This document shows, one piece after another, positions 1 through 64,000 of a stretch of DNA of 64,000 nucleotides. Every line of letters starts with the position of its first letter. The stretch's first letter is position 1. The notes under the pieces were generated by a model that did not search any database, was not told the origin of the DNA, and saw only the letters and a program-made list of their open reading frames with translations. The stretch is from Ruegeria sp. PrR005 (lineage in GTDB: Bacteria; Pseudomonadota; Alphaproteobacteria; Rhodobacterales; Rhodobacteraceae): contig NZ_JAAGOX010000032.1 of NCBI RefSeq assembly GCF_010500245.1, positions 1-64,000 on the forward strand, written 5' to 3'. Made by a program: the position numbers and the translations under genes.

Positions 1-648
1 GAATGCCGCCGTCTCTCCAGCGCGTCCAGCCGTCTCTCCGACCCGTCAGCAGCACCTCAGCGCCGCCGGTGAGGGGCTATCTACGGTCTCTCTCCAACAG
101 CCGCAAGAGCCTTTTTGCAAAAAATTCAAAAAATGCACCAAAATCTTCGAAGCCGCTTTTCACCACAACTTTGCGACATACGGCCCTCTAAAAGCGACAC
201 AAATCCGGTGCGCACTCCGAATCTTTCGTCTATGTTCATCGGGAATACCCGTGGGTACCCAGATATTGTAGGCTTGGAGGCAGTCAGCGTCAAAGCAGAG
301 GTATCCCCAATACCCTGGTCGCAGGAGTCTTCTGCTTTCGGAAGAAAAACACTCGGTATTTGCCTGCCGGATTTCGATGGAGAGAGCTTGGGTCCCAGAT
401 GGAGTTCCGGCGGGTTGCCCCGGGATGTTCGGGCAAGAATCCGTCGTTTCAACTGTCAAGAAGTTCTTCAACTAGGATGCCAGAAAGAACCAACCGGATC
501 TGTTTTTCCGAAGGTATTCAAATTTCGAAGAGCCGAGAATCACCAAGAAACGCTGGACCCGCCTGTCACAGCGCCAATCCAGTTGCGGCAAAGCCCGTCC
601 CAACGAAGACCGGCGCAAGGCACACCAGGAAACAAGGGATACTGCCAG
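1..648. other. Gene-poor region with no convincing CDS
   Basis: This stretch holds only short, mutually overlapping open frames on both strands, none with a clear ribosome-binding site or a recognisable product. From about 110 to 650 it is visibly more AT-rich than the rest of the window, with A-runs near 119-135. The first 100 bases contain an 11-bp direct repeat (8-18 and 29-39) spaced by 21 bp, seven codons apart in a possible 62-residue basic frame (3-191). That frame may be the end of a small low-complexity protein, but I cannot confirm it. The region sits on the 3' side of the tRNA-Thr gene, where integrated elements usually lie, so it may be a remnant of one. Confidence 0.5.
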
Positions 649-675
649 AAAAACGGAAAACGTCATGTTTTTCCG
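649..675 (-). terminator. Rho-independent terminator after tRNA-Thr
   Basis: On the minus strand a 7-bp stem (CGGAAAA at 654-660 pairing with TTTTCCG at 669-675) is followed by five T residues (A649-653 on the plus strand). It lies 8 bases downstream of the encoded CCA end of the tRNA gene, the expected place for its terminator. Confidence 0.7.
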
Positions 676-682
676 AGAAGAA

Positions 683-758
683 TGGTGCCGCTGAAGGGAC
701 TCGAACCCCCGACCCCATCATTACGAATGACGTGCTCTACCAGCTGAGCTACAGCGGC
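683..758 (-). tRNA. tRNA-Thr (anticodon CGT)
   Basis: The minus-strand sequence folds into a full cloverleaf. It has a 7-bp acceptor stem (GCCGCTG with CAGCGGC), a D arm GCTC/GAGC, a 5-bp anticodon stem (CGTCA/TGATG) around loop TTCGTAA, a five-base variable loop, a T arm with loop TTCGAGT, and an encoded CCA. The anticodon is CGT, which reads the threonine codon ACG. Total length is 76 nt including CCA. The gene stands alone and is followed by its own terminator. Confidence 0.95.
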
Positions 759-865
759 ATTCTTCTCTTGTAGCGGCCCGGACAGGGACCCAATCGTAAC
801 AATCAGCAGCCTAAGCTACCTTGACCGCGCGTGACTTATCAGTCGTTCAGGCCTTAGAAAAGAGG

Positions 866-2359
866 TTATTTGCGGTCGTTCTCCTCCGAGACGTCGGTTG
901 GTGAGTCTTCCAGTACTTCCCCGTCTTCGGCGACAGAAACGTCATCGGACTCTTCCTCTTCCGGCTCGGATTCGGTTCCGTTGGACGCACCCACAATCAG
1001 CGGCAACAAGTTTGCTGCCGTGACCGATGCGATTTCCGGTGTCTGCGGCGCAGACCAGGCCAAAGTGTCGAAACCACCGCAGTTTTCGCAAACCGGCGCC
1101 CATTCGCGGTGAATATGACGGCAGTTGTCACAGACCCATTGCGGACCGCGCGGGGCTGTAAGTGCGCGCGCCAGCCAGCCCTGTACAACGGCGTCCGATG
1201 CCCCCTCGCCTCGTTCGATTGCGGCCATGAGCGTATAGGCCCGAGCGTCAGGATCACGCTCCAACAGGTCGCCCAATGCCCGCCTTGCTTCTGGAAAATC
1301 CTCCGCCACGATGTTGAGCTCCGCCATCATCAGACGGGTTTCCGCGTGGTCGGGCTGTACTTTTGCAAGCGCGGCAAAGCGTTTGATGCGTTCTGAGGGT
1401 GTTTCGTCAGGCACGATCTCGGCAAAGGCGTAGGCCAGATCGGGATGCGGGCGGACCTGCCAGGCCTTGGTCAGGATCTTGGCGGCGTTGCGCGGTTTGC
1501 CCTTGGCGATATGCGCGCGGGCCGCCATTGCGGCGGCGGGAATCAGATCGGGGGACAGCCGGTTGGCCTCGATCGCGCGCTCCTGCTGATCGACCGATGC
1601 ACCTTCAGCGATCAGGTCCTTGGCCTCGGACAAGGCGAGAATCGCGTCACGTCGTTTGTAAACATCCCGCGGCAAGGTCCCTGTCTTGAGCTTTGTTCCC
1701 AGCGTGGCCCGCGCACCGGCCCAATCCTGTGCCCGTGTCTGAAGTTGCAGAAGCACATCCTGCGTCTCTTCATGGCGCGGTTTCAGGGCCAGCGCTTTTT
1801 CCGCCAGCTTGCGGGCGGTTTCGTCATCCCCTTCGGCAAGTTTCTGTTTCATGATGCCCCGGACACCGACAAACCGGGTCGATTGGTCACCAATCAGCTT
1901 GCGATAGGTCTCGGTCGCCTTGCGCGTGTCGCCTGTCATCTCGGCGGCTTGGGCCACCACCAGATTGGTCAGTTCAGGCTTTTGCAGCAGTTTCTCGGCC
2001 TTTGCCGCCTTGCTCATCGCAAGGCGCCCCTCGCCCGAGGCCAGCGCCATAAGCCCTTCGGCCAGCGCCTGATATCCGCGTCTTTCCCGACCACGGTCAA
2101 AGAACCTCGACAGGGCGGTTTCATCCCCGTTCAGGAATTTCAACGTGGCGATCAGAAGTGTCAGAAGCTTGAAGAACAGCCAGACCAGCCCGACCAAGGC
2201 CACGAACGCGATCACGGATTGCAGCGGACCGAGCGTATACTCCATCCCTGAAACGGTGATCTGGACACCGCCACTGGTTTCCATAAGGAACCCTGCGCCC
2301 AATGCCAGCATGGCAATGATCGCGACGAAAACCAGGATCTTGAGCAATGACCACAGCAT
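866..2359 (-). CDS. hemY: HemY-like membrane TPR protein
   Basis: This 497-residue protein has two N-terminal membrane segments (about residues 5-25 and 45-70). A tetratricopeptide-rich helical region follows, then a segment with two CxxC pairs (the WVCDNCRHIH and CENCGG stretches, about residues 405-425), a zinc-ribbon-like motif. An acidic tail ends the protein. This matches the alphaproteobacterial HemY N-terminal-domain family, an inner-membrane protein linked genetically to haem synthesis whose biochemical role is unclear; it is not the HemY protoporphyrinogen oxidase of Bacillus. It is the last gene of a hemD / mic60-like / hemY unit, starting 10 bp after the preceding stop with an AAGGA ribosome-binding site. 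Confidence 0.85.
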   Translation of the reverse strand: MLWSLLKILVFVAIIAMLALGAGFLMETSGGVQITVSGMEYTLGPLQSVIAFVALVGLVWLFFKLLTLLIATLKFLNGDETALSRFFDRGRERRGYQALAEGLMALASGEGRLAMSKAAKAEKLLQKPELTNLVVAQAAEMTGDTRKATETYRKLIGDQSTRFVGVRGIMKQKLAEGDDETARKLAEKALALKPRHEETQDVLLQLQTRAQDWAGARATLGTKLKTGTLPRDVYKRRDAILALSEAKDLIAEGASVDQQERAIEANRLSPDLIPAAAMAARAHIAKGKPRNAAKILTKAWQVRPHPDLAYAFAEIVPDETPSERIKRFAALAKVQPDHAETRLMMAELNIVAEDFPEARRALGDLLERDPDARAYTLMAAIERGEGASDAVVQGWLARALTAPRGPQWVCDNCRHIHREWAPVCENCGGFDTLAWSAPQTPEIASVTAANLLPLIVGASNGTESEPEEEESDDVSVAEDGEVLEDSPTDVSEENDRK

Positions 2360-2369
2360 GGACTGTCCT

Positions 2370-3623
2370 TCAGTTCGTGTTCAGGCTTTGCGCCAGCGCG
2401 GCGGCCGCCGCGATGGCATCGTGCCGTGCGCGGGCAAGTTCAGTCCATTCCGCCAAAGCGGCCTGGGCGGGATCCGGCAAACGCGATACCAAGTCGAGCG
2501 CCGATGCAAGGTCTCCGGCGGTCACTGCTGCCTCTGCTCTGGAAAGTACCGCATCGGGATCGTCCCCGTCCCTCGGAACAACCGAGCGGGCCCCGGTCTG
2601 CCGTTCAAGAAACGCAAGGAAACCGCTGCCTTTCTCGGTCTCGCGAAGATCGGACAGCGCGGCCCTGGCAGCGACCGGGAAACCCTGGCGCAATTCCGCC
2701 AGGGTTGGCGCACCTTCGGCGGCCGTTGCAGAAAGCGCTTCTGGCACGTCGACGCCCGCCAGGGAAAGCTGTTCCAGCAAGGATGCATAAGGCATTCCCG
2801 CATCCAGATCGGCATGAAGCCGGGCCATCAAGGCCCGGTTTGCGGCCGCCGTTGCATCGGACGCGGCGCTCGCTTTCAATGCCTGGGCCTCTTGCACCAT
2901 TTGTTCGACTTCCGCCCGCTGCGCGGCAAGCGCCTCGCGCATTCTGGCAAGTTCGGCCTCGTAGGCGGCTACCGCTTCGGGTGATGCGCCTTCGGTGATC
3001 GGTCGCTTCTCGATTTCCGTCAGCCTGTTGGCCAATGCTGCAATTGCGTCGGATCGGCTGGCGCTTTCCGACGTCATGGCCGCCGCATTTTCGGATAGCT
3101 TTGCGGCGATCTCTCCGACGCGCGCATCAAGACCGGATATGTCCGGGATCTGAATCTGGCCGACCGACGATTTTAGCTCGGCCAGCGTAGCTTCCTGTTG
3201 GGCGATTCGGGCGCTGAGTTCGGCGATCTCTTCCTGGGCATTTCCTGCCCGTAGGTTCGGCGGCAGGAAAGAATCGATCACATCGGTCCGGCCGGCGAAA
3301 TAGCCGAGCGTCGCAGCCAGAACCCCTCCAAGCATGATTGCCAAAAACCCGCCACGACGCTCTGTGGTTGGTGCGGGCGCAGTCGATTGCTCCTGGGTAT
3401 TCGAAACTGCTTCTGCTTCTGCTTCTGCTTCTGCTTCTGCTTCTGCTTCTGCTTCTGCTTCTGCTTCTGCTTCTGCTTCTGCTTCTGCTTCTGACGAAAC
3501 CTTGCTTTCTTCCGACTCGGCTTCAAGCTCCTTGTCGAGTGCAGGCTGGTTTTCAGGTATCATTGAGTCCCCAGAGACTTGGTCGGTGACGGTTTCCAAC
3601 TCTTGGTCTTTCTTGTCCGCCAC
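2370..3623 (-). CDS. Mitofilin/Mic60-family inner-membrane protein
   Basis: I chose the GTG start at 3623 because AAAGGGA lies 8 bases upstream. The open frame runs on to 3701, but that extension lacks such a site. The 417-residue product starts with an acidic cytoplasmic segment containing a pure Glu-Ala repeat (about residues 45-73). One transmembrane helix follows (about 95-112), then a long coiled-coil-rich periplasmic region and a helical C-terminal domain. This architecture, and its place next to hemD and hemY, fit the alphaproteobacterial homologues of mitochondrial Mic60, which shape inner-membrane structure. The family assignment comes from architecture and context, since sequence conservation in this family is weak. 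Confidence 0.75.
   Translation of the reverse strand: MADKKDQELETVTDQVSGDSMIPENQPALDKELEAESEESKVSSEAEAEAEAEAEAEAEAEAEAEAEAEAEAVSNTQEQSTAPAPTTERRGGFLAIMLGGVLAATLGYFAGRTDVIDSFLPPNLRAGNAQEEIAELSARIAQQEATLAELKSSVGQIQIPDISGLDARVGEIAAKLSENAAAMTSESASRSDAIAALANRLTEIEKRPITEGASPEAVAAYEAELARMREALAAQRAEVEQMVQEAQALKASAASDATAAANRALMARLHADLDAGMPYASLLEQLSLAGVDVPEALSATAAEGAPTLAELRQGFPVAARAALSDLRETEKGSGFLAFLERQTGARSVVPRDGDDPDAVLSRAEAAVTAGDLASALDLVSRLPDPAQAALAEWTELARARHDAIAAAAALAQSLNTN
3409..3492 (-). repeat. Hexanucleotide microsatellite (14 units)
   Basis: Fourteen perfect tandem copies of GCTTCT (plus-strand view) cover 84 bp. Read on the coding minus strand they give an alternating Glu-Ala run inside the mic60-like protein. 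Because the unit is six bases, slippage would change length by whole Glu-Ala pairs without breaking the frame. Confidence 0.97.
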
Positions 3624-3675
3624 TGCGATGTCCCTTTCGATTCTGAAAATCAAAAATACCAGATACCGGTCGAGA

Positions 3676-4389
3676 TTAATGCGGCTCCGACAGCCCCTCA
3701 ACCCGCATGGCTTCGCGGATCAGGGTTTCCATCGCGTTCCGCATTGCTTCGGCATCTGGTCTCTCGGCCGTCACAAGACGAATATTCTTCACGTTTTCAA
3801 GTGGTTCCCTGACAGCGCGACTCAAGGCAACCAACCATACAGGGGCCTTGGGGGCGGCAATGTCGGCAAATTGTCGCGCGGTGCGCGGTGAAAACAGCGA
3901 TGCGACAACCGGCGATGTCCCGGCCAAAGCCGCCTGGGCAGGATCCGACAATGGCAAGAGGTGCTGGGCGTAAATGACCCGCTCGGTGGTCGGCATACCT
4001 GAACGGGACAAGGTTTCCGCCACTTCGCCGCGGGCATGATCCCCTCTGAGGTGCAAAAGCGGTGTCGCAGGTCGCGCGGCAAGCAAAAACGCGATCAGCG
4101 TTTCCGCGTTCTCACCGGCCATGGTGGCCTTCCAACCCTCGCGTCGCGCGGCATCTGTCGTGGCTCGGCCGACGCAGAAACAAGGCAGGTCACGGGACTC
4201 GGTCATTTGCGACGCGGCCGCGACCCCATGGGCCGACGTAAAAATAAGCCCCCGCACCTTTCGCAAATCGAGGTCGTCCTGAAGATACTCTATTTCGAGC
4301 AACGGAGAGTGAACCACCGTCACCTTGTTGAGGATATCAGGAGAGAGGCTGGCCACGAACCTCTCGGATGAAGCCAGTGGACGAGTCAT
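3676..4389 (-). CDS. hemD: Uroporphyrinogen-III synthase
   Basis: HemD closes and rearranges the linear tetrapyrrole hydroxymethylbilane to uroporphyrinogen III, the common precursor of haem, sirohaem and cobalamin. The 237-residue length and motifs fit the family: an N-terminal TRP start, the LIFTSAHGV segment (about residues 50-60), and the C-terminal VVASLFSPRTARQF segment. ATG at 4389 is preferred over a TTG one codon earlier. It is the first gene of a minus-strand unit with the mic60-like gene and hemY, and diverges from tsaD. hemC, a usual partner, is not next to it here. Confidence 0.85.
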   Translation of the reverse strand: MTRPLASSERFVASLSPDILNKVTVVHSPLLEIEYLQDDLDLRKVRGLIFTSAHGVAAASQMTESRDLPCFCVGRATTDAARREGWKATMAGENAETLIAFLLAARPATPLLHLRGDHARGEVAETLSRSGMPTTERVIYAQHLLPLSDPAQAALAGTSPVVASLFSPRTARQFADIAAPKAPVWLVALSRAVREPLENVKNIRLVTAERPDAEAMRNAMETLIREAMRVEGLSEPH

Positions 4390-4487
4390 CAAGAGATAGG
4401 TCAGGGCAGCCTCCAGTGTGACGGGATTGTTTGCCGTTGCCTGCGGTGATACCCCGCCAACTGAACAGGATGCAACGGTTGGAACCG

Positions 4488-5585
4488 ATGATCGAAAGCT
4501 TAACCGTACTTGGGCTGGAAAGCAGTTGTGACGATACCGCCGCTGCGGTTGTGCGGCTTGTTGACGGTTCTACGCCTCAGATTCTGTCCTCGGTCGTGTA
4601 CGGCCAGTCCGAGTTGCATAGCGCCTTTGGCGGTGTTGTTCCAGAAATTGCAGCGCGGGCGCATGCGGAAAAGCTCGATGTCAGCGTTCGCCAGGCGTTG
4701 GAGCAGGCGGGGGTTGGCCTGGACAAGCTGGATGCTGTTGCCGTGACGGCAGGCCCCGGCCTGATCGGCGGCGTGATGTCGGGCGTCATGTGCGCCAAGG
4801 GGATTGCAGCCGCCACCGGCCTGCCGCTGATCGGTGTGAACCACCTTGCCGGCCATGCGCTGACGCCACGATTGACCGACCGGATCGACTATCCCTACCT
4901 GATGCTTCTGGTGTCGGGAGGGCATTGTCAGTACCTGATCGTCCATGGCCCCCAGGCGTTTACCCGCCTGGGAGGGACAATTGACGATGCGCCCGGCGAA
5001 GCGTTTGACAAGACGGCGCGTCTGCTTGGCTTGCCGCAACCCGGCGGCCCCTCTGTCGAGGCCGAAGGCAGACTCGGCGACCCGAAAAGGTTCCGCTTTC
5101 CCCGACCCCTGCTGGACAGGCCCGATTGCAACCTGTCCTTTTCCGGCCTCAAGACCGCGCTCATGCGTCTGCGAGACCAACTGGTTGCCGAGCAAGGCGG
5201 CCTGACACGTCAGGACCGCGCCGATTTGTGTGCCGGCTTTCAGGCGGCGATCGTCGATACTCTGGCGGAAAAAACGCGTCGCGCGATGAAAATCTATCTG
5301 GCGGAAAATCCAGACACTCCCGTGCTAGCGGTTGCGGGCGGAGTAGCCGCCAATGCGTCCATCCGGTCCGCTCTCGAAGAGGTCTGTGGCGAAATGGGCA
5401 TCGGGTTTGTCGCGCCACCCCTACGCCTGTGTACCGATAACGCGGCGATGATCGCCTATGCGGGCATAGAGCTGTTTCTTGCGGGTGCGCACGACAGCAT
5501 GACGCTGTCGGCCCGCCCACGCTGGCCGCTCGATCAGAACAGCCCGGCCTTGTTGGGCAGCGGCAAGAAAGGCGCAAAGGCATGA
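4488..5585 (+). CDS. tsaD: tRNA N6-threonylcarbamoyladenosine transferase TsaD
   Basis: TsaD transfers the threonylcarbamoyl group from threonylcarbamoyl-AMP to A37 of ANN-decoding tRNAs, with TsaB and TsaE. The product has the ASKHA-fold start ([12 protein letters not shown]), the metal-binding histidines in NHLAGH, the LVSGGH glycine loop, and the C-terminal [12 protein letters not shown] motif. ATG at 4488 gives 365 residues, matching the family. Earlier frame starts (4431, 4470) would add an unconserved leader. gpsA begins inside its stop codon (ATGA). TsaE lies separately at 17.3 kb. Confidence 0.95.
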
Positions 5586-6544
5586 GTGTCACCGTTCTGG
5601 GTGCCGGTGCTTTTGGCACCGCGCTGGCAATCTCGCTGGCAGGCCAGGGAAAGGTTCGACTGTGGTCGCGCAATCCTGACCATGCGCAGGAAATGAAAGT
5701 GACCAGGCGGAATGACCGGCGCTTGCCGGGCGCGCCGTTCCCCGACGATTTGATGGTTATCGACGATCTGGCAGAAATCCCCGAGACGGAGACGATTCTG
5801 CTGGCGGTTCCCATGCAACAACTGCGCCGTACATTACAGGCTCATGGTCCGGTGTTGGCTGGTCGCCGTCTGGTCGCCTGTTGCAAGGGGATCGAATTGG
5901 GCAGCGGGTTGGGACCTGTTGCCGTCATCTCGGAAACCCTGCCTGACGCCGTGCCCGCCTTGTTGACTGGACCAAGCTTTGCTGCGGACATTGCCCGCGG
6001 GCTCCCAACGGCGCTGACACTTTCGTGTGAAGACACCGAAATCGGCAAGGACCTGCAAGCCGAATTGTCGACCGCCAGCCTGCGCCTGTACCGCACGACA
6101 GATATCATTGGAACCGAACTGGGCGGCGCCCTGAAGAACGTGATCGCAATTGCCTGTGGCGCTGTGATCGGCGCCGGACTGGGTGAAAGCGCCCGTGCGG
6201 CGCTTATGACCCGAGGCTATGCGGAGATGCAGCGCATGGCGCTGGCGCTTGGTGCCCGGGCCGAGACACTGGCCGGGCTCAGCGGTTTTGGCGATCTGGC
6301 TTTGACCTGCACGTCAAACCTGTCGCGGAACTACCGGCTTGGCCTGTCGATCGGGCGCGAAGAGGGGTTTGACGGATCAATTACGGTTGAAGGCGCGGCA
6401 ACCGCGCTTGCGGTGGCTGAAAAGGCCGCGCAAATGGAGTTGGATATGCCGATCACCTCTTGCGTGACCGGATTTGTGAACCAGAGCTTGACCCTGCCCG
6501 AGGCGATGGCTCAACTGCTGGCAAGACCGCTCAAGGAGGAATGA
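5582..6544 (+). CDS. gpsA: Glycerol-3-phosphate dehydrogenase [NAD(P)+]
   Basis: GpsA reduces dihydroxyacetone phosphate to sn-glycerol 3-phosphate, the backbone precursor of phospholipids. The 320-residue protein begins with the dinucleotide-binding loop [12 protein letters not shown]. It contains the TGPSFA segment and the catalytic lysine region [13 protein letters not shown], all expected for the family. Its start overlaps the tsaD stop by 4 bp, and the YciI-like gene follows after one base, so tsaD, gpsA and the next two genes are probably co-transcribed. Confidence 0.95.
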
Positions 6545-6545
6545 C

Positions 6546-6812
6546 ATGCTGGTTGCCCTGATCGCCAAGGATAAGGAAGGCGCCCTGCAAACCCGGCTCG
6601 ACAACCGCCCGGCACATGTGGACTATCTCAAGACCTCCGGCGTCGTATCACAGGCCGGGCCCTTGCTGGATGGCGAGACCATGATCGGATCGCTGGTGAT
6701 CCTCGACGTCGAAGACATGGCCGCCGCCGAAGCATGGGCTGCCAACGACCCCTATGCCAAGGCCGGTCTGTTCCAGTCCGTCGAGCTGATCCCTTGGAAA
6801 AAGGTGATCTGA
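6546..6812 (+). CDS. YciI-family protein
   Basis: This 88-residue protein matches the YCII domain, a small ferredoxin-like fold. It shows the family's conserved RPAHVDYL histidine and aspartate near residue 23 and the DPYAKAGLF motif near residue 70. The biochemical role of most members is not known. AAGGAGG lies just upstream of the start. The stop overlaps the start of the EVE-domain gene (TGATG). Confidence 0.85.
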   Translation: MLVALIAKDKEGALQTRLDNRPAHVDYLKTSGVVSQAGPLLDGETMIGSLVILDVEDMAAAEAWAANDPYAKAGLFQSVELIPWKKVI

Positions 6813-7234
6813 TGGCCTATTGGCTGTTCAAGTCCGAACCCTCGACCTGGAGCTGGGATAGTCAGACGGCCAAGGGCGACGAAGGCGAGGAATGGGATGG
6901 CGTGCGCAACTATCAGGCACGCAATTTCATGCGCGCCATGAAGCTGGGCGACAGGGGGTTTTTCTACCACTCGCAAACCGAAAAGGCGGTTGTCGGCATC
7001 GTCGAGGTCTGCGCCGAAGCGCATCCGGACAGCAAGGCCGGGGATCCGCGCTGGGAATGCGTGGATATCAAGGCAGTTCGTCCTTTCGTGCAACCCGTGA
7101 CCCTGGATCAGATCAAGTCGGATCCGCGTCTGTCTGACATGGTGCTGGTCAAGAACTCGCGCTTGTCGGTGCAACCCGTGAGCGAAGACCAATGGCTGGC
7201 GATCTGCGCATTGGGGCAGACAGAATCCGATTGA
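6812..7234 (+). CDS. EVE-domain protein
   Basis: The 140-residue product is a stand-alone EVE domain, as in human THYN1 and bacterial YTH-like modified-base readers. The characteristic start MAYWLFKSEPSTWSW, the WDGVRNYQARNFM motif (about residues 30-43) and the FYHS segment are present. EVE proteins are thought to bind modified bases in DNA or RNA; the ligand here is unknown. ATG at 6812 overlaps the previous stop by one base. A longer frame start at 6734 would read through the YciI gene and is rejected. Confidence 0.9.
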   Translation: MAYWLFKSEPSTWSWDSQTAKGDEGEEWDGVRNYQARNFMRAMKLGDRGFFYHSQTEKAVVGIVEVCAEAHPDSKAGDPRWECVDIKAVRPFVQPVTLDQIKSDPRLSDMVLVKNSRLSVQPVSEDQWLAICALGQTESD

Positions 7235-7278
7235 TCGGGCATTCTTGACCTTGTCGCAACTCTTCGACGAGGCGGAAG

Positions 7279-7674
7279 ATGGAAGTTCTCAATGTTTTCG
7301 CGGCCGCCCTTGGTGCGTTTGTCCTTGGGTCTGTGTGGTACATGGTGCTGGCCGAACCCTGGATACAGGCGTCCGGCGTACCCCGCGGCCCGGACGGTAA
7401 ACCCGAAGGCGGAATGAACCCTGGCATTTTCGTAATGAGCTTTGTGCTACAGCTGGTTGTGGCGGGAATGATGCGGCATGTCTTTGCCCTGTCGGGTCTT
7501 GATACACCGGGCGCGGGTCTTGTTGCGGGGATCGGTGTCGGTCTTTTCCTCATCTCGCCGTGGATTGCCCTCAACAACCTTTATGCCATGCGTCCATTCC
7601 GGCTCAGCCTGATTGACGGCGGTTATGCCACGCTGGCATGCGCGGCGATGGGACTGATCCTGACGCTATTCTGA
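7279..7674 (+). CDS. DUF1761-family membrane protein
   Basis: The 131-residue hydrophobic protein has about four membrane segments (residues 5-25, 50-70, 80-100, 110-130). It carries the DUF1761 pattern: an early GSVWYMVL and a later ISPWIALNNLYAMRP. Function is unknown. A GAGGCGGAAG ribosome-binding site precedes the ATG. It is the last gene of the tsaD-gpsA run, 44 bp after the EVE gene. Confidence 0.8.
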   Translation: MEVLNVFAAALGAFVLGSVWYMVLAEPWIQASGVPRGPDGKPEGGMNPGIFVMSFVLQLVVAGMMRHVFALSGLDTPGAGLVAGIGVGLFLISPWIALNNLYAMRPFRLSLIDGGYATLACAAMGLILTLF

Positions 7675-7694
7675 GCGTTACATCAAAAGAAAAC

Positions 7695-7726
7695 GGGGAA
7701 GGTTCCGACGGCGCAGAACCTTCCCC
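7695..7726. terminator. Strong hairpin, probable terminator
   Basis: A perfect 11-bp stem (GGGGAAGGTTC at 7695-7705 with GAACCTTCCCC at 7716-7726) lies 20 bp after the DUF1761 stop. The plus-strand side lacks a T-run. The minus-strand side is followed by GTTTTCTTTT, so it could also be a back-up terminator for leftward transcription from DUF2853. Nothing else was recognised in the 7675-7905 gap apart from the next hairpin. Confidence 0.6.
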
Positions 7727-7857
7727 CACCCCGCGTGCTCCCAACTCACCACACGCGAACGAATTTCAAGGTTCTGACCGTACTGGTCATGGACTCTGTA
7801 TACCGCAAAAACCGGGGCCGACTCAAACACCAAGCCCGAAGAATACTCGTAAAATGC

Positions 7858-7885
7858 GAAACGCCTGCAAGGACACAGGCGTTTC
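7858..7885 (-). terminator. Terminator after the DUF2853 gene
   Basis: A perfect 10-bp stem (GAAACGCCTG at 7858-7867 with CAGGCGTTTC at 7876-7885) is followed on the minus strand by a short T-rich tail (GCATTTTAC). It begins 20 bp downstream of the DUF2853 stop. Confidence 0.6.
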
Positions 7886-7905
7886 ATCGTTCTCAGGGCT
7901 TGGTA

Positions 7906-8247
7906 TCAGCCGTAAACCGCTTCTTTGCCGAAATGCTTGGTCAGCATGTAATAGACCACGGCGCGGTACTTGTTGCGCTCGGACTGGCCATAGGTCTCCA
8001 TTGCCTTGGCAATCGCCGCGTCCAGTTCCGGGCCGTCGGACAGGCCCAATTTCTTGATAAGGAAATTGTTCTTCACAGTTTCCAGCTCACCCGATTGGGT
8101 TGCCGCGACTGTCGAAGCATCAGCATCGTAGATTGCCGGCCCACAACCGATCGTGACCTTGGTCAGCAGGTCCATGTCCGGGGTCATCCCGCACTTGTTC
8201 TTCAGGTCATCGGCGTATTTTGCGATCAGATCGTCGCGTTTTCCCAT
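7906..8247 (-). CDS. DUF2853-family protein
   Basis: This small soluble protein of 113 residues matches DUF2853: the MGKRDDLIAKYADDLK start, a central GPAIYDADAS segment and the C-terminal NKYRAVVYYMLTKHFGK motif. It is mostly helical by appearance, with no signal or membrane segment. Function is unknown. It appears monocistronic, with a GGGAGAG ribosome-binding site and its own terminator at 7858-7885. Confidence 0.8.
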   Translation of the reverse strand: MGKRDDLIAKYADDLKNKCGMTPDMDLLTKVTIGCGPAIYDADASTVAATQSGELETVKNNFLIKKLGLSDGPELDAAIAKAMETYGQSERNKYRAVVYYMLTKHFGKEAVYG

Positions 8248-8432
8248 CTCTTCACTCTCCCGAGTTTTTCTGTTTTCGACCGGTCAATCCGGCACTGGGG
8301 AGAGCGTAACGGCAGCCCGGGCATGCACAAAGGGAAAATTTGGCCGGTTTTTCCCTGTAAACAAACAAGGTCAGAGCGATGCCACGTAGGTACCACCGGT
8401 TTCGGCCTTTGGTGGCCGGGCTGGTCGCTCCG

Positions 8433-8933
8433 TTACTTCAGAACCACACCCTCTTTCTTGCCATGGTCGGTACGCTTGTCCAGAACCTTGTCCTGGTTGC
8501 TCCATTTCTTGATGACGGCCTGACCATCGGCGCATTTTGTCTGTTCAATCTCCTGCGCGGCCTGAATGCCGTGGGCACCATGCTTTTCCTCGTGTTTCCG
8601 CAGCGCCGCAAGGAAGGTTTTCCAGTTCTCGCGCACCGCCGGATCAAGTTTGGCTTCGTTCTTGTGCTTGGGCATCGTGTAAGTGATCTTGACCGAGAGA
8701 TCGCAGTTTCCGGTCCAATTCACATACCAGTCGGTGTAAGCCCAATAACCATTCGGCCCGCGCTGTCCCATCTGCTGAACCATGGCGCGCGCGGTGGTAG
8801 CATCCACCGTATAGGTCTTTTCCACAACCGAGATCTTTGGCTTGGCCTCAACCATCGTCGCGCCAAGCATCACGCCCAGAGCAAATACAAAAACGGTTTG
8901 TTTGAAACCAGCACCTGAAAAGGACATCTTCAT
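8433..8933 (-). CDS. Secreted DUF922-like putative metalloprotease
   Basis: ATG at 8933 gives a 166-residue protein with a Sec signal peptide (about residues 1-30, ending MVEA). The mature part contains a KHEEKHGAH stretch (about 113-121) whose HxxxH spacing resembles the zinc-binding site of DUF922, a family of predicted secreted Zn-dependent proteases. It also has NCDLSVKITYTMP and two cysteines that could pair. The upstream frame to 9458 has no coding character. Proteolytic activity is an inference from the histidine motif. Confidence 0.7.
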   Translation of the reverse strand: MKMSFSGAGFKQTVFVFALGVMLGATMVEAKPKISVVEKTYTVDATTARAMVQQMGQRGPNGYWAYTDWYVNWTGNCDLSVKITYTMPKHKNEAKLDPAVRENWKTFLAALRKHEEKHGAHGIQAAQEIEQTKCADGQAVIKKWSNQDKVLDKRTDHGKKEGVVLK

Positions 8934-9042
8934 TATTCCACACTCCAATAAACGCCCCGCTTGTTGTCTTGCGGGTTCAGAACTCGTTGTTCTGCGAAGC
9001 TGTCGCGCAACAGTTTTCTTGTCAACAATTTCGAACCGAATG

Positions 9043-9071
9043 AAAAAACCGCCCCGGTTTCCCGGGGCGGT
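9043..9071 (-). terminator. Rho-independent terminator of ahcY
   Basis: A 10-bp GC stem (ACCGCCCCGG at 9048-9057 with CCGGGGCGGT at 9062-9071) and a 4-nt loop are followed on the minus strand by six T residues. It lies 38 bp past the ahcY stop and is a textbook intrinsic terminator. Confidence 0.92.
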
Positions 9072-9109
9072 CAGAATTCTCAGGACGGGCATCCGCCCAT
9101 CGCTGGATA

Positions 9110-10504
9110 TCAATAGCGGTAGTGTTCCGGCTTGAACGGGCCTTCGGGCGTGACCCCGATGTAATCGGCCTGTTCCGGGCTCAGTTTGGTCAACTTCACG
9201 CCGATCCGGTCCAGATGCAGGCGGGCGACTTTCTCGTCCAGATGCTTGGGCAGGATATAGACCTCGTTCTGGTACTTGTCGCCCTTGGTGTACAGCTCGA
9301 TCTGCGCCAGAACCTGGTTCGTGAACGAAGCCGACATCACAAAGGACGGGTGCCCGGTCGCGTTGCCGAGGTTCAGCAGGCGACCTTCGGAGAGCAGGAT
9401 GATCTTGTTGCCCGAGGGCATCTCGATCATGTCGACCTGGTCCTTGATATTGGTCCACTTGTGGTTCTTCAGCGCGGCAACCTGGATCTCGTTGTCGAAA
9501 TGGCCGATGTTGCCAACGATGGCCATGTTCTTCATCTCGCGCATATGCTCGATGCGGATCACGTCCTTGTTGCCGGTGGTGGTGATGAAGATGTCGGCGC
9601 TGGCGACTTCATCTTCCAGGGTGGTGACTTCGAAACCGTCCATCGCAGCCTGAAGCGCGCAGATCGGATCAACCTCGGTCACCTTCACCCGTGCACCGGC
9701 GCCACGCAGCGAGGCGGCCGAGCCTTTGCCCACGTCACCATAGCCGCAGACCAGCGCGACCTTGCCTGCCATCATCGTGTCGGTGGCGCGGCGGATACCG
9801 TCGACCAGCGATTCCTTGCAGCCGTACTTGTTGTCGAACTTCGATTTGGTGACGCTGTCGTTCACGTTGATCGCGGGGAACGGCAGGTGGCCCTTTTCCA
9901 TCATCTTGTAGAGACGATGAACACCGGTGGTGGTCTCTTCGGACACGCCCTGGATCATGTGGCGCTGCTTCACGAACCAGCCCGGGGTTTCGGCGATCCG
10001 CTTGCGGATCTGGGCGAACAGGTATTCTTCCTCTTCGCTGGTCGGAACCGCGATCAGGTCTTCCTCACCCTCTTCGACGCGGGCGCCCATGAGGATGTAC
10101 AACGTGGCATCGCCGCCGTCGTCTAGGATCATGTTGGCGCCGCCCTCGGGGAACTGGAAAATCTTGTCGGTATAAGTCCAGTATTCCTCCAGCGTCTCGC
10201 CCTTGACGGCGAACACCGGGGTGCCGCTGGCCGCGATCGCGGCGGCGGCATGATCCTGTGTCGAGAAGATGTTGCACGACGCCCAGCGCACGTCAGCGCC
10301 CAGCGCCACCAGCGTTTCGATCAGAACTGCGGTCTGGATGGTCATGTGCAGCGAACCGGCGATACGCGCGCCCTTGAGCGGCTTGCTTTCACCATACTCG
10401 GCGCGCAGCGCCATCAGGCCCGGCATCTCGGTTTCGGCAATGTCCAGTTCCTTGCGGCCGTAGTCGGCCAGTGCAATGTCCTTGACGATGTAATCCCCGG
10501 CCAT
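9110..10504 (-). CDS. ahcY: Adenosylhomocysteinase
   Basis: AhcY hydrolyses S-adenosylhomocysteine to adenosine and homocysteine using bound NAD, removing the product inhibitor of methyltransferases. The 464-residue protein has the bacterial length. Motifs present are [17 protein letters not shown] near the N-terminus, the NAD-binding [10 protein letters not shown] (about residue 255), the [10 protein letters not shown] segment, and the conserved C-terminal KPEHYRY. GGAGTGAAGA precedes the ATG. I looked for an SAH riboswitch in the 100-bp leader and saw none. Confidence 0.98.
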
Positions 10505-10603
10505 TCTTCACTCCATTCCGGTAAAATCGGTCGCCAGACGCCCTATCATTCATGGGGACAAGTGGCAACGACGTTCGGCCCGGTCAGGTTTTTGGGGAAA
10601 GTT

Positions 10604-10918
10604 TCAGCTGGGAATATCCGTCGTGCGCGGCACCGGCGTGGCCTGAAAATAGTCGGTTCCCGCGGCCACAATGCAACTGACGCCATTCGCGTCTGTCAAC
10701 AGAACAGTAAACGTGCCCGTCTCGGCCGAGGCCCAAAGTTCGATCATTGACTGGCCTCGATGCATGGGTTGCAGGCCACCGGCGGTCAACTGTTCGGAAT
10801 ATTTTTCCTGTAGCTTGCCAATCACCGCATCGCGATCCGCACAGGATTGCGCCACGGCCGGGGACATCAGGGCCACCATGCCAAATGTTGTTCCAATCCC
10901 CATCAGACGCTTGAACAT
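10604..10918 (-). CDS. Small secreted protein, unknown function
   Basis: The 104-residue product has a clear Sec signal peptide (residues 1-23, cleavage after SPAVA). The roughly 80-residue mature part has two cysteines (SCADRD and GVSCIV) likely to form a disulphide. A GAAAGGAG ribosome-binding site precedes the ATG. I do not recognise a named domain; its size and layout resemble conserved hypothetical proteins of Rhodobacteraceae. It lies upstream of ahcY on the same strand but 99 bp away, so co-transcription is uncertain. Confidence 0.7.
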   Translation of the reverse strand: MFKRLMGIGTTFGMVALMSPAVAQSCADRDAVIGKLQEKYSEQLTAGGLQPMHRGQSMIELWASAETGTFTVLLTDANGVSCIVAAGTDYFQATPVPRTTDIPS

Positions 10919-11123
10919 GGCAAGCTCCTTTCGATAGAGGTTCAGGTCTGAAAGGGGACGTGCAGGGAGGAAAACACGTCCCCCCTCACTTGATATCGCG
11001 ATCTTGCCGCCGGGCTGAACCCTCGACGAAAATTGGAACGGCTGGCAGCATTTGATCGGGATAAGGCAAAGGCTGCGCCCGGAATGTGGCGAAAAAAAGG
11101 CACTTGGAAAGGGACGTGGCAGA

Positions 11124-11717
11124 ATGGCAACACAGCCCAGAGCATGGCAACGGATGCTGTCGGGGCGGCGACTCGACCTGCTGGATCCGACGCCGATGGA
11201 TATCGAGATTGAGGATATCGCCCATGGCCTGGCCTTTGTCGCGCGCTGGAACGGGCAGACGCATGGCGATTATGCCTATTCGGTGGCGGAACATTCGCTG
11301 CTGGTTGAGACCCTGTTTGCCCGCATAGCCCCCGCCACCGGGCCGAAATGGCGCCTGGCGGCCTTGCTGCACGATGCGCCGGAATACGTGATCGGCGACA
11401 TGATTTCGCCGGTGAAGGCCGCGGTCGGACCGGATTACGGCCATCTCGACGCCAGGCTTACCGCAGCGATCCACATCCGGTTTGGCCTACCGGCGCAACT
11501 GCCGGTCGCGATCAAGAAACAGATCAAGCGCGCCGACCGTATAAGCGCCTGGATGGAGGCGACCCGCATCGCCGGTTTTTCCGAGGCCGAAGCGAACAGG
11601 TTTTTCGGACGCCCGAACCCGGTCCTGATGGAAGGGCTCGACATTCTGCTCAGACCGCCCGTTGAGACGAGAAAGGCCTATACCGAACGTTACTTGGCGC
11701 TGATATCCGCGCTTTGA
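11124..11717 (+). CDS. HD-domain hydrolase (YfbR-like)
   Basis: The 197-residue protein carries an HD-superfamily metal site: a first histidine in GDYAYSVAEHS, then LLHDAPEYVIGDMISPVK with the HD pair and a downstream glutamate, as in YfbR-type 5'-deoxynucleotidases. That suggests dephosphorylation of nucleoside monophosphates, but the exact substrate cannot be read from sequence. ATG at 11124 starts the conserved part. The last 28 bp overlap the 3' end of the opposing GT61 gene. Confidence 0.8.
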   Translation: MATQPRAWQRMLSGRRLDLLDPTPMDIEIEDIAHGLAFVARWNGQTHGDYAYSVAEHSLLVETLFARIAPATGPKWRLAALLHDAPEYVIGDMISPVKAAVGPDYGHLDARLTAAIHIRFGLPAQLPVAIKKQIKRADRISAWMEATRIAGFSEAEANRFFGRPNPVLMEGLDILLRPPVETRKAYTERYLALISAL

Positions 11718-12913
11718 TCGGACACCGCGCGTTCCGCACGACGGGCGCGGCGTTCATGTCGCATCTTTCGGCGACGGCGCGTTTGGTAGTCGGCGCTTTC
11801 GACAAAATCGCCAGCCTGATCCAGACCCTTGTCGCTGAACATCTTGGCGCGCTCTTCGTCTGTCGCACGCGGCCAGTCGATATCCGGGCGAACAAATCCC
11901 CCCGCGATCAGGCCCCGGCCAATCACCGCGTGATCCAGCTCACCAAAAGACAGGCGGTTTGATTTGCCTTTGTCGCCGCGCACCCATTCGGTGTAGAGCG
12001 CGTCGATCACCAGCGGATTGTTCCGGCAAAAATGCGCGACATTCTTGGCCAACAGATTATTGGGCCCCGCCTTGCGCCGCAGGATCATCGCCACGTTCTG
12101 GTCGGGCCGTCCCACCATCGCAAATAAATGCAGCGCGGAACCATCGGCGGCCACGACATGGCTGGCGGCCTTGTATCTGGCAAGCTGGGTTTCGAGAGAG
12201 AACTTCTCGGGGTGGAAAATGTCGTACCCCTCGGCACGCAATAGGTCTTCCAGCCGTTCTTCGCCCAACAGACCGCCCTTTCCCAGACCCAGCGCGGAAC
12301 GGGAGATGTAAAGCTTGCTTGGACCATCGGGTTCGACCGATTTGGCGAAACTCCGGTGGATCGCATCGCGGAACCTGGCCGTTCCGTGCGTGATGTTTCC
12401 CAACCCGAACCCTTGTCCGGGTACGATCAGCTCTTCGACTTGGGTCGGTTCAGTTGCGACATGGATCGGCAGGTCCGGCCGCATCAGGTCGATGAAATCG
12501 CGCTGATATCCCCGGACCTGATCGCCGACCTTCGGTCGTTTGGGAATGAAGAGAATGCCGTCAATCGGGCCATCGACATGGTCCAAGGCCCACAGGCGAG
12601 AGGTGCTTTCAACCAGGAAATGCCCGAAATGTGCCCACAGCACTCCGCCCCAGATCCAGCGCCCCGGCAATATCTGTGCCACGTCCTGCGGCATATCGGG
12701 GCGGGTCGTCAAAGGCCGGTATCGGCGCCAAAGGGCACCTTCGGGACAATAGCTGCCATCCGAATACAAAACCCCGGCGGCCTGAGTGAAACCGCTGACT
12801 TCGGGTGGCACAACAACCGCCTCGGCCAGCCGCGTCAATGTCTCGGACCAGCCCCCTTCGGGCAGCGGCTGTGAATTTGGGTCGTCTGGATTAAGGTCGG
12901 GCGTTTCCGCCAT
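11690..12913 (-). CDS. GT61-family glycosyltransferase
   Basis: The 407-residue protein matches the DUF563/GT61 family. It has the WGGVLWAHFGHFLVES segment (about residues 88-103), the SKLYISRSALG motif (about 195) and the AADGSALHLFAMV stretch (about 255-270) that form the catalytic core of these inverting transferases. The C-terminal tail is very basic. The likely role is adding a sugar to a cell-surface polysaccharide. It lies 10 bp after regA on the same strand and may be co-transcribed with it. Its end is convergent with the HD hydrolase gene. Confidence 0.8.
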   Translation of the reverse strand: MAETPDLNPDDPNSQPLPEGGWSETLTRLAEAVVVPPEVSGFTQAAGVLYSDGSYCPEGALWRRYRPLTTRPDMPQDVAQILPGRWIWGGVLWAHFGHFLVESTSRLWALDHVDGPIDGILFIPKRPKVGDQVRGYQRDFIDLMRPDLPIHVATEPTQVEELIVPGQGFGLGNITHGTARFRDAIHRSFAKSVEPDGPSKLYISRSALGLGKGGLLGEERLEDLLRAEGYDIFHPEKFSLETQLARYKAASHVVAADGSALHLFAMVGRPDQNVAMILRRKAGPNNLLAKNVAHFCRNNPLVIDALYTEWVRGDKGKSNRLSFGELDHAVIGRGLIAGGFVRPDIDWPRATDEERAKMFSDKGLDQAGDFVESADYQTRRRRKMRHERRARRAERAVSDQSADISAK

Positions 12914-12923
12914 TGCGAACCTC

Positions 12924-13478
12924 TCAGCGCGGGCTTCGTTTTGCCAGAATCCGTTGCAGGGTCCGGCGGTGCATGTTTAGCCGACGCGCAGTTTCGCTAA
13001 CGTTACGATCGCACAACTCGTACACCCGCTGGATATGTTCCCAGCGCACCCTGTCCGCGCTCATCGGGTTTTCCGGCGGCGGCGGAAGAGTATCGCCATT
13101 GGCCAGGAGAGCATTGGTGATGTCAGTGGCATCTGCCGGCTTTGACAGGTAATCGGTCGCGCCAATCTTGACGGCAGCAACCGCCGTGGCAATCGCCCCG
13201 TACCCGGTCAGCACCACCACCCGGCTGTCCGGGCGACGTTCGCGCAAGACCTCGACGACGTCCAGGCCATTGCCATCCTCAAGCCGCAAGTCGACCACCG
13301 CATAGGCAGGCGGCCTTGCCGTGGCTATCGCGCGCCCGGCGGCGACCGACCCGGCCGTTTCGACTTCGAACCCCCGCTTCTCCATCGCCTTGGCCAAACG
13401 GCGCAGAAACGGTTCATCGTCATCGACAAGCAAAAGCGACTTGTCGGGACCGATATCTGGCTGGAGGTTGTCCGTCAT
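12924..13478 (-). CDS. regA: Redox response regulator RegA/PrrA/ActR
   Basis: RegA is the DNA-binding partner of RegB and controls respiration, carbon and nitrogen fixation genes, and in phototrophs photosynthesis, in response to redox state. The receiver domain (residues 15-125) has acidic residues in LLVDDD and the phosphoacceptor aspartate 63 in VVDLRLEDG. A proline linker follows, then the nearly invariant Fis-type helix-turn-helix ETARRLNMHRRTLQRIL. At 184 residues it has the typical size. It lies downstream of senC on the same strand. Confidence 0.97.
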   Translation of the reverse strand: MTDNLQPDIGPDKSLLLVDDDEPFLRRLAKAMEKRGFEVETAGSVAAGRAIATARPPAYAVVDLRLEDGNGLDVVEVLRERRPDSRVVVLTGYGAIATAVAAVKIGATDYLSKPADATDITNALLANGDTLPPPPENPMSADRVRWEHIQRVYELCDRNVSETARRLNMHRRTLQRILAKRSPR

Positions 13479-13562
13479 GCTCTGTCTTTCGCTGTTTTTC
13501 GTCTTTTTGGCTGTCCGCGAGTATTACCAGCCATCGCGCCCGCGTCAAACAGCCTTCACGCC

Positions 13563-14180
13563 CTACATTGCATCTATGAAGCATCCGATCTTGTCGGCCA
13601 TTTGCTCGGGCGTGTCATCGCGGCGAAAAAACTCGACGAATCCGACATCGGGCAGGACGAGATAGGAAAAGGTCGAATGGTCGACCAGATAGTATTCATC
13701 GCTCTTGTCCTGCGCCCGGTAATAGGTCTTGTAGGCCTGGCTCGCGGCCTTCACCTGCTCGGGCGAACCGGTCAGCCCGATCATCCGCTCGTGCAGGTTG
13801 GCGGCAAAATCGCCCACCACCTCGGGCGTGTCCCGGTCGGGGTCGATCGAGATGAAGACCGGTGTCACCATCTTGCCCCGGCCTTCAAGGATATCCACGG
13901 CCTCTGCGTTGCGCGAGGTATCAAGCGGACAGACATCGGGGCAGAAAGTATAGCCGAAATAGAGCAGTGACGGCTGGGTGATCACATCCTTGTCAGTTAC
14001 CGTCTCGCCTTTGGCATTCAACAGCTCGAACGGCCCGCCAATCGTCTCTGCGCCGCCTGCGATCTGGCTGGATCTGCACTGAGCAAACCGGTCATCCGAA
14101 CCGCCGCGGGTCGCGATCCATGTTGCGCCCAGCGCCGCCACTGCAACCGTGGCGGCAAGAATAGCATAAAATCGGTTCAT
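13563..14180 (-). CDS. senC: SCO1/SenC copper chaperone
   Basis: SenC-type proteins deliver copper to cytochrome c oxidase and influence redox signalling through RegB. The 205-residue protein has an N-terminal membrane anchor (about residues 5-23). A thioredoxin-like fold follows with the copper-binding FCPDVCP pair (about 79-85) and a conserved histidine in LVDHSTFSYL (about 168). ATG at 14180 is preferred for its GAGGATCCTG ribosome-binding site; the longer frame to 14384 crosses the regB promoter region. It sits between regA and the divergent regB, the standard arrangement. Confidence 0.95.
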   Translation of the reverse strand: MNRFYAILAATVAVAALGATWIATRGGSDDRFAQCRSSQIAGGAETIGGPFELLNAKGETVTDKDVITQPSLLYFGYTFCPDVCPLDTSRNAEAVDILEGRGKMVTPVFISIDPDRDTPEVVGDFAANLHERMIGLTGSPEQVKAASQAYKTYYRAQDKSDEYYLVDHSTFSYLVLPDVGFVEFFRRDDTPEQMADKIGCFIDAM

Positions 14181-14268
14181 CAGGATCCTCATGGACAGCG
14201 GCTGTTGATCGTGTCGGGCCGGAGACCTATCAAGAAACCCGACGGTTGCAACAGGACATAAGTGCACG

Positions 14269-15666
14269 ATGCCGGAATCCAACATGAGCCTTGTGCTGGG
14301 ACAAGAACGCAGCAGCTGGATTCGCCTGCGCACCATGATCCTGTTGCGGTGGGTCGCCATCGCTGGCCAGATCGTGGCCATCACGGTAGCGCAACAGACC
14401 TATCACCTGCAATTGAACCTGGGTCTGTGTTACCTGGCGATCGGGGTTTCCGCCGTCGTCAACGTGATGGCGATCTTTGCTTTCCCTGGAAACAAGCGCC
14501 TCAGCGAGTTCGAGAACTTTCTGATGGTCCTGTTCGATTTGCAACAATTGGGCGTTCTGCTGTACCTCACAGGCGGCCTGCACAACCCCTTTGCGCTGTT
14601 GCTGGTCGGGCCGGTGATCATCTCGGCCAACGTGATGGGACTGCGCTCGACCCTGATCATTGGCACCACCGCAATCATTCTGGTGACCTTGCTTGCGCTC
14701 TACCACTTGCCGCTCAAAACCGAGATGGGGTTTGTTCTGCGCATCCCGGATGTGTTCGTTTTTGGTCACTGGACCGCAATCGTCATCGCGATGGTTTTCC
14801 TGGGCGCCTATTCCTATCGGATCAGTTCCGAGGTTCAGTCGATGTCCGAAGCGCTGGCCGCGACCCAGATGGCACTGGCCCGCGAACAGAAACTGACCGA
14901 TCTTGGCGGCGTTGTCGCTGCCGCCGCACACGAGCTGGGCACGCCACTCGCCACCATAAAACTGGCCAGTTCCGAGCTGGTCGAGGAACTGGACGACCGC
15001 CCGGACCTGCGGGAAGACGCGGCCTTGATCCGGGAGCAGGCCGATCGTTGCAGGGACATCCTGCGCAACATGGGCCGTGCCGGAAAGGACGACCTGCACC
15101 TACGCCAGGCGCCCCTGTCCACAGTCATCCACGAAGCTGCCGAACCACATGTCAATCGTGGCAAGACGCTGCATTTCGATGAGGGCCCCGGAGAGGGAGG
15201 CGATTTGCAGCAACCCTCGATCCTGCGCAAGCCCGAGGTCATCCATGGCCTCAGGAACCTGATCCAGAACGCTGTCGACTTTGCACGATCCACCGTTTGG
15301 GTCGAGGCCGAATGGACGGCCGAGGCGATCACTGTCACGATCATGGACGATGGACGCGGATATCCCGCGCATATGTTCGGCCGGATCGGCGATCCGTTCG
15401 TGCGCCGAAGACGCGCCGAGGTCGATACCCGCTCGCGGCCAGAGTACGAAGGCATGGGGCTGGGTCTGTTCATCGCCAAGACATTGCTGGAACGCAGCGG
15501 CGCCGAATTGAAGTTCGCCAATGGCTCCGATCCGTACCAGACGCTCACCGACCTGGCAGAGCGGCGCGGTGCCATCGTGCAGGTGACCTGGCCCCGCAGC
15601 CAGATCGACGCGCAAACCGGCGAAAATGCGGTTCCGGTCGGGCTTAACGAACCATTCAGGGTTTAG
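14269..15666 (+). CDS. regB: Redox sensor histidine kinase RegB/PrrB
   Basis: RegB is a membrane kinase that senses the quinone pool and redox state and phosphorylates RegA. The 465-residue protein has six membrane segments (about residues 25-180). The ubiquinone-binding motif GGLHNPF lies at about 102-108, the phosphorylated histidine 221 in AAAHELGTPLATI, the redox-active cysteine 261 in QADRCRDIL, and an ATPase domain with GRGYP and GMGLGLFIAK. These positions are offset by four from the numbering known in Rhodobacter capsulatus (H225, C265). It diverges from senC across an 88-bp promoter region. Confidence 0.97.
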   Translation: MPESNMSLVLGQERSSWIRLRTMILLRWVAIAGQIVAITVAQQTYHLQLNLGLCYLAIGVSAVVNVMAIFAFPGNKRLSEFENFLMVLFDLQQLGVLLYLTGGLHNPFALLLVGPVIISANVMGLRSTLIIGTTAIILVTLLALYHLPLKTEMGFVLRIPDVFVFGHWTAIVIAMVFLGAYSYRISSEVQSMSEALAATQMALAREQKLTDLGGVVAAAAHELGTPLATIKLASSELVEELDDRPDLREDAALIREQADRCRDILRNMGRAGKDDLHLRQAPLSTVIHEAAEPHVNRGKTLHFDEGPGEGGDLQQPSILRKPEVIHGLRNLIQNAVDFARSTVWVEAEWTAEAITVTIMDDGRGYPAHMFGRIGDPFVRRRRAEVDTRSRPEYEGMGLGLFIAKTLLERSGAELKFANGSDPYQTLTDLAERRGAIVQVTWPRSQIDAQTGENAVPVGLNEPFRV

Positions 15667-15733
15667 TTAAGGTTGCCTTAACCACTTATGCCAATGATTG
15701 CCAGAATTGGTGTTGGCAGTTCTGGATGCGATC

Positions 15734-17233
15734 ATGGCGGAATGGGTGGCTTTGGCGGTGATTTGCCTTTCTTCGGCTGGGCTTACCGTTTGGTATCTGT
15801 CCACTCCGAGGCAACTGTCCGGCTTTTCCCGCGATCTGTTGACCGCGGAAGACGCGGCACCGCATGTCTTCCTCTTCGATGGGTCGACTGTTATCGGCTC
15901 TTCTCACCTGGGCGACGACAGGCACGTTCTCAACTGGGAAGAACTGCGCCAGAAACTGTCCGACGAGTTTCCCGGGTTTCCGACAGACCCGGATACCGTC
16001 GAGCAAGAGGGTGAAATCGTCGTCAAACCCATAGACGGTCGCACCGGGCGAGAGGTGTTCTGTGAATGGGTAGACGGTATTGTTCGGGTTGAACTGCGCA
16101 GCGGCAGCAAGGGGCAGCACGCGTTGCGGCGCTCTGACCCCGACCCGATCAGAATGGCAATGGATCCGGCACCCTATCCGGTGTGGCATCTCGACAACGA
16201 CGGGAAGATCCGCTGGTGCAATGCCGCCTATGTGGCGTTGGCGCGAAAACTTCGGAACGGAAACCTCGATCTCTATGAGCCGCTGTTTCCCAAGGTCGAA
16301 GAGTTGGGCAGCGATGGAAAGAAATCCCGCGTCTCGATTTCGGTTTTTCCCTCACAGACAAAGCTTTGGTTCGACGTTGTGGTCGTGCCCCAGGAGTCGG
16401 GCAGCCTGTGCTATGCCGTGGACATCAACGCGGTCGTCGACGCCGAAGTGGCCCAGCGCAACTTTGTGCAGACATTGGCAAAGACGTTCGCACAACTGTC
16501 CATCGGACTGGCCATCTTCGACAGGAACAGGCAGCTGGCGCTTTTCAATCCGGCGCTGATCGACCTGACCAGCCTGCCCGCCGATTTCCTGACCAGCCGA
16601 CCATCGGTTTCAAGCTTTTTCGACCGGTTGAGAAACCTCAACATGATGCCGGAACCAAAGAATTATGGCGGATGGCGCCAGGAGATGAACGATCTGTTGC
16701 AGGCGGCATCGGATGGTGTCTATCGAGAAACCTGGACACTGCCATCGGGGTCCGTCTATTCGGTGAACGGCCGCCCTCATCCGGATGGGGCCATCGCGTT
16801 TCTGTTCGAAGACATTACCGCGGACATCACCCTGACCCGCCGCTTTCGATCCGAGCTGGAGCTTGGCCAGGACGTTCTCGATCACATCGAGGATGCGATT
16901 GTCGTGTTTGCTTCTGACGGCACGCTCGCATTTTCCAACAAGGCGTATCACACATTGTGGAAGTCGGATCCCGAGCGAAGCTTTGCGAAAGTCTCGATCG
17001 TCGATGCCACCCGCGCTTGGCAGGAACAGTGCAACGCCACACCGCTGTGGGGCGACATTCGGGATTTCGTGGCAAATCGCGAGAATCGCGCGCTCTGGGA
17101 GGGTCAGGTCCGGTTGCGCGATGGCCGGCCGTTGAATTGCACGATCAACCCAATCCAGAACGGCGCGACAATGGTTGTTTTCTCTCTGACGACCATCTCC
17201 GAGACGCTGACCGAAACCGCAAGGATCGGATAG
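15734..17233 (+). CDS. PAS-domain sensor-like protein without kinase
   Basis: I chose ATG at 15734; a TTG at 15698 is possible but has no ribosome-binding site. The 499-residue product has one N-terminal membrane helix (about residues 5-22). At least two PAS-like modules follow: one with the YPVWHLDNDGKIRWCN type of motif (about 150) and another around LDHIEDAIVVFASDGTLAFSN (about 390). No histidine-kinase, GGDEF or output domain follows; the protein ends soon after the last PAS fold. It lies 31 bp past regB and 40 bp before tsaE, so it could be co-expressed with either. Its partner is unknown. Confidence 0.75.
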   Translation: MAEWVALAVICLSSAGLTVWYLSTPRQLSGFSRDLLTAEDAAPHVFLFDGSTVIGSSHLGDDRHVLNWEELRQKLSDEFPGFPTDPDTVEQEGEIVVKPIDGRTGREVFCEWVDGIVRVELRSGSKGQHALRRSDPDPIRMAMDPAPYPVWHLDNDGKIRWCNAAYVALARKLRNGNLDLYEPLFPKVEELGSDGKKSRVSISVFPSQTKLWFDVVVVPQESGSLCYAVDINAVVDAEVAQRNFVQTLAKTFAQLSIGLAIFDRNRQLALFNPALIDLTSLPADFLTSRPSVSSFFDRLRNLNMMPEPKNYGGWRQEMNDLLQAASDGVYRETWTLPSGSVYSVNGRPHPDGAIAFLFEDITADITLTRRFRSELELGQDVLDHIEDAIVVFASDGTLAFSNKAYHTLWKSDPERSFAKVSIVDATRAWQEQCNATPLWGDIRDFVANRENRALWEGQVRLRDGRPLNCTINPIQNGATMVVFSLTTISETLTETARIG

Positions 17234-17272
17234 CGACTTGCAGCCGGAAAGCGGCGCGGCCATTGTGCGGCC

Positions 17273-17737
17273 ATGACGGCTTCGCACCTTGAACTGACTA
17301 CGGACTCCCCCGAAGAAACCACCGCCCTGGCGGTGTCTTTGGGTTCCACCCTCAGGCCCGGCGACTGTTTGCTGCTTTCGGGTGAAATCGGCAGTGGAAA
17401 AACTCATTTTTCCCGCAGCCTGATCCAGTCCCTGATGCCCGTGCCGGAAGACGTTCCATCGCCCACCTTTACCCTGGTGCAGGTCTATGACACCGAGCGG
17501 GGCGACCTGTGGCACTCCGATCTCTATCGCCTCTCCTCGCTCGAAGAGATTGAGGAGTTGGGTCTGTCAGAAGCGTTCAACGATGCGATAACTCTTGTGG
17601 AATGGCCCGACCGGCTTGGCCCGCTGACACCCCCACATGCGCTGATGATCACCTTTGAGGCCGACCCCGAACATGAAACCCGCCGAAAGCTGACTGTCGA
17701 ATGGACCGACCCGAAATGGCCACCCCGTCTGACATGA
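17273..17737 (+). CDS. tsaE: tRNA t6A biosynthesis ATPase TsaE
   Basis: TsaE is the small ATPase that, with TsaB and TsaD, makes threonylcarbamoyl-A37 in tRNA. The 154-residue protein has the Walker A loop SGEIGSGKTHFSR (about residues 36-48), the switch-like SPTFTLVQVY and the DLYRL and VEWPDRLG motifs of the family. The stop codon overlaps the amgK start (ATGA), beginning a long chain of overlapped genes through addA. Confidence 0.95.
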   Translation: MTASHLELTTDSPEETTALAVSLGSTLRPGDCLLLSGEIGSGKTHFSRSLIQSLMPVPEDVPSPTFTLVQVYDTERGDLWHSDLYRLSSLEEIEELGLSEAFNDAITLVEWPDRLGPLTPPHALMITFEADPEHETRRKLTVEWTDPKWPPRLT

Positions 17738-18750
17738 CCCGAACGACCAGCCGGACCGCCCTGGCAGAAGAGTTTATCGCCCGGTCACCCTGGTCTGGCG
17801 CCCGTCGTATGCCCCTTGCCGGAGACGCGTCCGCCCGGCGATACGAGCGGCTGACTGATCAGGATGCCGGTCGGACCGCGGTTTTCATGGATGCCCCGCC
17901 GGACGGTGGAGAAACGATCGAAAGGTTTGTCGAGCTTGCGCAACACCTGCGCTCGATCGGGTTGAGTGCGCCCGAAATCCTTTTTTCGGACGCCGACCAT
18001 GGGTTTCTCTTGCTCGAAGACCTCGGCGACGACCTTTTTGCGCGGGTGATCGACCGCGCTCCGGACCTCGAACGTCCATTGTACGAAGCCGCGACAGACT
18101 TGCTGATTTCGTTGCGGGACACCCCCCTGCCCGCCGGACTGGAAAGTTTCGGCCCGACCGTCATGGCTGAAAAGACGGCCATCGCCTTTGAGCATTATGT
18201 CGAAGGGATCACAGGGGATGCCCGCCCCGAAACGATGACCCGGTTCATCGAAAGGTTCGAAAGCCTTCTTTATCGCATCACGCAAGGACCCAAAGTCCTG
18301 ATCTTGCGAGATTACCACGCCGAAAACCTGATCTGGTTGCCAGACCGTCAGGGGCTGGCGCGCGTTGGTCTCTTGGATTTTCAGGATGCGGTGACGGGGC
18401 ACCCCGCCTATGACCTTGTCAGCCTCTTGCAGGACATTCGCCGCGATGTCTCGACCGCCACCGAGATGCGCATGATCGACAGGTTCATCGCCGCGACAGG
18501 CGCGAATGATCACGAGTTTCGCACCGCGTATCCGGTGCTTGGTGTCCAGCGAAACCTGCGCATTCTCGGCGTGTTTGCCAGATTGTCCCGTGAGCTAGGG
18601 AAAACGCGGTATCTGGCGTTGATGCCTGCGGTATGGGCGCATCTGTTGCGTGATCTGGAACACCCCGCGCTGGCAGGGGTCGCCGATCTGTTGCGGGAAA
18701 CACTGCCGCCCCCGACCCCGGAAAACCTTGCGCGGTTGAACCCGACATGA
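17734..18750 (+). CDS. amgK: Cell-wall amino-sugar kinase AmgK
   Basis: AmgK phosphorylates N-acetylmuramate (and N-acetylglucosamine) at C1 in the peptidoglycan recycling route that feeds UDP-MurNAc directly and bypasses de novo synthesis, a route linked to fosfomycin tolerance in Pseudomonas. The 338-residue protein has the aminoglycoside-phosphotransferase fold: LAGDASARRYERL near the N-terminus, the VLILRDYHAENLIWL catalytic loop (about residue 195) and LLDFQDAVTGHPAYDL with the metal-binding aspartate. Its neighbour murU provides the next enzyme, which strongly supports the assignment. Confidence 0.93.
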   Translation: MTRTTSRTALAEEFIARSPWSGARRMPLAGDASARRYERLTDQDAGRTAVFMDAPPDGGETIERFVELAQHLRSIGLSAPEILFSDADHGFLLLEDLGDDLFARVIDRAPDLERPLYEAATDLLISLRDTPLPAGLESFGPTVMAEKTAIAFEHYVEGITGDARPETMTRFIERFESLLYRITQGPKVLILRDYHAENLIWLPDRQGLARVGLLDFQDAVTGHPAYDLVSLLQDIRRDVSTATEMRMIDRFIAATGANDHEFRTAYPVLGVQRNLRILGVFARLSRELGKTRYLALMPAVWAHLLRDLEHPALAGVADLLRETLPPPTPENLARLNPT

Positions 18751-19433
18751 GCCAGCCCCGTTTTCCTGTGATGCTGTTTGCCGCCGGGTTCGGAACCCGC
18801 ATGGGCGATCTCACCCGGTCCCGGCCGAAACCTCTGATCAAGGTCGCCGGCCGCCCGCTGGTTGACCATGCGCTGGACCTGGCACGCGCCGTCGAGCCGC
18901 CCAGAATCGTGGCCAACACCCATTACCTCGCACCGATGCTGGCAAGACATTTGGAGCCGCAGGGTGTGATCCTATCGGACGAACAGCCTGATATCCTCGA
19001 CACCGGCGGGGGGCTGCGGCAGGCGGGACCAATGCTGGCCTCGGACACGGTATTTACCATGAACACGGATGCGATCTGGTCCGGCCCCAACCCCTTGGCC
19101 CTGCTGGCCGAACATTGGAACCCCGACAGGATGGATGCGCTGCTGATCTGCGTTCCGGTGTCGCAAACAGTGGGATATCTGGGCCAAGGCGATTTCTCCT
19201 GCGATGACGAGGGCAGGCTCCACCGGGGCGCCGGGCTGGTCTATGGTGGGGCGCAGATTGTCAGGCCGGATGGACTGGCAGAGATTCCCGAGCGCAGTTT
19301 CTCCCTAAACCTGCTTTGGAACAGGATCGGTGCGCAAGGACGGCTGTTCGGCCTCACCTATCCAGGCCGGTGGTGCGACGTCGGCCATCCGGGCGGGATC
19401 ACCCTGGCCGAGGAACTGCTTGCGCATGTTTGA
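18747..19433 (+). CDS. murU: MurNAc-1-phosphate uridylyltransferase MurU
   Basis: MurU uses UTP to turn MurNAc-1-phosphate, made by AmgK, into UDP-MurNAc. The 228-residue protein has the nucleotidyltransferase signature LFAAGFGTRMGDLTRSRPKP at residues 8-27 and the NTDAIW metal site (about 102-107). The start overlaps the amgK stop by 4 bp and its end overlaps addB by 8 bp, so translation is probably coupled. Confidence 0.93.
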   Translation: MSQPRFPVMLFAAGFGTRMGDLTRSRPKPLIKVAGRPLVDHALDLARAVEPPRIVANTHYLAPMLARHLEPQGVILSDEQPDILDTGGGLRQAGPMLASDTVFTMNTDAIWSGPNPLALLAEHWNPDRMDALLICVPVSQTVGYLGQGDFSCDDEGRLHRGAGLVYGGAQIVRPDGLAEIPERSFSLNLLWNRIGAQGRLFGLTYPGRWCDVGHPGGITLAEELLAHV

Positions 19434-22353
19434 CCCCTGTCCGCATCCGCGTGTCTTTGCGCTGCCACCCGGTGCCGATTTCCCTCGCGCACTGGTGGAC
19501 GGCTTGCGTGGCCGCTGTGCGCATCTGCCCCCGCATGCGCTGGCGCAGGTGCATCTGGTGGTCAACACCCGCCGGATGGAGCGCCGCATCACCACCCTGT
19601 TCGACGCGGATCCAGCCAGCCTGCTGCCGCGTATCTCACTGGTCACCGACCTGAGCGCGCTGGGTCTGCCAACATATCTGCCCACCGCCGTGCCGCCACT
19701 GCGCCGCCGACTTGAACTGGTGCAACTGATCACCCGATTGCTGGACCAACAACCCGATCTGGCTGCGCGCGCCTCGATCTTCGACCTTTCGGACAGCCTT
19801 GCGGCGCTGATCGACGAGATGCAGGGAGAAGGCGTCGCGCCCGACACCATTCGCAAGTTGGACGTGACAGACCTGTCGGGACACTGGGCCCGCGCGCAGC
19901 AGTTCATTGCGATTGCCGAGCGCTACCTGGGCGCCGCCGAAGGCGCGTTGGATGTTCAGGCGCGACAAAGGCGGATCGTCGAAACCCTGATCGCGGACTG
20001 GCAGGCCGCGCCGCCACCGCACCCGGTCATTCTGGCCGGTTCGACCGGATCTCGGGGCACCACCATGCTGCTGATGGAGGCGGTTGCCCGCCTGCCGCAA
20101 GGCGCCGTGGTGCTGCCCGGTTTCGACTTCGACCAGCCCGGCCATGTCTGGTCCGAACTGGGCGATGCGTTGACGGCCGAGGACCACCCGCAGTACCGGT
20201 TTGCCCGGCTGATGGAGCAGCTCTCGCTGTCGCCCGATCAGATCCGCCGATGGTCCGACCTCCCCGCCCCCTGCCCCGCACGAAACCGGTTGGTGTCATT
20301 GGCTCTCAGGCCGGCACCGGTCACCGATGCCTGGATGACCGAAGGTCCAAGGCTGCAAGCGCTGGATACGGCAACGCAGGACATCACCCTTGTCGAGGCA
20401 CCATCGCCCCGGGACGAGGCGCTGGCCATCGCGCTGCGCTTGCGACAGGCTGCCGAGGATGGGCAGACCGCCGCTTTGATCACACCCGACCGCATGCTGA
20501 CCCGCCAGGTCGGTTCCGCCCTGGATCGCTGGAACATCCTGCCCGACGATAGCGCCGGTTTGCCGCTGCAACTGTCGCCTCCGGGCCGGTTCCTGCGCCA
20601 CGTGGCCGGGCTGTTCGCCTCCCGCCTGGATGGAGAGGCGCTGCTGACCCTGCTGAAACACCCGCTGTGCCACTCCGGCCCGGGCCGGAACGAGCATCTG
20701 TTGCATGCCCGCGATCTGGAACTGGACCTGCGCCGCAATGGTCCGCCGTTTCCCGAGGCCAAGGACCTCGCGAACTTTGCCGCCCGCCGCGACGTGCCGA
20801 CGGAGTGGGCCCACTGGGTCGCTGAGTGTTTCTGCGACCAAACGGCCTCTGGCACCCTGCCGCTTTCCGAATGGGTTATGCGCCTGCGGCAGTTGGCTGA
20901 AACGGTCTCTGCCGGATCAACCGGTCAGAGCGGGACCCTCTGGGAGCAGAAAGCCGGACAAGAGGCGCTGGCCATCGTCAACGCGCTCGAGGACGAGGCG
21001 CCGCACGGAGGCTATATGTCCGCCCGCGACTTCGCCGATCTGCTGGGTGGGCTTTTGTCCACTGGCGAGGTACGCGACCGCGACGCCCCTTATCCCGGCA
21101 TCATGATCTGGGGCACGCTCGAGGCGCGCGTGATGGGGGCCGATCTGCTGATCCTTGGCGGGCTGAACGAAGGCAGCTGGCCCGAGGCCCCTGCCCCCGA
21201 CCCCTGGCTGAATCGACGCATGCGCCATGATGCGGGCCTGTTGCTGCCCGAGCGCCGCATCGGTCTGTCGGCGCATGATTTCCAGCAGGCCATCGGCGCG
21301 GCCGAGGTCTGGCTGACCCGTGCCAAACGCTCGGATGACGCGGAAACCGTGCCGTCGCGCTGGCTGAACCGGCTGACCAACCTGTTGCAGGGCCTGCCGG
21401 ATCAGGGCGGCGATGTCGCGCTGGCTGAAATGCGCGCGCGTGGTCAAGGCTGGCTGACCTGGGCTCAGGCCCTGGAGGACGCGCCGCGCGTCGATCCCGC
21501 GCCACGCCCCTCGCCCCGGCCACCAGTCGCCGCGCGGCCAAGGCAATTGTCAGTGACCGAGATCAAGAAACTGATCCGCGATCCCTATGCCATTTACGCC
21601 CGTCACGTGCTGCGGCTGAAGCCGCTGGACCCGCTGGTTCAGGCCCCTGACGCGTTACTCAGGGGTATCGTGATCCACGAGATCCTGGAAAGTTTCGTCA
21701 AGGACAGCCTGCTGGATAGCGCCTTGCTCAGCCGTGAGAATTTCCTCAAACGCGCCGCCGCGCTTCTGGACGAGCTGGTCGCATGGCCCACCGCGCGCGC
21801 GCTCTGGCTGGCGCGGCTGGAACGGGTGGCAGATGCGTTCCTGGCCGCTGAAATGGAACGTCGCGCGGATGGCGGCCCGGTGGGCTTCGAGGTGCGGATG
21901 AACCGTCGGCTTGATGGGCTGGACTTCACCCTGATCGGACGGGCCGACCGGGTCGACATGACCGGGCGCGGGTCATTGTGCATCTACGACTACAAGACCG
22001 GCACGCCCCCCAGCGAAAGGCAGCAGGCCAAGTTCGACAAGCAACTGCTGATCGAGGCCGCGCTTGCCGAAGAAGGCGGGTTCGAAGGGCTGGACCCGTC
22101 GCCGGTGGCGCGCGCGGTCTTCATCGGCATGGGCGGCAGCTACAAGGAAGTGGCTGCGCCCCTGACCGAGGAGCCCCCCGCACGGGTCTGGGCCGAACTT
22201 CACCAGTTGATCGCGGCGTATTTCGAGCCGGATCAGGGGTTTACCGCACGCCGGATGCTGCACAAGGACACGGACTTTGGCGACTATGACCACTTGGCCC
22301 GGTTCGGTGAATGGGATCGCACCGCCACGCCCCTGCCCGAGGATCTGACATGA
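19426..22353 (+). CDS. addB: AddB subunit of AddAB helicase-nuclease
   Basis: AddB pairs with AddA to resect double-strand breaks for RecA-dependent repair. ATG at 19426 gives 975 residues. The N-terminal nucleotide-binding loop is degenerate: LAGSTGSRGTTMLLM has no GKT lysine, as expected for alphaproteobacterial AddB, which is not thought to be an active helicase. The C-terminal nuclease domain keeps the RecB-type DYKTG motif (about residue 855). No four-cysteine iron-sulphur cluster is evident. The start overlaps murU by 8 bp, and addA starts inside its stop. Confidence 0.92.
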   Translation: MFDPCPHPRVFALPPGADFPRALVDGLRGRCAHLPPHALAQVHLVVNTRRMERRITTLFDADPASLLPRISLVTDLSALGLPTYLPTAVPPLRRRLELVQLITRLLDQQPDLAARASIFDLSDSLAALIDEMQGEGVAPDTIRKLDVTDLSGHWARAQQFIAIAERYLGAAEGALDVQARQRRIVETLIADWQAAPPPHPVILAGSTGSRGTTMLLMEAVARLPQGAVVLPGFDFDQPGHVWSELGDALTAEDHPQYRFARLMEQLSLSPDQIRRWSDLPAPCPARNRLVSLALRPAPVTDAWMTEGPRLQALDTATQDITLVEAPSPRDEALAIALRLRQAAEDGQTAALITPDRMLTRQVGSALDRWNILPDDSAGLPLQLSPPGRFLRHVAGLFASRLDGEALLTLLKHPLCHSGPGRNEHLLHARDLELDLRRNGPPFPEAKDLANFAARRDVPTEWAHWVAECFCDQTASGTLPLSEWVMRLRQLAETVSAGSTGQSGTLWEQKAGQEALAIVNALEDEAPHGGYMSARDFADLLGGLLSTGEVRDRDAPYPGIMIWGTLEARVMGADLLILGGLNEGSWPEAPAPDPWLNRRMRHDAGLLLPERRIGLSAHDFQQAIGAAEVWLTRAKRSDDAETVPSRWLNRLTNLLQGLPDQGGDVALAEMRARGQGWLTWAQALEDAPRVDPAPRPSPRPPVAARPRQLSVTEIKKLIRDPYAIYARHVLRLKPLDPLVQAPDALLRGIVIHEILESFVKDSLLDSALLSRENFLKRAAALLDELVAWPTARALWLARLERVADAFLAAEMERRADGGPVGFEVRMNRRLDGLDFTLIGRADRVDMTGRGSLCIYDYKTGTPPSERQQAKFDKQLLIEAALAEEGGFEGLDPSPVARAVFIGMGGSYKEVAAPLTEEPPARVWAELHQLIAAYFEPDQGFTARRMLHKDTDFGDYDHLARFGEWDRTATPLPEDLT

Positions 22354-25300
22354 CCGCGCGCAACGCAGCCACCGAGGCGCAGTTTCGCGCCTCGCATCCC
22401 GCCGCCTCGACCTGGCTGGCGGCCAATGCGGGATCGGGCAAGACAAAGGTCCTGACCGATCGCGTGGCCCGGTTGCTGCTGAACGGGGTCGAACCGCAGC
22501 ATATCCTGTGCCTGACCTATACCAAGGCCGCTGCCAGCGAGATGCAGAACCGCCTGTTCAAACGCTTGGGCGAATGGGCCATGCTGGGCGACGCATTGCT
22601 CAGGACCCAGCTTGCGGATCTTGGCGTTCCGGGCACGATTGACAGTGCCCGCTTGGCCCATGCCCGGACACTCTTTGCCCGCGCGATCGAGACACCGGGC
22701 GGGCTGAAGATCCAGACCATCCACTCGTTTTGTGCGGCTCTATTGCGCCGATTTCCGCTCGAAGCGCGGGTCAGCCCGCAATTCGCGGAAATGGAGGATC
22801 GGGCCGCCGCGCTCCTGCGCGAAGAGATAGTCGAGGATCTTGCCGAAGGTCCACAGGCACCGCTGGTCGAGGCGGTCGCTCGGTTCATAACCGACACAGG
22901 ATTCGACAGCCTTACCGCCGCGATCTGCCAGCACCGGGCCGGTTTTGTACAACCTATGGACTGGGAGCAACTGGCCGAAGCCTTCGGCCTGCCGCCGGGA
23001 TTCGACGAGGATGCGCTTCTCCCCTCTGTCTATCTGGGCGGCGAGCTGGAGCTTGTCCGCTCGCTCCTGCCGGCGCTTGCGGGCAGCGGATCAAACGACC
23101 AGAAGGCCGGCGCAAAACTGGCCCGGTTCGACGGCCCGACGCTGGATGGGCTGACCGTTCTCGAAGAGGTGCTGCTGACCGGGGCGAGCGCCAAGGAACC
23201 CTTTACCGCCAAGATTGGCGCTTTCCCGACCAAGGGCCTGCGCGAAGGAGCATTGGCCGGACAGATGCCGCAGCTTGAGGCGCTGATGCTGCGGGTCGAG
23301 GAGGCCCGTGACCGGCGGCTGGCCCTGACCGCCGCGCGCAAGTCGGCGGCGCTGCACCGGTTCGCGGCGGCCTTTCTGCCGGAATACGAACGGCGCAAAC
23401 AATTGCGCGGCTGGCTCGACTTTGACGACCTGATCCTGAAGGCGCGGCAACTGCTGTCCGATCCGGGCGTCGCGGCCTGGGTGCTCTACCGGCTTGACGG
23501 CGGCATCGACCATATCCTTGTGGACGAGGCGCAGGACACCAGCCCGGAACAATGGGACGTGATCGAGAAGCTGGCGCAGGAGTTCACCAGCGGCGAAGGC
23601 GCGCGGGCAGGGGTCGAACGCACGATCTTTGTCGTAGGTGACAAGAAACAGTCGATCTATTCCTTCCAGGGCGCGGACCCGGACGCCTTTGACCGGATGC
23701 AGGCCGAATTCGGCCGCAAGCTGCGTCAATCAGGCTCTAACCTAGAGGATTTGACGCTGGAATACTCCTTCCGCTCTTCCAGCGCGATCCTTGGGCTTGT
23801 CGATCTGGTGTTCGAAGACCGGGCCGAGGCCGGGTTCCGCAAAGAGTCGCTTCATCGCGCCTTCAAATCCGACCTGCCGGGCCGCGTGGATCTGTGGCCG
23901 GTGGTCGAAAAGGTCGAAGAAGACGAGGATGGCGACTGGACCGACCCGGTGGACCGGCCTGGTGCGCGCCATCACACCGTGATCCTGGCCGAGCGTGTGG
24001 CGGCGCAGATCAAGGCGATGATCGACGGGGGCGAAACCATTCCCATCGACGGCGACTCTCCTGGCACATTTCTGCGGCGTCCAGTGCGGCCAGGGGATTT
24101 CCTGATCCTCGTCCAACGCCGGTCCGACCTCTTTGCCGAGATCATCCGGGCCTGCAAAGCCGCTGGCCTGCCTATCGCCGGGGCAGACAGGTTGAAGGTG
24201 GGCGCGGAACTGGCGGTCAGGGATCTGGCCGCGCTGCTGAGTTTCCTCGCCACGCCCGAGGACGACCTGTCGCTGGCCACGGTGCTGAAATCGCCGCTTT
24301 TTGGGTGGAGCGAGCAACAGCTGTTCGATCTGGCCCACAGACGCACAGAGCGGTATCTGTGGGCGGCGTTGCGGTCCAGAAAAGATGAATTTCCCCAGAC
24401 ACTTGCCGTTCTGGACGATCTGCGCGGGCAGACCGATTTCCTGCGCCCCTATGACCTGATCGAGCGGATTCTGACTCGCCATGACGGACGGCGGAAACTG
24501 CTGGGCCGTCTGGGGGCCGAGGCCGAAGACGGGATCAACGCCTTGCTCAGTCAGGCGCTGGCCTATGAACGGTCTGACATACCCAGCCTGACTGGTTTTC
24601 TGGTCTGGATGCAGACCGACGACCTTGAGATCAAGCGCCAGATGACCGGTGTGGGCAATATGGTGCGGGTCATGACCGTGCATGGCTCCAAGGGGCTGGA
24701 GGCGCCGATCGTGATCCTGCCCGATACCGCCCAGCGCCGGGCACAGCGTGATGCCGAGATCATGAAGGCGGGCGATCTGCCGCTGTGGCGAGTCGCCAAG
24801 GACGGATCGCCCGCCGTGCTGTCGGCGGCGCGCGAGGCGGCACAGGCGCGGGAAACCAACGAGCGTCTGCGGTTGCTATATGTGGCTCTAACCCGGGCGG
24901 AAAAGTGGTTGATCGTCGCGGCGGCGGGCGACATCGGCAAGGATGGCGGCAGTTGGTACAGCATGGTTGCCGACGCAATGGCGCGGGCCGGGGCGGTGCG
25001 GGTTGAGGGGCAGGATTTCCTGCGGCTGGAGCACGCGGACTGGGAGGCGCTACCGCTCGCCGAGGCCCAATCAGCGGAGATCACTGCGCATCCACTACCC
25101 GATTGGGTGCGGCAGCCAGCGGAGAAACCTATTGAATTAAAAGCGATTTCTCCGTCGGACCTGGGCGGCGCCAAGGCGCTGCCCGGCGAGGCGGGGCTGG
25201 ACGAAGAGGCGGCGAAGTTGCGGGGCACGCGGCTTCACCTGTTGCTGGAGCATCTGCCGCGGGCCGAGGAGGCCTCATGGACCGAGGTCTGCGCCCGGTT

Positions 25301-25706
25301 TCTACCGGATATGCAGCCGTCCGCGCGCGACGATCTTTTGGCCGAGGCACGCGGCGTTCTGACCCATCCGGATCTGGCAGCGCTGTTTGCGCCGGGAACC
25401 CTTGCCGAGGTGCCGGTCAGCGCGGTGCTGGGAGCGCAACGGATGCATGGGGTGATCGACCGGCTGATCCTCACCGAAAGCGAGGTTCAGGTGATTGATT
25501 TCAAAAGCAATGCCGTGGTCCCCGGCACCGTTGAGGCCTGTCCCGAGGGGCTGCTGCGGCAGATGGGTGCCTATGCTCAGGCATTGGCGCAGATCTATCC
25601 GGACCACGAAATCCGGACCGGAATCCTGTGGACACGCACCGCCCGGATGATGTGGCTGCCACACGATCTTGTGACGGCAGCGCTGGGTCGCACCCAGATA
25701 TCTTGA
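22350..25706 (+). CDS. addA: AddA helicase-nuclease subunit
   Basis: AddA is the UvrD-like 3'-5' helicase and nuclease of the AddAB complex. The 1118-residue protein has Walker [15 protein letters not shown] (about residues 24-37), motif Ia [11 protein letters not shown], motif [15 protein letters not shown], motif [17 protein letters not shown], motif [12 protein letters not shown], and the C-terminal nuclease motif VIDFKSN. The last two codons sit in a segment that may also carry the trxA promoter -35 element. Confidence 0.95.
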
Positions 25707-25731
25707 CCTTGCGCCCCGGCGCTCCTACTTT
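25703..25731 (+). promoter_or_regulatory. Candidate promoter of trxA
   Basis: TTGACC (25703-25708) and TACTTT (25726-25731) are separated by 17 bp, a good sigma-70 spacing, 41 bp upstream of the trxA start. The -35 box overlaps the addA stop codon. The -10 match is only moderate. Confidence 0.5.
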
Positions 25732-25771
25732 CCTGACCCAAGCGCATCGCATCCCATTCAGGAGACAGATC

Positions 25772-26092
25772 ATGTCCACCGTAGCCGTCACCGACGAAAC
25801 CTTTGACGCCGAAGTCAAGAACTCGGACATCCCCGTTGTGGTGGATTTCTGGGCGGAATGGTGCGGCCCCTGCAAGCAGATCGGCCCGGCGCTGGAAGAG
25901 CTGGCAAACGAGTATGCGGGTAAGGTGAAGATCGCCAAAGTCGATGTGGACAGCAACCCGAATTCGGCCGCTGCCATGGGCGTGCGGGGCATTCCGGCGC
26001 TGTTCATCTTCAAGGATGGCCAGGTGGTGTCGAACCGGGCCGGCGCGGCGCCGAAAGCGGCATTGCAGAACTGGATCGACAGCTCGATCTGA
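25772..26092 (+). CDS. trxA: Thioredoxin 1
   Basis: This 106-residue thioredoxin has the redox-active WAEWCGPCK site (about residues 28-36), the buried aspartate in VVVDFWAEW, the cis-proline segment [11 protein letters not shown] and the final helix. It reduces protein disulphides and supports ribonucleotide reductase and methionine sulphoxide reductase in the cytoplasm. An AGGAGA ribosome-binding site lies upstream. The longer frame to 25628 reads through addA and is rejected. A terminator follows. Confidence 0.97.
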
Positions 26093-26114
26093 GCCCGGCC
26101 AGACCCGGAATTCA

Positions 26115-26146
26115 GAAGCGCCCCAAGCGGGCGCTTCTTTCGTTTT
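26115..26146 (+). terminator. Rho-independent terminator of trxA
   Basis: A perfect 9-bp stem (GAAGCGCCC at 26115-26123 with GGGCGCTTC at 26129-26137) is followed by TTTCGTTTT, 22 bp after the trxA stop. Confidence 0.88.
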
Positions 26147-26191
26147 GACCGTTTTGTACGCGGTCTGGCACCCGGATTGACCGTTTTGTAC
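26145..26191 (+). repeat. Tandem 15-bp direct repeat, possible operator
   Basis: The 15-base sequence TTGACCGTTTTGTAC occurs perfectly at 26145-26159 and 26177-26191. The copies start 32 bp apart, about three helical turns, on the same face of DNA. They lie between the trxA terminator and the Lin0512 pair, 93 bp before the first start codon, and share weaker similarity beyond the core. A repressor or activator site is the simplest explanation. Confidence 0.75.
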
Positions 26192-26283
26192 AGCGAATTT
26201 GGCCCCATCCAAGGACCGGTTCTGGTGCTGGTATCCGGCACGCGATAGGTCAGGATCGGGCGCAGCAAGATCGGAGGAACGAA

Positions 26284-26634
26284 ATGGCCAAGACACGGGT
26301 GCTGGTGGAGTTCGGCATGGGTTCGTCGCTCAGGCGTGAGGACTATACCGAGGCGGCGCTGAGGGCGCTGAAGGATGCGCTGTGGCACAACTCGGTCAAC
26401 ATGGCCGAGTTGTTCGGCTTTCCAAAGCAGGCGATGATCGTCGATGCCGAGATCGGGGTGCAGAAGCCCGACGCGGTGGATGTGGCGCGGCTGGCGGAGG
26501 TGTTCCCTTATGGTCAACCCAACATCACCGTCCGGCAGGGCGGGCTGGACATCGAAAAACCGCAGGGGGGCGGGCGCACGGTGATCGCCAATGCGGCCGT
26601 GGTGGTGTCGTTCGACATGGAGGCCGTGCAATGA
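26284..26634 (+). CDS. Lin0512-family protein, copy 1
   Basis: The 116-residue protein has the Lin0512 family pattern: a VEFGMGSSL segment near residue 9, an EDYTEAALRALKDAL helix (about 21-35) and a GGLDIEKP turn near residue 83. The family's molecular function is unknown. It is immediately followed, with a 4-bp overlap, by a second related copy, so the pair probably forms a hetero-oligomer. A strong GGAGGAACGAA ribosome-binding site precedes the ATG. Compared with copy 2, it has ARG-GLU where copy 2 has GLY-GLN before the DYT motif, so one copy may have lost an active-site residue. Confidence 0.75.
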   Translation: MAKTRVLVEFGMGSSLRREDYTEAALRALKDALWHNSVNMAELFGFPKQAMIVDAEIGVQKPDAVDVARLAEVFPYGQPNITVRQGGLDIEKPQGGGRTVIANAAVVVSFDMEAVQ

Positions 26635-26993
26635 CCGAGCGCCGGATGATCCTGGAGATGGGAACGGGCAACGACCTTTATGGTCAGGACTATACCAAGG
26701 CCGCGCGCCGGGCGGTGCAGGATGCGTTGCACCATTCCTCGATCACGTTGTTTTCGAAACTGGGGATCGATTCTGCCGAGATGCGGGTGCAGGTCACGAT
26801 CGGGGTGCAGCGGCCTGAAGAGGTGGATTGCGCCGCCGTTGCCGCCGAGCTGCCGCGCGGCCGGGCCGAAGTGCGCGCCGTCATGGGGGGCCTTGATGTT
26901 GAGGACGCCGAGACCGGTAACCGCCATGTGATCGCCACGGCGGCGGTTGAGGCATTCCTGCCCGACCTGACCGGCAAGTACCGGCTGTCTTGA
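26631..26993 (+). CDS. Lin0512-family protein, copy 2
   Basis: The 120-residue protein keeps the family features well: ILEMGTGNDLYGQDYTKAA at residues 7-25, an RAVQDALHHSSI helix, and MGGLDVEDAETG near residue 84. It aligns end to end with copy 1 (for example RAVQDALHHSS with RALKDALWHNS). Function is unknown. ATG overlaps the previous stop (ATGA), so the two are translated together. Its frame could open at 26382, but that overlaps copy 1 and is a shadow. Confidence 0.75.
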   Translation: MTERRMILEMGTGNDLYGQDYTKAARRAVQDALHHSSITLFSKLGIDSAEMRVQVTIGVQRPEEVDCAAVAAELPRGRAEVRAVMGGLDVEDAETGNRHVIATAAVEAFLPDLTGKYRLS

Positions 26994-27114
26994 CCGCTAA
27001 GGGGCCGATTTCATTTCCGTTGACAGGGGATCGGCCTCACGCTCAATATCCGGGCAACGGACTCGGGTGAGTGCTGAAACATGCGCGAAGACTTCGGAAC
27101 AGCAGAGACAGGGC

Positions 27115-27217
27115 GCCGGGCGACCGGCTGCGACCTCGTCGTCTGACAGAAAATTGGGTGTCCTGCCCCGAGGGCAGATGGCGGTCCGGTAAAAACGGGC
27201 CATGGTCCCAATTTCTG
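27115..27217 (+). other. Structured leader-like region before hyuA
   Basis: Within the 240-bp gap before hyuA lie a 5-bp GC hairpin closed by a GCGA tetraloop (27115-27128), a CTGCCC-CGA-GGGCAG hairpin (about 27163-27177), and a long-range inverted repeat (CAGAAAATTGGG at 27147-27158 with CCCAATTTCTG at 27207-27217, one extra A). hyuA also lacks a good ribosome-binding site just upstream of its ATG. These suggest a structured leader or protein operator. I do not recognise a known riboswitch class. Confidence 0.35.
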
Positions 27218-27233
27218 ATTCCGGTTTACTTTC

Positions 27234-29333
27234 ATGCACAACACGAACGGGTGTCGTATCGCCATAGATATCGGCGGCACGTTTACCGATACCGTCCTGG
27301 TCGATGAGGCGGGCCACAGCCTTGCCACCACCAAGACGCCCACAACGCCTGAGAACCCGACGCTGGGCGCGCTTGAGGGCGCGCGGCGGGTGCTGGAGGA
27401 GGCGGGCGCCCATTGGGACCAGATCGGCGGTTTTATCCATGGCACCACGCTGGCCACAAACGCGCTGATCGAGCGGCGCGGCGCAAAGGTGGCGACGGTG
27501 ACCACCGAGGGGTTCCGGGATATTCTGGAGATCGCCTATGAGCGGCGGTACAGCCAGTACGATATCGACCTGGTGAAACCGGATCTGATCGTGCCCCGGT
27601 CGCGCGCCTTTACCATCGGCGGGCGCATGGATGCCCGGGGTCGGGAACTGGAGCCGCTGGACGAGGCGGGTGTTGCGGCGCTGGCCGCCGCGCTGGAGCG
27701 CTGCGGCGCCGAGGCGGTGGCGGTCTGCCTGATGCATGCCTATGCCAACCCCGCACATGAAATCCGCCTGCGCGAGATGCTGGGGGCCGCGCTGCCCGGG
27801 CTGGTGATTTCGCTGTCGCACGAGGTGAGCCCCGAGGCGCGCGAGTTCGACCGGCTGTGCACGACCATCGCCAATGCCTATGTCCTGCCGCAGATGGCCA
27901 GCTATCTGGCGGATTTTCAGGCGCGGTTCACGGCCGAGGGACTGATCTGTCCGATCCTGATGATGACGGCGGGCGGGGGCATGACCACGCTGGACACCGC
28001 CGCGCGGCTGCCAATCCGGCTGGTCGAATCGGGGCCGGCGGGCGGTGCCATTCTGGCGGCGCGCATCGCCGCCGAGACTGGCGCGCACGAGGTGTTGAGT
28101 TTCGACATGGGCGGCACCACGGCAAAGCTGTGCCTGATCGACGGGTTCCGGCCGCAGACCGCGCGCCGGTTCGAGATCGCGCGGGCGGCGCGGTTCATCA
28201 AGGGGTCGGGGATGCCGGTGCGCATCCCGGTGATCGAGATGATCGAGATCGGGGCAGGGGGTGGCTCCATCGCGCATGTCGACCGGTTGGGCCGGGTGCA
28301 GGTAGGGCCGGAAAGCGCCGGATCGAAACCGGGGCCAGCGGCATTCGCCAAGGGCGGGACCGCGCCGACGGTCACCGATGCCGATGTGTTGCAAGGGTTG
28401 ATCGAACCTGCACGTTTCGCAGAAGGACGGCTGAAGATCGACGAGGCGGCAGCGGAGGCGGCCGTGATGCGCGATGTGGGCGCGCCGCTGGGGCTGGATC
28501 CGGCAGCAGCGGCGCGGGGCATCAGCGAGATCGTGGACGAGAACATGGCAGGCGCGGGCCGGATGCATGCGGTGGAATCGGGCAAGGACCTGGGCGCGCG
28601 GCTGATGATCGCCTTTGGCGGCAACGGGCCGTTGCATGCCACGCGGGTGGCGCGGCGGGCACAGGTCGGGCGCATCCTGATCCCGCGCGATCCGGGTGTC
28701 GGGTCTGCGGTCGGGTTCCTGTTTGCGCCGGTGTCGTTCGAGATCGTGCGGTCCCGCTATGACACGCTGGATACGCTGGATATTGGCGGGTTGAACGCGT
28801 TTTTCGACGCGATGATAGATGAGGCGCAGGCGGTGGTCCGGGCCGGTGCGCCCGAAGGGCCGCTGACGATCCGGCGGCAGGCCTTCATGCGCTATCACGG
28901 GCAGGGGCACGAGATCGAGATCGCCTTGCCGGACCGGCCACTTGAGGCGGCGGATATCGCCGATCTGCGCCGCGCGTTCGAGGCGGAGTATAGCCGTCAA
29001 TTCAGCCGCGCGGTGCCGGGGATGACGATCGAGATCCTGAACTGGGCGCTGGATGTCTGCTCGGCCGCGCCCGCGCTGCGGCAGTATCCGCAGGTTCAGG
29101 GGCGGCAGGCGGCCCGACCTGTCGGGAAGCGGTGCATTCTGTGCGACGTGACCGGCGACTGGCGCGCGGCGGAGGTTTTTGAACGCGCGGCACTGGAGCC
29201 CGGCGATCACCTGTCCGGGCCCGCGCTGATCATCGAACCGCAGACCACGACATTCGTCAGCGCCGATTTCGGCGCGCAGGTGGATGGCAGCGACAACATA
29301 TGGCTGACACGCAAGGCGGAGGACGCGCAATGA
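27234..29333 (+). CDS. HyuA-type hydantoinase/oxoprolinase subunit A
   Basis: The 699-residue protein is the ATP-binding subunit of a two-subunit hydantoinase/oxoprolinase-type enzyme. It has actin-like phosphate motifs RIAIDIGGTFTDTVLVDE (residues 8-25) and LSFDMGGTTAKLCLIDG (about 290), plus the glycine-rich EIGAGGGSIA (about 345). Members open cyclic amides (N-methylhydantoin, 5-oxoproline, caprolactam) or carboxylate ketones (acetone, acetophenone), all at the expense of ATP. The substrate here cannot be told from sequence. It starts a four-gene overlapped set with hyuB, an aminotransferase and a racemase-like gene. Confidence 0.88.
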   Translation: MHNTNGCRIAIDIGGTFTDTVLVDEAGHSLATTKTPTTPENPTLGALEGARRVLEEAGAHWDQIGGFIHGTTLATNALIERRGAKVATVTTEGFRDILEIAYERRYSQYDIDLVKPDLIVPRSRAFTIGGRMDARGRELEPLDEAGVAALAAALERCGAEAVAVCLMHAYANPAHEIRLREMLGAALPGLVISLSHEVSPEAREFDRLCTTIANAYVLPQMASYLADFQARFTAEGLICPILMMTAGGGMTTLDTAARLPIRLVESGPAGGAILAARIAAETGAHEVLSFDMGGTTAKLCLIDGFRPQTARRFEIARAARFIKGSGMPVRIPVIEMIEIGAGGGSIAHVDRLGRVQVGPESAGSKPGPAAFAKGGTAPTVTDADVLQGLIEPARFAEGRLKIDEAAAEAAVMRDVGAPLGLDPAAAARGISEIVDENMAGAGRMHAVESGKDLGARLMIAFGGNGPLHATRVARRAQVGRILIPRDPGVGSAVGFLFAPVSFEIVRSRYDTLDTLDIGGLNAFFDAMIDEAQAVVRAGAPEGPLTIRRQAFMRYHGQGHEIEIALPDRPLEAADIADLRRAFEAEYSRQFSRAVPGMTIEILNWALDVCSAAPALRQYPQVQGRQAARPVGKRCILCDVTGDWRAAEVFERAALEPGDHLSGPALIIEPQTTTFVSADFGAQVDGSDNIWLTRKAEDAQ

Positions 29334-30979
29334 CACCGACCGATACCCGTTTGCAGGTGATGTGGAACCGGCTGCTGGCCGTGGTCGAGGAACAGGGACA
29401 GGCGCTGATCCGGGCGGCGTTTTCGCCCATCGTGCGCGAGTGCGGCGATATCTCGGCCGGGATTTTTGATCTTAACGGCCGGATGCTGGCGCAGGCGGTG
29501 ACCGGCACGCCGGGTCACATCAACACCATGGCTGAGGCGGTCAAGACCTTGCGCGGGCGCTTTCCGATACAAGAGATGAAGCCCGGCGATATCTATATGA
29601 CCAACGATCCCTGGATCGCATCCGGGCATCTGAACGATTTCCTGCTGATGATGCCGGTGTTCTACAAGGGGCGGGTGGTGGGGTTCACATCCTGCACCTC
29701 GCACCTGGTGGACCTGGGCGGGCAGGGCATGGGGCCCGAGGGGACCGATATCTATGACGAGGGGCTGCTGATCCCGCCCTGCCGGTTGATGGCGGCGGGC
29801 GCGCTGAACACGTTCCTGATGGAGATGGTCAAGGCGAACTCGCGCGAGCCGGTGGCGAACGAGGGGGATATCTATGCGCTGATCGCCTGTTGCGAGACCG
29901 GCGCACGGCGGCTGGCCGACATGATGGCCGAGTTCGGCATCGACGATCTGGACCGGCTGGCCGATTACATCATCGACACGTCGTACCGGGGCACGCTGGA
30001 GGCCATTGCCGAGCTGCCGCAGGGCCGGTGGCACGCGACGCTGAAGGTCGACGGGTACGAGCAGGAGATCGAGTTGTGTGCGGCGCTGACGGTCTCGGCC
30101 GACCGGGTGGAGGTGGATTTCACCGGCACCTCGGGCCTGTCGCGGAAGGGGATCAACGTACCGCTGAACTATGCCACCGCGTACACTGTGTTTGCGCTGC
30201 GCTGCATCATCGGACCAGAGATTCCCAACAATGCCGGGTCGCTGGCACCGTTCCATGTGAGCGGGCCGGAGAACTGCATCCTGAACGCGCGGCATCCGGC
30301 GCCGGTTGCGATGCGGCATACGCTGGGACAGATGACGCCCGATCTGGTCTATGGCTGCCTGTCGCAGGCCCTGCCGGGCAGGGTTCCGGCCGAAGGGGCG
30401 TCGTGTATGTATGACCTGCCGCTGAGGCACACACCCGAGGCGGTGGCGCGCGGTGGCACGCAATTCGCACTGGAACTGGTGTTCAGCGGCGGAACCGGGG
30501 CGCGGCCGGGGCTGGATGGGCTATCGGCCACGGCCTTCCCCTCGGGCGTGTGGGGATCGCAGGTGGAAACCACCGAGGCGGTGGCGCCCGTGCTGATCAC
30601 CCGGCGCGAGCTGCGGCAGGACAGCGGCGGTGCCGGACGGCTGCGCGGCGGGTTGGGCCAGTGGATCGAGATGCGCTCGGCCACCGATGAGGATGTGATG
30701 CTGTTCCTGTCGGTCGAACGGGTGCTGAACCCGGCGCGCGGGCGGCAGGGCGGTGGCACCGGGGCCGCCGGGCGCATCCGTATTGGCGAGGATGGGGCAG
30801 ACCTGCCCGGCAAGGGCGAAATCCGGGTGCCGGCGGGCGAGACGCTGATCTTTGAAACGCCGGGCGGGGGTGGGTTCGGGCCAGCGGGAGAGCGGGACCG
30901 GGCGCAGGTTCTGCGCGATCTGGCGGAAGGGTTGATCAGCGCTGAGGCCGCGCGCGATATCTACGGGGTAGAGCCATGA
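29330..30979 (+). CDS. HyuB-type hydantoinase/oxoprolinase subunit B
   Basis: The 549-residue protein is the B subunit that partners HyuA. It has the metal-site region MTNDPWIASGHLNDF (about residues 90-104), the GSLAPFHV segment (about 300), and the glycine-rich C-terminal FETPGGGGFGPAGERD. ATG at 29330 overlaps the hyuA stop by 4 bp, and its own stop overlaps the aminotransferase start. Separate A and B genes match bacterial N-methylhydantoinase and caprolactamase rather than fused 5-oxoprolinase. Confidence 0.88.
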   Translation: MTPTDTRLQVMWNRLLAVVEEQGQALIRAAFSPIVRECGDISAGIFDLNGRMLAQAVTGTPGHINTMAEAVKTLRGRFPIQEMKPGDIYMTNDPWIASGHLNDFLLMMPVFYKGRVVGFTSCTSHLVDLGGQGMGPEGTDIYDEGLLIPPCRLMAAGALNTFLMEMVKANSREPVANEGDIYALIACCETGARRLADMMAEFGIDDLDRLADYIIDTSYRGTLEAIAELPQGRWHATLKVDGYEQEIELCAALTVSADRVEVDFTGTSGLSRKGINVPLNYATAYTVFALRCIIGPEIPNNAGSLAPFHVSGPENCILNARHPAPVAMRHTLGQMTPDLVYGCLSQALPGRVPAEGASCMYDLPLRHTPEAVARGGTQFALELVFSGGTGARPGLDGLSATAFPSGVWGSQVETTEAVAPVLITRRELRQDSGGAGRLRGGLGQWIEMRSATDEDVMLFLSVERVLNPARGRQGGGTGAAGRIRIGEDGADLPGKGEIRVPAGETLIFETPGGGGFGPAGERDRAQVLRDLAEGLISAEAARDIYGVEP

Positions 30980-32058
30980 TCCGCCCGGTTCCCCATGTGG
31001 CGGCGATCACCGCCTATGCGCTGGCACAGTTGCAGGCGCCCGAAGGCAAGCGGCTGGTGTCGCTGTCCCAGAACGAGAGCCTGCGCCCGCCCAGCCCGGC
31101 GGCGATCCGGGCGGCAGCGGGGGCGCTGGAGGCCGGGCATCTCTATCCCGACCCCGACTGGTCGGACCTGCGGGCGGCGCTGGCGCCAGTGCATGGTATC
31201 GCGGCGGGGGATATCCTGTGCGGCAGTGGTTCGATGGAGTTGATCGCCTGTCTGGCACGCGCCTATGCCGATCCGGAAAATGCTGTTCTGGCGCCCGCGC
31301 ATGCCTATCCGTTCTTTCGCACCGCCGCGCTGCTGGCGCGGGCGCGGTATGACACGGCACCCGAGGTCAACAGACAGGTGTCGGTGGATGCGTTGCTGGC
31401 AGCGGTGCGACCCGACACGCGGCTGGTTTTTGTCGCCAATCCCGGCAACCCGACCGGCACGCGAATTGCGCGGGCCGATCTGCTGCGGCTGCGCAACGGG
31501 TTGCCCGGTGACGTGTTGCTGGTGATCGACGAAGCCTATGGCGAGTTCGCCGACGGGTTGGACGAGCCGATGTTCGATCTGGTCGCGCGCGGCGACACGG
31601 TTGTGCTGCGCACCTTGTCCAAGGCCTATGGCCTGGCGGGGGCGCGGGTGGGCTGGGGCCTGTTTCCGCCTGCGGTGGCGCGCGTGATCCGCAAGGTCAT
31701 GTCGCCCAACAATATCCCGGCGGCGAGTCAGGCGGCGGCGGCGGCAGCGGTGGCCGATCAGGCGTATATGCGCGAGACCTGCGCGCTGACGGCGGAAATG
31801 CGCGACAGCTTTGCCGGGCGGTTGCGGCAATCGGGGTTCGACGTGCCCGAAAGCCATACCAATTTCGCGCTGATCCGCTTGGGTGACCCTGACAGGGCGC
31901 AAGGGGCCGACGCCGCGCTGCGCGCCGTGGGGATCATCCTGCGGCCGCAAGGCGGGGTCGGGTTGGGCGATTGCCTGCGGGCGACCGTGGGGCAGGCTGG
32001 GGCGATGGAGGCCACGGCAGAGATTTTGGAACATTGGGCGAGAAAGGAAACAACATGA
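30976..32058 (+). CDS. HisC-like PLP-dependent aminotransferase
   Basis: The 360-residue protein belongs to fold-type I aminotransferases of the histidinol-phosphate type. It has the ANPGNPTGT motif (about residue 155), the aspartate in VIDEAYGEF (about 185) and the PLP-binding lysine in TLSKAYGLAGARVG (about 215). The C-terminal arginine region GDCLRATVG is present. Its location between hyuB and a racemase-like gene argues for a catabolic or specialised substrate rather than histidine synthesis. A decarboxylase of the CobD type is an alternative. Confidence 0.82.
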   Translation: MIRPVPHVAAITAYALAQLQAPEGKRLVSLSQNESLRPPSPAAIRAAAGALEAGHLYPDPDWSDLRAALAPVHGIAAGDILCGSGSMELIACLARAYADPENAVLAPAHAYPFFRTAALLARARYDTAPEVNRQVSVDALLAAVRPDTRLVFVANPGNPTGTRIARADLLRLRNGLPGDVLLVIDEAYGEFADGLDEPMFDLVARGDTVVLRTLSKAYGLAGARVGWGLFPPAVARVIRKVMSPNNIPAASQAAAAAAVADQAYMRETCALTAEMRDSFAGRLRQSGFDVPESHTNFALIRLGDPDRAQGADAALRAVGIILRPQGGVGLGDCLRATVGQAGAMEATAEILEHWARKETT

Positions 32059-32816
32059 CAGAGTCGCGCGGGCGGGCCCGGTTCGGGATCCTGGTGCCTT
32101 TTACCAATACGAATCTGGAACCCGATATGGTGCTGTTGCGCCCGTCCGGCGTGTCGCTGCATTTCGCGCGGCTGGGCGGGTATGATCAGGACGAGATTCC
32201 CGATGCCGAGCAGATGCATGGGCTGGGCGCCAGCGATCTGGACGAACCGCTGCACCTTTTGCAAGGGGTGCGGCCGGATGTGATCCTGTATGGCTGCACC
32301 TCGGCGACGCTGACCCATGGCCCGGCGTTCGACCGGGACCTGGCCGCGCGGATCCGGGCCGAAAGCGGCGCGGCGACGGTGACGGCTGCGGGCGCGCTTG
32401 TGCATGCGCTGACGACACTGGGGGTGACGCGGATCGGCTTTGCATCGCCCTATGTGCGGGCGATCAACGACATGGCGGTGGGGTTTCTGGGCGAAACCGG
32501 GTTTGAAACCGTGGCGCGGTCCGAGGTGACCGAGACGTTGGACAATTACGGGCAGGGCGAAATGGGGCCGGACCGGGTGTTTGATCTGGGACTTGCCGCC
32601 GATCACCCGGAGGCGCAGGCGATCGTGCTGTCCTGCACCGACATGCGCAGCGTGGAGACCATTGGGCGGTTGGAACAGGCGGTTGGCAAGCCTGTGATCA
32701 CCTCGAACCAGGCGATGGCGTTCCAGGCGATGCAGATGGCCGGGATCGGTGAGCCGGTGGCGGGCTATGGCCGGTTGCTGGAACTGGCGCGGCTGGAGGC
32801 GGGTGTGGCGGCTTGA
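32055..32816 (+). CDS. Asp/Glu racemase / maleate isomerase family protein
   Basis: The 253-residue protein belongs to the two-cysteine racemase superfamily that includes maleate cis-trans isomerase and arylmalonate decarboxylase. The catalytic cysteines are in LYGCTSAT (about residue 79) and VLSCTDMRS (about residue 197), and the N-terminus has the RFGILVPFTNTNLEPD substrate-loop motif typical of the maleate isomerase branch. It is the last gene of the hyuAB run and starts inside the preceding stop. Reaction and substrate are unknown. Confidence 0.82.
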   Translation: MTESRGRARFGILVPFTNTNLEPDMVLLRPSGVSLHFARLGGYDQDEIPDAEQMHGLGASDLDEPLHLLQGVRPDVILYGCTSATLTHGPAFDRDLAARIRAESGAATVTAAGALVHALTTLGVTRIGFASPYVRAINDMAVGFLGETGFETVARSEVTETLDNYGQGEMGPDRVFDLGLAADHPEAQAIVLSCTDMRSVETIGRLEQAVGKPVITSNQAMAFQAMQMAGIGEPVAGYGRLLELARLEAGVAA

Positions 32817-32833
32817 ACGGGTGCAGATCCGCC

Positions 32834-32865
32834 AAAAGAAAAAGCCGCCCGGTTTCGAGCGGCCC
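32834..32865 (-). terminator. Terminator of the DUF1127 gene
   Basis: On the minus strand a GCCGC/GCGGC stem (32844-32848 with 32859-32863) is followed by TTTTTCTTTT. It lies 27 bp after the DUF1127 stop and only 18 bp after the converging racemase-like gene, so it may insulate both. Confidence 0.8.
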
Positions 32866-32891
32866 TTCTATCGGTCTGCCATGGGACTTGA

Positions 32892-33086
32892 TCAGAGCTT
32901 GGCGATGTCGGCGCGGGTCAGGCCGATGTCGTCCAGCTGGGCGTCGGTCAGGACCGACAGCGCCTTGCGGGTCAGACGGCTCTCGTTCCACGAGACGACG
33001 GCGTCTTTTGCCGAGATGAAAAGGTCCACCACGCGGAGAACGGTGACTGCTCCGAGCGGCGCTGTGGTGCTGGTGGTATATGCCAT
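32892..33086 (-). CDS. DUF1127-domain small protein
   Basis: The 64-residue protein ends with the DUF1127 pattern: an Arg/Leu-rich helix (ESRLTRKALSVL) followed by TDAQLDDIGLTRADI. In other alphaproteobacteria such small Arg-rich proteins bind RNA and tune sRNA turnover, phosphate and carbon metabolism; that role is only a family inference here. The N-terminal half is hydrophobic and less typical. AGGAACGCAA precedes the ATG. Confidence 0.82.
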   Translation of the reverse strand: MAYTTSTTAPLGAVTVLRVVDLFISAKDAVVSWNESRLTRKALSVLTDAQLDDIGLTRADIAKL

Positions 33087-33223
33087 TTGCGCGTTCCTAG
33101 ATTGAAACAGCCGACCCTGCGTCGGTTGTGAGGCTCATGTAGGAGAAGACCCTGAGTCTTACAAATGCCCGGTTTACAGTCCCGCTTTGCAGCCAATGCA
33201 TAACGATTGGGCAAAACGCATAA

Positions 33224-33253
33224 CTTGCCCTTGCGCCGGGGACGGCCCATATA
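33224..33253 (+). promoter_or_regulatory. Candidate sigma-32 (RpoH) promoter of hslV
   Basis: CTTG (33224-33227) and CCCATATA (33246-33253) lie 18 bp apart, close to the heat-shock consensus CTTG...CCCATNT, and about 30 bp before the hslV start. HslVU is heat-shock controlled in many Proteobacteria, which supports the reading. Confidence 0.55.
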
Positions 33254-33280
33254 CGGGCGCAACACAGGATGGAGGCAGAC

Positions 33281-33838
33281 ATGGCAGACGATCAGTTCCC
33301 CGGCTGGCACGGGACCACGATCATCGGCGTCAAGAAGGGCGGCGAGGTGGTGATTGCGGGCGATGGCCAGGTCAGCCTGGGCCAGACCGTGATCAAGGGC
33401 ACCGCCCGCAAGGTGCGGCGGCTGAGCCCCGGCGGCTATCAGGTGGTGGCGGGCTTTGCCGGGTCTACGGCGGATGCGTTCACCCTGCTGGAGCGGCTGG
33501 AGGCCAAGCTGGAGGCAACGCCGGGACAGCTGGCGCGCGCCTCGGTCGAGCTGGCCAAGGATTGGCGCACAGACAAGTACCTGCAAAAGCTGGAGGCGAT
33601 GCTGATCGTCAGCGACGGGCAGGACATGTTCGTGATCACCGGCGCGGGCGACGTGCTGGAACCAGAACATGACGTGGCGGCCATCGGCTCGGGCGGGAAT
33701 TTCGCGCTGGCCGCCGCGCGAGCGATGATGGACAGCGACAAGAGCGCCGAAGAGGTGGCCCGCGCCGCCATGGCGATTGCCGCCGATATCTGCGTCTATA
33801 CCAACGGCAATCTGACGGTCGAGAAGATCGTCAAATAA
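33281..33838 (+). CDS. hslV: HslV peptidase (ClpQ)
   Basis: HslV forms the double-ring peptidase core of the HslUV protease. The 185-residue protein has a short propeptide (residues 1-10, ending WHG) before the catalytic N-terminal threonine in [10 protein letters not shown]. The [18 protein letters not shown] and [19 protein letters not shown] segments are also present. ATG at 33281 is chosen for its GGAGG site. It is separated from its partner hslU by 1.45 kb with two opposite-strand genes. Confidence 0.97.
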
Positions 33839-33842
33839 TTCC

Positions 33843-33874
33843 AAGACGCCCGAGCCGGCTGGCTCAGGCGTCTT
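33843..33874. terminator. Bidirectional terminator between hslV and WYL gene
   Basis: An interrupted 13-bp stem (AAGACGCC at 33843-33850 with GGCGTCTT at 33867-33874, inner GAGCC/GGCTC) starts 4 bp after the hslV stop and overlaps the 3' end of the opposing gene. T-runs are weak on both sides, so efficiency is uncertain. Confidence 0.65.
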
Positions 33875-34478
33875 CCTTGTCGACGAGACCGGCCAAAAGT
33901 TCGACCCTTTGTTGTGAAAAGTCGCCCGGCAGCAGGACTGGTTCGCGCATGGCCCGCACAAAGAACTGCCGGAATCGCGCGCGCATTTGACACCACGCCA
34001 GCAGTTTCACCCCTTGGGGCGGATGTACCAGAGCCAGCGGCAACACGGTCCGCCCGGTTTCGTTGTCCGAAAGGTCGCAATAGCCAAAGGCGATCGGGCG
34101 GCACTCCCGGATGGCCATGTGCACCAGCGCTAGGTTCGACGGATCGGCGGCGGGCGCGTCCGCGCGCCAATAGGCCGAGGGCCGCTCATCGAGCCTGCGA
34201 TAAAGGCGGCATAACAGCGCCGCTTCGGGGTCGGTGACCGCAAGATTGGCGATGGCGGCATTGGCGGCGGCGGTTTCAACCGGATCGCCGCGATGATGCG
34301 CGAGGGCCAGCCCCCGCAAGGCGGCATCGCGCAGATCCAGTTGCAGGCCAGCCTGAGCACCGGAAGCGGATGCGGCCGATGCCCCCACACCCAGCGCCGC
34401 TGCACCGCTGACAAGGCGGGACGCCAATTCGCGCCGCGTGAACGCCCGGTCTGGCGGTATGATCGCTGAGGAGGACAT
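33864..34478 (-). CDS. WYL-domain protein with Tat-like N-terminus
   Basis: ATG at 34478 gives 204 residues. The N-terminus looks like a twin-arginine signal: AFTRRELASRL (about residues 12-22), then an Ala/Gly-rich hydrophobic stretch ending near ASAASASGA. The C-terminal half resembles a WYL domain: ALVHMAIRECRPIAFGYCDL, then TVLPLALVHPPQGVKLLAWC and the RARFRQFFVRAM arginine segment. WYL domains normally sit behind a DNA-binding domain in cytoplasmic regulators; none is present. Alternatively the N-terminal segment may not be a functional export signal. It is adjacent to a second Tat-type gene on the same strand. Confidence 0.65.
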   Translation of the reverse strand: MSSSAIIPPDRAFTRRELASRLVSGAAALGVGASAASASGAQAGLQLDLRDAALRGLALAHHRGDPVETAAANAAIANLAVTDPEAALLCRLYRRLDERPSAYWRADAPAADPSNLALVHMAIRECRPIAFGYCDLSDNETGRTVLPLALVHPPQGVKLLAWCQMRARFRQFFVRAMREPVLLPGDFSQQRVELLAGLVDKEDA

Positions 34479-34654
34479 GTCCTGTTCCTGTACATCGCAA
34501 AAAAGCCGCTTGTATGCCGGATCGGTCTGCCTGGGTCGAGCTGTTTGAGTGCAACGCGAACTGCTGAGGCCCAAGTGATGCGCGCATGATACAAAGACCA
34601 AGGATAGCAAACCTGGTCCGGCACCGGATGATCGATGTGATTGTCGCATGAAAT

Positions 34655-34679
34655 GAGGCCGCGCCAGGGGCGCGGCCTC
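34655..34679 (-). terminator. Hairpin after the DM13 gene
   Basis: A perfect 11-bp GC stem (GAGGCCGCGCC at 34655-34665 with GGCGCGGCCTC at 34669-34679) lies 30 bp downstream of the DM13 stop. The minus-strand tail (ATTTC) is only weakly T-rich. Confidence 0.55.
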
Positions 34680-34709
34680 GCGGGCGGAGAGAGTGAGTGG
34701 TGGCGCCCG

Positions 34710-35099
34710 TTAGTGAATTTTGGCAACGCCCAGCGGCACACCGGCCACGTCGCACCAGATGTAGACTTCGTTATAGGCGGAAACGTCCCAGGTCGGCGGC
34801 ACCGCATAACGCTGCTTTCCGGTCAGCGACAGCAGCGCGCCAAGCTTGGTGTCCGGATCGTATTGGCCGTCCTTGCCGAAGGCGACGCGCGGATCCGGGC
34901 CGCCATCGAGAGAGAAATCGTCGCCAAGTTCGACAACATAGCGTTCGCCATCTTTAACCAGTTTCACCGAGCCAGAGGTGACATGGTTGGAACGGCCTTC
35001 GAAATGACCCTTGGCCCCGCCCGCAAAGGCGGCGGTGCTGGAAGCAAGCGCCACGGCAACGCCGGCGGCGGTGGCAAACAAAGAACGACGGGTGATCAT
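34710..35099 (-). CDS. Tat-exported DM13-domain protein
   Basis: The 129-residue protein starts with a Tat signal peptide (ITRRSLFATAAG, cleavage near AAFA at residue 26). A single DM13 domain follows: GHFEGRSNHVTSGSVKLV, the acidic LGDDFSLDGGPDPRVAFG stretch, and the conserved cysteine in YIWCDVAGVPLG. DM13 domains are predicted to carry redox or electron-transfer functions through that cysteine and may bind haem; this is family inference. It lies between hslV and hslU on the opposite strand. Confidence 0.82.
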   Translation of the reverse strand: MITRRSLFATAAGVAVALASSTAAFAGGAKGHFEGRSNHVTSGSVKLVKDGERYVVELGDDFSLDGGPDPRVAFGKDGQYDPDTKLGALLSLTGKQRYAVPPTWDVSAYNEVYIWCDVAGVPLGVAKIH

Positions 35100-35290
35100 G
35101 AGTGGTGAATTCCCTTGGTTGGACTTAGCGTCTGATGCGCACTGCGAGACGTAAGCTGGCGCTCGCCATGCGGAAAGGCTCCCTCACGCATAGCTGAAAG
35201 CGCGTGTCCTGCGGTGAACGTCGCCCGACCGGCTTGTGTTTTCGGCCCCCATGCTTAGGTTCCGGGCTGACACAACGAGATTGAGAGCAC

Positions 35291-36598
35291 ATGACCGACC
35301 TGACCCCGCGCGAGATCGTCTCGGAGCTTGACCGTTTCATCATCGGCCAGAAGGACGCCAAGCGCGCCGTTGCCGTGGCGCTGCGCAACCGCTGGCGGCG
35401 CAAGCAGTTGGCCGACGACCTGCGCGACGAGGTATACCCGAAGAACATCCTGATGATCGGCCCCACCGGCGTGGGCAAGACCGAGATCAGCCGCCGTCTG
35501 GCGAAACTGGCGCGCGCGCCCTTTATCAAGGTCGAGGCGACCAAGTTCACCGAGGTGGGATATGTCGGGCGCGATGTCGAACAGATCATCCGCGATCTGG
35601 CCGATGCGGCGATCATGCAGACCCGCGAATACATGCGCGACGAGGTCAAGGCACGGGCGCAAAAGGCGGCCGAGGATAGGGTGATCGAGGCGATTGCCGG
35701 CGAGGATGCCCGCGAAGGCACGCGCGAGATGTTCCGCAGGAAGCTGAAGACAGGCGAGCTGGACGATACGGTGATCGAGCTGGAACTGGCCGATACCGGA
35801 AACCCGATGTCGATGTTCGAGATCCCGGGCCAGCCCGGCGCGAACATGGGGATGATGAACCTGGGCGATCTCTTCGGCAAGGCGTTTGCCGGGCGCACCA
35901 CGCGCAAGAAGATGACCGTGGCCGACAGTTACGAGGTGCTGATCGGGGAAGAGGCAGACAAGCTGTTGGATGACGAGGTGGTCACCCGCACCGCGCTGGA
36001 AGCGGTCGAGCAGAACGGCATCGTATTCCTCGATGAGATCGACAAGGTCTGTGCCCGTTCGGACGCGCGCGGCGCCGATGTCAGCCGCGAGGGCGTGCAG
36101 CGCGACTTGCTGCCGCTGATCGAGGGCACCACTGTCAGCACCAAATACGGGCCGATCAAGACCGACCATATCCTGTTCATCGCCAGCGGCGCGTTCCATA
36201 TCGCCAAGCCCAGCGACCTGCTTCCGGAATTGCAGGGGCGGTTGCCGATCCGCGTCGAACTCAGGGCGCTGACCGAAGAGGATTTCGTGCGCATCCTGAC
36301 CGAGACCGACAACGCGCTGACCCGGCAATATACCGCGCTGATGGGGACCGAGGAGGTAACGGTCGCCTTTACCCCCGACGGGATCGCGGCGCTGGCCCGG
36401 ATCGCGGCCGAGGTGAACCAAAGCGTCGAGAATATCGGGGCGCGGCGCCTTTATACCGTGATGGAGCGGGTGTTTGAGGAGCTGTCGTTTACCGCGCCGG
36501 ACCGGGCGGGAGAGGCGGTGACGGTCGATGCCGCATTTGTCGAAACCAATCTGGGCGAATTGGCGCGGTCGACCGATCTGAGCCGTTACGTACTTTAG
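35291..36598 (+). CDS. hslU: HslU ATPase (ClpY)
   Basis: HslU unfolds substrates and feeds them to HslV. The 435-residue AAA+ protein has the [16 protein letters not shown] start, Walker [10 protein letters not shown] (about residues 58-66), the pore motif GYVGRD (about 90), Walker B IVFLDEID (about 250), a sensor region with [12 protein letters not shown], and the C-terminal LSRYVL that activates HslV. It is isolated from hslV. A short-spaced CTTG/CCCCAT pair lies upstream but I do not call it a promoter. Confidence 0.97.
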
Positions 36599-36716
36599 TG
36601 TTGAATGCTGCTGGCCCGTGCTGGGCCAGCCGCCATTCGATCTGGATTTTTCAGGTGAGGCGGGTATCGTACCGGTATCCTGAGACCTGATTTTCGATAT
36701 CCAGATTGGACGACCC

Positions 36717-37157
36717 ATGATTAGAACCTTGTCCGGCTTCGGCACAGCCGTTTTGTGCGCCGCTCTTCTGTCTGCCAGCGCCGAGGCGCAGAACAGCAAG
36801 TTTGATTTGACCGGCGTTTCGATTGCCCCGATGAAAACCGCCAACCTGTGTTCCAAGATCGGCGGCAAGGGCGCGCAACCCGAACTGGTGCTGAAACACA
36901 GCGCGGTGGCCGGGACCAAGATCAAGGTCCGGATGTATGACGTCCACGGCAAGCGGGATGTCACAGAGCATAACACGGTACGGGTGAAATCCTCGGGCTC
37001 GGGTCAGACGGTTGTCAACTCGGGCTTCCGGCCACCCTGCAACACGACGGGCGGGCGCAAGAATTCAAGTTACCGCTTCGACGTCTCGGTAGGCGGCAAG
37101 ACGACCACCGTCATCTGGGGCAACTACGATTCCGGCAAGAAAAAGATCGTTCCGTGA
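36717..37157 (+). CDS. Secreted protein, unknown function
   Basis: The 146-residue protein has a Sec signal peptide (residues 1-24, ending SAEA). The basic mature part has two cysteines (ANLCSKIGG and RPPCNTTGG) and a lysine-rich C-terminus. A beta-rich pattern (KIKVRMYDVHG, YRFDVSVGGKTTTVIWG) suggests a small immunoglobulin-like fold. I do not recognise a named family. It stands alone between hslU and the DUF900 gene. Confidence 0.65.
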   Translation: MIRTLSGFGTAVLCAALLSASAEAQNSKFDLTGVSIAPMKTANLCSKIGGKGAQPELVLKHSAVAGTKIKVRMYDVHGKRDVTEHNTVRVKSSGSGQTVVNSGFRPPCNTTGGRKNSSYRFDVSVGGKTTTVIWGNYDSGKKKIVP

Positions 37158-37309
37158 TCTGACGACGCGATCTAGGCACCGGCGGGAAACCGCCGCGGCG
37201 GCGACCCGGGTCGGCGCCCGATTGCGATTGTGCCCGAACCAAGGGCAACTTGTCACATAAAGGTAGCGGTTGGCGGGTCCTTCGACTATGTGAACGGGCG
37301 GGTGCAAAA

Positions 37310-37329
37310 GGGCCGGACGGTCCCGGCCC
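37310..37329 (+). other. GC hairpin in the gap before the DUF900 gene
   Basis: A 7-bp stem (GGGCCGG at 37310-37316 with CCGGCCC at 37323-37329) lies in the 240-bp gap 37158-37397. No T-run follows, so it may be a weak terminator for the previous gene or leader structure. Nothing else was recognised in this gap. Confidence 0.35.
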
Positions 37330-37397
37330 AACCGACAGGATTCCGGTTCCCGGCGTCTTAACTCCTTTGCGCGGATCCGCCCGCCACGAAGAAGCCC

Positions 37398-38501
37398 ATG
37401 CGTGTTGCGACCCTGGTTGTTGTTCTGGTTTCGATTGTCTCGGGCTGTACCGACCGGTCTTATACCCCGGTGACACCGGACGCCTTGCAGGTTGGCACGG
37501 CGGCAACCGTGTTTGCGGCCACAACCCGGGTACAAGAGGCGGACGGGTCATTTGGCCCGGATCGGGCAGACCGGCTGAGCCTGTTGGAACTGACCGTGTC
37601 GATCCCGCCTGACCGCCGCCCGGGGCGTCTGGATTTCGGATATGGCAGCGCCAACCCCGAAAAGCAGTTCATCCTGGCGGGGCAGAAAGTGTTCGACCAG
37701 CCAGAGCAGTTCGGCGCGCGATTGCGCGAGGAACTGGTGGGGCGGCCTCGGGGCGATCGCGAACTGACGCTGTTCATCCATGGGTTCAACTCGACTCAGA
37801 CCGAAACCGCTTACCGGGCTGCGCAACTGGCCCATGACATCGAAATGCCGGGCGTGCTGATGGTGTATTCCTGGCCCAGCAAGGGGCACGCGCTGGCCTA
37901 TGCCTATGACGGCGACAGCGTGGTGTTTGCGCGGGACGGGCTGGAAGAGGTGCTGTTGCGGCTTGGCGCGTCGGATCTGGACCGGTTGAACGTCGTGGCG
38001 CATTCGATGGGGTCGTTTCTGTTGATGGAAGCGCTGCGCCAGATCGACTTGCAGAAACCGGGATGGGCGGCGCGTAATCTGCATGGTGTCGTACTGATCT
38101 CGCCCGATCTGGATCTGGACGTGTTCCGCAGCCAGCTGAGCCGTTTGGCCGAGGTGCCGCAGCCCTTTGTGGTGATGGCGTCGGAAAAGGACAACGTGCT
38201 GAACCTGTCGCGCAGGCTGCGCGGCAAGCAGAGCGGCGAGCGGTTGGGGCAGATAAGTTCCGCGGCGCTGATCGCCGATCTGCCGGTGACGGTGATCGAC
38301 ACCAGCAAGTTTTCGGACGAGGCGGAATCGGGCCATTTCGTCGCCGCCACCTCGCCCACATTGTTGGCGATGATCGCCGATGCCCGCAACATGACAAACC
38401 TGTTCGAAGCCGGCGGTCTGCCGTTGGAGCGCGCGTTTCCCGGGATCGTGACCTATGCCGAGGAATACCTTGGCGTCGATCTGTCCGGCGGTTCACGCTG
38501 A
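37398..38501 (+). CDS. DUF900 alpha/beta-hydrolase lipoprotein
   Basis: The 367-residue protein has a lipoprotein signal with lipobox VSGC (cysteine about residue 17). An alpha/beta-hydrolase fold of the DUF900 (COG4782) type follows: the oxyanion segment LTLFIHGFNST (about 118-128), MVYSWPSKG, and the nucleophile elbow VVAHSMGSFL (about 200-209). A late histidine in ESGHFVAA can complete the triad. It is probably a membrane-anchored periplasmic esterase; the substrate is unknown. Confidence 0.82.
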   Translation: MRVATLVVVLVSIVSGCTDRSYTPVTPDALQVGTAATVFAATTRVQEADGSFGPDRADRLSLLELTVSIPPDRRPGRLDFGYGSANPEKQFILAGQKVFDQPEQFGARLREELVGRPRGDRELTLFIHGFNSTQTETAYRAAQLAHDIEMPGVLMVYSWPSKGHALAYAYDGDSVVFARDGLEEVLLRLGASDLDRLNVVAHSMGSFLLMEALRQIDLQKPGWAARNLHGVVLISPDLDLDVFRSQLSRLAEVPQPFVVMASEKDNVLNLSRRLRGKQSGERLGQISSAALIADLPVTVIDTSKFSDEAESGHFVAATSPTLLAMIADARNMTNLFEAGGLPLERAFPGIVTYAEEYLGVDLSGGSR

Positions 38502-38531
38502 GTCTGAACCATCGCTCGCCGCCGGGCAGGG

Positions 38532-39557
38532 CTAGAGGATCGCGTCTCCCGCATCGAGTTCTGCCAATGCCGGGGCCTCGCCCACGCTCATGTTGGCGTA
38601 TTCGAGCAAGAAGTTGCTGTCCTTGATGTTGTATTTCACCTCGACGAACAGTTCGACGCCGGATGGCGGCAGGCCATAATCGGTGTGGAAGGCGAAATAG
38701 TCGTCGGCCGAACCTTCCTGTTCGATCTCGATCATCATGTAGCGGTTGCCGGCGGAGTCGCTGACCCAGTAATACGCCTCGCCAAAGATCTGTCCGCCAT
38801 TGCCGATCTCTTCGCCCGCAGCGTTGCGTACCGCCGCGACCTGGCCCGTTTCGTCGTCGGCGTATTCGTTGACTAGGTTATCGCCGGACAGATAGGGATC
38901 GTCGTCGTCAACGCTGATGAACACCGTGGGGGCGGATGGCAGCATGATGTTGAACCCCGCAAAAAGGTTCTCGCGGCCCTCCAGGGTCAGGTCAAATTCG
39001 TTGAAGGCGGTGAAGGTGTAGTCCGGTTCCGGATCGGGGTCCGGTTCCGGATCGGGATCGGGATCGGGGTCCGGTTCCGGATCGGGGTCCGGATCGGCAA
39101 GCGTCGCGGCCAGCGTCTGGTATTCCGGCAGCAGGGTGTTGTCCTTGATATTGACCTTTCGATCCACCGTCAGTTCGGTTCCGGGATCGGGAATGCCGAA
39201 ATCGGTGACGAAGGCAAAGAAATCCGCGGCGGTGCCTTCCTGTTCGATCTCGACCAGCATGTAACGGTTGCCGGCGTCGTCGCTGACCCAATAATAGACC
39301 TCGCCGTAAATCTTGCCGCCGCTGCCAAGCTCGTTGCCGTCGGAGTCGATGATGGTGGCTTCCTGGCCGCTGTCGTCATCGGCGACCTCGTCCGTGTCGT
39401 TGTCGCCGGACAACACGCCATCGTCATCGGTTACGGTAATCGTGACAGTGGATGCCTCCGGCACCCTGATCGTGTCGCGAAGGAAGAAATTCGTTCTTCC
39501 GTTGATGATCAAATCGGTTTCACGAAAAACGCTGAACTCAAAAGTATCAACAGGCAT
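38532..39557 (-). CDS. Acidic protein with duplicated domain and DP-rich linker
   Basis: ATG at 39557 (with GGGGGGA upstream) gives 341 residues. Two clearly homologous domains of about 130 residues share motifs such as LSGDN, DDxxGQ, IYGEVYYWVSD / IFGEAYYWVSD, AGNRYM and EIEQEG. They are joined by an Asp-Pro-Glu-Pro linker (about residues 159-180). There is no N-terminal signal, and the protein is strongly acidic, as for type I secreted proteins. The domain resembles, from memory, modules found ahead of Hint domains in Roseobacter secreted proteins; no Hint domain is present here. Function is unknown. Confidence 0.65.
   Translation of the reverse strand: MPVDTFEFSVFRETDLIINGRTNFFLRDTIRVPEASTVTITVTDDDGVLSGDNDTDEVADDDSGQEATIIDSDGNELGSGGKIYGEVYYWVSDDAGNRYMLVEIEQEGTAADFFAFVTDFGIPDPGTELTVDRKVNIKDNTLLPEYQTLAATLADPDPDPEPDPDPDPDPEPDPDPEPDYTFTAFNEFDLTLEGRENLFAGFNIMLPSAPTVFISVDDDDPYLSGDNLVNEYADDETGQVAAVRNAAGEEIGNGGQIFGEAYYWVSDSAGNRYMMIEIEQEGSADDYFAFHTDYGLPPSGVELFVEVKYNIKDSNFLLEYANMSVGEAPALAELDAGDAIL
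39021..39096 (-). repeat. Hexanucleotide-like repeats in the DP-rich linker
   Basis: Alternating GTCCGG and GATCGG-type hexamers are repeated imperfectly over about 76 bp. On the minus strand they encode the (DP/EP)n linker between the two homologous domains, so unit gain or loss would change linker length in frame. Confidence 0.85.
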
Positions 39558-39710
39558 TTCCAATCCCCCCAGACGGAAATTCTAGGGTCGGGTACTGACC
39601 CTCTATACCACTGTATATCGAAGATCGGATGAATTGTCGAAAATTCGCTCTTTCCGTAACCGGCAACAGCGATAGTTGCTGTATGGGAAACAAAGAGGGC
39701 GTTGTTGCGC

Positions 39711-40301
39711 TTATTGTCGTCTGCGGCGCAGGTATACGTAATATGCCCCGTCTCCGCCGTGGCTCAGGTGGGCTGGTGTGACCTGTAGCACCGCCTGTGC
39801 CAGGGGCGGCAGGGACAACCATTGCGGCACCTGGTGGCGCAATACACCACGCGGTGTGGGAATCGGCCCCGGCTCGTCCCGGTCCTTGCCCTTGCCGGTG
39901 ACCACCAGTACCAGCCGCCGGTCCTGTGCCTGCGCGGTCAGGATGAACCGCACCAGCGCGGGGTGGGCCGCATCGACCCGCATGCCATGCAAGTCCAGCT
40001 TGCCCTCGGGTTTCAGCTTGCCCCGGCGCATCCTTGTATAGGCCTTTGGGTCCATCTGCACCGGGGCGCGCGACAGCCGGTCGGTGATCGAGGGGGACAG
40101 CGCATGGCGGGCCGGAGTGGCGCGCGCCGCCTGTCCCAATTCAAACGGTTCCAAGGACATCGGCAGAGGTTTGGTTGGCTTTGGTTTTGGCAGCGTCTGG
40201 GGATGTACCCCATCCACACGCTCGGGGTGCAGCCTGTCCGCTTGCCGGACCACCTTGCGCCAGAGGTCCACCTCGTCCCTTGTCAGTTTTCGCCGGGTCA
40301 T
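39711..40301 (-). CDS. Smr-domain protein (MutS2 C-terminal type)
   Basis: The 196-residue protein has a proline-rich N-terminal half. A C-terminal Smr domain follows: KLDLHGMRVDAA (about residues 98-109) and the VVTGKGKD motif (about 133), ending with the GGDGAYYVYLRRR strand. Stand-alone Smr proteins are nicking endonucleases acting on branched DNA or on RNA; which applies here is unknown. Its start overlaps the mltA stop (TGATG), so it belongs to a timA-mltA-smr unit. Confidence 0.88.
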   Translation of the reverse strand: MTRRKLTRDEVDLWRKVVRQADRLHPERVDGVHPQTLPKPKPTKPLPMSLEPFELGQAARATPARHALSPSITDRLSRAPVQMDPKAYTRMRRGKLKPEGKLDLHGMRVDAAHPALVRFILTAQAQDRRLVLVVTGKGKDRDEPGPIPTPRGVLRHQVPQWLSLPPLAQAVLQVTPAHLSHGGDGAYYVYLRRRRQ

Positions 40302-41341
40302 CAGAGCCCGTCCGGCAACAGGGCATAGGCGCGCTGGATGGGCAGGAGCACCACCATGCGGCCGGGATCGCGCAGGGTGCCGGCCGCGCGGCCAGCGGCA
40401 TCGCCGGTGCCAAAGAAAATATCGGCCCGTTGCGCGCCCTTGATCGCCGAGCCGGTATCCTGTGCCACCATCAGGCGGCGCATCTTGCCCTGGCCGTTCT
40501 TTTCGATCCAGACCGGCGCGCCCAGCGGCGTATGCGCGGGATCGACCGCGATCGACCGCAACGCCGTGACGGAACGGTTCATCGCGCCAAGCGGCCCCTG
40601 ATCGGCGGGCACGTGGCGCAATTCGCGGAAGAAGACATAAGACGGATTGTGGAACAGCAATTCCTGGCCCGCTTCGGGATTGCGGCGCACCCAGTTCTTG
40701 ATCACTTCGGCGCTGACCTGATGCGCCGAATAGACGCCGCGCCGCACAAGCTCTACCCCGACCGAGCGGTAGGGATGACCGTTAGCGCCGCCGTAGCCCA
40801 CACGCAGGGTCTGACCGTCGGGCAGGCGGATCCGCCCTGAACCCTGGATCTGGAGAAAGAACAGCTCGACCGGGTCATCGACCCAGGCGATTTCCAGACC
40901 GCGATTGTCCATCACGCCCGAGGTCAGGATCTGGCGCCGGTCGAGCCAGGGGTTCGCCTCGCGCGCCTCGGGCGGCATCCTGTAGAGCGGGTAGCGAAAC
41001 CGCGCCGTGGGAAACCGCGATCCGGTCAGCTCGGGCTCGAAATAGCCGGTGAACAGGCAGTCCTGGCCGTCCTCGATCAACACGGGGCGAAAGAACAGCT
41101 CAAAAAAGGCGCGCGCGGTGTCGGGGGTCTGCTCCCGGGCCATGGCGCAGAGCGCCCGCCAGTCGGGATCATCGAACGTGTCACAGGTGTTGGTAAAAAC
41201 CGAAAGGGCCGCGGCATGATCATCCGCAGCCCATCCATCCAACGAGTCGAAGGTGAGAATCGTGTGCATCGTCTCAGCCGCTCCGGTCTGGGCGGTCAGG
41301 ATGGCTCCTGCCAGAACTGCCGACCGGAGCGCGCCAATCAT
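40301..41341 (-). CDS. mltA: Membrane-bound lytic transglycosylase A
   Basis: MltA cleaves peptidoglycan glycan strands to 1,6-anhydromuropeptides. The 346-residue protein has a Sec signal peptide (about residues 1-22) without a lipobox, so it may be soluble in the periplasm. The MltA/3D core follows: GYFEPELTGSR, the FFLQIQGSGRIRLPDG segment (about 185-200), the SVTALRSIAVDP segment, and the AQDTGSAIKGAQRADIFFGTG catalytic region. Its ATG overlaps the timA stop by 4 bp. Confidence 0.93.
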   Translation of the reverse strand: MIGALRSAVLAGAILTAQTGAAETMHTILTFDSLDGWAADDHAAALSVFTNTCDTFDDPDWRALCAMAREQTPDTARAFFELFFRPVLIEDGQDCLFTGYFEPELTGSRFPTARFRYPLYRMPPEAREANPWLDRRQILTSGVMDNRGLEIAWVDDPVELFFLQIQGSGRIRLPDGQTLRVGYGGANGHPYRSVGVELVRRGVYSAHQVSAEVIKNWVRRNPEAGQELLFHNPSYVFFRELRHVPADQGPLGAMNRSVTALRSIAVDPAHTPLGAPVWIEKNGQGKMRRLMVAQDTGSAIKGAQRADIFFGTGDAAGRAAGTLRDPGRMVVLLPIQRAYALLPDGL

Positions 41342-41994
41342 GCGTCCGTTGCAACAAGCAACCAGTTGGGGTCGTCGTTGCCCATGACGCGGGCAAAGGT
41401 CCAGACATCCTTTTGACGTTTGACTGCGGTCGGGCTGCCTTCGACGATATCGCCGCCGCGATCGCGCACGACCGAAGTCAGTTCACCCATGAAGCGCATG
41501 GTGATCTCGGCACGGTTGCTGTCCTTGTCGAAGTGGACATTCTGGATCGCGGTTTCGCGGACGCCGACAAATTCGGCCTCGATGCTGAGACCCTGATCCT
41601 CGCGGGCGGCAACCACGTTGACGAAGGTTTCGAACACGTCCTCGGCCAGGAAGGGTTCGATTTCCTTCAGGTTACCGCGTTCGAAGCCCATCACGATCAT
41701 CTCATAGGCGCCCCGGGCGCCCTGAACAAAATCGGTGACCGAGAACGAGGGCTCGACCCGCTTCATGGCGGCCAGCTCCTGGGCTTGCGGGCTGTCTTCG
41801 GGCACGTGATCGGTGATGTCGCGATCGGGTCCACCCTCGATCACCTCGAAATCTCGGCGGGCGCGGGTTTCGGGCTGCTGTGGCACGGGTGGCTTTTCGA
41901 AACCCTCGCGGGTGCCCAGCACGCTTTTCAGGCGCAGGATCAGGAATATCGCGATGCCGGCCAGCACAAGCAGCTGGATCAGGGGTGAGTTCAT
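41338..41994 (-). CDS. Tim44-domain protein (TimA)
   Basis: The 218-residue protein has one N-terminal membrane helix (about residues 6-22), a polar linker and a C-terminal Tim44 domain (about 85-218) with FVQGARGAYEMIVMGFERGN and the VKRQKDVWTFARVMGNDDPNWLLVAT end. It is the bacterial relative of the mitochondrial import factor Tim44; in Caulobacter the homologue is a membrane protein of unsettled role. It lies divergent from fxsA and secB and leads a timA-mltA-smr unit. Confidence 0.88.
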   Translation of the reverse strand: MNSPLIQLLVLAGIAIFLILRLKSVLGTREGFEKPPVPQQPETRARRDFEVIEGGPDRDITDHVPEDSPQAQELAAMKRVEPSFSVTDFVQGARGAYEMIVMGFERGNLKEIEPFLAEDVFETFVNVVAAREDQGLSIEAEFVGVRETAIQNVHFDKDSNRAEITMRFMGELTSVVRDRGGDIVEGSPTAVKRQKDVWTFARVMGNDDPNWLLVATDA

Positions 41995-42020
41995 TGTGTC
42001 CTCGTCTCAGGCAAGAAACT

Positions 42021-42049
42021 TTGTAAGTTTCGCTTCCGGTCACTATGTA
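42021..42049 (+). promoter_or_regulatory. Candidate promoter of fxsA (and secB)
   Basis: TTGTAA (42021-42026) and TATGTA (42044-42049) are separated by 17 bp in the divergent gap between timA and fxsA, about 54 bp before the fxsA start. The match is moderate. Confidence 0.4.
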
Positions 42050-42102
42050 GGGAACCGATCCGGTCAAGTCCACAGCCGAGGATAAGCGAAAGGGCAAAGC
42101 AC

Positions 42103-42609
42103 ATGTACCTGTTTCTGGCATTTCTGCTGGTTCCCATCATCGAAATTGCCCTGTTCATTCAGGTTGGCGGCCTGATCGGGCTGTGGCCGACGCTGGGTAT
42201 AGTGGTGCTGACCGCTGTTCTGGGCACATGGCTGGTGCGGACACAAGGTCGCATGGCGATGGGCCAATTGCAGCGGGCTTTCTCGGATCTCGACGATCCG
42301 ACCGAACCGCTGGCGCATGGGGCGATGATCCTGTTTTCCGGCGCGCTGCTTCTGACGCCCGGCTTTTTCACCGATGCGCTGGGGTTTGCCCTGCTGATTC
42401 CGGCGGTGCGGGTGGCGGTGTTCCGTTACGTTCGGTCGCGCGTGACGGTGACCCAGTTCCAGATGGGGACGAGAGCGGGATTTGACAGCCCGCGCGGCAG
42501 TTATGGCGGCGGGGGTGACGTCATCGATGGCGAATGGGAAGAGGTTCAGCAACCGCGCAGGCGGGACAGCGGCCCATCCGGCTGGGTCGAAGGGCCCGAC
42601 CGGCATTGA
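42103..42609 (+). CDS. fxsA: FxsA-family membrane protein
   Basis: The 168-residue protein has the FxsA pattern: the MYLFLAFLLVPIIEIALFI first helix, GLWPTLGIVVLTAVLGTWLVR, and LLLTPGFFTDALGFALLIP with the conserved proline-glycine-phenylalanine. A soluble glycine-rich tail follows. In E. coli FxsA counters phage exclusion by the F plasmid PifA; its normal role is unclear. It lies 54 bp before secB on the same strand. Confidence 0.9.
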   Translation: MYLFLAFLLVPIIEIALFIQVGGLIGLWPTLGIVVLTAVLGTWLVRTQGRMAMGQLQRAFSDLDDPTEPLAHGAMILFSGALLLTPGFFTDALGFALLIPAVRVAVFRYVRSRVTVTQFQMGTRAGFDSPRGSYGGGGDVIDGEWEEVQQPRRRDSGPSGWVEGPDRH

Positions 42610-42663
42610 GGTGATCTGGCCTAGCTGCTAAGCATGTGCGAATTATCATTCCGGAGGAATTTC

Positions 42664-43182
42664 ATGGCCGAAAACGAAGCCCAGGGTGACGCAGCAGCCG
42701 CACCCCAGCAACCGCCCCAGATCCAGATGCGGGTTCTGACGCAGTTCATCCGCGACATGTCTTTCGAGAATGTCATGGCGCAGCGTGGCGCAACAGGCGA
42801 AGTTCAGCCCGATGTCAGCGTGCAGGTTTCGCTGGATGCCAAAAAGCGCACCGCTGACAATCAGTTCGAAGTGTCGATCAAGCTGAACATCAAATCCAAG
42901 GCCAAAGGCATGGATGATGTGCTGTTCCTGCTCGAGCTGGATTATTGCGGCATCTTCCACGTCGAGGGCGTGCCGAACGAGCAGCTGCATCCGTTCCTGC
43001 TGATCGAATGCCCGCGCATGCTGTTCCCGTTCCTGCGCCGGATCGTCAGCGACGTGACCCGCGACGGCGGTTACCCGCCGCTGAACCTGGACAGCATCGA
43101 CTTTATGGCGCTGTACCGCAGCGAGCTGGCACGCCAGCAAGCCGCCGCGCAGGCACAAAAAGAACAGAAGGCCGACGCCTGA
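42664..43182 (+). CDS. secB: Protein-export chaperone SecB
   Basis: SecB keeps secretory proteins unfolded and delivers them to SecA. The 172-residue protein has the family's LTQFIRDMSFEN start (about residues 25-36), the CGIFHVEG segment, and the ECPRMLFPFLRRIVSDVTRDGGYPPL motif region (about 116-141). GGAGGAATTTC precedes the ATG at 42664; the frame's earlier start at 42634 is not needed. A hairpin terminator follows. Confidence 0.95.
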   Translation: MAENEAQGDAAAAPQQPPQIQMRVLTQFIRDMSFENVMAQRGATGEVQPDVSVQVSLDAKKRTADNQFEVSIKLNIKSKAKGMDDVLFLLELDYCGIFHVEGVPNEQLHPFLLIECPRMLFPFLRRIVSDVTRDGGYPPLNLDSIDFMALYRSELARQQAAAQAQKEQKADA

Positions 43183-43190
43183 TCCTGTTT

Positions 43191-43217
43191 ACGCGCCTGG
43201 CCCGGGGTCAGGCGCGT
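43191..43217. terminator. Bidirectional terminator between secB and dnaQ
   Basis: A 9-bp stem (ACGCGCCTG at 43191-43199 with CAGGCGCGT at 43209-43217) begins 9 bp after the secB stop and overlaps the dnaQ stop on the other strand. A short TTT follows on the plus side. It separates two converging units. Confidence 0.7.
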
Positions 43218-43930
43218 TTCCACACCGCCTTGTCGCCGAGTTTGTCGACAAACGCCTCGTGCGCCGCGCGCTCATCCTCAGTGAGGCGGGACGGCAAAGG
43301 GGCGGGACGCGGATAGGCGCGCCAGGTCTCGGTCGGACCTGCGCCAGTGTTGGCCACAGCGGACAGGCCGAAATCCGGCTGCTTTCCTCCGATCAGTTCC
43401 AGATAGACCTCGGCCAGAATCTCTGAATCGAGAAGCGCGCCGTGCAGCACCCGGTTCGAGTTGTCGATGCCAAAGCGGCGGCAGAGCGCATCCAGCGTTG
43501 CGGGCGAGCCCGGAAACTTGCGCCGCGCCATAGCCAGCGTGTCGATGGCGCGGTCAAAGGGGATCTCTGGAAGCCCCATCCAGCGCAGTTCGGCATTGAG
43601 GAACTTCATGTCGAACGCCGCGTTGTGGATCACCAGTTTTGCATCACCGATGAAGTCGCGGAACGCCCGGCCGACGCGGGCAAAGACGGGTTTGTCCTTG
43701 AGCGTCACCTGTCCGGGCTGCGGCTGTTGCGGCGGCTCAAGAATATCGGGGCCGATACCGTGCACGCCAAAGGCCTCGGCCGGCATCATACGTTCGGGAT
43801 TGATGTATTGGTGATAGGTTTCGCCGGTGGCAACGTGATTCCACAGCTCAATCGCGCCAATCTCGACAATGCGGTCGCCTGTTTCCGGATCGAAACCGGT
43901 TGTTTCCGTATCGAGAACAATCTCACGCAT
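43208..43930 (-). CDS. dnaQ: DNA polymerase III epsilon subunit (proofreading)
   Basis: DnaQ is the 3'-5' proofreading exonuclease of the replicative polymerase. The 240-residue protein has the DEDDh motifs: [10 protein letters not shown] (about residues 5-14), [10 protein letters not shown] (about 96-105) and [17 protein letters not shown] (about 155-171). A C-terminal tail binds the alpha subunit in homologues. ATG at 43930 overlaps the end of coaE by 8 bp. It is the last gene of maf-aroE-coaE-dnaQ, transcribed away from the putative origin. Confidence 0.95.
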
Positions 43931-44516
43931 CGATTTGCCTTGCCCGTATCTGCCTGACCACATCCTGCACCTGTGCGCGGGCATGGTCCAGTGTGTCGGT
44001 CACGATGACGAAATCGGAACGGGCGCATTTTTCGTCATTGGGCATCTGCTTGGCGCGGATCTGCTCGAACTGGGCCTCGGTCATGGTGCCGCGCGCCATC
44101 ACGCGGGCCTTTTGCTCGTCAGGCGGGATCGAGACGCAGGCGACGGCATCCATCGCCGCATCGCCGCCGGTTTCGAACAACAGAGGAATGTCGAAGACGA
44201 GGATGTCGGCGGTTGCGGTTTCGCGAAATCGCGCGCGATCCTGCGCCACCAGGGGATGAACGATAGATTCGATCCGTTTCAGCGCCGATGGGTCGGCGGC
44301 GATGAGCGCCTTGAGCGCATCACGGCTGACCGCGTCATTCAAAATGGCATCGGGGAAGGCGGAACGCATCGGTTCGACCGCCGCGCCGCCGGGTGAATAG
44401 AGCCGGTGAACGGCGGCATCCGCATCCCAAAGCGCGCATCCCGCTTCGACAAACAGGCGCGCCGTGGTCGACTTGCCCATGCCGATGGAGCCGGTCAGGC
44501 CAAGTACAAATGTCAT
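43923..44516 (-). CDS. coaE: Dephospho-CoA kinase
   Basis: CoaE performs the last step of coenzyme A synthesis, phosphorylating the 3'-OH of dephospho-CoA. The 197-residue protein has the P-loop [13 protein letters not shown] (residues 5-17), DADAAVH (about 31-37), the [12 protein letters not shown] segment (about 106-117) and a lid region. ATG at 44516 overlaps the aroE stop by 4 bp. The longer frame to 44984 lies inside aroE and is rejected. Confidence 0.95.
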
Positions 44517-45346
44517 CTGAGGGCGGCCGCCCGGGTTGCCGCGTCGACAACGGGGCGTTCGCCGAACCAGCGTTCGAACCCGGGAACCGCCTGGTGCAGT
44601 AACATGCCAAGCCCGTCCACCGTGGTGCACCCCATCTCTTCGGCAGTCGCCAGCAGGCGGGTCTTGAGCGGGGTATAGACCAGATCGGTCACAACGGCGT
44701 CGCGACGCAACCCATCCAGCGGAACCCGCAACTCGGGTTTGCCAATCATGCCAAGCGAGGTGGTGTTGACCACCAGACGCGCGTCTTCGACGACGTTTCC
44801 GGCCTGCACCCAATCGGTCACGGTAACGCGCTGGCCAAAATCGTCGCGCAGCTTTTCGGCGCGGGGCCGGGTGCGGTTTGTGACGATGATCTCGGGCACG
44901 CCAGCCTCGGCCAGGGCGGTAATGACCGCACGGGCCGCGCCGCCAGCGCCGAACACCACGGCCGGGCCTGATTTCGGATCCCAATCGGGTGCACCGCTGC
45001 GCAGGTTTTCCATGAATCCGTAGCCGTCGGTATTGTCGCCCAGAATACGGCCATCCTCGCGAAAGGTGAGCGTGTTCACCGCGCCGATCAGGGTGGCCCG
45101 GTCGGTAATCTGATCGACTGCGGACATCACCGCCTCTTTATGTGGAATGGTGACGTTGACGCCGACAAACCCGGCCTTGGGCAGGGTGCGGATCACCTGC
45201 ACCAGATCCTGCGGGGCGACATCCATCGGGATGTAATGCCCGTTGATCCCGTAGGTCTTGAGCCAATGGCCATGCAGGCGGGGCGATTTCGAATGCGCGA
45301 TCGGGTGCCCGATCACCCCGGCCAGTGGAATTCGGCTGTCCGTCAT
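44513..45346 (-). CDS. aroE: Shikimate dehydrogenase
   Basis: AroE reduces 3-dehydroshikimate to shikimate with NADPH in aromatic amino-acid synthesis. The 277-residue protein has the substrate loop AHSKSPRLH (about residues 17-25), the catalytic lysine in NVTIPHKEAV (about 60-69), the GDNTDGYGF segment and the NADP-binding GAGGAARAV (about 132). Its start overlaps the maf stop by 4 bp. Confidence 0.95.
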   Translation of the reverse strand: MTDSRIPLAGVIGHPIAHSKSPRLHGHWLKTYGINGHYIPMDVAPQDLVQVIRTLPKAGFVGVNVTIPHKEAVMSAVDQITDRATLIGAVNTLTFREDGRILGDNTDGYGFMENLRSGAPDWDPKSGPAVVFGAGGAARAVITALAEAGVPEIIVTNRTRPRAEKLRDDFGQRVTVTDWVQAGNVVEDARLVVNTTSLGMIGKPELRVPLDGLRRDAVVTDLVYTPLKTRLLATAEEMGCTTVDGLGMLLHQAVPGFERWFGERPVVDAATRAAALR

Positions 45347-45942
45347 GTTTCTATCACCCCGCGCATCGCCAGAAAGTTGAGTAGTTCCAACATGGGCATA
45401 CCCAAAACGTTAAAATAGTCCCCGTCAATGGTGGTGAAAAGCCGAACACCTTCTTCCTCGAGCTTATAGGCGCCGACCGCGTGGCGGATGCTCTCCCAGT
45501 TGCGGTTAACGTATCCCGACAGATAGGCGTCGGACATCTCTCGCATCCTGAGCCGCACCTGTCCCACATGGCGCCAGATCGGCTGGCCATCCTGACAGAT
45601 CACCGCCGCCGACAGCAGCATGTGGCGCTGGCCGCGCATCTCTTTGAGTTGCGCCAGCGCGGTGTCCGGGCTGTCGGGCTTGGACAGCATCCTGCCCTGA
45701 AAGTCGAGCACCTGATCGCAGCCGATCACCATGGCGCCGGGATTCTTGTCGCTGACCTTGCGCGCCTTGAGCTCGGCCAGAGCGTCGGCGATGTCGCGCG
45801 GCGGCGCGCTCTCGGCCACAAGCGCGGATTTTACGGTTTCTTCATCAACACGCGGCACGATCCTGGTAAATGGAATGGCCGCGTTTTCCAGCAGCCTGGC
45901 CCGGATTTCGGAACCGGATGCAAGGATCAAGGGGACAGTCAT
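45343..45942 (-). CDS. maf: Maf-family nucleotide pyrophosphatase
   Basis: Maf-like proteins hydrolyse modified or canonical nucleoside triphosphates and are linked to septum control. The 199-residue protein has the start LILASGSEIRARLLENA, the conserved VDEETVK and VIGCDQVLDFQG motifs, and a YKLEEEGVRLFTTIDGD segment. ATG at 45942 is used; the frame upstream to 46671 crosses the putative origin and has no coding signal. It is the first gene left of the origin. Confidence 0.9.
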   Translation of the reverse strand: MTVPLILASGSEIRARLLENAAIPFTRIVPRVDEETVKSALVAESAPPRDIADALAELKARKVSDKNPGAMVIGCDQVLDFQGRMLSKPDSPDTALAQLKEMRGQRHMLLSAAVICQDGQPIWRHVGQVRLRMREMSDAYLSGYVNRNWESIRHAVGAYKLEEEGVRLFTTIDGDYFNVLGMPMLELLNFLAMRGVIET

Positions 45943-46353
45943 GTGGAAAACCCCGTGGGCAAGGCGTTGATTTGGCTTGCAAGGGTTTTCATTCTTTTCG
46001 GCTTGACACGCAACCCCGGGGAAAACGCGTGTTTCCCGGGGGAGTCGCCCGACTTCCGTCCTTTTGGGGTAAGGATAACCCGTGCCGGCGGGAGAAAACG
46101 GGTTTTCCCGGTAAAGACCTCGGCCGCCCTTGGATTGTCCACTCAGGTGATCAAGGTTTAACCTTTTGTTTAATAACACTATATTACAAGATTTCCACAT
46201 CCGTGGATCAATCTGACCCGAGTTGTTCAGGCTGGGGAAAAACCCGGGATGACAAAATAATCCACGGGGTTCGTCATGCCTACAAAACCTACATCCTTTC
46301 TTCTCTTCTATATTTATGATTAGACCCGACCCGGCGTATCGGAGCGAGACAAG
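45942..46353. other. Candidate chromosomal replication origin (oriC)
   Basis: This 0.41-kb gap separates maf (leftward) from hemJ (rightward). It contains five DnaA-box-like 9-mers against TTATCCACA: TTTTCCACA (45942-45950, minus, one mismatch, overlapping the maf start), TTGTCCACT (46135-46143), ATTTCCACA (46191-46199), TGATCCACG (46202-46210, minus) and TAATCCACG (46258-46266), the last four with two mismatches. A very AT-rich block at 46153-46194, with the near-palindrome AAGGTT-T-AACCTT, could be the unwinding element; another AT-rich block is at about 46299-46322. In other alphaproteobacteria oriC lies in this neighbourhood. Function is inferred. Confidence 0.65.
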
Positions 46354-46803
46354 ATGGAAGACCTGCTGTTCGTGATCTATCCTTGGGTCAAGTCCCTGCA
46401 CATCATGGCGGTGATCAGCTGGATGGCCGGATTGTTCTATCTGCCCAGGCTCTTTGTGTATCATGTCGAAAAGGCAGAGAAGGTGCAGGACGCCTCGGCG
46501 ATCTTTCAGGAAATGGAAGAAAAGCTGATCCGGGTGATCATGCGCCCGGCAATGGTGGTGTCCTGGGTGTGCGGCCTGCTGATGGTACTGACGCCAGGGA
46601 TCGTCGACTGGACCGAGATCTGGCCCTGGGCCAAGGGCGCGTCGGTAATCGGCATGACCTGGTTCCATCATTGGCTGGCCCTGCGCCGCAAGGATTTCCT
46701 GGAAGGCCGCAACCAGTTGACCGGGCGCCAGTACCGGATGATGAACGAGGTTCCGACGCTGCTGATGGTGGTGATCGTGCTGGCGGTGATCCTAAAGTTC
46801 TGA
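46354..46803 (+). CDS. hemJ: Protoporphyrinogen IX oxidase HemJ
   Basis: HemJ oxidises protoporphyrinogen IX to protoporphyrin IX, the penultimate haem step, in most alphaproteobacteria. The 149-residue protein has four membrane helices, the conserved histidine and arginine region KSLHIMAVISWMAGLFYLPRLFVYH (about residues 14-38, the key residues being His and Arg), and a second conserved stretch WFHHWLALRR (about 103-112). It is the first gene right of the putative origin. GGAGCGAGACAAG precedes the start. Confidence 0.92.
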   Translation: MEDLLFVIYPWVKSLHIMAVISWMAGLFYLPRLFVYHVEKAEKVQDASAIFQEMEEKLIRVIMRPAMVVSWVCGLLMVLTPGIVDWTEIWPWAKGASVIGMTWFHHWLALRRKDFLEGRNQLTGRQYRMMNEVPTLLMVVIVLAVILKF

Positions 46804-46810
46804 TCCCCCT

Positions 46811-46839
46811 TTGACTCTGCCCGCCAGCGGCCTTATCTA
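46811..46839 (+). promoter_or_regulatory. Candidate promoter of rho
   Basis: TTGACT (46811-46816) and TATCTA (46834-46839) are separated by exactly 17 bp, a strong sigma-70-type match. They lie just after the hemJ stop and leave an untranslated leader of about 80 nt before rho. In other bacteria the rho leader hosts autoregulation by Rho itself; whether this occurs here is not known. Confidence 0.7.
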
Positions 46840-46927
46840 GGCCACAAGCGCCCGTCCGGGCAGCCGTGCAATTCCCGATGCCAATTCCGTTTGAGCCGCT
46901 TCTGCAAGCGGCAGAGGACCGTATACG

Positions 46928-48199
46928 ATGACGATCGAATCCCTGAATCTTGCCGACCTCAAAGCCAAGAGCCCCAAGGACCTGCTGGCCATGGCCGAGG
47001 ATCTGGAGATCGAGAACGCCTCGACCATGCGCAAGGGCGAGATGATGTTCCAGATCCTGCGCGAACGCGCCGACGAGGGCTGGACCATCGGTGGCGACGG
47101 CGTGCTGGAAGTGTTGCAGGACGGGTTCGGGTTTCTGCGCTCGCCCGAGGCGAACTATCTGCCGGGTCCGGACGACATCTATGTCTCGCCCGACATGATC
47201 CGCCAGTATTCGCTGCGCACCGGTGACACGGTCGAGGGAGAGATCAAGGCGCCCGACGACAACGAGCGCTATTTCGCCCTGACCAATGTCACCAAGATCA
47301 ACTTTGAAGATCCTGAAAAGGCGCGGCACAAGATCGCCTTTGATAACCTGACGCCGCTTTATCCCGATGAACGGCTGAAGATGGAGATCGAGGATCCGAC
47401 CATCAAGGACCGGTCGGCCCGGGTGATCGACCTGGTTGCGCCGATCGGCAAGGGCCAGCGTTCGTTGATCGTGGCGCCGCCGCGGACGGGTAAGACGGTG
47501 ATCTTGCAGAACATCGCCCACTCGATCGAGAAGAACCACCCCGAGTGCTATCTGATCGTTCTGCTGATCGACGAACGCCCCGAGGAAGTCACCGATATGC
47601 AGCGTTCGGTCAAGGGCGAGGTGGTGTCCTCGACCTTTGACGAGCCGGCCGCGCGTCACGTGGCGGTGTCGGAAATGGTGATCGAAAAGGCCAAGCGTCT
47701 GGTCGAACATAAACGAGATGTTGTTATCCTACTCGACTCGATCACAAGACTTGGTAGGGCCTTCAACACCGTGGTGCCGTCCTCGGGCAAGGTGCTGACC
47801 GGTGGTGTGGATGCAAACGCGCTGCAACGGCCCAAGCGGTTCTTTGGTGCGGCGCGGAACATCGAAGAGGGCGGTTCGCTGACCATCATTGCCACCGCGC
47901 TGATCGACACCGGCAGCCGGATGGACGAAGTGATCTTTGAAGAATTCAAAGGTACCGGTAACTCGGAACTGGTTCTGGACCGCAAGATTGCCGACAAGCG
48001 CGTGTTCCCGGCTATCGACATCCTCAAGTCCGGTACCCGGAAAGAGGATCTGTTGGTCGAGAAGAGCGATCTGCAAAAGACCTTTGTTCTGCGCCGTATC
48101 CTGAACCCGATGGGCACCACCGACGCCATCGAGTTCCTGCTGTCGAAGCTGAAACAGACCAAGACCAACGGCGAATTCTTCGATTCAATGAACACCTGA
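46928..48199 (+). CDS. rho: Transcription termination factor Rho
   Basis: Rho is the hexameric RNA helicase that ends transcription at C-rich sites. The 423-residue protein has the N-terminal Rho domain ([14 protein letters not shown]), the cold-shock-like RNA-binding domain ([24 protein letters not shown], about residues 62-85), Walker A APPRTGKT (about 180), the Q-loop and R-loop [11 protein letters not shown], and the C-terminal DAIEFL segment. Confidence 0.98.
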
Positions 48200-48229
48200 T
48201 CCGGGTCGGTCCGGGGCAAGGGGCTTGGG

Positions 48230-49516
48230 ATGGACACGATTTTTGCCATGGCTACGGCACAGGGAAAGGCCGGCGTGGCGGTTATCCGCCTGTCCGGGCT
48301 AAACGCGCATGCGGCCGCCGAAAGACTGACAGGATCACCTGTGCCAGCGCGCGGTATGCTGGTGCGGACGCTGTACGGTGGTGATGGTGCGCGGCTGGAC
48401 GATGGCGTTGTCCTGAGTTTCTCGGGTCCAGCCAGTTTCACCGGCGAAGACGTTGTCGAGTTTCAGATTCATGGCAGCCTTGCCACGACCGAGGCGATAT
48501 TGCGCCGACTTGCGGAACTGGACGGTTTGCGCCTGGCAGAACCCGGAGAGTTCACCCGGCGTGCGCTGGAAAACGGCAAACTCGATTTGGCCCAGGTCGA
48601 AGGTCTGGCCGATCTGATCGACGCGGAGACCGAAGCGCAACGCAAGCAGGCACAGGCGGTTCTGGCCGGGGCCTTGGGGCAGGTGGCCGAAGAATGGCGG
48701 CGCAAGCTGATCCGGGCGGCCGCCTTGCTGGAGGCAGTCATCGACTTTGCCGATGAAGAAGTGCCGACAGATGTGACGCCCGAGGTGCAAGGATTGCTGG
48801 GTGAGGTGCGTGCGCAACTGGCGCACCAGATCTCTGGGGTGCGCATCGCTGAACGGATCCGAACCGGATTCGAGGTCGCCATTGTCGGGCCGCCGAACGC
48901 CGGAAAATCCACGTTGTTGAACATGCTCGCCGGGCGCGAGGCGGCCTTGACCTCGGAGATTGCCGGGACGACCCGGGATGTTATCGAAGTCCGGATGGAT
49001 CTGGGCGGGTTGCCGGTTACATTGCTTGATACGGCCGGTTTGCGCGATACTGGCGATGTGGTCGAGGGAATGGGGATTGCCTTGGCGCGGCGCCGGGCGG
49101 AAAGCGCGGACCTGCGGGTGTTCCTGACCGATGATCTGGCGGCCACCGGGATTCCCATGCGCGATGGCGATATCCACGTTCTGCCGAAGGCTGATCAACG
49201 GGATACGGTTGATGGCGCTGTATCCGGGGTAACGGGGCAGGGCATCGATGTATTGGTGGACCGGATCGGGCAAGTGTTGAAAACACGCTCGGCCAGTGCG
49301 GGAATCGCCACCCGGGAACGGCACCGCCAGGCCATGCTGAAAGCCGATGACGCATTGACCCACGCCGAAGGTATTTTAGATTCGGGCCCGGAAATGTACG
49401 ATATAGCAGCCGAAGAACTGCGCACGGCGATCCGGGCCCTTGAATCCCTGGTTGGGCGGATCGATGTTGAAAACCTGTTGGATGAGATCTTTGCGTCCTT
49501 CTGTCTGGGAAAGTGA
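48230..49516 (+). CDS. mnmE: tRNA modification GTPase MnmE
   Basis: MnmE, with MnmG, installs the 5-carboxymethylaminomethyl group on wobble uridine of certain tRNAs. The 428-residue protein has the N-terminal folate-binding domain ([23 protein letters not shown], residues 1-23, the TAxG-type motif), helical domain, G domain with GPPNAGKST (about 223) and [15 protein letters not shown] (about 264), and the conserved C-terminal FCLGK with its functional cysteine. It is 12 bp from mnmG. Confidence 0.97.
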
Positions 49517-49520
49517 GGAG

Positions 49521-49536
49521 TGTTTCACGTGAAACA
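49521..49536 (+). promoter_or_regulatory. parS centromere site 1
   Basis: The perfect 16-bp palindrome TGTTTCACGTGAAACA lies across the mnmG start region. It matches the bacterial parS consensus bound by ParB, which nucleates chromosome segregation. It is 3.2 kb from the putative oriC and 2.5 kb from parA. Confidence 0.96.
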
Positions 49537-51397
49537 TTCGGAGTTTGACGTCATTGTAATTGGCGCCGGTCATGCCGGTGCCGAGGCCGCTCATGCGGCT
49601 GCCCGGATGGGTGTCCGCACGGCCCTTGTCACCCTGTCAGAGCGGGACATCGGCGTGATGTCCTGTAACCCTGCCATCGGCGGGCTAGGCAAAGGCCATC
49701 TGGTCCGCGAGATCGACGCGATGGACGGCGTCATGGGCCGCGTTGCCGACAAAGCCGGTATCCAGTTTCGCTTGCTGAATCGTCGTAAGGGACCGGCCGT
49801 GCAAGGGCCACGGGCGCAGGCAGATCGGGCGTTGTATCGCGCAGCTATGCTTGCGGAAACGCGAAGCCGTCAGGGGCTGACCGTTGTCGAGGGAGAGGTT
49901 GTCGATTTCTTGATGCAAGGAAACGTGGTTTCCGGGGTCGTCTTGAAGGATGGCTCGGAACTGCGATCCCAGGCGGTCATCCTGACATCGGGCACTTTCC
50001 TGCGCGGTGTCATTCATATCGGTGACGTTTCCCGTCCGGGTGGTCGAATGGGCGATCGCCCGTCGGTGAGGCTTGCTGAACGTCTGGATGGTTTTGGCTT
50101 GCCGATGGGGCGCCTGAAAACCGGCACTCCACCACGCCTGGATGGTCGAACGATCAACTGGGAAGTGCTGGAACGGCAGGACGGCGATGAAGATCCGGTT
50201 CTGTTTTCCTTCCTGTCCAGGTCGGTTTACGCGCGGCAGATCTCCTGCGGGATCACACACACAAACTTGCGAACGCATGAGATTATCGAGAAGAACCTGA
50301 ATCGATCCGCCATGTATGGCGGCCATATCGAAGGGCTCGGGCCGCGATATTGCCCCTCGATCGAGGACAAGGTTGTTCGCTTCTCCGACAAGGACTCGCA
50401 CCAGGTGTTCCTGGAACCCGAGGGGTTGGAGGATCACACGGTCTATCCAAACGGGATTTCCACGTCGCTACCGGTAGATGTTCAAGAAGCCTATGTGCGT
50501 TCGATATATGGGTTGGAGGAAGTCCAAATCCTTCAGCCTGGCTATGCCATCGAATACGATTACGTCGATCCCCGTGCCTTGACGTCGCAATTGGCGCTGC
50601 CCGGGGTTCCGGGCCTGTATCTGGCCGGGCAGATCAACGGCACCACGGGCTACGAGGAAGCTGCGGCGCAAGGGTTGGTTGCGGGGCTGAATGCGGCATG
50701 CCGTGTTCTTGATCGCGATCCGGTTAAGTTCAGCCGCGGCAACAGTTATATCGGGGTGATGATCGACGATCTCACCACGCGAGGCGTAACTGAACCCTAT
50801 CGGATGTTTACCTCCCGCGCCGAGTTCCGGCTTTCGCTGAGGGCGGATAACGCCGATCAGCGACTGACAACCATGGGAATCGAACTTGGGTGTGTTGGCG
50901 CAGAAAGGGTAGGGTCCTTTCTCGAAAAGGCGGACAAGCTGACTGCGGCTAAATCGGTCCTGGAGGGGTCGAGCTTTACCCCAAAAGAAATCCTCGCCGC
51001 AGGGATCGCGATAAACCAGGATGGAGCCCGTCGTTCCGGGCTTCAAGTCCTGGCATTTCCGAATGCCTCGTTTGAAAACGTCGTTCAGCTGATCCCTGAA
51101 CTACAGGAAACGGACGACGAAATTCGGCAACAAGTCGAACGGGATGCTTTGTACGCGAACTACATCGTGCGACAGGAGCGCGACGTAGAGGCAATGAAGC
51201 GGGATGAGTCTTTTGTGATCCCGTTCGACTTCGATTTTCACGCACTGGATGGGCTTTCAAACGAGTTGAAACTAAAGCTGAGCAAGGCACGCCCTGAGAA
51301 TGTTGGTCAGGCCGCGCGTGTGGATGGGGTAACGCCTGCGGCGCTGGCCCTGATCCTTGCGCGGTTGCGGCGTGAGGCAAAGGCGCGATCTGCATGA
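49529..51397 (+). CDS. mnmG: tRNA wobble-uridine modification enzyme MnmG
   Basis: MnmG is the FAD-dependent partner of MnmE. The product has the FAD-binding [21 protein letters not shown] segment, the [13 protein letters not shown] motif, the [13 protein letters not shown] segment and the C-terminal helical domain ending [10 protein letters not shown] chose the GTG at 49529 because GAGGAG lies 8 bases upstream. A GTG at 49520 would add Phe-His-Val-type residues encoded by the parS site itself, but would have almost no space after its ribosome-binding site. Many genomes annotate the longer form. rsmG overlaps its stop by 4 bp. Confidence 0.95.
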
Positions 51398-52011
51398 ATG
51401 GCGAGGCAGATCGGCAGAGATTTGATGTTTCACGTGAAACATTTGATCGGCTGACGCATTACGTGGAACTGGTCCGCAAGTGGAACCCAAGGATCAATTT
51501 GGTGTCCCGACGAAGCCTAGAGGAAATTTGGGACAGGCACATCGCCGATTCCATTCAGGTTTTTGATCTCGTGGAAACGGTAGACAAATGGGTGGACCTG
51601 GGCAGCGGCGGCGGCTTTCCCGGAATGGTTTGCGCAATCCTGGCGCGCGAAAAGATGCCATCGACCCATTTTGTCTGCATTGAAAGCGATCAGAGAAAGG
51701 CCGCGTTCCTGAGAACCGTGGCCAGAGAATGCGATACGCACTGTCAGGTTATCGCGCAGCGGATCGAACAGGTGGCACCGCAAGAGGCCGATATCCTCTC
51801 AGCCCGGGCGCTGACGGATCTGACCGGGCTGCTGGGCTTTGCTGAAAGACATTTGAAAACAGGCGGAACCGCGCTGTTTCCCAAGGGGGAAGCCTGGAAA
51901 AAAGAGGTGGAGGACGCGCGGAAGCAATGGAAATTCGACCTCGTTCCCGCTACTAGTTTGACTGAGCCTCAAGCCGTTGTTTTGAAACTCAAAGGAATCG
52001 CGCGTGTCTGA
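51394..52011 (+). CDS. rsmG: 16S rRNA G527 N7-methyltransferase RsmG
   Basis: RsmG methylates N7 of G527 of 16S rRNA; loss gives low-level streptomycin resistance. The 205-residue protein has the motif [26 protein letters not shown] (about residues 29-54), the SAM-binding [16 protein letters not shown] (about 68-83) and [10 protein letters not shown] second parS lies within its first 16 codons and reads as FDVSRETFD. It overlaps mnmG by 4 bp and parA by 8 bp. Confidence 0.96.
51426..51441 (+). promoter_or_regulatory. parS centromere site 2
   Basis: A second perfect TGTTTCACGTGAAACA palindrome lies inside the rsmG coding sequence, 1.9 kb from the first and 0.56 kb before parA. It is read in a different frame from site 1, which shows that the DNA sequence, not the peptide, is the conserved element. 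Confidence 0.96.
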
Positions 52012-52807
52012 TCTTTCCCGTCCAACCGGCCCCCGGATCATCGCGGTTGCCAATCAAAAAGGCGGAGTCGGAAAAACAACGACAGCCATAAACCTGGCAG
52101 CGGCACTGGCCGAAACCGGCTTGCGTGTGCTTGTTGTGGATCTGGACCCGCAGGGCAATGCCTCGACCGGTCTGGGAATCGAAGATCGGGATGTCACCAC
52201 ATATGAACTGCTGGTCGATGATGCGCCTTTGAATGCTGTCATCCAGGAAACAAGCATTCCCGGTTTGTCCATCGTGCCGGCAACGGTAGATCTGAGCTCG
52301 GCCGATATTGAGCTGATGGCAAATGAAAAGCGCAGTTTCCTGTTGCACGATGCGTTGCGGCAGACCGCGATGGATTCGTTTGCCTGGGACTACATCCTGA
52401 TCGATTGCCCGCCGTCGCTGAACCTGTTGACGGTCAACGCAATGGTTGCCGCGCATTCCGTATTGGTTCCGTTGCAGAGCGAATTCTTTGCGCTGGAGGG
52501 ATTGTCGCAGCTGATGCTGACGATTCGAGAAGTGCGTCAGGCGGCAAATCCGGATCTGCGGATCGAAGGTGTTGTGTTGACTATGTATGACAAACGCAAC
52601 AACTTGTCCCAGCAGGTTGAAAAGGATGCCCGCGACAATCTGGGAGAACTGGTGTTTGAAACCCGGATTCCGCGAAATGTGCGGGTCAGCGAGGCGCCGT
52701 CCTTTGCCCTGCCGGTGCTGAGTTACGATCCCAATTCCCTGGGTGCGATTGCCTATCGGGACCTGGCGGCCGAGCTGCTGAAGAAACATAACAAGATCGC
52801 CGCCTGA
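52004..52807 (+). CDS. parA: Chromosome partitioning ATPase ParA
   Basis: ParA binds DNA non-specifically in its ATP form and drives movement of ParB-parS complexes. The 267-residue protein has the deviant Walker A KGGVGKTTTAINLAAAL (about residues 20-36), Walker A' LVVDLDPQGNAS, and the IDCPPSLNLLT switch (about 130). The GTG start at 52004 has AAAGGAA upstream and overlaps rsmG by 8 bp. parB follows after 20 bp. Confidence 0.97.
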   Translation: MSDLSRPTGPRIIAVANQKGGVGKTTTAINLAAALAETGLRVLVVDLDPQGNASTGLGIEDRDVTTYELLVDDAPLNAVIQETSIPGLSIVPATVDLSSADIELMANEKRSFLLHDALRQTAMDSFAWDYILIDCPPSLNLLTVNAMVAAHSVLVPLQSEFFALEGLSQLMLTIREVRQAANPDLRIEGVVLTMYDKRNNLSQQVEKDARDNLGELVFETRIPRNVRVSEAPSFALPVLSYDPNSLGAIAYRDLAAELLKKHNKIAA

Positions 52808-52827
52808 GCGGCAGAGAGGAGCGACGC

Positions 52828-53718
52828 ATGGTTTCGAACAAACCTCGGGGGTTGGGGCGTGGTTTGTCGGCTTTGATGGCCGATGTGACACAGTCGACGG
52901 AAGCCCAGGCCGCGGATGCGGCGCGACGCCCGGACCGGACGGTGCCAATCGAGAAACTGCGCGCAAACCCGAACCAGCCGCGGCGGACCTTTACTCAGGA
53001 CGCGCTGAACGAGCTGTCTGCTTCGATCAAGGAGAAGGGCATTCTTCAGCCGCTGATCGTGCGACCGGTGGATGGTGGCATGTACGAGATCGTCGCGGGT
53101 GAGCGGCGCTGGCGGGCGGCGCAACTGGCCCAGTTGCACGATGTACCGGTTCTGGTGCGGGAACTGGATGATACTGAAGTTCTGGAAATCGCGATCATCG
53201 AGAATATCCAGCGCGCCGATCTGAACGCTGTGGAAGAGGCCGCGGGCTATCGGCAGTTGATGGACAAGTTCGGTCATACACAAGAAAAACTGGCCGAGGC
53301 GTTGGGGAAGAGCCGGAGCCATATCGCGAACCTGTTGCGTTTGCTGTCCTTGCCGGATGATGTTCAGCAGATGGTGGTCGAAGGGAAATTGTCGGCGGGA
53401 CATGCCCGGGCCCTGATTACCAGCGAGAATCCGTCGGAATTGGCCAAGATCGTGGTACGCGATGGGTTGTCGGTACGGGCGACCGAAGCGCTGGTCAAGA
53501 AGCAGGGTGAGGGGGACAAGCCGGTGGCGACGGCACGTCCGAAATCCACTGGAGCGGACAAGGATGCCGATACCCGTGCATTGGAAAAGGACCTGTCGGC
53601 GATTCTGGCGATGAAGGTTACGATCAATCACAAGCCGGGCACCGAGTCCGGCCAGGTGATCCTGATGTACGAAAACCTTGATCAGTTGGACGATCTTTGC
53701 GCCAAACTCAGCCGTTAG
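52828..53718 (+). CDS. parB: Chromosome partitioning protein ParB
   Basis: ParB is the CTP-dependent clamp that loads at parS and spreads on flanking DNA. The 296-residue protein has the RGLGRGLSALM start, the NPNQPRRTF segment, the CTP-binding GERRWRAAQLA motif (about residues 91-101) and the ENIQRADLNAVEEA motif, then the helix-turn-helix KSRSHIANLLRLLSLP (about 162-177), and a C-terminal dimer domain. GAGAGGAG precedes the ATG. Confidence 0.97.
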   Translation: MVSNKPRGLGRGLSALMADVTQSTEAQAADAARRPDRTVPIEKLRANPNQPRRTFTQDALNELSASIKEKGILQPLIVRPVDGGMYEIVAGERRWRAAQLAQLHDVPVLVRELDDTEVLEIAIIENIQRADLNAVEEAAGYRQLMDKFGHTQEKLAEALGKSRSHIANLLRLLSLPDDVQQMVVEGKLSAGHARALITSENPSELAKIVVRDGLSVRATEALVKKQGEGDKPVATARPKSTGADKDADTRALEKDLSAILAMKVTINHKPGTESGQVILMYENLDQLDDLCAKLSR

Positions 53719-54061
53719 GGCGGGTCCAGATAAAGATCAGCACCCCACCCAGAACCACGGCCTGTATGGCCAGGACGTGGGAGGGAGCCGATAATAGAAT
53801 CGACAGACCGAAGACGGCGGCAATCGACAGGGTTGCCGCCTTTTTTGCACCCGGCCGGATGGCGCCGGATTGCTGCCAGTCCACGATCATCGGCCCAAAC
53901 AGGCGGTGGGTCAGCAGCCAGGTGTGCAAGCGTTCGGACGAGCGGGCAAAGAAAAACGCGGCGAGCAGAAGGAAGGGGACCGTGGGAAGGAGCGGCAGGA
54001 CAACGCCAATCAGGGCGAGGGCAACACAGACCAGTCCAAGAGCCGCCCAGATAAACTGCAT
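53708..54061 (-). CDS. DUF454/YbaN-family membrane protein
   Basis: The 117-residue protein has about three membrane segments. It shows the YbaN/DUF454 pattern: GVVLPLLPTVPFLLLAAFFFARSS (about residues 19-42), then WLLTHRLFGPMIVDWQQSGAI. Function is unknown. Its end overlaps the 3' end of parB by 11 bp on the opposite strand, and it lies 3 bp after hemW on the same strand. Confidence 0.88.
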   Translation of the reverse strand: MQFIWAALGLVCVALALIGVVLPLLPTVPFLLLAAFFFARSSERLHTWLLTHRLFGPMIVDWQQSGAIRPGAKKAATLSIAAVFGLSILLSAPSHVLAIQAVVLGGVLIFIWTRPNG

Positions 54062-54064
54062 TCT

Positions 54065-55222
54065 CTACTCCGACATCAGATCCAGAATGACCGCGTTCAG
54101 CACAGCGCGCCCTTGGGCCGTTGCCTTTAGCCGTGGCCCGTCGATGTCGATCATGCCCAGTTCAGCCAGATGGGCAAGGCGGTTCCGGTTCAGGGGCTGA
54201 GGGGAAAGCGCCTCGTACCTGTCGATATCTAGACCTTCGGCTATTCGGAGCCCCATCATCAGGTATTCATTGGCTTGATCTTGTAGAGATAGAGCCACGC
54301 GGCTCAACTCACCGGACCCTGCCGCCACGGACGAAAGCCAAGCGCCGGGGTTCAGCGGGCTTTCGGTGGCGTAGCGCTGACCACCTATGGTGAGGCGGCC
54401 ATGGGCACCGGGGCCGATGCCGACATAGTCGCCATAACGCCAATAAATCAGGTTGTGGCGGGACTCGGCACCGGGTCGGGCGTGGTTCGAGACCTCATAG
54501 GCGGGCAGGCCATGGGCAGCGCAGACCTCTTGCGTGATTAGATACATGTCGGCGGCGTCGTCATCGGCGGGCAGACCGCGCAGTTTGCCCCGTGCGTAGC
54601 GGTCACCAAAGGCGGTGCCGTCCTCGATCGTCAATTGGTAGAGCGACAGGTGATCGACGGCCATGGCCAACGCTTCGTTCAACTCGGCGCGCCAGGCGTC
54701 GGGCGTCTGGTCCTGACGGGCATAGATCAGGTCGAAACTGACCCGGTCGAAACAGCGCCGCGCAATGTCGAACGCGGCGCGCGCCTCGGCCACGCTGTGA
54801 ATGCGGCCCAGGCGGCGCAGGTCCTGGTCGTTCAGCGCCTGCACCCCCATCGAGATTCGGTTGACCCCGCCATCGTGATAGGCGGCAAAACGCCCGGCCT
54901 CGACCGAACCGGGATTGGCCTCGAGCGTGATTTCCATGTCGTTGGAGGTGGGCCAGAGCCGGCGGGCGGTTTCAATTACCGCCGCGACCGTTTCCGGCAT
55001 CATCAGGGACGGGGTACCGCCGCCAAAAAAGATGGTGTTCAGTACCCGGCCCGGCAGCTCGGAGGCGGAGCGTTCAAGCTCTGCGACATAGGCTCTAACC
55101 CAGGCTTTTTGGTCTATTTCACGGGCGACATGGCTGTTGAAGTCGCAATACGGGCACTTGGCCTGGCAAAAGGGCCAATGCACGTAGAGGCCAAAGCCTC
55201 CATGCTGCCAGTCATCCGCCAA
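54065..55222 (-). CDS. hemW: Radical SAM haem chaperone HemW
   Basis: HemW carries haem to target proteins and was formerly mistaken for coproporphyrinogen III oxidase. The 385-residue protein has the iron-sulphur motif CQAKCPYCDFNSH (about residues 19-31, a CxxxCxxC), GGGTPSLM, the EANPGSVE segment and the C-terminal HemN-type domain. The start is TTG at 55222 with AAAGGG upstream, overlapping rdgB by 11 bp; there is no in-frame ATG before the conserved part. Confidence 0.93.
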   Translation of the reverse strand: MADDWQHGGFGLYVHWPFCQAKCPYCDFNSHVAREIDQKAWVRAYVAELERSASELPGRVLNTIFFGGGTPSLMMPETVAAVIETARRLWPTSNDMEITLEANPGSVEAGRFAAYHDGGVNRISMGVQALNDQDLRRLGRIHSVAEARAAFDIARRCFDRVSFDLIYARQDQTPDAWRAELNEALAMAVDHLSLYQLTIEDGTAFGDRYARGKLRGLPADDDAADMYLITQEVCAAHGLPAYEVSNHARPGAESRHNLIYWRYGDYVGIGPGAHGRLTIGGQRYATESPLNPGAWLSSVAAGSGELSRVALSLQDQANEYLMMGLRIAEGLDIDRYEALSPQPLNRNRLAHLAELGMIDIDGPRLKATAQGRAVLNAVILDLMSE

Positions 55223-55826
55223 AACAGCCCTTTACAAATTTCTCGACCGCGCGGGCGCGGTGGCTGATCTTGTTCTTTTCCCAGCGGTCCATCTCGGCAA
55301 AGGTCACATCATAGCCCTCGGGTACGAACATCGGGTCATAGCCGAACCCTGCCGCGCCACGAGTGGGCCAGACCAGGTGACCGGGGGCCACACCCTCGAA
55401 CACCTCGTCATGGCCGTCGGGCCAGGCCAGCACCAGCGTGCAGCGGAATTGTGCGAGGCGGGGGTGCGGGGCGCTCTTGGCCTCCAGCGCGTCATGGGCG
55501 CGGGTCATCGCCATCATGAAATCACGCCCATTGTCGGTTTCGGCCCAGTCCGCGGTGTAGACCCCCGGCGCTCCATCCAGCGCGTCGATGGTGATGCCGC
55601 TGTCATCGGACAGGGCGGGCAGGCCTGTGGTCCGGGCGGCGGCATGCGCCTTGATTCGGGCATTGCCGACAAAGGTGTCTTCGGTCTCTTCCGGTTCGGG
55701 CAGGTTCATTTCGGCGGCGCCAACGACCTTGACACCAAAGGGCCGGAGGAGATGTGCCATCTCTTCCAGCTTGCCCTTGTTGTGGGTCGCGATCAGCAGC
55801 GTGTCGCCTGTGAACCTGCGGGTCAT
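55212..55826 (-). CDS. rdgB: dITP/XTP pyrophosphatase RdgB
   Basis: RdgB removes non-canonical purine nucleotides (dITP, ITP, XTP) from the pool. The 204-residue protein has the [14 protein letters not shown] motif (about residues 10-23), [11 protein letters not shown] (about 69), the [11 protein letters not shown] segment, and FGYDPMF near residue 161. It overlaps rph by 4 bp and hemW by 11 bp. Confidence 0.95.
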
Positions 55827-56536
55827 GCGGTGGCGGCCTTTTGCGCGGCGACCAGTTCACCCACGCCCTTTTCGGCCAGGCCCAGCAGCTGATCCAGCTG
55901 CGCGCGGTTAAAGACAGAGCCTTCGGCACTCATCTGTACCTCGATCAGCTTGCCGGACCCGGTCATGATGAAATTGCCGTCAACGCCTGCCTCGCTGTCC
56001 TCGGGGTAATCGAGGTCCAGCACCGGCTGCCCGGCATAGATGCCGCAGGACACGGCGGCGACCGGATCGACCAGCGGGTCGGAAATCACGTCACCTGCCT
56101 TCATCAGCTTGTTCACCGCCAGGCGCAGCGCGACCCAGCCACCGGTGATCGACGCGCAGCGGGTGCCGCCATCGGCCTGGATCACATCACAGTCGACGGT
56201 GATCTGGCGTTCTCCCAGCGCCACCCGGTCGACGCCGGCGCGCAGGGCGCGGCCGATCAGGCGCTGGATTTCAACGGTACGGCCGCCTTGCTTGCCGCTT
56301 GCCGCCTCGCGCCGCATCCGGGTGTTGGTGGCGCGGGGCAGCATGCCGTATTCGGCGGTGACCCAACCCAGGCCCGAACCTTTGATGAACGGCGGCACGC
56401 GGTCCTCGATGGTGGCGGTGCACAGCACATGCGTGTCGCCCATCTTGATCAGGCAGGAGCCCTCGGCATGTTTGGTGAAGCCGGTTTCGATTGAAACCGG
56501 GCGCATTTCGCTTAGATCTCGTCCAGAGGGTCGCAT
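55823..56536 (-). CDS. rph: Ribonuclease PH
   Basis: RNase PH is a phosphorolytic 3' exonuclease that trims tRNA ends. The 237-residue protein has the [20 protein letters not shown] start, [13 protein letters not shown] (about 66-78, phosphate-binding arginines), [17 protein letters not shown] and [18 protein letters not shown]. It leads the rph-rdgB-hemW unit and diverges from hrcA. Confidence 0.96.
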
Positions 56537-56597
56537 GGGTCATCCTTTGTCTGTTGCGCAGGGGATACCGCCCGCAGGGGCGGCGATGCAAGCCCGA

Positions 56598-56625
56598 TTG
56601 ACCTTTTCCGGACAGCGGATTTAAT
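56598..56625 (+). promoter_or_regulatory. Candidate promoter of hrcA-grpE
   Basis: TTGACC (56598-56603) and TTTAAT (56620-56625) are separated by 16 bp, 24 bp before the hrcA start. I saw no CIRCE inverted repeat (the HrcA operator) next to it. Confidence 0.5.
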
Positions 56626-56648
56626 GACCGGACAGTCAGGGAAGACAG

Positions 56649-57713
56649 ATGAGTGACGCACGCAAAATCCTGGACGATCTGAACGATCGCTCGCGCGAGG
56701 TGTTTCGTCTGATCGTCGAAAGCTATCTCGACAGTGGCGAACCGGTCGGCAGCCGGACCTTGACCCGGACCTTGAGCGAAAAGGTCAGCGCCGCCACGGT
56801 GCGCAACGTGATGCAGGATCTTGAATATCTGGGCCTGCTGGACAGCCCCCATGTCAGCGCGGGCCGCATCCCGACGCAAATGGGGCTGCGGATGTTTGTC
56901 GACGGGTTGTTGGAGATCGGCGATCTGGACATGGGCGACCGGCAAAAGCTGGATGCCACCCTGGGCGGAAACACCGGCGATGTCGGCGGCGCGCTGGACA
57001 AGATTGGTGCGGCGCTGAGCCGGGTCAGCCAGGGCGCCTCGCTGGTGCTGACGCCCAAGCACGAGACCGAGATCAAGCATATCGAGTTCGTCTCTCTGGG
57101 CCATGACCGGGCGCTGGTGGTGCTGGTCTTTGCCGATGGACATGTGGAAAACCGTCTGTTCACCCCGCCGCCGGGGCAGACGCCCAGTTCGATGCGCGAG
57201 GCGGCGAATTTTCTGAACGCGCTGATTGAGGGCAAAACGCTGAGCGACGTGCGGCGGATGATGCAGACCGAGATCCGCGCCCGCCAGCAGGAGGTCGACG
57301 GGCTGGCCCGCGAGATGGTGGAAAGCGGCCTTGCCGTATGGGAAGGGCAGGGGGCCGATACAGCGCGGCTGATCGTCCGGGGCCGGGCGAATCTGTTGGG
57401 CGGCGCTGGTCAGGAAGAGGAGCTGGAGCGTATCCGGACGCTGTTTGACGACCTGGAACGCAAGCGCGACATCGCGGAATTTCTGGAATTGACCGAACAA
57501 GGCGAGGGTGTGCGCATTTTTATCGGGTCCGAGAACAAACTTTTCTCACTTTCGGGTTCCTCTTTGGTGGTGTCTCCTTATATGAACGCTGACCGAAAGA
57601 TCATCGGAGCGGTCGGGGTCATCGGACCCACCCGCCTGAACTATGGACGGATCGTGCCGATTGTGGATTACACGGCACAACTGGTCGGGCGGCTGATTTC
57701 CGACCGGAGCTAG
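56649..57713 (+). CDS. hrcA: Heat-shock repressor HrcA
   Basis: HrcA represses chaperone operons by binding CIRCE elements and depends on GroE for activity. The 354-residue protein has the N-terminal winged helix (RSREVFRLIVESYLDSGEPVGSRTL, about residues 13-37, and SAATVRNVMQDLEYLGLLDSPHVSAGRIPT, about 47-76), a dimer domain, and the C-terminal LVVSPY and GAVGVIGPTRLNYGRIVP segment. It is 10 bp before grpE. Confidence 0.95.
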   Translation: MSDARKILDDLNDRSREVFRLIVESYLDSGEPVGSRTLTRTLSEKVSAATVRNVMQDLEYLGLLDSPHVSAGRIPTQMGLRMFVDGLLEIGDLDMGDRQKLDATLGGNTGDVGGALDKIGAALSRVSQGASLVLTPKHETEIKHIEFVSLGHDRALVVLVFADGHVENRLFTPPPGQTPSSMREAANFLNALIEGKTLSDVRRMMQTEIRARQQEVDGLAREMVESGLAVWEGQGADTARLIVRGRANLLGGAGQEEELERIRTLFDDLERKRDIAEFLELTEQGEGVRIFIGSENKLFSLSGSSLVVSPYMNADRKIIGAVGVIGPTRLNYGRIVPIVDYTAQLVGRLISDRS

Positions 57714-57723
57714 AGGTAGAAGA

Positions 57724-58287
57724 ATGGCAGAGTCGAAGAACGAAGAGTTTCTGGACGATATCGCAACCGCCGAAGCCGAGGAATATGCCGAGGACATGGC
57801 AGAGATCACCGGCGAGGCCGCCGAGGTCGATGCGCTGCGGGCCGAGCGGGACGAATACAAGGACAAGTTCATGCGGGCGCTGGCGGATGCCGAAAACGTC
57901 CGCAAGCGCGGTGAGCGCGCGCGGCGCGAGGCCGAGCAATACGGCGGCTCGAAACTCGCGCGCGACATGCTGCCGGTTTACGACAACATGAAACGCGCGC
58001 TGGAGGCGATGACCGATGAACAGCGGGCGGTTTCGGGCGCGCTGATCGAGGGGATCGAACTGACGATGCGGGCGCTGCTGGATGTGTTTGGCAAGCATGG
58101 TATCCAGGTCCTGTCGCCGCAGGTGGGCGACCGATTCGATCCGCAGATGCACGAGGCGATGTTCGAGGCACCGGTGCCGGGCACCCGGGCGGGCGATATC
58201 ATCCAGGTTTCGGCCGAAGGCTTCATGCTGCACGACCGACTGCTGCGCCCGGCGCAGGTTGGCGTATCGTCGATGCCTGCCGGCTGA
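57724..58287 (+). CDS. grpE: Nucleotide exchange factor GrpE
   Basis: GrpE releases ADP from DnaK. The 187-residue protein has a long N-terminal coiled coil (about residues 35-90, with RADAENVRKR type heptads in LADAENVRKRGERARREAE), and the C-terminal beta domain with DRFDPQMHEAMFEAP and GFMLHDRLLRPAQVGVS. It is probably co-transcribed with hrcA. A palindromic element follows its stop. Confidence 0.95.
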   Translation: MAESKNEEFLDDIATAEAEEYAEDMAEITGEAAEVDALRAERDEYKDKFMRALADAENVRKRGERARREAEQYGGSKLARDMLPVYDNMKRALEAMTDEQRAVSGALIEGIELTMRALLDVFGKHGIQVLSPQVGDRFDPQMHEAMFEAPVPGTRAGDIIQVSAEGFMLHDRLLRPAQVGVSSMPAG

Positions 58288-58335
58288 TTTTGGCTTCGCC
58301 AAACCTCCGGCGGGAGTATTCTCAGCGAGATGAAG
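58288..58335. repeat. Extragenic palindromic (REP-like) element
   Basis: The gap between grpE and mutS is filled by a TTTGGC-TTC-GCCAAA hairpin (58289-58303) followed by CCTCCGGCGGGAG and a TATTCTCAGCGAGATGAAG tail. From memory, close versions of the CTCCGGCGGGAG...GAGATGAAG string are common behind genes in Rhodobacteraceae genomes, but only one copy is in this window. It may also act as terminator for the converging grpE and mutS. Confidence 0.6.
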
Positions 58336-58341
58336 GGGCGG

Positions 58342-60978
58342 TCAGGATCTGGCCGCCTCTTTCAGTTTATAGAGTACTTCCAGCGCCTGGCGGGGCGTCA
58401 GCTCGTCGGGGTGGATGTCCTTGAGCATCGCGTCGGCGGGTGAGGTCTTTGGCGCGGGCGGCGGCGGTGGCGGCGCGGCGGAGAACAGCGGCAGATCGTC
58501 GATCAGCGCCTTTTGCTTGCCGCCTTCGCGTTCGGATTTCTCCAGCTGGTCCAGCACCACCCGGGCGCGGGCCACGACCGAGGGCGGCAGGCCCGCCAGC
58601 TGCGCCACCTGCACGCCATAGGACCGGTCGGCCGCACCCTGGCGCACCTCGTGCAGAAAGATGACCTCGCCCTCCCACTCTTTTACGGCAACGGTCAGGT
58701 TCTCGACACCATCCAGCTTAGCGGCCAGTGCGGTCAACTCGTGGTAATGGGTGGCGAACAGAGCGCGGCAGCGATTAGTCGCGTGCAGATGTTCCAGCGT
58801 GGCCCAGGCGATGGAAAGCCCGTCATAGGTGGCGGTGCCGCGGCCGATTTCGTCCAGGATGACCAGTGCGTGGTCGTCGGCCTGGTTCAGGATGGCGGCG
58901 GTTTCCACCATCTCGACCATGAAGGTCGAGCGGCCGCGTGCCAGATCGTCCGAAGCGCCGACGCGGCTGAAAAGCTGGCTGACCACCCCGATATGGGCGC
59001 TGTCGGCAGGCACGTAGCTGCCCATCTGGGCAAGCAGGGCGATCAGCGCGTTCTGCCGCAGATAGGTTGATTTACCGGCCATGTTGGGGCCGGTCAGCAG
59101 GCGGATTGCGGCGCCCTTGTCGGCGCTGAGGTCGCAGTCATTGGCCACGAACGGCTCGCCGCCCTGTCGGCGCAAGGCGTGTTCCACCACCGGGTGGCGG
59201 CCGCCCTCGATGGCAAAGGCGCGTGAGGCGTCGACGCTGGGTCGGCACCAGTTCTCGGCCCGTGCCAGATCGGCCAGCGCGGTCGCAAGATCCAGCTCGG
59301 CCAGGCCGCGCGCGGCGAGGTTGAGGCGGGCGGCGGCCTCTAGTATTGCGCCGGACAGGCTGGAATAGAGCCGTTTTTCGATCTCGAGCGCGTGATTGCC
59401 AGCGTTCAGGATGCGGGTTTCCAGCTCGCTCAACTCGACCGTGGTAAAGCGCACCTGATTGGCGGTGGTCTGTCGGTGAATATAGGTCTCGCTCAGCGGC
59501 GGGTTCAGCATCTTGGCCGCGTGCGTGGCGGTGGTTTCGATGAAATAACCCAGCACGTTGTTGTGCTTGATCTTCAGCGAGGCGATGCCGGTATGTTCGG
59601 CATATTTCTGCTGCATCCCGGCGATGACGCCACGGCCCTTGTCGCGAAGCTCGCGCGCCTCGTCCAGTTCGCTGTCATGACCCGGCGCGATGAAGCCGCC
59701 ATCGCGGGCCAGAAGCGGCGGCTCCGCTACCAGCGCGGTGTCGAGCAGGCCAAGCAGGTCGTCGAACCCGTTCAGATCGGCGCAGGCATTGGCAATCAGC
59801 CCCGGCAGATCGAGCCCGTCGCAGAGGGCGGCAATCGCCTCGGCCTGGCCCAGCCCGTTGCGGATCGCGGCAAGGTCGCGCGGGCCGCCCCGGTCCAGTG
59901 CCAGGCGCGACAGGGCACGGTCCAGGTCAGGCGTCTTGCGCAGGGCGGCACGCAGGTCGGCGGCCAGGGTGGTGTGGTCGATACAGAAGTCGAGCGCCGA
60001 CAGCCGCGCGTGGATCACATCCAGATTGCGCGACGGGCTGGCAATGCGCTGTTCCAGCAAGCGCGCGCCGCCCGGCGTGACGGTGCGGTCGATCACCGAG
60101 AGCAGCGAGCCGCCGCGTTCGCCAGATAGTGAGCGCGTCAGTTCCAGATTGCGCCGTGTGGCGGCGTCGATCTGCATCACCCGGTCCTCGGCCTCTTGCA
60201 CCGGGGGTTGCAGCAGCGGAAGTTTGCCCTTTTGCGTCAGTTCCAGATAGTCGATCAGAGCGCCCATGGCCGACAGCTCGGCGCGGGCGAAGGTCCCGAA
60301 CCCCTCCAACGAGCCGACTTTGTAGAGCTCGCAAAGGCGCTTTTCAGCGGCCATGCTGTCGAAACTGGCCTTGCCCAGCGGGGTCAACGGGATGCGGTAA
60401 TCGTCGACCAGCGGGCGCAGCTGCTGGAACACCGGTTCATCGACAACCAGCAGCTCAGAGGGGGCCAGCCGCGCCAGTTCCGGGCTGAGGCGCGGGCGGG
60501 TTACCGGCATCACGTGGAAGTCGCCGGTCGAGATATCGGCCCAGGCCAGCGCCGCGCCGCTGCGCACTTCGGCATAGGCGACCAGGAAGTTGTGACGGCG
60601 CGCCTCCAGCAAGGCGTCCTCGGTCAGGGTGCCGGGGGTCACCAGCCGCACCACATCGCGCCGGACCACGGATTTCGATCCGCGCTTCTTGGCCTCGGCC
60701 GGGCTTTCCATCTGTTCGCAGACGGCGACGCGGAACCCCTTGCGGATCAGGGTCAGCAGATAGCCCTCGGCGGCGTGGACAGGCACGCCGCACATCGGGA
60801 TGTCCTCGCCCTCGTGCTTGCCGCGCTTGGTCAGCGCGATATCCAGCGCCTCGGCTGCGGCAATCGCGTCGTCAAAGAACATCTCGTAGAAATCGCCCAT
60901 CCGGTAGAACAGCAAGGCGTCGGCATGGGCCTCTTTGATTTCCAGGTATTGGGCCATCATGGGTGTGACGGTGGTCAA
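58342..60978 (-). CDS. mutS: DNA mismatch repair protein MutS
   Basis: MutS recognises base mismatches and starts methyl-directed-type repair. The 878-residue protein has the mismatch-binding FYEMF motif (about residues 31-35, Phe-x-Glu), connector, lever and clamp domains, Walker A LLTGPNMAGKSTYLRQ (about 622), DDLARGRSTFMVEM, Walker B LVILDEIGRGTATYDG, and a C-terminal tail with a poly-proline stretch. The start is TTG at 60978 with GGAG upstream; two ATG codons six and seven codons later (60960, 60957) are alternatives. Confidence 0.96.
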   Translation of the reverse strand: MTTVTPMMAQYLEIKEAHADALLFYRMGDFYEMFFDDAIAAAEALDIALTKRGKHEGEDIPMCGVPVHAAEGYLLTLIRKGFRVAVCEQMESPAEAKKRGSKSVVRRDVVRLVTPGTLTEDALLEARRHNFLVAYAEVRSGAALAWADISTGDFHVMPVTRPRLSPELARLAPSELLVVDEPVFQQLRPLVDDYRIPLTPLGKASFDSMAAEKRLCELYKVGSLEGFGTFARAELSAMGALIDYLELTQKGKLPLLQPPVQEAEDRVMQIDAATRRNLELTRSLSGERGGSLLSVIDRTVTPGGARLLEQRIASPSRNLDVIHARLSALDFCIDHTTLAADLRAALRKTPDLDRALSRLALDRGGPRDLAAIRNGLGQAEAIAALCDGLDLPGLIANACADLNGFDDLLGLLDTALVAEPPLLARDGGFIAPGHDSELDEARELRDKGRGVIAGMQQKYAEHTGIASLKIKHNNVLGYFIETTATHAAKMLNPPLSETYIHRQTTANQVRFTTVELSELETRILNAGNHALEIEKRLYSSLSGAILEAAARLNLAARGLAELDLATALADLARAENWCRPSVDASRAFAIEGGRHPVVEHALRRQGGEPFVANDCDLSADKGAAIRLLTGPNMAGKSTYLRQNALIALLAQMGSYVPADSAHIGVVSQLFSRVGASDDLARGRSTFMVEMVETAAILNQADDHALVILDEIGRGTATYDGLSIAWATLEHLHATNRCRALFATHYHELTALAAKLDGVENLTVAVKEWEGEVIFLHEVRQGAADRSYGVQVAQLAGLPPSVVARARVVLDQLEKSEREGGKQKALIDDLPLFSAAPPPPPPAPKTSPADAMLKDIHPDELTPRQALEVLYKLKEAARS

Positions 60979-61055
60979 GGCATTGTTCTCCGGCGGCTGG
61001 TGCGCGCGACCTTACAAATCCGGCCCCTGCGGCGAAAGGCGAAAACGCATTGTCG

Positions 61056-61084
61056 TTGAGGCGCGCGATTGCCTGCGCTATGAC
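61056..61084 (+). promoter_or_regulatory. Candidate promoter of maeB
   Basis: TTGAGG (61056-61061) and TATGAC (61079-61084) are 17 bp apart in the divergent mutS-maeB gap, 37 bp before the maeB start. Confidence 0.45.
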
Positions 61085-61120
61085 GCTGAAAGCCCGCATA
61101 GCAGAGAAACGACCCATCCC

Positions 61121-63376
61121 ATGCCCAAAGCGAAGATCACAAACGAAGAGGCGCTGGCCTTTCACCTGGAACCGACCCCCGGCAAGTGGGAGGTCCAGGC
61201 CACCGTCCCCATGACCACGCAGCGCGATCTGTCGCTGGCCTATTCCCCCGGCGTGGCGGTCCCCTGCGAGGCGATCGCGGCCGATCCCGGGCTGGCCTAT
61301 GACTATACCAACAAGGGCAACCTGGTTGCGGTGATCTCGAACGGGACGGCGGTTCTGGGCCTGGGCAACCTGGGCGCGCTGGGCGGCAAGCCGGTGATGG
61401 AGGGCAAGGCGGTGCTGTTCAAGCGCTTTGCCGACGTGAACTCGATCGACATCGAACTGGATACCGAGGATCCGGACGAGTTCTGCCGCGCGGTCAAGCT
61501 GATGGGGCCGACATTCGGCGGCATCAACCTCGAAGACATCAAGGCGCCCGAATGTTTCATCATCGAGCAGCGCCTGAAGGAAGAGATGGACATTCCCGTC
61601 TTTCACGACGACCAGCACGGCACGGCGGTGATCTGCGCGGCGGGGCTGATCAACGCGCTGCACATCTCGGGCAAAAAGATCGAAGATGTAAAGATCGTGC
61701 TGAACGGGGCAGGGGCGGCGGGCATCGCCTGTATCGAACTCTTGAAAACCATGGGTGCGCGGCACGAGAACTGCATCGTCTGCGACACCAAGGGCGTGAT
61801 CTATCAGGGCCGTACCGAGGGCATGAACCAGTGGAAATCGGCCCATGCCATCAAGACCGAGCTGCGCAGCCTTGAAGAGGCGATGAAGGGGGCCGACGTG
61901 TTCCTGGGTGTCAGCGTCAAGGGCGCGGTGACGCAAGAGATGGTGCAGAGCATGGCCGACAACCCGGTCATCTTTGCCATGGCCAACCCTGACCCCGAAA
62001 TCACGCCCGAGGAGGCGCACGAGGTGCGCCGCGACGCCATCGTCGCCACCGGGCGCAGCGACTATCCCAACCAGGTCAACAACGTGTTGGGCTTTCCCTA
62101 TCTCTTCCGCGGCGCGCTGGATATTCATGCCCGCGCGATCAATGACGAGATGAAGATCGCCTGCGCCCATGCGCTGGCGGCGCTGGCGCGCGAGGATGTG
62201 CCGGACGAGGTTGCAATGGCCTATGGCAAGAGCCTGACCTTTGGCCGCGACTACATCATCCCGACCCCGTTCGACCCGCGTCTGATCCACCGCATTCCGC
62301 CCGCCGTGGCGCGTGCGGGTATGGATACCGGCGCGGCGCGGCGGCCGATCATCGACATGGATGCCTATGAGCTGGGCCTGAAATCGCGGATGGATCCGAC
62401 CGCCAGCATCCTGCGCGGCATCAACGCCCGTGCCCGCAAGGCGCAAAGCCGGATGATCTTTGCCGAGGGCGACGACCCCCGGGTGCTGCGCGCGGCGGTG
62501 ATGTATCAGCGCTCGGGCTATGGCAAGGCGCTGGTGGTGGGCCGACATGACGACGTGAAGACCAAGCTTGAAGCCGCGGGCCTGGAGGATGCGGTGCGCG
62601 AGTTGGAGGTGGTGAACGCCGCCAACACCACGCATCTGGAGACCTACAAGGAGTTCCTGTACGCGCGCCTGCAACGCAAGGGGTTTGACCAGAAGGATGT
62701 GCATCGCCTCGCCGCGCGCGACCGGCACGTGTTCTCGGCCCTGATGCTGGCACATGGGCATGGCGACGGGCTGGTGACCGGGGCGACCCGCAAGTCGGCG
62801 CATGTGCTGCACCAGATCAGCCATGTGTTTGACGCCGACGCCGCGCATGGGGCGGCAGGGATCACCGCGCTGTTGCACAAAGGCAAGATCGTGCTGATCG
62901 GCGACACGCTGGTGCATGAATGGCCCGACGAGCACGATCTGGCGACCATCGCCGAACGCGCCGCCGACGTGGCCCGCCATATGGGGCTGGAGCCGCGCGT
63001 GGCCTTTGTCAGTTTCTCGACCTTCGGCTATCCGATCTCGGAGCGGACAGAAAAACTGACAAAAGCGCCCAAGGTGTTGGAGGCGCGCGGCGTGAATTTC
63101 GAGTTCGAAGGCGAAATGACCGTCGATGTGGCGCTGAACCCGCGCTCGAAAGAGGCCTATCCCTTCTCGCGCCTCACTGGTCCGGCGAATATCCTGATCG
63201 TGCCGGCGCGGCACTCGGCCTCGATTTCGACCAAGCTGATGCAGGAGATGGCGGGCGCCACAGTGATTGGCCCGATCCTGACCGGTGTCGACAAGCCGAT
63301 CCAGATCTGTTCGACCGTCTCCACCGCCAATGACATTCTGAACATGGCGGTGCTGGCCTCGGCCGAGATCGGCTAG
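61121..63376 (+). CDS. maeB: Malic enzyme MaeB with phosphotransacetylase domain
   Basis: MaeB decarboxylates malate to pyruvate with NADP. The 751-residue protein has the malic enzyme half (residues 1-430): LAYSPGVAVPCEAIA, the NLEDIKAPECFIIE metal site, FHDDQHGTA, and the nucleotide loop LNGAGAAGIA. The second half (about 430-751) is a phosphate acetyl/butyryltransferase-type domain (SRMIFAEGDDPRVLRA, then the PANILIVPARHSASISTKLMQE segment) that in homologues is regulatory rather than catalytic. ATG at 61121 is used; the frame opens earlier at 60935. Confidence 0.95.
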   Translation: MPKAKITNEEALAFHLEPTPGKWEVQATVPMTTQRDLSLAYSPGVAVPCEAIAADPGLAYDYTNKGNLVAVISNGTAVLGLGNLGALGGKPVMEGKAVLFKRFADVNSIDIELDTEDPDEFCRAVKLMGPTFGGINLEDIKAPECFIIEQRLKEEMDIPVFHDDQHGTAVICAAGLINALHISGKKIEDVKIVLNGAGAAGIACIELLKTMGARHENCIVCDTKGVIYQGRTEGMNQWKSAHAIKTELRSLEEAMKGADVFLGVSVKGAVTQEMVQSMADNPVIFAMANPDPEITPEEAHEVRRDAIVATGRSDYPNQVNNVLGFPYLFRGALDIHARAINDEMKIACAHALAALAREDVPDEVAMAYGKSLTFGRDYIIPTPFDPRLIHRIPPAVARAGMDTGAARRPIIDMDAYELGLKSRMDPTASILRGINARARKAQSRMIFAEGDDPRVLRAAVMYQRSGYGKALVVGRHDDVKTKLEAAGLEDAVRELEVVNAANTTHLETYKEFLYARLQRKGFDQKDVHRLAARDRHVFSALMLAHGHGDGLVTGATRKSAHVLHQISHVFDADAAHGAAGITALLHKGKIVLIGDTLVHEWPDEHDLATIAERAADVARHMGLEPRVAFVSFSTFGYPISERTEKLTKAPKVLEARGVNFEFEGEMTVDVALNPRSKEAYPFSRLTGPANILIVPARHSASISTKLMQEMAGATVIGPILTGVDKPIQICSTVSTANDILNMAVLASAEIG

Positions 63377-63379
63377 GCC

Positions 63380-64000
63380 ATGGCGATCTGGAACCTCGGC
63401 TCGATCAATGCGGACATGGTCTATGCCGTGCCGCATCTGCCCGGGCCGGGGGAAACGCTGGCCGCTTCGGGGATGGAGCGGTTTCTGGGCGGCAAGGGTG
63501 CCAATATGTCGGTGGCCGCCGCCCGCGCGGGTTCGCATGTGCACCATATCGGAGCGGTGGGGCCGGATGGGCGCTGGGCCATCGACCGGCTGACCGAATA
63601 TGGCGTCGATACCCGCCATATCGCGACGCTAGAGGCGCCCACGGGCCATGCCATCATCGCGGTCGAGCCGGGTGGCGAGAACCTGATCGTTCTGTTGCCC
63701 GGGGCCAACCGGGCGATATCACCCGAGCGGGTCGCCAGCGTGCTGGCGGATGCCGTGCCGGGTGACCTGCTGGTGATGCAGAACGAGACCAGCGCCCAGA
63801 TCGAAGCGGCGCGATTGGGTTGCGAAGGCGGCCTGACCGTGTGCTATGCCGCCGCCCCGTTTGACGCGCAGGCGGTGCGCGATGTTCTGCCATGGCTTGA
63901 TTTCCTGATCCTGAACGCGGTTGAGGCCGAGCAGTTGCAACAGGCGACCGGCCTGTCGCCGGATCAGTTGCCGGTGCAGCATGTCATCGTCACCCTGGGA
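63380..64000 (+). CDS. Ribokinase-family carbohydrate kinase (cut by window end)
   Basis: The first 207 codons of a PfkB-family kinase are present; the 3' part lies outside the window. The start MAIWNLGSINADMVYAVPHLP fits ribokinase (GSINAD). The PfkB signature ERFLGGKGANMSVAAARAG is at about residues 34-52, and VVxLNAVEAEQL appears as LILNAVEAEQL (about 177). It begins 3 bp after maeB, suggesting co-transcription. Ribose is the likely substrate but another sugar is possible. Confidence 0.85.
   Translation, partial: MAIWNLGSINADMVYAVPHLPGPGETLAASGMERFLGGKGANMSVAAARAGSHVHHIGAVGPDGRWAIDRLTEYGVDTRHIATLEAPTGHAIIAVEPGGENLIVLLPGANRAISPERVASVLADAVPGDLLVMQNETSAQIEAARLGCEGGLTVCYAAAPFDAQAVRDVLPWLDFLILNAVEAEQLQQATGLSPDQLPVQHVIVTLG

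Follow-up and report, generated by a model that had tools for sequence, protein, structure and literature searches.

A conserved hyuAB-aminotransferase-racemase operon probably headed by a regulatory leader peptide in Ruegeria and other Alphaproteobacteria

The genes hyuA and hyuB of Ruegeria sp. PrR005, together with a hisC-like aminotransferase gene and a racemase-like gene, form an operon conserved in gene order in marine Ruegeria-type bacteria. At its head probably lies an overlooked, roughly 21-residue peptide with a strongly conserved end, which probably controls it. The four enzymes probably degrade a ring-shaped amino-acid derivative; the operon appears to be an uncharacterised catabolic one, with the peptide as a new regulatory leader. 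For the window as a whole (the entire stretch of 64,000 nucleotides that was analysed), our reading, in which we place about even confidence, is that it carries two separate units: a Lin0512 pair and a leader-headed hyuA-hyuB-hisC-like-racemase operon, which would be subject to leader-peptide control and specify a cyclic-amide pathway. A loose six-gene guess is replaced here by a testable unit, in which a promoter element and a motif-bearing leader peptide precede a target operon.

Organization and conservation of the operon

All the features described below lie on the plus strand. The Lin0512-family genes lin1 (26284-26634; PF09585, 113 bits) and lin2 (26631-26993; PF09585, 122 bits), which overlap by 4 bp, are neighbours placed outside the hyu unit and are separated from hyuA by 240 bp. 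This gap contains a putative operon promoter (27020-27049), made of a -35 hexamer TTGACA (27020-27025), an 18-nt spacer and a -10-like CAATAT (27044-27049), and a leader ORF (27081-27146) encoding 21 amino acids, MREDFGTAETGRRATGCDLVV, plus a stop codon; a spacer of 87 nt (27147-27233), devoid of any Shine-Dalgarno (SD) sequence before hyuA, follows. The genes hyuA (27234-29333) and hyuB (29330-30979) and those of the HisC-like PLP aminotransferase (30976-32058) and of the racemase-like two-cysteine protein (32055-32816) are joined by 4-bp ATGA overlaps. The Pfam families of the window genes are PF09585 (twice), Hydantoinase_A/B, Aminotran_1_2 and Amdase. The original prediction had placed the six genes correctly, with their coordinates and common strand, and the 4-bp overlaps joining the last four are as it described; its grouping of the six in a single set is not confirmed, as the 240-bp gap carries the promoter-like element and the leader ORF. 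The latter had been overlooked in that prediction.

Among the best 80 of 195 loci, which are related to one another and 17 of which are titled Ruegeria, the four genes are complete and in order in 71; five of the nine incomplete loci are cut by contig ends, and the order is kept in 55 of the 58 loci of at least 18 kb found among the same 80. By this gene order, the hyuAB-aminotransferase-racemase genes are a conserved operon, which supports this part of the original prediction. The open-licence literature (titles and starts of abstracts) yielded no description of the four-gene set, of its leader or of Lin0512, and the claim that the gene set is undescribed agrees with this.

The leader peptide and its possible role

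The 71 leaders compared come from the window and from 70 of the best 80 of 195 loci; nine loci without a plus-strand match to the HyuA N-terminus and one with less than 100 nt upstream were left out. They share a motif, RR-x-TGC-D-LV, of which 64 of the 71 leaders carry seven or eight of the eight positions and five score 5 or less, the Cys, Gly and Thr being replaced in some leaders. In the 66 leaders scoring 6 or more, used for the codon and stop counts, diversity over the nine motif codons is 0.094, 0.060 and 0.576 at positions 1, 2 and 3, versus 0.671, 0.647 and 0.662 just upstream. As the first two codon positions are constrained and the third is free, the leader appears to be selected as a peptide. 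A DNA pattern for the motif occurs in 12 of the 149 genomes of the family, each time before hyuA, against none for the reversed control; the motif is missing in one genome (G109) and degenerate in another (G073), and the leader-motif shuffles preserve base composition only. Two loci (L135 and L137) lack hyuAB and have the leader in front of hisC, which indicates that the leader belongs to the operon and not to HyuA. At the level of sequence, the operon and the leader ORF are conserved together and selection acts on the leader as a peptide. No gene is annotated at its place in three plasmid records, whose gene tables are incomplete.

The N-terminus and the tail of the leader are both variable. 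In 47 of the 66 leaders a single residue follows LV before the stop codon, 13 have a tail of 2-10 residues and six reach hyuA without meeting a stop. That the leader is an N-terminal extension of HyuA was discarded, since its frame relative to hyuA varies (28/24/8 of 60).

Promoter counts rely on the 58 of these 66 leaders whose start codon lies 9-12 codons before RR. In 54 of the 58, TTGAC lies in the 110 nt preceding the leader ORF, versus a mean of 4.6 and a maximum of 10 in 100 mononucleotide shuffles, which preserve base composition only, and its distance to the leader start is about 61 nt (58-67 nt in 49 of 54, 51-67 nt in 52 of 54). For the -10 position, A is found in 35 and T in 34 of 45 non-redundant rows. 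A consensus sigma-70 scan detected no promoter in 26000-33300. The spacer has no fold common to the loci (median z -0.93) and no shared hairpin or terminator, so that no classical attenuation switch is visible. A known riboswitch before hyuA was rejected: at Rfam gathering thresholds the whole window gave nothing but a tRNA, and the three-way-junction fold of the window spacer is present in the congener and absent from the other spacers inspected.

We propose an operon ordered as promoter, leader ORF of about 21 codons, SD-less hyuA, hyuB, HisC-like aminotransferase and two-cysteine isomerase, in which the ribosome on the leader (RR-x4-D-L-V) would control entry into hyuA; it would probably do so in response to a metabolite, like TnaC in the tryptophanase operon. 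In a wider and more tentative form, for which our confidence falls appreciably short of even, RR-x-TGC-D-LV would define a new class of metabolite-sensing nascent peptides: the ribosome would bind a substrate or intermediate, probably N-methylated and cyclic, and turn on the SD-less HyuAB operon, both in marine Rhodobacterales and in other Alphaproteobacteria, and N-methylated cyclic amides would have an undescribed route made up of the operon and the PrpD, D-2-hydroxyacid dehydrogenase and MttB/demethylase modules. If the peptide does sense a metabolite, it would be a new addition to the few nascent-peptide sensors and would give a direct handle on the substrate.

The leader ORF could instead be translated only to recruit ribosomes, by termination-reinitiation at hyuA and without any sensing. 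An SD-like sequence indeed precedes hyuA in only one of 70 loci (versus 71 of 71 for hyuB), leaving 69 without one and with the leader ORF just upstream; however, coupling alone needs no conserved peptide, yet the first two positions of the motif codons hardly vary, and the 38-111 nt separating the leader stop from the hyuA start across loci count as long for reinitiation, which makes this alternative unlikely. An action in trans, the peptide being a subunit, an inhibitor or a scaffold modified by the operon enzymes, seems less likely still. Strong conservation at the peptide level and the persistence of the leader with the operon where hyuAB is absent from the locus would suit it, as would two kinds of neighbour: 7 of the best 80 of 195 loci have an MlrC-family (M81 peptidase) gene in the vicinity of the operon, and in one plasmid record the third gene downstream of that for the racemase is a RiPP radical-SAM gene, accompanied by an NHLP-type partner of its own. 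Against it stand the variability of both ends of the peptide, the lack of any radical-SAM family in two sets of ten neighbour proteins scanned, the lack of any Pfam or NCBIfam match for the peptide, and a position typical of a cis-acting leader, with a promoter element on one side and an SD-less gene on the other.

Control by the ribosome on the leader, the preferred reading, can be compared with TnaC, in which the stall site or stop codon is fixed, and with CutF-CutO of Rhodobacter capsulatus, another member of the Rhodobacterales. In tnaC-tnaAB, translation of the leader peptide senses a metabolite (PMC8429421, PMC10941005, PMC3902921); the hyu operon is likewise a putative catabolic operon preceded by a short putative leader peptide in which certain residues are conserved, but this peptide has a different sequence and a non-fixed stop. 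In CutF-CutO, a nascent chain controls a downstream gene whose ribosome-binding site is shielded; CutF is an exported copper-sensing protein using an mRNA stem-loop (PMC9973294), whereas the hyu leader is a 21-mer with no shared stem-loop.

Enzymes, genomic partners and proposed pathway

HyuA, a HyuA/oxoprolinase/caprolactamase-alpha-type subunit, carries PF05378, PF01968 and PF19278, and HyuB, a HyuB/caprolactamase-beta-type subunit, matches PF02538 (493.7 bits) over most of its length. Caprolactamase CapAB, 5-oxoprolinase and N-methylhydantoinase are the best-scoring families for both: each subunit finds its best PDB matches in N-methylhydantoinase 7hk5 and in 6yra (5-oxoprolinase/hydantoinase), and its best NCBIfam match in caprolactamase, with scores (429 bits for HyuA, 195.9 for HyuB) far under the equivalog cut-offs of 1000 bits for CapAB (NF050156/NF050157). 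By these matches, HyuAB lies closer to the hydrolases that open rings with ATP than to the carboxylases, which favours the ring-opening option of the original prediction. That it is a carboxylase of the acetone/acetophenone carboxylase type is improbable: these enzymes belong to the same superfamily, acetophenone carboxylase ApcC reaches 249 bits and the acetone carboxylase beta subunit is matched, but both subunits find their best matches among the hydrolases just named and the operon has only one A-type and one B-type gene.

The HisC-like protein scores 241.7 bits against TIGR01141, below the equivalog cut-off of 276.55. The racemase-like protein has its best matches in Amdase, EutA and maleate isomerase, and stays below the cut-offs of both EutA (TIGR02990; 112.9 of 318) and arylmalonate decarboxylase (NF052327; 80.6 of 225). 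Its AlphaFold model gives TM scores of 0.83-0.85 to maleate isomerases (4fq5/2xec), and all 10 of the orthologues aligned keep C81 and C194. By its modelled fold, of the maleate isomerase/arylmalonate decarboxylase type, and by these two cysteines, it is a member of the maleate isomerase/Asp-Glu racemase superfamily (which includes EutA), as had been predicted. A hydantoin-racemase identity was rejected, the TM scores to hydantoin and allantoin racemases being 0.53-0.62.

In relatives, MmgE/PrpD and D-2-hydroxyacid dehydrogenase genes are often found downstream of the operon and N-demethylation genes sometimes, and Ruegeria sp. SCSIO 43209 has an apparently complete cluster. Demethylation genes adjoin few loci, the MttB-like gene being beside the operon in 4 of the best 80 of 195. 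In the window genome, the PrpD, MttB-like and demethylase-like genes sit in a second locus, and a search of that genome gave no close orthologue of the D-2-hydroxyacid dehydrogenase, the best match being a partial one at 40%. Genome-wide, sequence matches show the operon co-occurring with one MmgE/PrpD family and, in part, with the MttB-like methyltransferase: PrpD (at least 50% identity) is present in 12 of 13 racemase-positive versus 4 of 136 negative genomes (p=1.5e-13) and the MttB-like protein (at least 69%) in 6 of 13 versus 1 of 136 (p=8e-7; both Fisher tests ignoring phylogeny). The nearest solved relative of the PrpD-family protein is 2hp0 (iminodisuccinate epimerase).

In the pathway that we propose, HyuAB would use ATP to open a ring resembling that of a lactam or hydantoin, the configuration would be set by the isomerase together with the PrpD-family protein, and the HisC-like enzyme would transaminate. 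Where present, the D-2-hydroxyacid dehydrogenase would reduce the 2-oxo acid, and the MttB-like, DAO-GcvT and sarcosine-oxidase-like enzymes would remove N-methyl groups. As substrate we envisage an N-methylated cyclic amide or a betaine-derived amino acid. Together with its PrpD/MttB partners, the operon points to a marine bacterial degradation route of which no description was found in the open-licence literature.

The hydantoin operon of Pseudomonas, hyuA-hyuB-hyuC-hyuE, likewise combines adjacent hyuA and hyuB with a gene from the wide Asp/Glu-racemase superfamily. Unlike it, the window operon includes an aminotransferase and a leader peptide, its isomerase matches maleate isomerases better than hydantoin racemases such as HyuE, and the N-carbamoylase HyuC is found neither among its four genes nor among the neighbour proteins scanned; the mismatch with the classic operon noted in the original prediction is thus upheld. 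On the succinamopine Ti plasmid pTiEU6, HyuAB genes have been proposed to open lactam opines and mmgE lies in the same region (PMC6733357). That region has an asparaginase and opine transporters, unlike the window operon; a word search of the text gives no racemase, and the passages on these genes mention neither a HisC-like gene nor a leader (PMC6733357).

The Lin0512 pair

Both lin1 and lin2 reach the curated cut-off of PF09585; against TIGR02058 (cut-off 56.85), lin2 is above (59.1) and lin1 below (48.2). Among the genomes compared, the pair adjoins hyuA only in the window genome and in a congener, and Lin0512 is commoner in racemase-positive genomes (8 of 13 versus 32 of 136, p=0.006; p=0.034 excluding the own genus; Fisher tests ignoring phylogeny). 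These are the points in favour of the original view that the two Lin0512 genes and hyuAB-hisC-racemase make up one functional set, which we now regard as very improbable. Indeed, four relatives display empty sites, addA-trxA-lin1-lin2-hslV without hyu genes; the joint conservation of the pair with hyuAB, on which that view had staked itself, fails, as the pair flanks the operon in one of the best 80 of 195 named relatives' loci, that of the congener; and in the six other sampled genomes holding both, Lin0512 and hyu are on separate contigs or at least 500 kb apart. Furthermore, the hyu genes have a separate promoter element and leader. On the strength of the empty sites and the single adjacency, Lin0512 was rejected as a member of the hyu unit, and the Lin0512 genes are, from these comparisons, most likely unrelated neighbours of the operon. 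The pair would be the older resident, the self-contained hyu operon having been inserted downstream of it in this genus. The pair also lies within two genes of cobO in 15 of the 48 loci examined, and this recurrent location near cobalamin genes offers a new lead for Lin0512.

Two units between the thioredoxin gene and hslV

The six open reading frames previously delineated were recovered at their positions, all on the + strand: two tandem genes, lin1 (26284-26634) and lin2 (26631-26993), whose products belong to PF09585 (Lin0512 family), and, after a gap of 240 bp, hyuA (27234-29333), hyuB (29330-30979), a HisC-like gene (30976-32058) and a racemase-like (isomerase) gene (32055-32816). The last four are indeed linked by three 4-bp ATGA overlaps, and an ATGA overlap also joins lin1 to lin2. 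We take the upstream flank to be addB-addA followed by a thioredoxin gene. On the other side of the six genes, a small minus-strand gene (32892-33086, 64 aa) precedes what are presumably hslV and hslU and has a counterpart at the empty site of three relatives.

The original prediction considered the six genes as one set. Judging from comparative sequence data, the region is two units, the Lin0512 pair and the hyu operon. Among 149 genomes of the family, close orthologues of the racemase (54-100% identity) are found in 13 and Lin0512 in 40, with two copies in each. Both occur in 8 genomes, and they are adjacent only in the window genome and a congener; in the remaining six, they are on separate contigs of draft genomes (four) or at least 500 kb apart (two). 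Furthermore, four relatives (G073, G043, G038 and G075) display the order addA-trxA-lin1-lin2-hslV without any hyu gene. As three of these also carry a small minus-strand gene between lin2 and hslV, like the window, the cassette is bordered by lin2 on one side and by that gene on the other. When flanks were aligned separately to the empty site, the right flank of the window matched from about 32833-32835 on, and no direct repeat of at least 9 bases was found between the two cassette ends.

Among named loci (the best 80 of 195 by racemase alignment), Lin0512 is present in one, from Ruegeria sp. XHP0148. The four hyu genes are complete, in order and on one strand in 71 of these 80, the nine others being ended by contig ends (5) or devoid of hyuAB (2) or of the HisC-like gene (2); among the 58 loci of at least 18 kb, 55 show this arrangement. 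Going by record titles, 17 of these 80 loci come from Ruegeria and the others from hosts such as Nioella, Roseobacter, Tateyamaria, Boseongicola, Silicimonas and Roseovarius; a few titles, mostly of MAGs, fall outside Rhodobacterales.

A conserved leader peptide ahead of hyuA

Inspection of the DNA preceding hyuA in the window and 70 other loci revealed a short ORF ending in RRATGCDLVV; in the window, it spans 27081-27146 (+ strand) and ends 87 nt ahead of hyuA. A first, stricter search had retrieved 63 of these 71 leaders. Scored on the 8 informative positions of RR.TGCDLV, the leaders reach 8 (55 leaders), 7 (9), 6 (2), 5 (3) or 4 (2), the top score being 5 both for 1420 mononucleotide-shuffled leaders (36 times) and for the reverse strand (once in 71 leaders). 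In the 66 rows scoring at least 6 (61 distinct 27-mers), mean diversity of the motif codons is 0.094, 0.060 and 0.576 at positions 1, 2 and 3, versus 0.671, 0.647 and 0.662 in the ten preceding codons. The low diversity at the first two positions and the high one at the third argue that the leader is under selection at the peptide level, not at the RNA level. In 55 of the 66 leaders, RR is preceded by a start codon at a distance of 10 or 11 codons (8 have none within 8-13 codons); in 47, the stop codon comes one residue past LV (6 have no stop ahead of hyuA). The peptide matched nothing in Pfam or NCBIfam. In three plasmid records with incomplete gene tables, no gene is annotated at the corresponding position.

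A degenerate DNA pattern for the motif matches once in each of 12 of the 149 family genomes (reversed control pattern: 0). Eleven of them are racemase-positive and the twelfth, G053, carries hyuAB directly behind the match, near a contig end. The two racemase-positive genomes without a match are G073, whose leader is degenerate (RRATGANLV), and G109, where no leader motif was found. Among 385 genomes of the class, a slightly wider pattern matches 3; the new one, G763, likewise has its match ahead of hyuA-hyuB-hisC-racemase. In 260 sequences (3.13 Mb, many overlapping and most picked for hyu or Lin0512), 99 matches score at least 7 (76 distinct contexts): 96 lie ahead of hyuA, 2 ahead of hisC and 1 elsewhere (L239). 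The two ahead of hisC are those of L135 and L137 (8645-8922), loci devoid of hyuAB in which the leader ORF directly precedes the HisC-like gene.

Among the 58 leaders with a start at 9-12 codons, 54 have TTGAC within 110 nt ahead of the start (100 shuffles: mean 4.6, maximum 10), 52 of these 54 at 51-67 nt. A -10-like hexamer follows 18 nt after TTGAC, with A at position 2 in 35 and T at position 6 in 34 of 45 non-redundant rows. No promoter was detected in 26000-33300 by a consensus scan that demanded TATAAT-like hexamers at 16-18 nt; the element seen in the leaders is weaker at -10. SD-like sequences precede hyuA in 1 of 70 loci, versus 71/71 for hyuB, 34/75 for hisC, 73/79 for the racemase gene, 245/485 for other called genes and 12% of random positions; most leader starts examined likewise lack one. 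The spacer shows no folding common to the loci (median z -0.93, 16/66 below -2) and no strong motif besides a pyrimidine bias.

The putative order would be promoter, short 5' end, leader peptide and SD-less hyuA, whose expression would be set by the way the leader is translated. Plain translational coupling between leader and hyuA could be proposed instead, or a leader that acts in trans as a micropeptide. The best reading is that leader translation would govern SD-less hyuA in the manner of TnaC or of CutF, the latter from a relative, according to the same working principle; as the stop position varies, the leader is probably not a strict copy of TnaC.

Enzymes and partners of the hyu operon

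The operon proteins belong to the Hydantoinase_A/B, Aminotran_1_2 and Amdase families, and all four score under every NCBIfam equivalog cut-off checked (caprolactamase, 429 and 196 bits vs 1000; HisC, 241.7 vs 276.55 for the HisC-like protein; EutA, 112.9 vs 318 for the isomerase). As HyuA and HyuB score best with N-methylhydantoinase 7hk5 and 5-oxoprolinase/hydantoinase 6yra, carboxylases coming next, their sequences make ring opening likelier than carboxylation. The isomerase retains C81 and C194 in 10/10 aligned orthologues, and its predicted structure (mean pLDDT 87.3) resembles maleate isomerases 4fq5/2xec (TM 0.83-0.85), then arylmalonate decarboxylases (0.71-0.80) and hydantoin and allantoin racemases (0.53-0.62).

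The neighbours in the 58 long loci (among the best 80 of 195) include D-2-hydroxyacid dehydrogenase (36), PrpD (27), DAO-GcvT (8), DapA-like (7), SBP5 transporter protein (5), MlrC (4) and MttB-like (3). What looks like a complete cluster, in Ruegeria sp. SCSIO 43209, carries in series a peptide-type ABC transporter, hyuA, hyuB, HisC-like and racemase genes, followed by MttB-like, D-2-hydroxyacid dehydrogenase, sarcosine-oxidase-like subunits, MmgE/PrpD, LysR, FAD oxidoreductase and class-V aminotransferase. The window genome has a second locus (G000:C22, about 243.7-251.6 kb; L190 4747-12615) with class-V aminotransferase, DAO-GcvT demethylase-like, LysR-like (named by likeness), MmgE/PrpD and MttB-like genes, types that adjoin the hyu operon in some relatives; for D-2-hydroxyacid dehydrogenase, this genome yielded no close match (best 40% over part). 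With identity limits picked after the lists were seen and phylogeny ignored, PrpD (at least 50%) occurs in 12/13 racemase-positive versus 4/136 negative genomes (p=1.5e-13) and MttB-like (at least 69%) in 6/13 versus 1/136 (p=8e-7). PrpD is nearest to iminodisuccinate epimerase 2hp0 and the MttB-like protein to 4yyc, 2qne and glycine betaine methyltransferase 9yce. The likenesses of HyuAB, the isomerase and these two partners might point to an N-methylated, carboxylated cyclic amide as candidate substrate.

Beside the operon, L193 (Ruegeria sp. THAF33 plasmid) carries urate hydroxylase, xanthine dehydrogenase and purine-type permease genes, reflecting either coincidence or a purine-derived substrate. 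L138, L141, L143 and L153 combine the operon with an MlrC-family (M81) protein and a peptide-type transporter protein. In L191 (Ruegeria sp. B32 plasmid, 17839-20070), the second and third genes after the racemase gene encode, respectively, an NHLP-clan protein and a RiPP maturation radical-SAM methyltransferase, which look like a separate RiPP locus.

Lin0512 and cobalamin genes

Lin0512 has a solved relative, 3c8l; a search of the open-licence literature turned up no function for it. Of 48 loci examined, 15 (including L077, L078, L079, L098, L232, L240 and L241) have the pair at most two genes from cobO, and bluB or cobQ is frequently nearby; three of the 48 have no pair called as such. NCBIfam confirmed CobO, BluB, CobQ and CobW in L079 and CobO and BluB in L077, the other loci being labelled by likeness to L079. 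This repeated proximity to cobO suggests that the tandem pair is linked to cobalamin metabolism, a lead separate from the hyu operon. In a phylum sample, Lin0512 occurs in 18 of 299 genomes and co-occurs weakly with cobA/cobO, present in 17 of these 18 versus 217/299 overall.
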